A stretch of DNA of 25,048 bases. It comes from a virus. The notes beneath the pieces were generated by a model, which worked only from the letters and a program-made list of their open reading frames with translations, was not told the DNA's origin and ran no database searches. Position numbers and translations under genes: made by a program. Where the stretch lies: positions 1 through 25,048 of the IMG/VR virus record IMGVR_UViG_3300031654_000126, one strand, 5' to 3'. Of the stretch, positions 1 through 25,048 are shown one piece after another. The number at the start of each line of letters is the position of its first letter. Within the stretch, counting starts at the first letter, position 1.

Positions 1-596
1 TGAGATACACGGAAAATGATCGTGTAGTTTGCGGTAACCTCATTAGGCTAAATGGGGCGGCAAAGGCGAGTTGGTCTTTTTGGATTAGGCCATCGCGGGT
101 GGACCATTCAAATAAGTATTTCTGCTCACACAACGCATTTGCTGGCTACGCCATCAAACAAGCGCAGTCGGGAATCCGCGCATACTTCGGCAGCACAAGC
201 AACTATGCGTGCACCGGCAACGGCTTCCTCTCCGTCAACACCTGGTGTCATGTTCTCGTGGTTTACGATGGCATTGCAGCCACCGTGCGTATCTATATAG
301 ATGGCTCGGATACGAATGCGGGAATTACCGGTACCATACCGGGCACTCTGGGTTCTGGGGCAAATCCATTTCAAATCGGAGGGTATGGTTCTACCTACTA
401 CTTCGAGGGCTTAATCGGCCCTGTGGCTGTTTGGTCGCGTGATTTGGTTCCGTCTGAAGGGCTGCGACTCTGGAACCCCCACGCCCTCACTCGCCTCCGC
501 CAGCAGATCTTCCCAGCAGCGGCGGCACCGCCGGGAGTGGCACCTACTTCCCACCTGTACGGTTCGTTAGTCGGTCCACTCGGAGGAGCCGTATAA
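1..596 (+). CDS. LamG/concanavalin A-like lectin domain protein (5' partial)
   Basis: The reading frame is open from base 3 to the TAA at 594-596, giving 197 visible residues; the true start lies before the window. The visible part reads as a LamG/concanavalin A-like jelly-roll domain: a strand of the type SWSFWIRP near the beginning, the hallmark segment NTWCHVLVVYDG followed by VRIYIDG in the middle, and GLIGPVAVWSRDL near the end. In phages such domains sit in fibres, adhesins or capsid decorations that bind carbohydrate. The stop is directly abutted by the next start (TAA then ATG), so the two genes are coupled. Its place upstream of the head-tail connectors, rather than after the tape measure, suggests a head-associated decoration or fibre. 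That placement argument is inference; the fold call is fairly secure. Confidence 0.72.
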   Translation, partial: RYTENDRVVCGNLIRLNGAAKASWSFWIRPSRVDHSNKYFCSHNAFAGYAIKQAQSGIRAYFGSTSNYACTGNGFLSVNTWCHVLVVYDGIAATVRIYIDGSDTNAGITGTIPGTLGSGANPFQIGGYGSTYYFEGLIGPVAVWSRDLVPSEGLRLWNPHALTRLRQQIFPAAAAPPGVAPTSHLYGSLVGPLGGAV

Positions 597-2054
597 ATGG
601 TCAGCTTCTACGGTGATTACAACCTGACGGAGACGGTGAACATCCCGTTCAATACGTTCACCAGCGACGACCCCTCGGCGTCGTGCACGGTCACGGATCT
701 CGTGGCCGGCGACATCTACGTTCACAAAGACGGGGTGGAGGGCACGCCGGGGGGAATCACGGTTAGCCTGAACGTCGGGACTGTAAATGGAAATCACCTG
801 GCGATACTCGACCTGAGCAACACGGACGACGAGGACTTCTACGCGGTCGGTGGGCGTTACCAGGTGCGCATGGAGGGTGTGACGATCGACGGGGCCACGA
901 TCAACGCCTGGATCGGGGCGTTCTCTATCGGCTGCACCCTGCGGCCGACCACGGTGGGACGAACGGTGGACGTGGAGTCAACCGGCGAGGTTGGGCTTGA
1001 TTTCAACAACATCAAGGACGCCACCGGGGCTCACACGCTGACGAACATCACGGTACCCGTGGCGACCGCGGTGACGGACCGAGTCACGGCGGACATAACG
1101 TACATCCATGGCACGGCGTTGACGGAGACCGACGGCCAGCTCGCTGCGAGGTTTGTGAATTTCTTCGATCAGGCATCGGCCGGGTTCAATATCGCCACCG
1201 CACTGTCAAGCTTCAAGGCCACGGGGTTTGCCGTGGCGTCGGACGTGACGACGGCACATTCAACTACGGACGGCAAGATCGACGGACTAAACAACTTCGA
1301 CGGCACGGGTGCGACACTCCATTCCGACTACAACGCAGCCAAGACGGCGGCCCAGGCCTCTGTACTAGGAGCCATGGACGATGTGGCGGCTTTCGGCGAT
1401 CCTACCGAGAATGACACTATGATGCAGTACGTAAAGCAGATAGTCGACAGCTTAGTGGGCTCGACTGGAGTTGCGGCGTTTCCGACAGAGGCGGCACCGG
1501 CCAATAACGTCTCGCTGGCCGAGGTGATCCGGGCCATCCATGCCGACGTGACGGGATTGAATGGTAGTGCTATGCGGGGAACTGATAACGCGGCCCTTGC
1601 TGCAACGGCCCTGAGTACCGCGGTATGGACGGCCCCTCGGGCGGGTGCCCTGACGGATCTAATCGACGGGGGCAGATTGGACCTGCTGATTGATGCAATC
1701 AAGACGGCCGCGGAGCGGCTGACGGCGGCTCGGGCCGCGGTCCTGACGGATTGGATCAACGATGGACGGCTCGACGTGATTCTCGACGCGATCCTGGCGA
1801 ACACCGGCACTGACGGTGTGGTTGTCGCCTCGGAAACTCAACAAGCGATCGCCGATGAGGTGCTGAAGCGGGCCGTGACGAAGGTAGAGGACGCGGCCGA
1901 CAAGCACTCGCTGGGCGGGCTGGTCATGTTCGTGACCAACTTCTCGATCTCCGGTGACACGTTGACTGCGAAGAAGCCGAGCAATGACAGTCCCTTCCAA
2001 ACCTACACGCTGACGAGCGACGAGGATGCGAACCCCGTGACGGGAGTTTCCTGA
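597..2054 (+). CDS. Putative phage adhesin/structural protein with internal repeats
   Basis: 485 residues, starting at the ATG that touches the preceding TAA. The N-terminal third is beta-rich and resembles the Ig-like N-terminal domains of phage fibre or baseplate upper proteins. The middle is Ala/Thr/Asp-rich. Residues about 350-400 carry two copies of a segment of the form LTD-(L/W)-I-x2-GRLD-x3-DAI, encoded around 1650-1701 and 1743-1794. The C-terminus (HSLGGLVMFVTNFSISGDTL, then TYTLTSDEDANPVTGVS) looks like the compact C-terminal modules of uncharacterised phage virion proteins. No enzymatic motif, signal peptide or membrane segment is seen. Flanked by a LamG protein and a small repeat protein, it probably belongs to a fibre or decoration set. 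The exact role is unknown. Confidence 0.6.
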   Translation: MVSFYGDYNLTETVNIPFNTFTSDDPSASCTVTDLVAGDIYVHKDGVEGTPGGITVSLNVGTVNGNHLAILDLSNTDDEDFYAVGGRYQVRMEGVTIDGATINAWIGAFSIGCTLRPTTVGRTVDVESTGEVGLDFNNIKDATGAHTLTNITVPVATAVTDRVTADITYIHGTALTETDGQLAARFVNFFDQASAGFNIATALSSFKATGFAVASDVTTAHSTTDGKIDGLNNFDGTGATLHSDYNAAKTAAQASVLGAMDDVAAFGDPTENDTMMQYVKQIVDSLVGSTGVAAFPTEAAPANNVSLAEVIRAIHADVTGLNGSAMRGTDNAALAATALSTAVWTAPRAGALTDLIDGGRLDLLIDAIKTAAERLTAARAAVLTDWINDGRLDVILDAILANTGTDGVVVASETQQAIADEVLKRAVTKVEDAADKHSLGGLVMFVTNFSISGDTLTAKKPSNDSPFQTYTLTSDEDANPVTGVS

Positions 2055-2056
2055 CG

Positions 2057-2257
2057 ATGGCCGCTGGCTGGTTCGACCTACTGGGCATGGGCCGCAAGAT
2101 GGCATTACCCGTCTTGGCGAAGTTCCCTGGCGACACGGACTGGAGCCAGGCGGGCGTGGGCGACGCGGAGGTGGCGGCGAAGGCGGGCGAGCCAGGCGAT
2201 AGCGACTGGAGCCAGGCGGGGGTCGGATCAGCAGCAGTGGCCGTGAGGGAGTCGTGA
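2057..2257 (+). CDS. Small protein with 22-residue tandem repeat
   Basis: 66 residues, starting two bases after the previous stop and ending one base before the next start (TGA C ATG), so it fits the operon spacing. The N-terminal 23 residues contain FDLLGMGRKMALPVLAKF. The rest is two near-identical units that begin PGDTDWSQAGVG and PGDSDWSQAGVG and run AEVAAKAGE or AAVAVRES. No family is recognised. The repeat could be a short trimerising or linker element of a virion fibre; this is a guess. The good start and stop fit and in-frame repeat make it more likely a real gene than chance. Confidence 0.5.
   Translation: MAAGWFDLLGMGRKMALPVLAKFPGDTDWSQAGVGDAEVAAKAGEPGDSDWSQAGVGSAAVAVRES
2126..2254 (+). 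repeat. Imperfect 66-bp tandem duplication inside a coding gene
   Basis: Two in-frame units (2126-2191 and 2192-2254, the second one codon short) share the 17-base stretch GACTGGAGCCAGGCGGG at 2138-2154 and 2204-2220, exactly 66 bases apart. The multiple-of-three period keeps the reading frame and creates the 22-residue protein repeat. Confidence 0.75.
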
Positions 2258-2258
2258 C

Positions 2259-2654
2259 ATGAGCTTCGAGGTCAAGGCTTACGCCAACCGGACGGTCGAC
2301 TTCACGGTCACGCTGAAGACGAACAGCGAGGGCTACCTGCAACTACAGGCGGGCGACGTGGTGCGGGTGAAGGTCGGCCGGGCCGGGACTGTCGAGCTGG
2401 ACCTCGACTCCGTGGCGGCGACGATGAACGGGTCGGTCGTGACGGTGGATGAGGTCGGCGACGGCTCGGCGACCCACGCCTCGGTGACGGTGCGGCTGGC
2501 TCAAGGCGATCTTGACGGAATGAGCGGCCTCTATTCGGTCGAGGTGCTTGTGGTCGATGATTCAGAGGTTAGTCCCGCAGATGCGATCAAGGCATGTGAG
2601 TATGGATGCCTTGGGGTGCTGCCAAGCATGAACGGTGACGTAGGGAAGACGTGA
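2259..2654 (+). CDS. Hypothetical beta-rich phage protein
   Basis: 131 residues, ATG one base after the preceding TGA. The sequence alternates short hydrophobic strands (FEVKAYANRTVDFTVTL, VVRVKVGRAGTVELDL, ASVTVRLAQGDLDGMSGLYSVEVLVVDD). This pattern resembles the Ig-like/BppU-type N-terminal domains of phage baseplate or fibre proteins that describe a quantity plus its bounds. No catalytic residues are seen. It precedes the connector gene, with which it overlaps at TGATG. Likely a virion component; family assignment is weak. Confidence 0.5.
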   Translation: MSFEVKAYANRTVDFTVTLKTNSEGYLQLQAGDVVRVKVGRAGTVELDLDSVAATMNGSVVTVDEVGDGSATHASVTVRLAQGDLDGMSGLYSVEVLVVDDSEVSPADAIKACEYGCLGVLPSMNGDVGKT

Positions 2655-3379
2655 TGATCTGCGATCGCGCGGAAATTCTGGCTTTCCTCGGCAAGGCGGG
2701 GAACGTAACGGACCCGGAGGATAGCCTTCTAATGATGCTGGCCCCGATGGTCGAGCGGTCGGTCAAGGGGTTCGTCGGCTACTCGGTCGAGCAGGCCACG
2801 CACACGCACTACCTGCCGAGGGACCGGCGGGGCGGGAACATCGACCCGGCCGTGCGGTACTACGACGTGCGGGGGGGCAGGGCGGTGGGGGCCACGGTCG
2901 GCGGCGTGGCCGAGGCGGCGATGCTGCTGGTGCCAGAGCTGCCGCTGAGGAGCATCACCAACCTATACGAGGACACGAGCGCGTACGCCGGGCAGGGAAG
3001 CGGCGACTTCGCGGCCTCGACGGAGCTGACCAGTGGGGACGACTTCTACGTGCAGTACGAGCCGGCCGGGCTGTGCAAGAGCGGGATCATCCACCGCACC
3101 GCCGGCTACTGGCCGGCCCGCAACGGCACGGTGAAGGTGGTCTACGTGGCCGGGTACACGCAGGCGGAGCTGAGCACGGGGATCGCGGCGGACATCAAGC
3201 TGGCCTGCCTGTTGGGCATCCAGCACGCCTTCGGGCAGCGGGGCGAGAGCGCGGGGACGATCAAGGCGGAGCGGTTGGGGGACTACGCGGTGACCTACGC
3301 GGTGGAGCGGGCCGGGCAGATGCCCCGGCAGGCGAAGAAGCTGCTGCAACCGTTTGTGTCTTACGGGAAATTCGTGTAA
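2654..3379 (+). CDS. Head-tail connector protein (gp6-like)
   Basis: 241 residues from the ATG at 2654, which overlaps the previous stop (TGATG); a GTG at 2651 would add one residue. The helical N-terminus (CDRAEILAFLG, then DSLLMMLAPMVERSVKGFVGY) followed by a middle beta region and a helical C-terminus (ADIKLACLLGIQHAFGQRGE) is the pattern of HK97 gp6-like/DnaT-like head-tail connectors. The family is usually 90-240 residues, so this is at the long end. In the virion it forms the ring under the portal to which the head-closure protein binds. The next gene starts on the last base of this stop codon. Call rests on pattern plus position. Confidence 0.7.
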   Translation: MICDRAEILAFLGKAGNVTDPEDSLLMMLAPMVERSVKGFVGYSVEQATHTHYLPRDRRGGNIDPAVRYYDVRGGRAVGATVGGVAEAAMLLVPELPLRSITNLYEDTSAYAGQGSGDFAASTELTSGDDFYVQYEPAGLCKSGIIHRTAGYWPARNGTVKVVYVAGYTQAELSTGIAADIKLACLLGIQHAFGQRGESAGTIKAERLGDYAVTYAVERAGQMPRQAKKLLQPFVSYGKFV

Positions 3380-3714
3380 TGAGCATCCAATCCCTCTGCG
3401 ACAAGCTGGTAACGCCATACGCCCGGGTAAGGACCGACGGGGCGGCCGGGAGCGCCGCCTTCACGTACCCGACGGCGGGCGCGCCGTTCCATGTGAGGAT
3501 ACAGCCGGCCAGCTCGTACGAGCGGACGATCGCATTGCAGCGGGACACGGAGATCAGCCACGTGATGTACACGCCGGCCGACCCCGGCCTGAATGAGGGC
3601 GACCGGATCGTGTGGGACGGGCGGAACTTCGACGTGCAGGCGAAGGCGATCAACTTCGACGAGCAGGACCGGCTCTGGAAGCTGGAGGTTCTAGAGACCG
3701 GGCAGCAGCAGTGA
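3379..3714 (+). CDS. Head closure / head-tail joining protein
   Basis: 111 residues; the ATG at 3379-3381 shares its A with the TAA of the connector gene. The frame is open upstream too, but that part lies antiparallel in codon sense to the connector gene and is a shadow, so the coupled ATG is the start chosen. The content (FHVRIQPASSYERTIALQRDTEISHVMYT, NEGDRIVWDGRNFDVQAKAIN, WKLEVLE) is the beta-barrel pattern of the phage head-tail joining (SPP1 gp16/HK97 gp7-like) proteins: a line about measuring in a rectangular barrel with a GDRI-x-WDG turn and a C-terminal LEVLE strand. Its role would be to seal the portal after packaging and dock the tail. Confidence 0.7.
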   Translation: MSIQSLCDKLVTPYARVRTDGAAGSAAFTYPTAGAPFHVRIQPASSYERTIALQRDTEISHVMYTPADPGLNEGDRIVWDGRNFDVQAKAINFDEQDRLWKLEVLETGQQQ

Positions 3715-3715
3715 C

Positions 3716-4369
3716 ATGGCGAAGAAAGCGACGATCCGATGGTACGGGCCGCAGGTGAAGGGCAAGGTGAAGACGGCGGCCTACAAGGGCCTGCGGCGGG
3801 CGACGGCCTACACGCAGAAGAAGATCAAGTTAGCGATCAGCAAGCCGGCCATGGTCGGCAAAGGCGGGGCGAAGAGCCCGAGCGCCAAGAGCAAGCGGAA
3901 GCCGAGACGCTACCAGCACAGCAAGCCGGGCGAGCCGCCGCGGGCGATCACCGGGAAGCTGAGGCAGTCGATATTCCAGAGCACAGACAGGAGGCGGATG
4001 CTCGGCAGCGTGGGGACCACGCTCGAGTACGGGGCGGGATTGGAGAAGGGCATCAGCCACGATTTCCCCATTCAGGCCAAGCGAAAGAAGTCGCTGGCGT
4101 TCCCCGGCTGGGTCCAGAAGGAAGCAGAATACAAGTTGGGCACCGCAATGTCGATCGCCAGTCACCAGACGGTAAAGGGCGGCGTCAAGAAGGGCAAGGG
4201 CGAGCGGTCCGAGTGGGGCTGGGTGTTTAGGAGGAAGGTGAGGCACCCGGGCATTAAGAAGCGGCCGTACCTGTGGGCCACCGTGAAGAAGAACAGGGTC
4301 AGGATCAAGGCCATCATATTCGGGGCGATCAAGCAAGCCATGAAGGGGCAGGTGAAGCTGGGGAAATGA
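3716..4369 (+). CDS. HK97 gp10-like neck/tail completion protein
   Basis: 217 residues, one base after the previous stop. A Lys/Arg-rich N-terminus and helix (GLRRATAYTQKKIKLAIS) is followed by PRAITGKLRQSIF, a middle VGTTLEYGAGLEKG and the diagnostic C-terminal RHPGIKKRPYLWATVKK. The combination of TG-x-LR-x-SI, a 'Y-A-x-x-x-E-x-G' turn and HPG-x-x-x-RP(Y/F) is typical of the HK97 gp10/minor capsid family. It is longer than the usual ~140 residues because of a basic insertion around residues 45-65 and another around 135-175. Its place between head closure and tail terminator matches the conserved order of siphovirus neck genes. Confidence 0.78.
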   Translation: MAKKATIRWYGPQVKGKVKTAAYKGLRRATAYTQKKIKLAISKPAMVGKGGAKSPSAKSKRKPRRYQHSKPGEPPRAITGKLRQSIFQSTDRRRMLGSVGTTLEYGAGLEKGISHDFPIQAKRKKSLAFPGWVQKEAEYKLGTAMSIASHQTVKGGVKKGKGERSEWGWVFRRKVRHPGIKKRPYLWATVKKNRVRIKAIIFGAIKQAMKGQVKLGK

Positions 4370-4372
4370 GAG

Positions 4373-4771
4373 ATGGCGACGTTCTACGCGCAGATCAAGA
4401 GCAAGTTCGACGGGGCCGAGACGCTGGTCGCCTCGCCGTTCAGCAAGCTCCACATGGGGGACAGCCCGGACAGCGAGGATTACCCGTTCTGCGTGCTCGT
4501 GCCGACAGAGGAGACGAAGCAGGCGGGGAGCTTCGGGTCGAACTACTACGAGGAGTCGTTCGCGTTTCACGCGGTGGACCGGACGCAGGAGCTGGTCGAG
4601 GCACACGGCGACCTGATCGAGGCGTTGTTCAAGGACTGCGAGATGACCCTCACGGTGACCGGGCTGACAGTGATCAGGCTAGACCTGACGGCCCGCCGGT
4701 CTTCGCAGCTCGAGGAGGACGTGTGGGACGAGGTGCTGGAGTACACGGCCGAGTACGAGAAGGCGAGGTGA
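4373..4771 (+). CDS. Probable tail terminator protein
   Basis: 132 residues starting three bases after the previous stop. It has the size and alpha/beta character expected for tail terminators (lambda gpU/HK97 gp9-like): an N-terminal helix (FYAQIKSKF), a 'DYPFCVLVPTEE' strand, a central FGSNYYEESFAFHAVDRTQELVEAHGDLIEALF segment and an acidic C-terminal helix. The function would be to cap the tail tube at its correct length and join it to the head. The assignment relies mainly on position between the gp10-like protein and the tube protein and is tentative at sequence level. Confidence 0.6.
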   Translation: MATFYAQIKSKFDGAETLVASPFSKLHMGDSPDSEDYPFCVLVPTEETKQAGSFGSNYYEESFAFHAVDRTQELVEAHGDLIEALFKDCEMTLTVTGLTVIRLDLTARRSSQLEEDVWDEVLEYTAEYEKAR

Positions 4772-4775
4772 CGCG

Positions 4776-5321
4776 ATGACCCTGAGCTTGACAGCCAAGA
4801 TACGGGCGCGGCTGGAGTGGACCTACCAGAACGCCCTGGATCTGGCGACGGCGGAGGACGACAACCAGCTCGCCCTGCTGAAGTCGCTCACCAGCGGCAC
4901 CAGCGGCGACCAGGTGAACCGGATGTGGCACGACCGCCGGCGGCTGTCGCAGCCGAGCGGGACGGACCTGCTCGACCTGGCCGGCGGGCTGACGGACGTG
5001 TTCGGCAACACGCTGACGTTCACCAAGATCAAGGTGCTGCTGATCCAGAACAAGGGCATGAGAAGCGGCTCGACCTACGTGCAGACGGCCGGGCAGGACA
5101 TCCTGGTCGGCGGGGCGACGAATGCCTGGGCGGCCTTCCTGGACAACGACGCCAGCGCGAAGGTGAGGCTGCGCAGCGGAGGCCTGTTTGTATGGACGGC
5201 ACCGGAGGATGGCGGAAGGGTGGTGGCGGGGACGAGCGACATCTTGCAGATGGAGTGGGCAGGGTCGGCGGCGTCGGGGGACGACATCGACTATGACATC
5301 GTGATTATGGGCGTCGTGTAA
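4776..5321 (+). CDS. Conserved-looking phage protein of unknown function
   Basis: 181 residues, four bases after the preceding stop. Visible parts are an N-terminal helical stretch that begins MTLSLTAKIRARLEWTYQNAL and includes LATAEDDNQLALL, a central GLTDVFGNTLTFTKIKVLLIQN and a C-terminal beta region (KVRLRSGGLFVWTAPEDGG, then DIDYDIVIMGVV). The second half reads like a jelly-roll or beta-sandwich. Proteins of this pattern occur near tail genes of phages, but I do not recognise a named family. Lying between the tail terminator and the tube protein, it is probably a virion or assembly component. It is followed by a 35-base gap carrying the strong ribosome binding site of the tube gene. Confidence 0.5.
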   Translation: MTLSLTAKIRARLEWTYQNALDLATAEDDNQLALLKSLTSGTSGDQVNRMWHDRRRLSQPSGTDLLDLAGGLTDVFGNTLTFTKIKVLLIQNKGMRSGSTYVQTAGQDILVGGATNAWAAFLDNDASAKVRLRSGGLFVWTAPEDGGRVVAGTSDILQMEWAGSAASGDDIDYDIVIMGVV

Positions 5322-5343
5322 AGGCGCCCGCGTCTCGTTTAGT

Positions 5344-5349
5344 AAGGAG
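5344..5349 (+). promoter_or_regulatory. Strong ribosome binding site of the tube gene
   Basis: AAGGAG seven bases before the ATG at 5357. Most genes here rely on overlap coupling and have weak sites, so a full Shine-Dalgarno marks this gene as highly translated, as expected for the most abundant tail protein. Confidence 0.75.
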
Positions 5350-5356
5350 TTGACCT

Positions 5357-5752
5357 ATGGCCAACGTATCAGGCAAGTACGGGCAGGTGGACGCGGGCTC
5401 CAGCACGTTCGCTGACTGCAATCACTGGACCATGGAGCTGGTCGCCGACGCCAGCCAGTTCGGCACGTTCGGCGGAGGCGGCTGGAAGACCGGCAACGTC
5501 GGTCAGTTCTCCGCGTCGGGCACGATCGAGGGGGCCTACGACTCGGCGTCTCCGGTCGAGGACACCATCGTACAGGGCACCGCGGTCACGCTGACGCTGT
5601 ACCTCTCGACCGCGGCCGGCGGCACCGAGCGCAAGTACTCGGTCCCCGCGCAGATCACGAGCCTGTCGTTCGAGGTGGACGGCGACACGGGCGAGAAGGT
5701 GACCTGGTCGGCGAACTTCCAGAGCACTGGGGAGATCACGCCGCCGAGCTAA
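5357..5752 (+). CDS. Major tail tube protein
   Basis: 131 residues. The pattern fits small siphovirus tube proteins: GKYGQVDAGSSTFADCNHWTMEL near the start, a central SASGTIEGAYDSASPVEDTIVQGTAVTLTLYL, and a C-terminal SFEVDGDTGEKVTWSANFQSTGEI. The closing 'F-E-V-D-G-D-T-G-E-K-V-T-W-S-A-N-F-Q-S-x-G' matches the strand-turn-strand ending where tube proteins state a 'spread' of the new value. It polymerises into the hollow tail tube. Support comes also from position immediately before the frameshifted chaperone pair and the tape measure, and from the strong ribosome binding site. It ends with a TAA TAG double stop. Confidence 0.75.
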   Translation: MANVSGKYGQVDAGSSTFADCNHWTMELVADASQFGTFGGGGWKTGNVGQFSASGTIEGAYDSASPVEDTIVQGTAVTLTLYLSTAAGGTERKYSVPAQITSLSFEVDGDTGEKVTWSANFQSTGEITPPS

Positions 5753-5773
5753 TAGAACGAAAGGGCATCACCT

Positions 5774-6358
5774 ATGGACGGATCGAGCCGCATGTTCGCG
5801 GCGCCCGCCGAGCTGACCCTGGGCGGGCGCCGCTTCCGGGCGGACCCGAGGATCGCCCGGCACTACGGCGAGATGGAGCAGCACATCCTGTCGCTTCGGC
5901 CGAACCCGATCGCCGTGGCGAAGGACAGCATGGCCCTGTTCGAGGGCGACCCCGACATCCAGACAGAGCTGCTTCGCCTAGCCATGGCGGAGGCCAGCCG
6001 GGCGAAGGCGGTCACGCGGGGTGAGCTGGCCGAGTGGATGAACTCGATCGACGGCACGGTCTTCGTCACCTGGCTGTCGATCCGGGACGGCGCGCCCGAC
6101 GTGACGAGGGAGCAGGTGCAGGCATGGATGCTGGAGGAGATCGAGTCGGTCGCGGTGAAGCTGGCCGAACAGGCGGGGCTGACGGAAGACGCCGCGGCGG
6201 ACCAGGCCGCCGGGCAGGTGCTCGACCGAGTACACGACAGGATCAACGCGATCTCAGGGGAGGACGACCTGGGAAACTTGACTGGCCCGCCGACGAGGGC
6301 GGGCCGACCGACCGAAGATACAAGCCGATCCCCTGGCGAAGGATCTGCCGGGACCTAG
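5774..6358 (+). CDS. Tail assembly chaperone (gpG-like, zero frame)
   Basis: 194 residues, helical and acidic, beginning MDGSSRMFAAPAELTLGG. It has the position, size and frameshift signal of lambda gpG-type chaperones, which coat the tape measure protein during tail assembly and are absent from the virion. A GAAAGGG site lies about eight bases upstream of the ATG. Residues after the slippery heptamer at codons 167-168 (NLTG onward) are low-complexity Thr/Arg/Gly and end at TAG 6356-6358. This tail is used only by ribosomes that do not shift. The overlapping -1 product is given separately. Confidence 0.78.
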   Translation: MDGSSRMFAAPAELTLGGRRFRADPRIARHYGEMEQHILSLRPNPIAVAKDSMALFEGDPDIQTELLRLAMAEASRAKAVTRGELAEWMNSIDGTVFVTWLSIRDGAPDVTREQVQAWMLEEIESVAVKLAEQAGLTEDAAADQAAGQVLDRVHDRINAISGEDDLGNLTGPPTRAGRPTEDTSRSPGEGSAGT

Positions 6359-6534
6359 CCTCGGCCTACGGGTTCACCGCCGCGCAGGTGGCTGACATGA
6401 CGCTCTACCAGATACGATCCTACTTGGCGAAGACGGAGGAGCTGGGCTCGGGCACGTTCCGGGTGTCCTCGGCCGAGGCCGCCGACGCGGCCCTCAAGAT
6501 CCAGGAGTCCCGCCATCTAAGGGGGCTCACCTGA
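5774..6534 (+). CDS. Tail assembly chaperone fusion (gpGT-like) made by -1 frameshift
   Basis: Joining 5774-6277 to 6277-6534 gives a 253-residue protein. The first 168 residues are those of the gpG-like protein. After the slip at GGGAAAC the ribosome reads CTTGACTGGCCC, giving LDWPADEGG, then YKPIPWRRICRDLASAYGF, a segment TAAQVADMTLYQIRSYL typical of T-domains, and an end at TGA 6532-6534. The T part has no plausible start of its own. In lambda-type systems the gpGT minor product links the tape measure to tube subunits at a low fixed ratio to gpG. The tape measure ATG overlaps the stop (TGATG). Confidence 0.85.
6271..6305 (+). promoter_or_regulatory. -1 programmed ribosomal frameshift signal
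   Basis: The heptamer GGGAAAC occupies 6271-6277 and is in the correct phase (G GGA AAC) for the zero frame that starts at 5774. Six bases later begins a perfect 8-bp stem, GGCCCGCC at 6284-6291 with GGCGGGCC at 6298-6305, closed by the loop GACGAG. Slippery site, spacer length and a GC-only stem all match the known requirements for efficient tandem slippage. Downstream the -1 frame is open to 6534. Confidence 0.93.
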
Positions 6535-8447
6535 TGGCGCTCAAGCTAGGCGAGGCGTTCGCTCTGATCGGCCTGAGAACGGGCCCGTTCGACGTCGGCA
6601 TGAAGCGCGTGCAAACATCGTTCAAGAGCGGCATCGCGTCGATGGAGAAGGTCGCCGCCAAGGCCAAGATCGGCCTACTGCTGGCCACCGGCGGGTTCGT
6701 GCTCGCAGTGAAGGCCGCGGCGTCGTTCGAGCAGGCCATGGCCAGGGTGGCGGCCCTAACCGGAGCCACGGGGCCGGAGTTCGATGCCCTGAGCGAGAAG
6801 GCGAGGGAGCTTGGTCGGACGACCGTGTTCTCCGCGAGGCAGTCGGCGGAGGCCATGTCCTACTTCGCGCTGGCCGGCTTCGATGCTAACAAGATCCTCG
6901 CGTCGATGGCCCCGACGCTGAACCTCGCCGCCGCCGGGCAGCTCGACGTGGCGAGGGCGTCGGACATCGTGGCGAAGATCATGGCCGGCATGAAGCTGGA
7001 GGCCGGGGAGCTGGCCCACACGGTCGACGTGCTGACCAAGGCGTTCACCACGAGCAACACCGACCTGGTGCAGCTCGGCGAGGCGATGAGGCACGTCGGG
7101 CCGGTGGGCAAAGCATCGGGCAAGGACATCGAGGAGCTGGTGGCCGCGGTCCAGGTGATGAGCAACGCGGGCATCCAGGGCGCGGCGGCAGGTATGGCGC
7201 TGCGCAACATACTGATTCGGCTCCAGGCGGCACCGAGCGAGGTGCGAAAGGCGCTGGCTAAGCTCGGCGTCGAGATTGCGGACGAGTCGGGCAAGATGAA
7301 GCACCTGGGGGACATCATCGACGAGGTCAAGGCGGGCCTCGACAAATACACGATGACGGAGCAGCAGGCGATCATAGTGGCCCTCGCCGGGACCCGGGCG
7401 ATGGCGGCCTTCAGCTCCATGATGGCCGAGGGCGGCGATGCGATCCGCGAGATGGAGAAGCGCCTGGAGGGGGCGGCCGGCACGGCCCAGAGGATCGCGG
7501 CGATACAGCTCAACACCTTCCAGGGCCAGCTGATCAAGCTCAAGTCGGCGGTCGAGGGCCTCGCGATCGCATTCGGCGAGCAGGTGCTCCCGGCGCTGAA
7601 GAAGATCACGGAGCGGATCACGGCGTGGACTTCGATGCTCGGCGGGGCGTCGGAGGGGGCGTTCGAGACGGCCGCGGCGGTCGCGGAGCTGGCGCTGAAG
7701 CTAGGCGTCCTCCTGGTCGTGTTGCCGCAGGTGATGAAGCTCATGTCGTCGCTGGTGATGTTGACCGCCGTCGGCGGGCCCCTGGCTCTGGGCCTGACCG
7801 CCGTCGCCGCCGGGCTAAGCATGATCGCGCTTGCCCACGCGGAGGCGGCCGTGACTGGAAAGACGTTCGGCGATGTCCTCTACGACAACATCAAGCTTTT
7901 GGCTGGACTGCGCGACGAACTCGACAAGCATGAGAAGATAAATAAGCGTATTGAGAGAAGCCGCAAAGAAGCGAGGGAAGCGAAATTAGCCCGGGCCTAC
8001 GGCGGTGAAGAGTTCCGGGGGACGCCCGAAGACGTAGCCTTCGCCATGAAGGCGATCAAGGAGGCCGAGGCGGCCAAAGAAGGGGCGGCACATAGGATGG
8101 CGGCCCTCGAGGCCGACCTCGCCAAACTTGGCCAAATTCGGCTGGGGCGTGGCGGCTTTAAGGAGGCGGAGAAAATCTTCCTGCGATACACCAAAGAGGG
8201 CATCGCGGGCTGGCTCGAAAAGAAGACAGGCACACCTTTGAATGTTGCCGCCTTTGATCTGACTGGAATGATCTCCGAGACACAGCGGCGCATCAGGAAA
8301 AAGATGGGAGGGCCTCAGATGGAATTGCGGGTAGCAAGGCTGACAAAGGAAGGAGAGGAACACTATTTGCGGGAGGTTGCGCCCAAGTATCTAGGCCGAC
8401 AAATCTTGGGGATGCTGCCCGAGAGCGTTCAGGCGGCGATACGATAG
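6534..8447 (+). CDS. Tape measure protein (N-terminal and central part)
   Basis: 637 residues, ATG overlapping the chaperone stop. It sets tail length and is ejected with the DNA. Visible are a helical start, a short hydrophobic stretch at about 46-62, and the region ASFEQAMARVAALTGA to LGRTTVFSARQSAEAM at about 63-105. That region, with GNAGIQGAAAGMALRNIL further on (seen as SNAGIQGAAAGMALR), is the TP901-type tape measure core (PhageMin_Tail/TIGR01760). Two adjoining membrane-like segments lie at about 389-437. After residue 450 the sequence becomes charged coiled coil (NKRIERSRKEAREAKL) and base composition becomes visibly more A+T-rich. It stops at TAG 8445-8447, yet the same frame stays open to 8930 with a sequence that looks like the usual tape measure C-terminus. 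Confidence 0.88.
   Translation: MALKLGEAFALIGLRTGPFDVGMKRVQTSFKSGIASMEKVAAKAKIGLLLATGGFVLAVKAAASFEQAMARVAALTGATGPEFDALSEKARELGRTTVFSARQSAEAMSYFALAGFDANKILASMAPTLNLAAAGQLDVARASDIVAKIMAGMKLEAGELAHTVDVLTKAFTTSNTDLVQLGEAMRHVGPVGKASGKDIEELVAAVQVMSNAGIQGAAAGMALRNILIRLQAAPSEVRKALAKLGVEIADESGKMKHLGDIIDEVKAGLDKYTMTEQQAIIVALAGTRAMAAFSSMMAEGGDAIREMEKRLEGAAGTAQRIAAIQLNTFQGQLIKLKSAVEGLAIAFGEQVLPALKKITERITAWTSMLGGASEGAFETAAAVAELALKLGVLLVVLPQVMKLMSSLVMLTAVGGPLALGLTAVAAGLSMIALAHAEAAVTGKTFGDVLYDNIKLLAGLRDELDKHEKINKRIERSRKEAREAKLARAYGGEEFRGTPEDVAFAMKAIKEAEAAKEGAAHRMAALEADLAKLGQIRLGRGGFKEAEKIFLRYTKEGIAGWLEKKTGTPLNVAAFDLTGMISETQRRIRKKMGGPQMELRVARLTKEGEEHYLREVAPKYLGRQILGMLPESVQAAIR
8445..8447 (+). other. In-frame TAG splitting the tape measure gene
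   Basis: The codon string is GCG ATA CGA TAG GGC GCG CCT; the frame of the tape measure continues without another stop to TAA 8928-8930. UAG followed by G is a moderately suppressible context. A single C-to-T change from CAG would also explain it. Other genes here use TAG as a normal stop, so it is not a genome-wide recoding. Confidence 0.7.
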
Positions 8448-8465
8448 GGCGCGCCTACGCCGAGC

Positions 8466-8930
8466 TTGCGAGAGCGGCTCGGGGCGGCTGCGGGGCGGAT
8501 CTACCCTGGCATGATGGGGGCGGCCGCCGCCGTGCCCGGGATACCCGGGAGGATACAGGAGCAGCGGGAGCGCCGCAAGGCGACGAAGGCGCAGGTCGAG
8601 GAGTTCGTGGCGGGCTTGAGGCGAGCGCAAAGCAAGGCGGCCGGGTTGCTCTGGCTCGGCCGGGAACGGTGGCGCGCGATGGGGGCGATCCGCGACACGG
8701 AACGCCGCACGGAGGAGGCCCGGGAGCAAGTTGCGAGGGGCCGCCGCACGCCGGAGTTCACGGCCATCGCCGATTTCGCCAAGTCGATCCAGAGCCGGAT
8801 CTATGACAAGAAGCAGGTGGACTTGCAGGAGAAGCAATTGGAACAGCTCAAGAAGCAGCGGGAGATCCAGGAGAACCGCCTGAAGTCAATCGATGAGGCG
8901 CTAAAGAAGGGCATAGTGAGGGCCCAGTAA
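8466..8930 (+). CDS. Tape measure C-terminal segment, in frame after a stop
   Basis: 154 residues if started at the TTG 8466; the frame is the same as that of the tape measure gene, and reading from 8448 gives 160 residues. Content: a Gly/Ala/Pro-rich stretch (GMMGAAAAVPGIPGR), a long charged coiled coil, and a C-terminal PEFTAIADFAKSIQSRIYDKKQVDLQEKQLEQLKKQREIQENRL; this ending (aromatic-x-x-I-A-D/E-x-x-K-x-I-Q, then repeated Q/L/K) is what tape measure proteins of this kind usually have. No good ribosome binding site precedes TTG 8466 or the ATGs at 8511 and 8514. It is therefore better seen as the end of the tape measure than as an independent gene; readthrough would give a 798-residue protein. 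Confidence 0.62.
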   Translation: MRERLGAAAGRIYPGMMGAAAAVPGIPGRIQEQRERRKATKAQVEEFVAGLRRAQSKAAGLLWLGRERWRAMGAIRDTERRTEEAREQVARGRRTPEFTAIADFAKSIQSRIYDKKQVDLQEKQLEQLKKQREIQENRLKSIDEALKKGIVRAQ

Positions 8931-9769
8931 TGACGGTATCGTACAAGGAGAAGAAGCGGGGGCTGAGCATCGGCCGCGGCGGCGCGACGGCCACCCGCGT
9001 GCTGGAGATCGCCGGCACGGACCTGGAGGCCCTGTGCGTGGAGCTGTTCTCCGCCCACTTCATCGCCAACCTCGGCTACTCGATCGGCAAGCGGGCGGCC
9101 CACCCGACCTATGACTGGCTGCTGGCCGACACGATCAGCTTCGAGGCGGGCGACCCCGAGAACCCGCCGTCGGCCGCTGACAGCGAGTACGACCTGATGG
9201 ACGCGACGGTGACCTACCGGGGCGAGTTGATCTCCGGGGGGCTTGGCGACGCGAGCGAGGAGCCGGGCAGCACTCACCTGACGCACACGCGAACCGCGAC
9301 GGCCGAGATGATGACGCTGCCCGGGCACGGGTTTACCTGGCAGAACGCGGCAGGCGACGCGGTGGGCGATGACATCGACACGGGGATCATCATCCCCACG
9401 ATCACCCACCAGTGGACCTGGCACTACGTGATCGACCCGCCTTGGACGAACCTCCGCAAGTATTTGGGCTCAGTAAATAAGGAAGGGACACCCTACAATA
9501 ACGCCAAGGCCGAGACGCTGCTGTTCGCCGGGTATTCAGCCAACAAGGAGTTCAACGCCGACGGCGACACGCTCTGGGAGCTGGGGCTGACGTTCATCGA
9601 GAAGTACATCGACCTGACGCCCGACGTGCCGGGTGGGACAATCTACGGCTGGAATCACTTCTGGCGGCCGAACGCCGATCCGCCGTGGCAGAAGCTATGG
9701 AACCCCACCACGGGCACGGACCAGGTCTATCCGCAGGGCAACTTCAATAACCTATTCACGGGCGAGTGA
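8930..9769 (+). CDS. Putative distal tail / baseplate protein
   Basis: 279 residues, ATG sharing its A with the preceding TAA (TAATG). No enzymatic motif is seen. It is rich in Tyr, Trp, Asp and Gly, with TYDWLLADTISFEAG, DATVTYRGELISGGLGD, and a long middle that includes HQWTWHYVIDPPWTNLRKYLG and DTLWELGLTFIEKY. Position directly after the tape measure is where Dit/Tal-type distal tail proteins lie, and the predominance of beta-strand patterns agrees. A specific family cannot be named. It ends one base before the GTG of the next gene. Confidence 0.5.
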   Translation: MTVSYKEKKRGLSIGRGGATATRVLEIAGTDLEALCVELFSAHFIANLGYSIGKRAAHPTYDWLLADTISFEAGDPENPPSAADSEYDLMDATVTYRGELISGGLGDASEEPGSTHLTHTRTATAEMMTLPGHGFTWQNAAGDAVGDDIDTGIIIPTITHQWTWHYVIDPPWTNLRKYLGSVNKEGTPYNNAKAETLLFAGYSANKEFNADGDTLWELGLTFIEKYIDLTPDVPGGTIYGWNHFWRPNADPPWQKLWNPTTGTDQVYPQGNFNNLFTGE

Positions 9770-9770
9770 C

Positions 9771-10706
9771 GTGGGTCCACTCAAGCGATGGCAGGCCGGC
9801 GACCTGATAACGCACGGCCGGCTGAACAAGATGCAGTTCAGGGCCGACCTGGCCGGTAAGGTGACCGGAGCCGGGGCGACGACGGTCGGCCTGAGTACCA
9901 CGGGCTCCAGGACGTCGAGCCGAATCGTGGTGCCCCCGGTTCTGTTCGAGGTCTACCAGCCGTTGACGTACCCGGCCAACGCCAAGCAGGAACCGTACAC
10001 TGAAGCAAAGCGCGTCTACCTGCACCCGGTCACCGGCCTACGCGGGCTCGGCAGCAACCCCGTCCTGGAGAGGATCTACCACCCGCTGGCGCTGCGGGAC
10101 GCAGACGACAACTACATCGGCCTGCCGACACTTCGGGCGGGCATGTACGTCTACACCGTCTGGAACAGGCAGAGCGGCCGCTGGGAGATCATCACGCCCG
10201 CCACCGTGGCGACGGAGCTGACCTACAGGTTCGAGCTGTACGAGAACCTCGCGTTCGGCGAGCACGCCACGGCGAAGCTCCTCTACTGGGACTCGGATGA
10301 GAGCGACTACGCCGCAGATGACGACACGACGTTCGAGGTCTACGACGCATTCAACAAGTTCAACCAGAACTGCAAGCCGACCGGGCAGGGCGGGGCGAGG
10401 GGCTACGCCCGCTACTTCTTGGACGCGGACCGCTGGGAGATCATCGAGATGGAGCACCAGGCCCGCTGGATTCGCTTTATAGTCAACGAGGGATCGGGTT
10501 TCGCTACGAGCGATGCGTCCTTCGCGGTTGACGGGGTCACCTACCACGACGGATATGAGCCTGACACGGCTGTGACAACGGTTCACAACGAACGCGAGCA
10601 CGCCGCAGATACCTACATCTTCGAGGGCAACGACGACGATAGGGGCTTCGCCAAGTACGATCCCGCCACAGATCAATACAGCGTAGATAACATGGAGTGC
10701 CCGTGA
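9771..10706 (+). CDS. Putative tail-tip or fibre protein
   Basis: 311 residues from the GTG at 9771, one base after the previous stop; the frame is open earlier, but that would overlap the preceding gene by about 140 bases. The N-terminus, PLKRWQAGDLITHGRLNKM, resembles the 'F-x-x-G-x-x-I-x-A-x-x-L-N-x-L' opening found in phage tail-tip attachment modules. The middle is beta-rich with an IITPATVATELTYRFELYENL segment, and the end is acidic (GNDDDRGFAKYDP). The stop overlaps the next start as GTGA. Role inferred from position and the N-terminal motif. Confidence 0.5.
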   Translation: MGPLKRWQAGDLITHGRLNKMQFRADLAGKVTGAGATTVGLSTTGSRTSSRIVVPPVLFEVYQPLTYPANAKQEPYTEAKRVYLHPVTGLRGLGSNPVLERIYHPLALRDADDNYIGLPTLRAGMYVYTVWNRQSGRWEIITPATVATELTYRFELYENLAFGEHATAKLLYWDSDESDYAADDDTTFEVYDAFNKFNQNCKPTGQGGARGYARYFLDADRWEIIEMEHQARWIRFIVNEGSGFATSDASFAVDGVTYHDGYEPDTAVTTVHNEREHAADTYIFEGNDDDRGFAKYDPATDQYSVDNMECP

Positions 10707-11251
10707 TACGCCGCAAGTGGAAACGCCTGAAGAGCGGCCTCTACGTCCCCCCGTTTCTGAAGCGGCTGCATCGGGACGAGCGGGGAGGGTGGTATCCGTG
10801 TTGTACTTCTCCTTGTGGCGACTGTACTCGCTGTGTTGATAATTGTGCACCAGCCTTCAGTGTTCTTTTCACTGGATTGACAAACAATTCTTGTAGTGAT
10901 TGTAGTGACCTGCTCGGGCCTTTTGTTGTGCCCTACGACACGCAAATTGAAGAAATCTACACTTGCTATTGGTATTATGAATTCCCGGCGACGATGTGTT
11001 CCTTGATAAACGGTGTTCAAGTAAGCATTCAGGCTTGGGGAAGTGAGGGAAACCAACTTTTCGCCGGGCTGCATGGAGCGGAATTCGGGCCGCCTCACTT
11101 CGAGTTTCGTAAGGATTACGCGGGGCTTGTGCCATGTACTGCACTCGTCGAAGAGGCGATTGGCAACCTCTATTCAACGGCAGAATTTCGGTTCCAATGC
11201 AATGTCTCTGAAGAAGCGACGTGTGTTATAACAGCATTGTGGCCACCGTGA
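10703..11251 (+). CDS. Cysteine-rich protein of unknown function
   Basis: 182 residues. The GTG at 10703 overlaps the previous stop (GTGA) and has GGAG at 10694-10697, five bases upstream, so it is preferred to the GTG at 10697. The N-terminus is basic (RRKWKRLKSGLYVPPFLKRL) and is followed by a cluster of cysteines: CCTSPCGDCTRCVDNC and then SCSDCSD within about 50 residues, with further single Cys later. This may bind metal or be disulfide-bonded. No transmembrane segment. From about 10800 the DNA is visibly more A+T-rich with TGT-heavy codons unlike the neighbours, which suggests a separate origin. Might be a virion-surface or fibre-tip protein. Confidence 0.5.
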   Translation: MIRRKWKRLKSGLYVPPFLKRLHRDERGGWYPCCTSPCGDCTRCVDNCAPAFSVLFTGLTNNSCSDCSDLLGPFVVPYDTQIEEIYTCYWYYEFPATMCSLINGVQVSIQAWGSEGNQLFAGLHGAEFGPPHFEFRKDYAGLVPCTALVEEAIGNLYSTAEFRFQCNVSEEATCVITALWPP

Positions 11252-11493
11252 TGGATTGCCTTTTCAATCTGAATCCCGACGGCCTCTGGCAATGCACCCG
11301 CAAGGGCTGCGGCTGGGTATACCCGATCAAGTCCGACAAGCCGCCCCGGCGCAACTGCCCTAAGTCACCTTCCCGCGGCCTCGGGGACACGATAGCCAAG
11401 GTGACCAAGTTCTTTGGGGTCAGGCCGTGCCGCGGCTGCAAGAAGAGACAGAGGCGGTTGAACAAGCTCTGGCCGTACCACAGGGAGACCTAA
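11251..11493 (+). CDS. Small CxxC protein, phage-conserved type
   Basis: 80 residues from the ATG at 11251, which shares its A with the preceding TGA; a longer in-frame start at 11221 would overlap the previous gene and is less likely. An N-terminal part has LWQCTRKGCGWVYP (C-x4-C) and NCPKSPSRG, and the C-terminus has PCRGCKKRQRRLNKLWP. The pattern GLGD-x-(V/I)-A-K-x-T-K-F-x-G-x-x-P-C-x-G-C-K-x-R-x-x-x-L-N is one I associate with short proteins common in phage genomes near tail genes; function unknown. Four or more cysteines suggest a zinc ribbon. The stop lies inside the palindrome described next. Confidence 0.6.
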   Translation: MDCLFNLNPDGLWQCTRKGCGWVYPIKSDKPPRRNCPKSPSRGLGDTIAKVTKFFGVRPCRGCKKRQRRLNKLWPYHRET

Positions 11494-11508
11494 TAAATAT
11501 ATTAGGTC
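11487..11508 (+). promoter_or_regulatory. Perfect palindrome between stop and next start
   Basis: GACCTAAT at 11487-11494 and ATTAGGTC at 11501-11508 are exact inverted repeats with a six-base AAATAT loop. The TAA stop of the preceding gene lies in the left arm and the ATG at 11509 follows the right arm directly. It has no T-run, so it is not a standard terminator. An RNA hairpin affecting initiation, a processing site, or a DNA operator are all possible. It sits exactly where the tail module ends and the glycan genes begin. Confidence 0.55.
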
Positions 11509-11520
11509 ATGGAGCGAGCG

Positions 11521-12210
11521 ATGGCTGGCTGGCAAGTAGCCATTACTACGGCCCCTCGGCCGACCGACTACCTGCCAGCCACGATCAAGAGCCTGGCCGA
11601 GGCCGGCTGGCCGGATGTACAGGTCTTCGCCGAGCCCGGGACCCCGGTGCCGCCGGGAGTGCCCAGCATCGTCGCCCAGCGTCGCCTGGGGCCGTGGCTG
11701 GCCTTCTGGACGGCTCTCAGTAGCCTCCTGGCTACAGGCCGCCATGGGGCGTCTCTCGCGGTCTTTCAAGACGACGTGCTGGTCGCCCGAAACCTCCGAT
11801 GGTGGCTGGAGGCCGAGCCGTGGCCCCCAGAGGCGGGGGTCGTGTCGCTGTACCTCTCCGAGACCCAGGCCGAGGGCCGGCCGGCCGGATGGTCCGCCCT
11901 CGACCCGGACCGGGTGCCCTACGGGGCGTGCGGCGTGGTGATGAGGTCGGATGTGGCCCGCCGGCTGGTCGACGAGCCGCCGCACAGGGGCAACGGCCGC
12001 ATGACCGATACCTGGCTGGGGGCCTTCTGCGAGCGGGCGGGGCTGCGGTTCTGGCAGCACAGGCCGAGCCTGGTCCGGCACGTCGGCCGGGAGTCCTCGC
12101 TGGCCCGGCCCGGCAAGCGTCCGATCATCCGCCCGTGGATTCCCGCCCGGCACGAGGGGAAATTCGTTGAGGACGCCTCGCTCTTAGCCCACGGGCGAAT
12201 CACGGTATAA
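11521..12210 (+). CDS. GT-A-like glycosyltransferase
   Basis: 229 residues from the ATG at 11521, which has GGAG at 11511-11514 six bases upstream; an ATG at 11509 would add four residues. The N-terminus WQVAITTAPRPTDYLPATI is the usual first strand of a nucleotide-sugar transferase. VFQDDV at about 81-86 is the metal-binding DxD-type motif. YGACGVVMRSDVARRLV at about 143-160 and a later TDTWLGAFCERAGLRFWQH, then LVRHVGRESS, match the second half of GT-A enzymes (acceptor site, 'P-x-L-V-x-H-x-G-x-x-S'). It would transfer a sugar from a nucleotide donor to a glycan or protein. Specificity unknown. Its stop overlaps the next ATG (TAATG). Confidence 0.68.
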   Translation: MAGWQVAITTAPRPTDYLPATIKSLAEAGWPDVQVFAEPGTPVPPGVPSIVAQRRLGPWLAFWTALSSLLATGRHGASLAVFQDDVLVARNLRWWLEAEPWPPEAGVVSLYLSETQAEGRPAGWSALDPDRVPYGACGVVMRSDVARRLVDEPPHRGNGRMTDTWLGAFCERAGLRFWQHRPSLVRHVGRESSLARPGKRPIIRPWIPARHEGKFVEDASLLAHGRITV

Positions 12211-12893
12211 TGGTAGGCATAAACCTCAAAGCCTCCGCCGTGGTATTGAGTTACCGCCGGCCCCGGAACGTCGAGCGGATCGTGGCCGGCCTATTGAAGC
12301 ACCGCTTCGTCGACGACGTGGTGGTTTGGCATAACGGAGAGTATGAGAGCCCGACGATACCGATGGGCGGCAGGTGCATGATGTTCGCCTCCGGCGTGAA
12401 CAAGTACGTCTACGGGAGGTTTCTTGCCCTGCGGTTCTGCCGGCACGATACAGTACTGACGGTGGACGACGACTACCTGGTTCGCAACTGGCCCGAGATG
12501 CTGGCCGAGCACCTAAATCACCCCGAGGTCGTCACGGCGGGGCTGACGCCGGGCCACTACAACGCGGACCGGAGCAACCGATGGGGGAGCTGCCACGAGG
12601 TCCTGTTGGGCTTCGGCTCGGTATTCAACCGGCGGATGGTTGATCCGGCCCTGCAACGCTACATCGACGTTCACGGGCACGACAAGGTGCTGCTGCGGAA
12701 GGCGGACCGGCTGTTCACCATGCTGCTGAACCGCCGCCACAACGTGGTGCCGGCCGACGTGGAGGAGCTGCCGCTGGCCCGCGACGACGACGTGGCCCTG
12801 TACTGCCGGAAGGATCACGGCCCGCTGACGACCGAGGCCAGGCGGCGGGCGTGGAAAATATTAAGGATAGATAGAAATGACAACTCAGAATAG
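12210..12893 (+). CDS. GT64-like (exostosin-type) glycosyltransferase
   Basis: 227 residues, ATG on the last base of the preceding TAA. Domain features in order: AVVLSYRRPRNVERIV (first strand and helix), VVVWHNG at about 37-43, SGVNKYVYGRF at 61-71, the DxD motif VDDDY at 85-89, GLTPGHY, LLGFGSVFNRRMV and KADRLFTMLLNRR. This order (open donor fold, DDD, and a G-x-G/A-x-x-F-x-x segment before a conserved acidic helix) is that of the GT64 domain of exostosins and of related bacterial GT-A enzymes. The C-terminal acid/basic tail is unusual. It overlaps the next start by 17 bases. Confidence 0.65.
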   Translation: MVGINLKASAVVLSYRRPRNVERIVAGLLKHRFVDDVVVWHNGEYESPTIPMGGRCMMFASGVNKYVYGRFLALRFCRHDTVLTVDDDYLVRNWPEMLAEHLNHPEVVTAGLTPGHYNADRSNRWGSCHEVLLGFGSVFNRRMVDPALQRYIDVHGHDKVLLRKADRLFTMLLNRRHNVVPADVEELPLARDDDVALYCRKDHGPLTTEARRRAWKILRIDRNDNSE

Positions 12894-13491
12894 TTGTGAT
12901 TTACCCCCTCTGCCAGTTCGGACAGGGATCAATTATCGTCTGATTGCCGAGGCCATTGGCTATGTGGTCGGAGGCGACTCCATTTTTCCGGGGAGGAGAA
13001 TGACCATGGCAACTGCAAGTCTTCGTAGCGGACGTGGTGCGCCGAGTCCACTGGCAGTGGACCTCGCGCTGGCCACGGTGGACCTAGCTGCGCTACGCGC
13101 ACGGCGAGGCGTGGAGAACCTCGACGAGGAAGCTCAGGAGGCCGCGCTCCTCCTGCGGGACTACTATTCCCGCCAGCTTCACGCGGCTTCAACGTCGGGT
13201 CAAATCTCGGAGGAGGCGGTCCGGGATGAGAGCGTTCGAAGAGCGATCCAACAAAGCCTGACGTTGCTAACTCAGACCAAGCCAAAGCTAGACGACCTGG
13301 ATGAGGACGACCGCCAACTTCTGGAGGAGCTTGTTTCGCTGTTTTCAACGCTTGCTGAACGGGGTTGCTGCAAAGGCGATCAAGCCGAGAGATTGCATTC
13401 GGCTCTTGGCCGACTGGACGTGAAACTCGCTGCGCCTTCAGCAGCCGCTGAACGCACCAAGCTTTCGGAGCTGTTGAATGCTTTCTCCTGA
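12877..13491 (+). CDS. Hypothetical helical protein
   Basis: 204 residues from the ATG at 12877, with AAGGA at 12863-12867 nine bases before it. A second in-frame ATG at 13006 has a much stronger site, GGAGG at 12992-12996, and would give 161 residues; either or both could be used. The part after 13006 is almost wholly helical (LALATVDLAALRARRG, DEEAQEAALLLRDYY, DDRQLLEELVSLFSTLAERG) and acidic. No motif is recognised, and there is no membrane segment. Codon use is less G+C-biased than in flanking genes. It separates two glycosyltransferase genes, so it may be a later insertion. Confidence 0.5.
   Translation: MTTQNSCDLPPLPVRTGINYRLIAEAIGYVVGGDSIFPGRRMTMATASLRSGRGAPSPLAVDLALATVDLAALRARRGVENLDEEAQEAALLLRDYYSRQLHAASTSGQISEEAVRDESVRRAIQQSLTLLTQTKPKLDDLDEDDRQLLEELVSLFSTLAERGCCKGDQAERLHSALGRLDVKLAAPSAAAERTKLSELLNAFS
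12992..12996 (+). promoter_or_regulatory. Strong internal ribosome binding site
   Basis: GGAGG within GGGGAGGAG, nine bases before the in-frame ATG at 13006. It is among the best sites in the window and suggests that the shorter 161-residue form is the main product, or that two forms are made. Confidence 0.6.
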
Positions 13492-13612
13492 GCTGCAAGT
13501 CCCCGTGCGCGTGGCTGCCGAGCTTTTCTACCGCAGTTCATGCCTGAACTCAAGTTACGTTTCTGCTGTCGCTGCGGGGCGCAAATGGAAACACTTGCGG
13601 GACATCGAATGA
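13478..13612 (+). CDS. Small hypothetical protein (44 residues)
   Basis: A short frame from the ATG at 13478 to TGA 13610-13612. It overlaps the end of the preceding gene by 14 bases, has GGAG at 13467-13470 exactly seven bases before its ATG, and its stop overlaps the glycosyltransferase ATG as ATGA. The protein begins MLSPELQVPVRVAAELFYRS and ends KWKHLRDIE. No family is recognised. The coupling on both sides and the good site make it more likely than not to be translated, and it fills what would otherwise be a 117-base gap. Confidence 0.5.
   Translation: MLSPELQVPVRVAAELFYRSSCLNSSYVSAVAAGRKWKHLRDIE
13535..13550 (+). other. Short perfect inverted repeat
   Basis: AGTTCA at 13535-13540 and TGAACT at 13545-13550 around a TGCC loop. 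It is inside the small gene at 13478-13612. The stem is short and no T-run follows, so a role is uncertain. Confidence 0.25.
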
Positions 13613-14523
13613 AAATTTTAGCGCTATATGACAGGCCAGGGTATGCTTATTGGCGGCGAGTATGTGCTTTGCGGAAACATGCGCCGCCAGGCTACGAAGT
13701 CGAGATCGCCACCGATTTTTCTGGTCAACCGTGTGACGTAATTTTTCTCTGCGATTACGCGAGGGCTATTGGCATACGGCAACGAATCAAACAACACGGG
13801 GCATCGTCTTCTTTGGTGGTCAGTTTCAATGCCGGCCCGATGCGGCGGCGGGGGATGTGGCAGCGGGTCTACGACGCGGCCGACTTCGTGATCTGCAACA
13901 GCCAGGCGACGTACGACTCGTGGCCGGAGTACCCGAAGAGGTGCTGCATAAGCAACGGCGTGGACCTGGAGACGTTCACCGTGACCACGCCTCTGGTCGA
14001 GCGGGGCGAGAAGTGCCTGTGGTATGGCCGGGCCGGCAAGGTGTGGAAGGGGCTGCGGGAGGTGCTGAAGCCGTTGACGAGGCTGCTGGGCGAGCACGGC
14101 TTCACGTACGACTTCCGCGAGCTGCGGCCCGGGGCCCCGCCGATGACGACGCCCGAGCTGGCCGAGTGGTACAACCGTGGCTCGTACGTCCTGTGCGCGA
14201 GCGAGCTGGGCTACGAGGGGACGCCGAACCTGGTCACCGAGGCCGTGGCCTGCGGCTGCGTGGCCGTGACCACCCGGACCGGCAACGTGCTGGAGTGGGG
14301 CCGCGATGGCGAGAACTGCCTGCTGGCCGAGCACAACCCGGTGTCGTTCCTAGACAAGCTGTTCGAGGCGAGGAAGCGGCGGGTCGAGATCGCCCAGGCG
14401 GGGATCGACGCCCTGTCGGGTTGGGACTGGAGCGAGCGGGCAAGGGAATTCTACCGGCTGTTCGAGCGGATCGCGAAGCAGGGGGCCGGGGCTATCGGGC
14501 CGTTCAGCTACATAGACGAGTAA
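13609..14523 (+). CDS. GT-B glycosyltransferase (GT4-like)
   Basis: 304 residues from the ATG at 13609, chosen because it begins directly with the first Rossmann strand (MKILALYDRPG) and overlaps the upstream small gene as ATGA; the longer in-frame start at 13540 adds a Cys-rich leader with no ribosome binding site. N-terminal domain: SLVVSFNAG and ADFVICNSQATYDSW with CCISNGVDLETF at the domain junction. C-terminal domain: CLWYGRAGKVWKG, then the donor-site motif of retaining transferases, E203 to E211 (E-x7-E) in GYEGTPNLVTEAVACGC. It lacks some N-terminal length compared with the usual 360-400 residues. It likely transfers a hexose or similar sugar from a nucleotide donor. Confidence 0.82.
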   Translation: MKILALYDRPGYAYWRRVCALRKHAPPGYEVEIATDFSGQPCDVIFLCDYARAIGIRQRIKQHGASSSLVVSFNAGPMRRRGMWQRVYDAADFVICNSQATYDSWPEYPKRCCISNGVDLETFTVTTPLVERGEKCLWYGRAGKVWKGLREVLKPLTRLLGEHGFTYDFRELRPGAPPMTTPELAEWYNRGSYVLCASELGYEGTPNLVTEAVACGCVAVTTRTGNVLEWGRDGENCLLAEHNPVSFLDKLFEARKRRVEIAQAGIDALSGWDWSERAREFYRLFERIAKQGAGAIGPFSYIDE

Positions 14524-14546
14524 CCTATAACACAAGGAGCAACGCC

Positions 14547-15251
14547 ATGGCGAAACGAAAGCAGGAATCGCCCGCCCACCAGTTCGTGATGCTGGCGTGG
14601 CGAAACAAGTGCAGCGCGTGCCCGCACTCGTGGGCGCGCGTGAATCAGACCATGCGGCGAACATTGCACCTCGCCATCGAGTTGGGCCTGGAATTCGCCC
14701 AGGGTGATTTCGGCGCCATTTACGACGCCTGCCGCGGCGGCTATTGGTTCACGGATGATGGCGGAGAGTATTTCTACACGACGGCAGTAGTGGCCGAGAA
14801 CCTCTCGGCCTGCAAGGCTTTCGAGTCTTTCAGAGGTCGCGGGCCGATATTGGCGGATGACGTTAGGGCGCAGGGCTACGAGCGGATTCGTCGCCAGCGA
14901 GAGCGCCTGGCGGTAGGTCTCAGTTTCGAGTATGCGGGGTACAGACCGGTAGTCACGTCTTTTTCCAACGGGGCCGTGGTTGCCTGCACGTACCGCACTC
15001 GGCCCGAGGGCAAGTACTTCAACAAGGTCGAGCGGCGATTCTGTATTACCCGGGAGGATATCGTCCTAGATCGGGCCGACCGGCGGTGGCGAGAGAAAGT
15101 GCTGCGAGGAAGTCGTGATTGGCCGGTCACCAAACGCGAAGCACTCGGGGCGTTGCTGGGACTCGATAAGGTGTCAAATTGGAGAGAAGCATTCCAGCGA
15201 ATGAAACGCTCGAAGATCGAGCGGACCTTAAAGTCGATGGGGTGCGAATAG
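14547..15251 (+). CDS. Hypothetical protein
   Basis: 234 residues. The ATG at 14547 has AAGGAG at 14534-14539 seven bases upstream, so this start is secure although the frame is open much further upstream across the glycosyltransferase. The sequence is basic and mixed alpha/beta: LAWRNKCSACPHSWARVNQ has a C-x2-C pair, the middle includes GGYWFTDDGGEYFYTTAVVAEN, and the C-terminus is charged and helical with KREALGALLGLDKVSNWREAF. No family recognised. A good ribosome binding site of its own and moderate codon bias suggest a cargo gene rather than a structural one. Confidence 0.6.
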   Translation: MAKRKQESPAHQFVMLAWRNKCSACPHSWARVNQTMRRTLHLAIELGLEFAQGDFGAIYDACRGGYWFTDDGGEYFYTTAVVAENLSACKAFESFRGRGPILADDVRAQGYERIRRQRERLAVGLSFEYAGYRPVVTSFSNGAVVACTYRTRPEGKYFNKVERRFCITREDIVLDRADRRWREKVLRGSRDWPVTKREALGALLGLDKVSNWREAFQRMKRSKIERTLKSMGCE

Positions 15252-15255
15252 AAAG

Positions 15256-15450
15256 ATGGCTGAAGCCAAGATCATGGATTGGCACAACTGCTATGACGGC
15301 TCGTGGAAAGGTGGTCTGTTCGTCGATCAGGCGAACGAGAACTTCGCCCTCCACTACAGCACTTGGCAGACGTTCGGCGATCCGCAGCCAGAGATCGTCC
15401 AGGGCGACTCGCGGCGGATGACGGAGTGTGTGTGGATGAACTATGCCTGA
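15256..15450 (+). CDS. Small hypothetical protein, possible remnant of a DNA methylase
   Basis: 64 residues, starting four bases after the previous stop. The segment MDWHNCYDGSWKGGLFVDQA resembles, from memory, the first residues of a phage DNA methylase family that starts with W-H-x-L-Y-x-x-S-W-x-G. The sequence then diverges and ends eight bases inside the next gene, which is itself a DNA methyltransferase. It may be a truncated N-terminus left by recombination, or an independent small protein. Weak ribosome binding site. Confidence 0.4.
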   Translation: MAEAKIMDWHNCYDGSWKGGLFVDQANENFALHYSTWQTFGDPQPEIVQGDSRRMTECVWMNYA

Positions 15451-17113
15451 CTGTACTGTTCATTGCGGCGACGTAATCGAGGAGCTGAGCCGTATGGCTG
15501 ATTGCAGCCTTGACGCTGTGTTGACCGATCCGCCTTACGGGTTGGAATTTATGGGAAAGGAATGGGATAGGTTGCTTGTTCGTGATCGAAATGCTGGCTT
15601 CCCGTCTTGTCGCCATTCACATGGGCCGAATGAATATCGGGGTGGAATTGTAGGTCAGCAATGGCACCAGGAATGGGCCGAGGCCGTCTACCGCGTCTTG
15701 AAACCCGGTGGCTTTCTGCTGGCCTTCGGCGCCACACGGACCTATCACCGTCTGGCCTGTGCGATAGAGGATGCGGGGTTTGAGATTAGGGATTCGATAC
15801 TGGTTCCCGGCGTGGCTTGGCTGTACGGCTCGGGCTTCCCGAAATCTACGGACATCTCGAAACAACTTGATGCGAAGGCGTGCCGCAGGGAATTGCAGGA
15901 GAAGTTGGGCAGGCCGCCGACGAAGGCGGAGTTCAAGGCGGCGTGGGGGACGTGGAGGGAGGTGGTGGGCCGGTATCAATATCCCCCGGACCATCCACGC
16001 CCACCTATCAATCAAGGTGGCAATAGCAGTTCGCTGCCGATGGGGCAAGGACGTAAGGGAGCGGATGACACACGGAAAATCACCGCCCCCGCCGCCCCCG
16101 AGGCCCAGCGCTGGGACGGATACGGAACATCTCTGAAGCCCGCCTGGGAGCCCGTCTGTGTCGCCATGAAGCCGCTTGACGGGACGTTTGCCGAAAATGC
16201 CTTGAAGTGGGGCGTGGCGGGGCTGAATGTGGATGGGGGGCGGATAGGTGAGCATTCATGGAAAAAACAGCAGGGAGAAGCAGGGGGGGGGTTCAAGAGT
16301 GGCAAGTTTATGGGTGCGATGGGGCTAGGGAAGCCTACTGGCGTTAATGAATTGACATCTGGTTCGGGTGGCCGCTGGCCTGCCAATCTGGTTTTGGTTC
16401 ACTCGCCCGATTGTGTCAGGAGGGGGAAGAAGAAGGTGAAGGGTAGCAACTTTGAGGGCGCCGAAACGGGCCGAGTGAACGAGGTGTTTGGTAAAGATCA
16501 TCGACCTCGCCCCGCCGCTGGCCACGCCGACGCCGGCGGCCTGGAGGAGATCGAGGACTGGGACTGCGTGCCCGAGTGCCCCGTGCGGCAGTTGGCGGAG
16601 CAGAGCGGGGAAAGGCCGGGGGAGCACAAACAGCAACGCAATACGCGAGTTGAAAGTCGTTTTTTTGGCTCCCATAAGGACGGTGACGTAACTGAAGCGT
16701 ATGCGGACACCGGCACGGCCGCCCGCTTTTTCTACCAGGCCAAGGCCCACCGGAAGGAACGCAGCGCAGGGCTGGACGGCAAGCAGAACACTCATCCGAC
16801 GGTCAAGCCTCTGGAGCTGTGCAAGTACCTTGCCACGCTGCTCTTGCCGCCCGAACGCGAGATGCCTCGCCGTATCCTTGTGCCTTTCGCCGGCAGTGGG
16901 TCCGAGATGATCGGTGCCCTCTTGGCCGGCTGGGACGAGGTTGTAGGAATTGAGCGGGAGCGGGACTACGTGGCGATAGCCAACGCCCGGCTGAAATGGT
17001 GGCTGGAGAGGGTGCGGAAGTACGGCGCGCCCCTGGAGCCGAAAGCTGTCTTGAAGGAACGAAAGCCCGCCCCGGCCCCCAAGGTGCAGGCGGGCCAGAT
17101 GGAAATGTGGTGA
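15443..17113 (+). CDS. DNA methyltransferase, beta class (N6-adenine or N4-cytosine)
   Basis: 556 residues. The catalytic motif IV TDPPYG is at 28-33. Motif X-like HPTVKPLELCKYL lies at about 451-463, and the SAM-binding motif I FAGSG is at 482-486 followed by GIERERDY. The order IV then I with the recognition region between defines the beta class. The enzyme moves a methyl group from SAM to an amino group of adenine or cytosine in a short recognition sequence; no endonuclease partner is visible, so it is an orphan, likely to protect phage DNA from host restriction. It is longer than the usual 250-400 residues because of a large Gly/Pro-rich middle (about 150-400), where base composition varies. 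The last bases overlap the next ATG (TGATG). Confidence 0.88.
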   Translation: MPDCTVHCGDVIEELSRMADCSLDAVLTDPPYGLEFMGKEWDRLLVRDRNAGFPSCRHSHGPNEYRGGIVGQQWHQEWAEAVYRVLKPGGFLLAFGATRTYHRLACAIEDAGFEIRDSILVPGVAWLYGSGFPKSTDISKQLDAKACRRELQEKLGRPPTKAEFKAAWGTWREVVGRYQYPPDHPRPPINQGGNSSSLPMGQGRKGADDTRKITAPAAPEAQRWDGYGTSLKPAWEPVCVAMKPLDGTFAENALKWGVAGLNVDGGRIGEHSWKKQQGEAGGGFKSGKFMGAMGLGKPTGVNELTSGSGGRWPANLVLVHSPDCVRRGKKKVKGSNFEGAETGRVNEVFGKDHRPRPAAGHADAGGLEEIEDWDCVPECPVRQLAEQSGERPGEHKQQRNTRVESRFFGSHKDGDVTEAYADTGTAARFFYQAKAHRKERSAGLDGKQNTHPTVKPLELCKYLATLLLPPEREMPRRILVPFAGSGSEMIGALLAGWDEVVGIERERDYVAIANARLKWWLERVRKYGAPLEPKAVLKERKPAPAPKVQAGQMEMW

Positions 17114-17283
17114 TGGAAGTCCGCGAGGGCCCGCCGCTGATCTACGTGCCGATCTGCAAGCACCCGCGGGACTTCATGTTCACGTTCGGCCCGGTGGGCT
17201 ACAAGCGGGTTGACACAGTGGCGGAATCGCCGATACTGGTGAGGGCGACGGAACCGGAGCCACCGGATAGAGAGCATGACTGA
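17113..17283 (+). CDS. Small hypothetical protein (56 residues)
   Basis: Starts at the ATG overlapping the methyltransferase stop and ends eight bases inside the next gene. The sequence has MEVREGPPLIYVPICKHPRD, then FTFGPVGYKRVDTVAES, and an acidic end. No family is recognised. Overlap coupling at both ends supports translation; the open frame upstream of 17113 runs over the methyltransferase and is a shadow. Confidence 0.45.
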   Translation: MEVREGPPLIYVPICKHPRDFMFTFGPVGYKRVDTVAESPILVRATEPEPPDREHD

Positions 17284-18001
17284 CCGACGGAATGACCTGC
17301 CGCTTAGGCCGGTACCCCGAGAGGACTGGCAGCAGGACTTCGACCGCCTGATGCGCGACCCGTACCTGCAACGCAAATACTCCCGCGATGCGAGGGTCCT
17401 GGAGCACTTGGAGTATATCCAGACCTACGTGCCGGAGATTACCGGGGGGGGCTCCGGGCTGGTCGTCGACGCGGGCCCTGGGCCGGGCGAGTTCCTGGAG
17501 TGGTGCCGGAAGTTCGGCCGGAAGACGCTCGGCGTCGAGGCCCTCTGCGGCGAGGGCGGGATGGGGGATGGCTACCTGGGGCTGTCCCGGTTGATGCACG
17601 AGCGACAGGGGATCGACGTGCGGTACTGCGGCTGGCAGCAGTTCGTCAGGTATTTGGCGTCAGATCCATGCGACTTGGAGGTGGACCTCCTCAATTTCCG
17701 CGGCTCGTGGGCCCAGTGCTACGCGGACTTCGTGGATGGCCCGCCCCACCACCTGCACCACGACGTTCACCAGCAGCGGTGGCGGTTCGACTACCACGTG
17801 TCGTCCGCCTGGCAGGCGGCGTTCGAGGCGATGGAACGCCGGTTGATTCCGGGCGGCCACGTCCTGATCGTGGCGAACCGGCTGGGCGAGCAGTCGGGGC
17901 AGGACCGATACTGCCGCGAGATACGGCGCGTGGCCGAGGGAGCCGGGCTGGTGCTAGTCCGCCACGAACAGAATTGGGTCCATGAATGGGAGCGGGCGTG
18001 A
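17276..18001 (+). CDS. SAM-dependent methyltransferase
   Basis: 241 residues. The class I SAM-binding motif is LVVDAGPGPGEFLEW at about 62-76, followed by GVEALCGEG (motif II, acidic residue for the ribose). DLLNFRGSWAQCYADFVDG and then IPGGHVLIVANRLGEQ give the later strands of the fold. His-rich HHLHHDVHQQ in the middle is unusual. It probably methylates a sugar or other small acceptor used by the neighbouring transferases; the substrate cannot be read. Its ATG overlaps the upstream stop, and a 34-base gap follows. Confidence 0.62.
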   Translation: MTDRRNDLPLRPVPREDWQQDFDRLMRDPYLQRKYSRDARVLEHLEYIQTYVPEITGGGSGLVVDAGPGPGEFLEWCRKFGRKTLGVEALCGEGGMGDGYLGLSRLMHERQGIDVRYCGWQQFVRYLASDPCDLEVDLLNFRGSWAQCYADFVDGPPHHLHHDVHQQRWRFDYHVSSAWQAAFEAMERRLIPGGHVLIVANRLGEQSGQDRYCREIRRVAEGAGLVLVRHEQNWVHEWERA

Positions 18002-18035
18002 TCAACCGAATCTTGTACAATCTCGTGAGGCGGCG

Positions 18036-18647
18036 ATGATACTGTGGAGCTGGATACCGAAAACGGCGGGTACGTCGATCCACAACCGTTTGTCCGGTAG
18101 CGGCCGGCCATGCGAACGAGATGCTCTGATTGGCTGCACTGAGTATCCATCGAGGGTCGCTGTGTTTAGCCATGGGCACTGGCCCTTTCGGGATCTGCTC
18201 AAGAAGAAGTGGCGTACACGAAAAGAGCTTGACGCCTCGCTAAGCTTCGTATTTGTTCGCAACCCTTGGGACCGCTTCGTATCGATATATTACAAATACC
18301 ATCTTAGGCACAACGGATTTGGTGATTTCGTCGCGTCGTTTCTGTTGGACCCTCAGCGGACGACACCCATGCGAAAATACCCGGGTCATTACTTCGGCCG
18401 ACCGCAGATGGACTGGACACACTACGCAGATGGGCAACAAGCGGTCAGGTTAATCCTGCGGTACGAACATCTGGACAACGATTGGGAGCGCGTGTGTGAA
18501 ATGACGGGCATGAACTACGCTCCGCTCAGTCGCGTGAATGTCACCAAAATGAAGCGACCATACCGGGACTATTACGAGACGGATACACGAGAAAAGATTC
18601 GCAGGTTCTACCAGTCGGACATCGACGCCTTTCAGTATGAATTCTAG
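18036..18647 (+). CDS. Sulfotransferase-like protein 1
   Basis: 203 residues from the ATG at 18036, which has GAGG at 18027-18030 five bases upstream; a longer in-frame start at 17982 would overlap the previous gene and add 18 residues without motif content. PKTAGTS at 8-14 is the 5'-phosphosulfate (PAPS) loop and FVFVRNPWDRFVS at about 70-82 is the 3'-phosphate motif, followed by a C-terminal helical domain. This is the pattern of Sulfotransfer_2-type carbohydrate sulfotransferases, which move a sulfate group from PAPS to sugar hydroxyls. The DNA is visibly more A+T-rich than both neighbours, suggesting recent acquisition. It ends with TAG. Confidence 0.78.
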   Translation: MILWSWIPKTAGTSIHNRLSGSGRPCERDALIGCTEYPSRVAVFSHGHWPFRDLLKKKWRTRKELDASLSFVFVRNPWDRFVSIYYKYHLRHNGFGDFVASFLLDPQRTTPMRKYPGHYFGRPQMDWTHYADGQQAVRLILRYEHLDNDWERVCEMTGMNYAPLSRVNVTKMKRPYRDYYETDTREKIRRFYQSDIDAFQYEF

Positions 18648-18665
18648 CAATACGCCGGAGCAGGC

Positions 18666-19262
18666 ATGACGTACCAGTGGAGAAACGTGATCCCCGGCTC
18701 GAAGCGGCAGGGGCTGTTCGTCCACGTGCCGCGGACCGGCGGCCGCTCTTTGTTGCGGGTATTCAACTGCCCGTCGTCGCACTATCCGGCGGCCGAGCAC
18801 CGGCGACGGATACCGAAGGACGTGTGGGACTCGCTCTGGAAGTTCGCCGTCGTGCGTAACCCCTGGGACCACTACGTCTCGATGTGGCTCTGCTCGCACG
18901 GGCGGGGGAACCCTGCGGATGTTCGCGACGAGATACCCGCATTCCGTCGATGGATCACCGACGGCGGGATCGGCCTGAAGGTCTGGGGCGGCATCGCGCG
19001 GGTCAACGCGCTCGATCAGCTCGCGTTCGTCGCCGACAAGGAGGGCGAGATCCTGCTAGACCGCGTCTACATCTTCCCGCAGCTACAGGACGCCGCCGAC
19101 GACGCCCATAAGATATTGGGGACACGCAAGGCCGAGGTGCCTTACGTGGGCAAATCGCCCCGGCTGCACTACCGGGAATACTACGATGACGAGTGCAGGC
19201 AGGCGGTAGCCGCATGGCGGAAGGCCGAGATCAAGCGGTTCGGATTCAAGTTCACTAAATAA
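18666..19262 (+). CDS. Sulfotransferase-like protein 2
   Basis: 198 residues, GGAG about eight bases before the ATG. LFVHVPRTGGRSL at about 17-29 is a PAPS loop variant (P-R-T-G-G instead of P-K-T-G-T), and KFAVVRNPWDHYVSMWL at about 59-75 is the 3'-phosphate motif. A C-terminal helical part ends in KRFGFKFTK, a compact ending seen in such enzymes. The Arg for Lys in the first motif is common in related phage and host proteins. It is a clearly different sequence from the previous sulfotransferase, so the two are not a recent tandem duplication. Confidence 0.72.
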   Translation: MTYQWRNVIPGSKRQGLFVHVPRTGGRSLLRVFNCPSSHYPAAEHRRRIPKDVWDSLWKFAVVRNPWDHYVSMWLCSHGRGNPADVRDEIPAFRRWITDGGIGLKVWGGIARVNALDQLAFVADKEGEILLDRVYIFPQLQDAADDAHKILGTRKAEVPYVGKSPRLHYREYYDDECRQAVAAWRKAEIKRFGFKFTK

Positions 19263-19277
19263 ACAACGGAGCAAAGT

Positions 19278-19541
19278 ATGACAGCTATCGCGGCAGTCAA
19301 GAGCGGGAATCGCATATTCATGGGGTGCGATTCGGCGGGTGTCGGCGGTTGGCATCTGCAACTCCGAGCAGACCCCAAGGTGTTCCACGTCGGCCACTTC
19401 CTGATCGGCTATACCGACTCGTTCCGAATGGGGCAACTGCTGCGGTTCGGCGAGCAGCCGCGGTTCACGTTCGTGGACGACCGGACGGGCAAGAAGGTGC
19501 AGATCGTCAGCAGCGCCATCGTCGTGGAGCGGATCGAGTGA
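19278..19541 (+). CDS. HslV/proteasome-like Ntn-hydrolase, half-length
   Basis: 87 residues. After removal of the initial Met the protein starts with Thr. Relative to that Thr as residue 1, Asp is at 17 (GCDSAG) and Lys at 33 (RADPKVF), exactly the catalytic positions of proteasome beta and HslV peptidases. HFLIGYTDSFRMGQLL then corresponds to the G-x-x-G/S strand after it. HslV is about 175 residues; here the second half is missing and the C-terminus (RFTFVDDRTGKKVQIVSSAIVVERIE) looks foreign. The stop is TGA followed by C, and the frame continues in an open stretch to 19676. Function as a protease is therefore doubtful; the truncation may be a recombination product. Confidence 0.62.
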   Translation: MTAIAAVKSGNRIFMGCDSAGVGGWHLQLRADPKVFHVGHFLIGYTDSFRMGQLLRFGEQPRFTFVDDRTGKKVQIVSSAIVVERIE

Positions 19542-19676
19542 CGGGGACAGTGGGCCGAGCCAACCGGTATCTTTACAGACGCTCCTGCTGCGGCCGAAAC
19601 AGAACCGCTGAGCAAACCACCGCCCGCCGAACCGATACCGCTGGGCGGCAAGCGGATGATTAGTTTCGAGGGATAG
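19542..19676 (+). other. Open in-frame stretch after the TGA of the Ntn-hydrolase gene
   Basis: 44 sense codons in the same frame as the gene ending at 19541, reading GQWAEPTGIFTDAPAAAETE, LSKPPPAEPIPLGG and KRMISFEG, then TAG 19674-19676. There is no internal start except near the end. The Pro/Ala/Glu composition looks protein-like. Possible explanations are UGA readthrough (UGA-C is a leaky context), a nonsense mutation, or loss of the start of a separate gene. This and the following bases form the largest gap between called genes, about 146 bases. Confidence 0.4.
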
Positions 19677-19687
19677 GAGGCAGTGAC

Positions 19688-20221
19688 GTGAAGATCCATC
19701 TCGGCTGCGGGGATATCCGGCTACCGGGCTTCGTCAACGTTGATGTCCGCCCGCTGACTGACAAGACGGCTGACGCCCGCGACCTGCCGTACGGCGATGA
19801 ATCGGTGGACCTCGTCTACGCCAGCCACCTGCTGGAGCATTTCTGGCCCCGCGAGGCAGGGGTCGCTGTGCGAGAGTGGCACCGTGTGCTCAGGCCAGGC
19901 GGCACCTTGAGGCTGGCCATCCCGGACTTCGCGGCGATCACGTCGCGATACGCGGCGACGAACGACCTGCCAGAACTGCGGGGGCTGCTCTATGGAAGCC
20001 GCGTGTACCCGGACTACCCCGAGGACGCTCACCATTCATGCTGGGACAGGGAGACGTTGACGGACTTGCTGGAGACGGCCGGCTTCGTGGAGGCTCAATC
20101 GTACGACTGGCGACAAACGGAGCACGCGGCTATAATCGACTGCGCGTCGGCCTACCTGCCCCGAGGGGACTTTGCGAGAGGTCAACACATGAGCCTTAAC
20201 ATGGAGGCCAGGAAGCCATGA
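19688..20221 (+). CDS. Class I SAM-dependent methyltransferase
   Basis: 177 residues from the GTG at 19688, with AGGAGG about eight bases upstream (19676-19681). MKIHLGCGDIRLPGFVNVDV has the glycine-rich SAM loop (L-G-C-G) and an acidic residue after the second strand. SVDLVYASHLLEHF and EWHRVLRPGGTLRLAIPDF are the Methyltransf_11-type motifs (A-x-x-L-L-E-H-F and the RPGG turn). Motif spacing is normal and the protein is short, without an N-terminal extension. The likely acceptor is a sugar hydroxyl or similar, from context. Overlaps the next ATG (ATGA). Confidence 0.82.
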   Translation: MKIHLGCGDIRLPGFVNVDVRPLTDKTADARDLPYGDESVDLVYASHLLEHFWPREAGVAVREWHRVLRPGGTLRLAIPDFAAITSRYAATNDLPELRGLLYGSRVYPDYPEDAHHSCWDRETLTDLLETAGFVEAQSYDWRQTEHAAIIDCASAYLPRGDFARGQHMSLNMEARKP

Positions 20222-21081
20222 GGGGGACACTAGACATGAAGGTTATCGGCGGCCTGGCGTGCCGCGTGCGATGCGTGATCGCAGCCGTCGCCTACACTCA
20301 GCGCACGGGAAAGCGGCTGGTGGTCGACTGGAAGAAGAAGGACAAGGCGCAGAAACTAGGGACGTTCGACGTGTCGCTGGAGGAGCTATGGGAGGGGCCC
20401 TACGAGGTGACGGACACTGGGAAAAGCTGGAACGGCACGTACAGGACGCCCCGCGACGAGCTGGCTGCGGCCCTGGACGGGGACGGCGATCTGCGGATAC
20501 GCACGGACAGCGCGCTGGCGTTCGGCCGTTGGAACGTGCCGAACCTCGGGTACTGGTTCCGGAGATACATGCTGCCGACGGAGATGCTGGCGAACAGAAT
20601 AGTAGCCTTGACCTCGAACCTGCCGTCCCCGCTGATCGGCGTCCACGTGCGGGACGCGAAGCCTGGCAGCCAGAGGGCCCCCGACCTCGACTGGTACCGC
20701 AGGACCATCGCCGAGCGGCCGGCGTGGCCGATCCGGCTCTGCACAGAGTCGCAGCGGGTGGCCGATTGGTTCGCGGCCTGGTACGGAGACCGCGTGTCGA
20801 TCTCCAAGCGCGAGGACGACCGCCCGGTCGGCACCTACAATCGGTCCGGCATCCTCCACGTAGCCGCCGAACTCTACCTGCTGGCGGATCATTGCGACTG
20901 GGTCATCGGCTCGAAGCGTTCGACCTACTCAGAACTGGTCGCGTTGATGCGGGGCGCGGTGAAGATAGGCTCGGCGAGGACGGCCTCGGCAGCGGCCCCG
21001 AACACGCGGGGCGGACTGTACGAGGACCAGGCCGTACCTCCGGACGATAGCGATCTTGGAGTGATTGGTGCCAAACGATGA
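20218..21081 (+). CDS. NodZ-like fucosyltransferase-type protein
   Basis: 287 residues, ATG overlapping the previous stop (ATGA); a second ATG at 20236 would start nearer the conserved part. VIGGLACRVRCVIAAVAYTQRTGKRLVVDW at about 9-38 fits the GDP-sugar transferase opening (G-G-L-G/A-N/C-R-x-R, then G-x-x-L-x-V-x-W). LIGVHVRDAK at about 139-148 is the donor-binding H-x-R motif of GT11/GT23/NodZ proteins, and a late DWVIGSKRSTYSELVAL is the third conserved block. NodZ adds fucose to chitooligosaccharide. Cys in place of Asn in the first block is unusual. It is shorter than NodZ (about 320 residues). Substrate unknown. Confidence 0.7.
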   Translation: MRGTLDMKVIGGLACRVRCVIAAVAYTQRTGKRLVVDWKKKDKAQKLGTFDVSLEELWEGPYEVTDTGKSWNGTYRTPRDELAAALDGDGDLRIRTDSALAFGRWNVPNLGYWFRRYMLPTEMLANRIVALTSNLPSPLIGVHVRDAKPGSQRAPDLDWYRRTIAERPAWPIRLCTESQRVADWFAAWYGDRVSISKREDDRPVGTYNRSGILHVAAELYLLADHCDWVIGSKRSTYSELVALMRGAVKIGSARTASAAAPNTRGGLYEDQAVPPDDSDLGVIGAKR

Positions 21082-21752
21082 ACGTGCTTGCGGTGGGCGC
21101 GCACTGGGATGATATCGAACTGGGCTGCTGCCTAACGATCGGGCGGTTGCGGGAGCGCGGGGCCACGGTGTACGGGGTGGTGCTGACGGACTCCGAGACC
21201 TTCGTTCCGCACGCGGGACACGCCAGGTACGCCGCCGAGGCCAATGTCCGGCACGCTAGGTCTGCGGAGGAGGCCAACCGGGAGGGTCTGGCTGCGTTCA
21301 AGGCGCTCGGCATCGAGCCGCTGCTAGTGAGAAAGGAGGCGACGAACGAGCTGCGATACAGCGCGAGCCTGATGCAGCAGATAGACCGGGCCGCCACAGA
21401 AAAGGCGGTGGACTGCGTCTTCACTCACTGGCCGGGCGACGTGAATACCGACCATAGGGCGACCTGGGAGTTATCGAGGGTCGCCTTCCGCAACGTCCGA
21501 ACCTTGCTCTGCTACCGAAGCAACGGGTACACCGACGGAGTGACGGAATTCCGACCCAACGTATTCTGTGGATTCTCCTCGGAACGATACGAGGAGAAGA
21601 CACGAACCCTGCAACTTCACGCGACGGAATGGCTTTACCGCAAGGGTCGCTGGCAGCGGGAGATCGTCGATCAGGAGCGGTACTGGGGCCACCTCATAGG
21701 CCGAGACTACGCGGAAGGCTTTGCCGTCTGCCGCCTCATGGACCCATGGTAG
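21078..21752 (+). CDS. PIG-L/LmbE-family deacetylase
   Basis: 224 residues, ATG overlapping the upstream stop. AVGAHWDDIELGC at 5-17 is the family signature A-H-P-D-D-E-x-x-G with Pro replaced by Trp; H9 and D12 are the usual zinc ligands. The third ligand and helper residues lie in FTHWPGDVNTDHRATWE at about 116-131, with H126. Middle residues (ANREGLAAFKALGIEPLLV) and length are normal. The family removes N-acetyl from GlcNAc-type sugars. In this array it would make a free amino group on a glycan or precursor for the transferases around it. No signal peptide; cytoplasmic. Confidence 0.85.
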   Translation: MNVLAVGAHWDDIELGCCLTIGRLRERGATVYGVVLTDSETFVPHAGHARYAAEANVRHARSAEEANREGLAAFKALGIEPLLVRKEATNELRYSASLMQQIDRAATEKAVDCVFTHWPGDVNTDHRATWELSRVAFRNVRTLLCYRSNGYTDGVTEFRPNVFCGFSSERYEEKTRTLQLHATEWLYRKGRWQREIVDQERYWGHLIGRDYAEGFAVCRLMDPW

Positions 21753-21762
21753 GGAACCGACA

Positions 21763-22461
21763 ATGAAACCTTGCCGAGAAATACCGGATGGGATGCGAGA
21801 CGCCTTCACCATGGGCGGACGAATTCCCGTGCAGTACCGCTACTACGATAACGTACCGCGCAAGCCCCTGGTGTTGACCCAAGAGAGAGTGGACGCCAAG
21901 ATCGAGCGAACGCGAAATGGAGGCGGCATAGGCTACAGCTACGCCACGATGGAGCTTCGCCGTGCTTTGGCCAGATGGCCCATTGCGGGGATGCGCGTCG
22001 CCGTGGTCGGCTGTGAGCGGCCGGACTATCCCGCCTTCTGCCTCGCCTTCGGTGCGAGGAACGTCACGGTGATCGACCGGAACCGAATCGTCTCGGAGTG
22101 CCGGCAGGTGGACGCTATCACTCGCGGCGAGTGGGAGGGCAAGCGATTCGACGCGGTCGTGTCGATGTCGATGCTGGACCACGACGGCCTCGGCCGCTAC
22201 GGCGACCCGGTCGACCCGAACGCAGACCTAAAGGCGATGCAATGGTTGATCGACATCCTCCGCCCCGGAGGCGTCCTACACATCACCGTGGCGGTGGGCG
22301 AGGACTGTCTGGTCTGGAACAGGGGCAGAATCTATGGTAGAATTCGATCGTCGGTTTTACTGGAGGGACGAAACGTGCTCTACGCCCCGTCGGCCTTCGA
22401 TCAGATGGACAAGGCGGACTGGATCTCGCCGGCCTATCCGCTGTTCAGCATAGGGAGCTAG
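21763..22461 (+). CDS. DUF268-family methyltransferase-like protein
   Basis: 232 residues from the ATG at 21763; the open frame upstream overlaps the deacetylase. MRVAVVGCERPDYPAFCLAFGARNVTVIDRN is the SAM-fold start, and HDGLGRYGDPVDP at 140-152 with an early DAVVSMSML is the near-invariant block of DUF268 proteins. ILRPGGVLHITVAVGEDCLVWNRGRIYGRIR supplies the rest of that family's pattern. Members occur in glycan gene clusters of bacteria and a few animals, with no assigned reaction. Its place between a deacetylase and a CmcI-like gene supports a role in glycan modification. Confidence 0.78.
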   Translation: MKPCREIPDGMRDAFTMGGRIPVQYRYYDNVPRKPLVLTQERVDAKIERTRNGGGIGYSYATMELRRALARWPIAGMRVAVVGCERPDYPAFCLAFGARNVTVIDRNRIVSECRQVDAITRGEWEGKRFDAVVSMSMLDHDGLGRYGDPVDPNADLKAMQWLIDILRPGGVLHITVAVGEDCLVWNRGRIYGRIRSSVLLEGRNVLYAPSAFDQMDKADWISPAYPLFSIGS

Positions 22462-22463
22462 CA

Positions 22464-23081
22464 ATGCAAGTGCCGCCGCTGCCGGAGGAGGCCCTGGCCT
22501 ACAGCGGGCTGTTCGACCGGGAGAACCTGGAGAACACGATGCGCTGGTGCGGCTACAAGGTGCAGAAGACGCCGGCGGACATGTGGGTCTACCAGGAGAT
22601 AATCACGGATACGCGGCCCGATCTCTTGCTGGAGATCGGTAGCGCCGCCGGCGGCTCGGGGCTGTTCTTCGCATCAGTGATGGAGGCCCTTGGGACCGGG
22701 CAGGTATTGTCGTTTGACACGCAGTCGAAATGGCAACGGCCAGTCCATCCACGACTGGAATTCACGAAGGGCGACCCGAGGGACCTGGTGGACGGCATCT
22801 CCAAGCTCGTCCGGGATGAGGGGTTTTCGTTGATGGTGGTGGAGGACGCGGCCCATACCCACGGCATGACCCTCGGCTGCGTGGAGGCATTCGCGCCGCT
22901 GGTGCCCCGCGGTCATTACTACGTCGTCGAGGACACGGACCTGCACAGGCAGGACTCTAGCGGCGTCTGGCGGGCGGTCCGCGAGTTCATCGAGGCGAAC
23001 CCCGGCTGGGAAATCGACTGGTCGCGGGAGAAGTTCCACCACACGACCTGCCACGGCGGGTTCCTGAGGCGCAAGCGATGA
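22464..23081 (+). CDS. CmcI / rhamnosyl O-methyltransferase-like protein
   Basis: 205 residues, GGGAG about ten bases upstream of the ATG. MRWCGYKVQKTPADMWVYQEII, then PDLLLEIGSAAGGSGLFFASV at about 51-71 (SAM loop with G-S-A-x-G-G-S), MVVEDAAHTHGMTLGCVEAF, YYVVEDTDL and a C-terminal GGFLRR. This is the order of the cephalosporin hydroxylase/CmcI family (PF04989), many members of which are sugar O-methyltransferases such as the rhamnosyl enzymes of mycobacteria. Metal ligands of the family are represented by the two Asp/Glu of EDAAH and VEDTD. Ends in an ATGA overlap. Confidence 0.85.
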   Translation: MQVPPLPEEALAYSGLFDRENLENTMRWCGYKVQKTPADMWVYQEIITDTRPDLLLEIGSAAGGSGLFFASVMEALGTGQVLSFDTQSKWQRPVHPRLEFTKGDPRDLVDGISKLVRDEGFSLMVVEDAAHTHGMTLGCVEAFAPLVPRGHYYVVEDTDLHRQDSSGVWRAVREFIEANPGWEIDWSREKFHHTTCHGGFLRRKR

Positions 23082-23752
23082 AGATACGACCAAGCATCGT
23101 GATGATCGGCGCGCCGAATAGCGGCACGAGCATCGCGGCGAAGCTGTACCAGGCGCTCGGCTGGAACTTCCAAGAGAGCCACGAGGTACAGGCCAAATTC
23201 ATGCACTTCGGTTGGCTCAGCCGCGCGTCCCAAGTATGCGCCAGGACCGACGACGCGGAGAAGGTGGCCGAGGCGAGGCGAGCGGTTCGCGATGGCTTCG
23301 AGGCGGCGGCCAAGCCCGCGATCGCCAAGCAGCACAACCTGTCCTGGTGCCTCGACAAGTTCACCGACATCTTCCTGGACGTGGAGCCGGACACGACGCT
23401 GGTCTTGAATGAGAAAAACATCGACCTGATTCGCCGATCCACGCACCTGCGGCGGAAGCACGATGACCACGACTTGGGATGGATGAAGCGGAGCATAGCG
23501 GACTGGGTGCGGGCGGCCGAGCGTCAATACGAGCTGTGGCCAGCGGGCAAGTACGTCATATACCAGGCCGAGATAGCCAAGGCCGTCTCGGACGGCAGCG
23601 CTAGCAGCTTCTTCCGCGCCCTTGGCGTGCAGGACTACGGCATCGGCGACGGGACCGTTCGTTCGGCGATGGAGCTGTTCGACCCCACGCGGGACCGCGA
23701 CGACAATCCGCACCGCGGCCTGGATGGCTGGGAGTATCCGCGATGTTTATGA
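23078..23752 (+). CDS. Sulfotransferase-like protein 3 (atypical)
   Basis: 224 residues, ATG overlapping the upstream stop. SIVMIGAPNSGTSIAAKLYQ at about 6-25 fits the PAPS/P-loop-like start (G-x-P-x-S-G-T-S). The 3'-phosphate motif is not clear; the corresponding strand reads TTLVLNEKNIDLIRRST, without the usual R-N-P. The rest is helical. It may be a divergent sulfotransferase or another nucleotide-binding enzyme of the same fold. The end overlaps the next gene by ten bases. Confidence 0.55.
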   Translation: MKIRPSIVMIGAPNSGTSIAAKLYQALGWNFQESHEVQAKFMHFGWLSRASQVCARTDDAEKVAEARRAVRDGFEAAAKPAIAKQHNLSWCLDKFTDIFLDVEPDTTLVLNEKNIDLIRRSTHLRRKHDDHDLGWMKRSIADWVRAAERQYELWPAGKYVIYQAEIAKAVSDGSASSFFRALGVQDYGIGDGTVRSAMELFDPTRDRDDNPHRGLDGWEYPRCL

Positions 23753-24480
23753 CCGACCGGCACATCCTGTTGTGCGTCAACAACTGCGGCAGCAGCCACG
23801 GCTGGGTGCTATTGAGGGATACGTGCGGAGGCCGGCTTGTGACGAAGGGCAAGTCGAGGCACGCACCGATCCGGGTTGCAAAACCCGAGTGGCTGAAGGG
23901 CCGCGCGGTAATCGGGATGCTGCGGAACCCGTTCGGCTGGTACGTCGGCGGCTGGTACAAGCAGCACTGCCTCCAGAGGCAGAGGGGCGTTCACGCCGTA
24001 GGCTTCGAGGAGTGGTTCTGGGATCTGAACAGGCAGCCGTGGCGGCACTTGACGGTGGCCTACTGGCCGCCCGAGCCGAGGCACATTCGCCCGGGAGCCT
24101 GCACGTTCTTTCACCTGCACTTCCACCTGCCGCAGGCGCTGAAAGTGTTCGATGAGTACCGGTCGATGGCAGAGGTGGAGAGGGACTACGACAGCCTATT
24201 ACGCGTGGACGACTGGGTGCGATGCCACACCTACTACGAGGACTTCGCGCGGATACTCGGCCGGCCGCTCGTGATAGACAAGAGCCTCTACCGCAACCAG
24301 CACGCGCACGGCCCTCACCAGGACTACTACACGCCAGAGATGCGAAGGTACGTCCAGGAGAACGACGCCTTTCTGCTGGAGAGATACGGCTATACATGGG
24401 ACGGCCCGGCCTACCGCTCGGCCGAGCACAAATACCCGCCGATGCCGTCGGCGATCGCCGTCGAGAAAGGGTCCGAATGA
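23743..24480 (+). CDS. Sulfotransferase-like protein 4
   Basis: 245 residues; the ATG at 23743 has GGAG at 23731-23734 eight bases before it, and a second ATG at 23749 overlaps the preceding stop. The N-terminal ILLCVNNCGSSHGWVLL at about 8-24 is a variant of the P-K-C/T-G-S/T loop. AVIGMLRNPFGWYVGGWY at about 55-72 is the 3'-phosphate motif (R-N-P). Near the end, YYTPEMRRYVQENDAFLLERYGY is the C-terminal helix and R-F/Y-G-Y ending of heparan-type and phage sulfotransferases. The protein has several added Trp/His-rich blocks in the middle. Fairly secure by ending plus R-N-P. Confidence 0.68.
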   Translation: MFMTDRHILLCVNNCGSSHGWVLLRDTCGGRLVTKGKSRHAPIRVAKPEWLKGRAVIGMLRNPFGWYVGGWYKQHCLQRQRGVHAVGFEEWFWDLNRQPWRHLTVAYWPPEPRHIRPGACTFFHLHFHLPQALKVFDEYRSMAEVERDYDSLLRVDDWVRCHTYYEDFARILGRPLVIDKSLYRNQHAHGPHQDYYTPEMRRYVQENDAFLLERYGYTWDGPAYRSAEHKYPPMPSAIAVEKGSE

Positions 24481-24563
24481 CCACGCTGCGAATCTTCCCC
24501 CAGAGCGGGCTAGCCAATCGCCTGCGAGTGATCATCGGGGCCATGGCGAGGGCGGAGAACGAA
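24477..24563 (+). pseudogene. N-terminal fragment of a second fucosyltransferase-like gene
   Basis: The ATG overlaps the preceding stop (ATGA) and encodes RIFPQSGLANRLRVIIGAMA, which matches the opening of GDP-sugar transferases (G-L-G/A-N-R-L-R-x-I) better than the full gene at 20218 does. After about 25 residues the frame leaves the family pattern. The rest of the frame, to 24782, is Arg-rich shadow of the next reading frame. It is therefore the start of a lost gene, cut near 24540-24565. Confidence 0.6.
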
Positions 24564-24564
24564 G

Positions 24565-24825
24565 ATGCTCGATGGAATGAGGATCGTCCACCGGGCGGGC
24601 CTGCGGCCCGGCATGATCTACGTGGACGGCGCGCACGACGCCCAGAGCGTGGAGGACGACGTGCGAGGAGCCGGCACTCTATTTCCGGCTGCGACGCTGG
24701 TCGGCGACGACTGGCAACGGCAAAGCGTCAGGGAGGGCGTCGCTGCCGCGACACGTCAGTTAGCAAAGCATATAACGTATAACCACAAGGCGTGGGCTCT
24801 TACCCTAACTATTCCAAGAATTTAA
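24565..24825 (+). CDS. C-terminal half of a methyltransferase (truncated gene)
   Basis: 86 residues from the ATG at 24565, with GGAG at 24554-24557 seven bases upstream, so it may still be translated. MIYVDGAHDAQSVEDDV, then ATLVGDDWQRQSVREGVAAA and a final HKAWALTL are the second half of class I (Methyltransf_24-type) enzymes: acidic strand D-G-A-H, G-D-D-W turn and the substrate helix. The SAM-binding first half is absent, so it should be inactive. Together with the fragment before it, it marks a deletion joining two genes. Confidence 0.58.
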   Translation: MLDGMRIVHRAGLRPGMIYVDGAHDAQSVEDDVRGAGTLFPAATLVGDDWQRQSVREGVAAATRQLAKHITYNHKAWALTLTIPRI

Positions 24826-24838
24826 CGGAAAAAAAGCC

Positions 24839-25048
24839 ATGCTCTTGATGTCGCGGCATCTCACCGAGTACAATGTCGTGCCCGCCGGGGCCGTGGTGCG
24901 GATCAACCTCGCCTGGGAGGAGTCGCGGGAGCAACTGGAGCGGCACCTGTCCGAGCTGACGCACCACGTCTTCCTGGATGTGCCGGCTGGCCGGACAAAA
25001 CCGCCAGTTAGTCATTGGGAACAGAGGCAGATCGTGGCCGTGGCCAAG
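24839..25048 (+). CDS. Partial gene, weakly pyruvate-kinase-like N-terminus
   Basis: 70 codons open to the window end, starting at the ATG at 24839 after a GGAAAA stretch. It contains VPAGAVVRINLAWEESREQL, HLSELTHHVFLDVPAGRTKP and a following QIVAVAK. The order 'V-R-I-N', helix, 'V-F-L-D-x-x-x-G-R-x-K' resembles the first strands of pyruvate kinase and related TIM-barrel proteins (R-x-N, then L-D-L-x-G-P-K). Such proteins sometimes occur in surface-sugar gene groups. Identity is uncertain, as most of the gene is outside. Confidence 0.4.
   Translation, partial: MLLMSRHLTEYNVVPAGAVVRINLAWEESREQLERHLSELTHHVFLDVPAGRTKPPVSHWEQRQIVAVAK

Follow-up and report, generated by a model that had tools for sequence, protein, structure and literature searches.

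Fragment of a phage proteasome/HslV-like gene, probably decayed, in an enzyme cassette behind phage tail genes

Gene content of the locus

The window analysed here, the whole 25,048-base stretch of an IMG/VR virus record, carries phage tail genes (major tail protein, tape measure, head-tail adaptor) followed by sulfotransferase, methyltransferase, deacetylase and glycosyltransferase-like genes. The long cassette of enzymes of host-surface type behind the tail genes extends over 11509-24480 and also includes several methyltransferases and glycosyltransferase-like genes. Within it, a DNA methylase gene (15443-17113) contains a long insert between the methylase halves, so that its Pfam and PHROG matches are split, and gives a weak, below-cut-off match to a homing-endonuclease-associated repeat. 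No HslU-like gene was noticed in the window, which is a fragment of a genome.

The ORF under study (19278-19541, + strand) encodes a protein of 87 residues starting with Met-Thr. The features of the locus are collected in Table 1, in which L090 designates a sister contig of 92,947 bases that has genes in common with the window, among them a sulfotransferase at 75% identity.

Table 1. Features around the 87-residue ORF and in the enzyme cassette
Feature	Position	Strand	Basis or remark
Methyltransferase-like gene	17276..18001	+	76% identity to L090 3743-4465; weak below-cut-off Pfam methyltransferase match
Sulfotransferases in the cassette	17982, 18666; by eye also 23078 and 23743		
Sulfotransferase-like gene, upstream of the stub	18666..19262	+	75% identity to L090 5001-5594
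Likely ribosome-binding site of the stub, GGAG	19268..19271	+	Sequence; DNA similarity to the intact L090 gene starts here
N-terminal 59 codons of a proteasome/HslV-like Ntn-hydrolase	19278..19454	+	PHROG 1040, L090 identity, family profile, dN/dS
C-terminal 28 codons and TGA, non-peptidase; at least the 3' part a neighbour-gene remnant	19455..19541	+	
3'-end remnant of an unrelated 138-aa gene, whose intact copy is at L090:7527-7943	19512..19670	+	Interrupted by TGA at 19539-19541
SAM methyltransferase downstream of the stub	19688..20221	+	Pfam Methyltransf_11, E 4.2e-12
PIG-L deacetylase	21078		
CmcI-type methyltransferase	22464		

Homology of the N-terminal part

When Thr2 is counted as residue 1, Asp and Lys of the 87-residue protein fall at positions 17 and 33. 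This spacing had been pointed out in the first-pass annotation and is borne out by the translation and by the relatives. The first 59 codons hold these three residues as well as the start of helix H1 (SFRMGQLL). Residues 1-56 match PHROG 1040, "peptidase HslV family" (E 5.7e-7), and 167 phage records match the ORF at E values up to 1, many of them T5-like Salmonella and Escherichia phages, the best being Moorella phage MTATph1 (residues 1-61, E 3e-12). A profile built from 73 of the 80 best viral relatives scores 92.7 bits against residues 1-62 and finds nothing beyond. Judged from these similarities, the N-terminus is homologous to proteasome-like proteins and not a chance resemblance. A Pfam search with the 87 residues gave no match, and an NCBIfam RNA chaperone match (E 0.007, far below the cut-off) and the phmmer matches to the PDB were taken as chance.

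Relatives are encoded in 386 IMG/VR stretches and, among the best 80 of these, all 80 are full length (174-219 aa); one short match, L006, ends because the end of its contig is reached. Thr2, Asp18, and Lys34 (ORF numbering) are kept in 67 of the 67 relatives compared, a set that was picked from the 73 because Asp18, Lys34, and Met51 line up in its members, so that the independent evidence for the invariance of the triad comes from alignments of 7, 21, and 30 sequences. Bacterial relatives were detected in 202 stretches, the best 80 of which belong mostly to Azospirillum, Rhizobium, Dactylosporangium, Streptomyces, and Frankia, with a few Paenibacillus and other taxa. The full-length phage relatives that the first-pass annotation had proposed to look for exist, and the lack of a conserved Thr/Asp/Lys set in relatives, which it had named as evidence against its reading, was not observed.

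The intact gene in the sister contig

The sister contig encodes an intact homolog of 179 aa (L090 4465-5004), which matches PHROG 1040 end to end and is 69% identical to residues 1-59 of the ORF; at the DNA level, window positions 19268-19453 correspond to L090 4455-4640 with 74.7% identity. The intact gene sits between homologs of the window genes 17276-18001, whose L090 counterpart directly precedes it, and 18666-19262, whose L090 counterpart lies downstream and matches the PHROG 3347 sulfotransferase. In the window, the stub of the peptidase gene follows 18666-19262 and is cut after codon 59. The extent retained is therefore about one third (59 of 179 residues): the earlier description of "half an HslV/proteasome subunit" was right as to homology and overestimated what is left, and it was also right that the second half of the fold is absent, since nothing in the ORF matches the latter half of the peptidase profile.

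Over the 57 stub codons shared by the two contigs dN is 0.19 and dS 1.0 (dN/dS about 0.19), similar to the neighboring genes, with dN/dS pairs of 0.15/0.60 and 0.19/0.87. At 16 positions the window and L090 carry different residues of which one is more frequent among the family members; in 12 of these the more frequent residue is that of the window. The 12 include Thr46 and Phe49, which are kept in 67 of 67 compared relatives and lost in L090. There (L090:4465-5004) they are replaced by Cys and Ile, respectively (ORF numbering), near the oxyanion-hole region, while Thr1, Asp17, and Lys33 are retained. The family-typical residues of the stub together with its dN/dS ratio indicate that a long period under constraint preceded the break, and the stub probably derives from a well-kept gene that was interrupted rather recently, relative to the split from L090.

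AlphaFold predicted the intact L090 protein with a pLDDT of 93.5 and a pTM of 0.89; the model shows four helices, 49-57 and 73-91 among them, together with the strands expected. In Foldseek the model retrieved BPH first (E 1.5e-10, TM 0.78), followed by HslV and proteasome beta subunits, and a profile search of PDB sequences concurs (BPH E 5e-6, HslV E 1.2e-5), so that a BPH/HslV fold can be predicted for this protein with confidence. For the 87-residue form, pLDDT was 53.4 and pTM 0.36, and the best PDB match reached only E 0.84; such a low-confidence model is no proof of disorder and is expected with two thirds of the fold missing. The ORF thus displays the Thr nucleophile after Met, Asp17, Lys33, and significant homology that characterize group I proteasome-like/HslV-type Ntn-hydrolases, and the complete core S1-S11 with its flanking helices is found in the intact L090 relative and not in the ORF.

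Origin of the 3' part

Window positions 19512-19670 match residues 81-137 of the 138-aa L090 gene with 43% identity (E 5.7e-5) and one internal TGA, which is the stop codon of the 87-residue ORF. At the protein level the alignment score is 76, compared with 28.7 +/- 4.8 (maximum 54) for shuffles, and the DNA is 84% identical over 38 nt. As the match starts within the tail of the ORF and crosses the TGA, the ORF consists of an N-terminal stub and a neighbor-gene remnant. The 138-aa gene lies about 2.5 kb beyond the intact peptidase gene in L090; its only family match is a weak, below-cut-off one to a fiber-tail adaptor model, and the remnant in the window is the only other trace of it that was found. 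Codons ~60-78 of the ORF show no detectable match to either parent gene. The codon usage of the last 28 codons is coding-like; a search with the tail found no homolog in phages, and the exact junction was found in no viral contig other than the window. The proposal that the last 25 residues are unrelated holds in that they are not peptidase, and it needs amending in that the tail is at least partly the remnant of a different gene, with homology running past the TGA.

Two simpler readings of the break were discarded. A frameshift error would leave the missing part in a downstream frame, and no such frame matches it when scored with the family profile; moreover, 233 bases separate the end of the stub (19454) from the next gene start (19688) and about 360 would be needed. 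With the missing two thirds absent in every frame, a frameshift cannot account for the short ORF. A short internal deletion that kept the second hairpin was considered because the tail FTFVDDRTGKKVQIVSSAIVVERIE resembled by eye GTFLVAYRGRIFEIESDYQVGERLE of the relatives; the profile test rejects it, with p about 0.2 against shuffles and 18% of real window 30-mers scoring as high.

Interpretation and alternatives

Altogether, the ORF is very probably a decayed member of a known phage family, a stub joined to a neighbor-gene remnant by rearrangement; that it is a dead fragment of a gene and not a new minimal enzyme is almost certain. In the proposed mechanism, a rearrangement (deletion or illegitimate recombination) in the gene-shuffling cassette behind the tail genes would have truncated a proteasome/HslV-like gene of full length (about 180 aa) downstream of codon 59. 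The 3' part of an unrelated ~138-codon gene would thereby have become attached to the stub, and the reading frame of the fusion ends at the TGA within the remnant. The 87-residue chimera so formed would keep Thr1, Asp17, and Lys33; lacking helix 2 and all of the sandwich's second half, it could not build the enzyme. We infer that a single event made the chimera and that its product is unfolded and without function. The "decayed peptidase" option of the first-pass annotation is accordingly well supported, considering that the gene is intact in a sister phage and that the tail derives from another gene. Counting against a dead fragment are the preserved ribosome-binding site and open frame with coding-like codon usage, as well as the fact that the junction is known from one contig; the chimera may still be translated.

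That single contig also leaves some room, if little, for an assembly chimera, in which the phage would have an intact peptidase and an intact gene of the 138-aa type that the assembler joined wrongly, an unlikely event given that the remnant has an in-frame TGA and 43% identity to the L090 gene, as expected of decayed sequence, and that gene order differs from L090 at other points too, so that real rearrangement is common in the region. The other option raised initially was that a minimal domain has taken on a new use, for instance to disturb the assembly of host HslV: the chimera would be kept to act on host HslV or proteasome-like rings, e.g., as a dominant-negative subunit. Its own ribosome-binding site, intact catalytic spacing and coding-like tail would agree with such a role, but no other short form occurs among the best 80 viral relatives, neither the whole tail nor the junction has a phage homolog, no viral contig holds a readthrough form, the tail is of remnant origin, and the structure prediction gave no confident fold, the outcome that had been named in advance as speaking against it. 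We regard a functional protein as very improbable, and the specific version in which a maintained chimera poisons the proteasome-like ring of the host or of a co-infecting phage by donating an incomplete subunit as more improbable still. Programmed readthrough of the TGA to a 132-residue protein has a negligible likelihood: the frame is open to 19673 after the TGA, but codon usage past this codon is not coding-like, the region is left over from a different gene, and no relative of the readthrough form appeared in the viral contigs searched. In addition, the contig uses TGA as an ordinary stop codon; being the commonest stop in the window (16 of 29 genes), TGA is not recoded.

Taken as a broken gene, the stub evidences that a phage proteasome homolog can be lost and is therefore dispensable, at least in this lineage, and it documents shuffling and decay of the cassette behind the tail genes. 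By itself it matters little, being a real but ordinary finding, a damaged member of a phage gene family already known, and the intact family, often found beside terminase or portal genes, is the more interesting object. Of ~69 phage loci, 21 (L013, L014, L022-L024, L027, L030, L033, L035, L041, L043, L044, L047, L051, L055, L058, L059, L072, L078, L085, L086) have the full-length proteasome-like gene at most 1 kb away from the gene for the large terminase or the portal, oriented the same way and often directly adjoining it; some of these loci are near-duplicates. This proximity hints at a role of the proteasome-like gene in head assembly, a role of which no description was found.

Comparison with known systems

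The first-pass annotation considered phage proteasome relatives to be little described, which is true of their function, on which no paper was found, and not of their existence, given the 167 matching phage records and the published survey. HslV-like genes without HslU were reported in a paper on Salmonella jumbo phages (PMC7823757), and two kinds of phage proteasome homologs, PPH (about 140 aa) and AAH, were described by Fuchs, Alva and Lupas 2021 (PMC8665760). The intact L090 protein shares with HslV (ClpQ) and BPH the fold (TM about 0.6-0.8) and the catalytic spacing at about 20% identity, whereas the window copy cannot build this fold. Similarly, the ORF matches PHROG 1040 (T5-like phages, Moorella phage MTATph1) significantly at its N-terminus and lacks the rest. 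PPH is likewise a short phage member of the superfamily; however, helix H2 is all that it lacks, and it keeps the core, which the ORF has lost, and the relatives of the ORF are longer (174-219 aa) and have both H1 and H2. AAH, the alpha-proteobacterial and actinobacterial proteasome homolog that is also present in many phages (PMC8665760), is a group I (BPH/HslV-like) homolog with Thr1/Asp17/Lys33, and the spread of our full-length relatives, mainly Alphaproteobacteria, Actinobacteria, some Firmicutes, and phages, matches the published one. By length, helices and host distribution the relatives would fit AAH, for which that paper names the reference accession WP_035979212, and not PPH, the window copy differing from AAH in that it retains the first 59 residues only.
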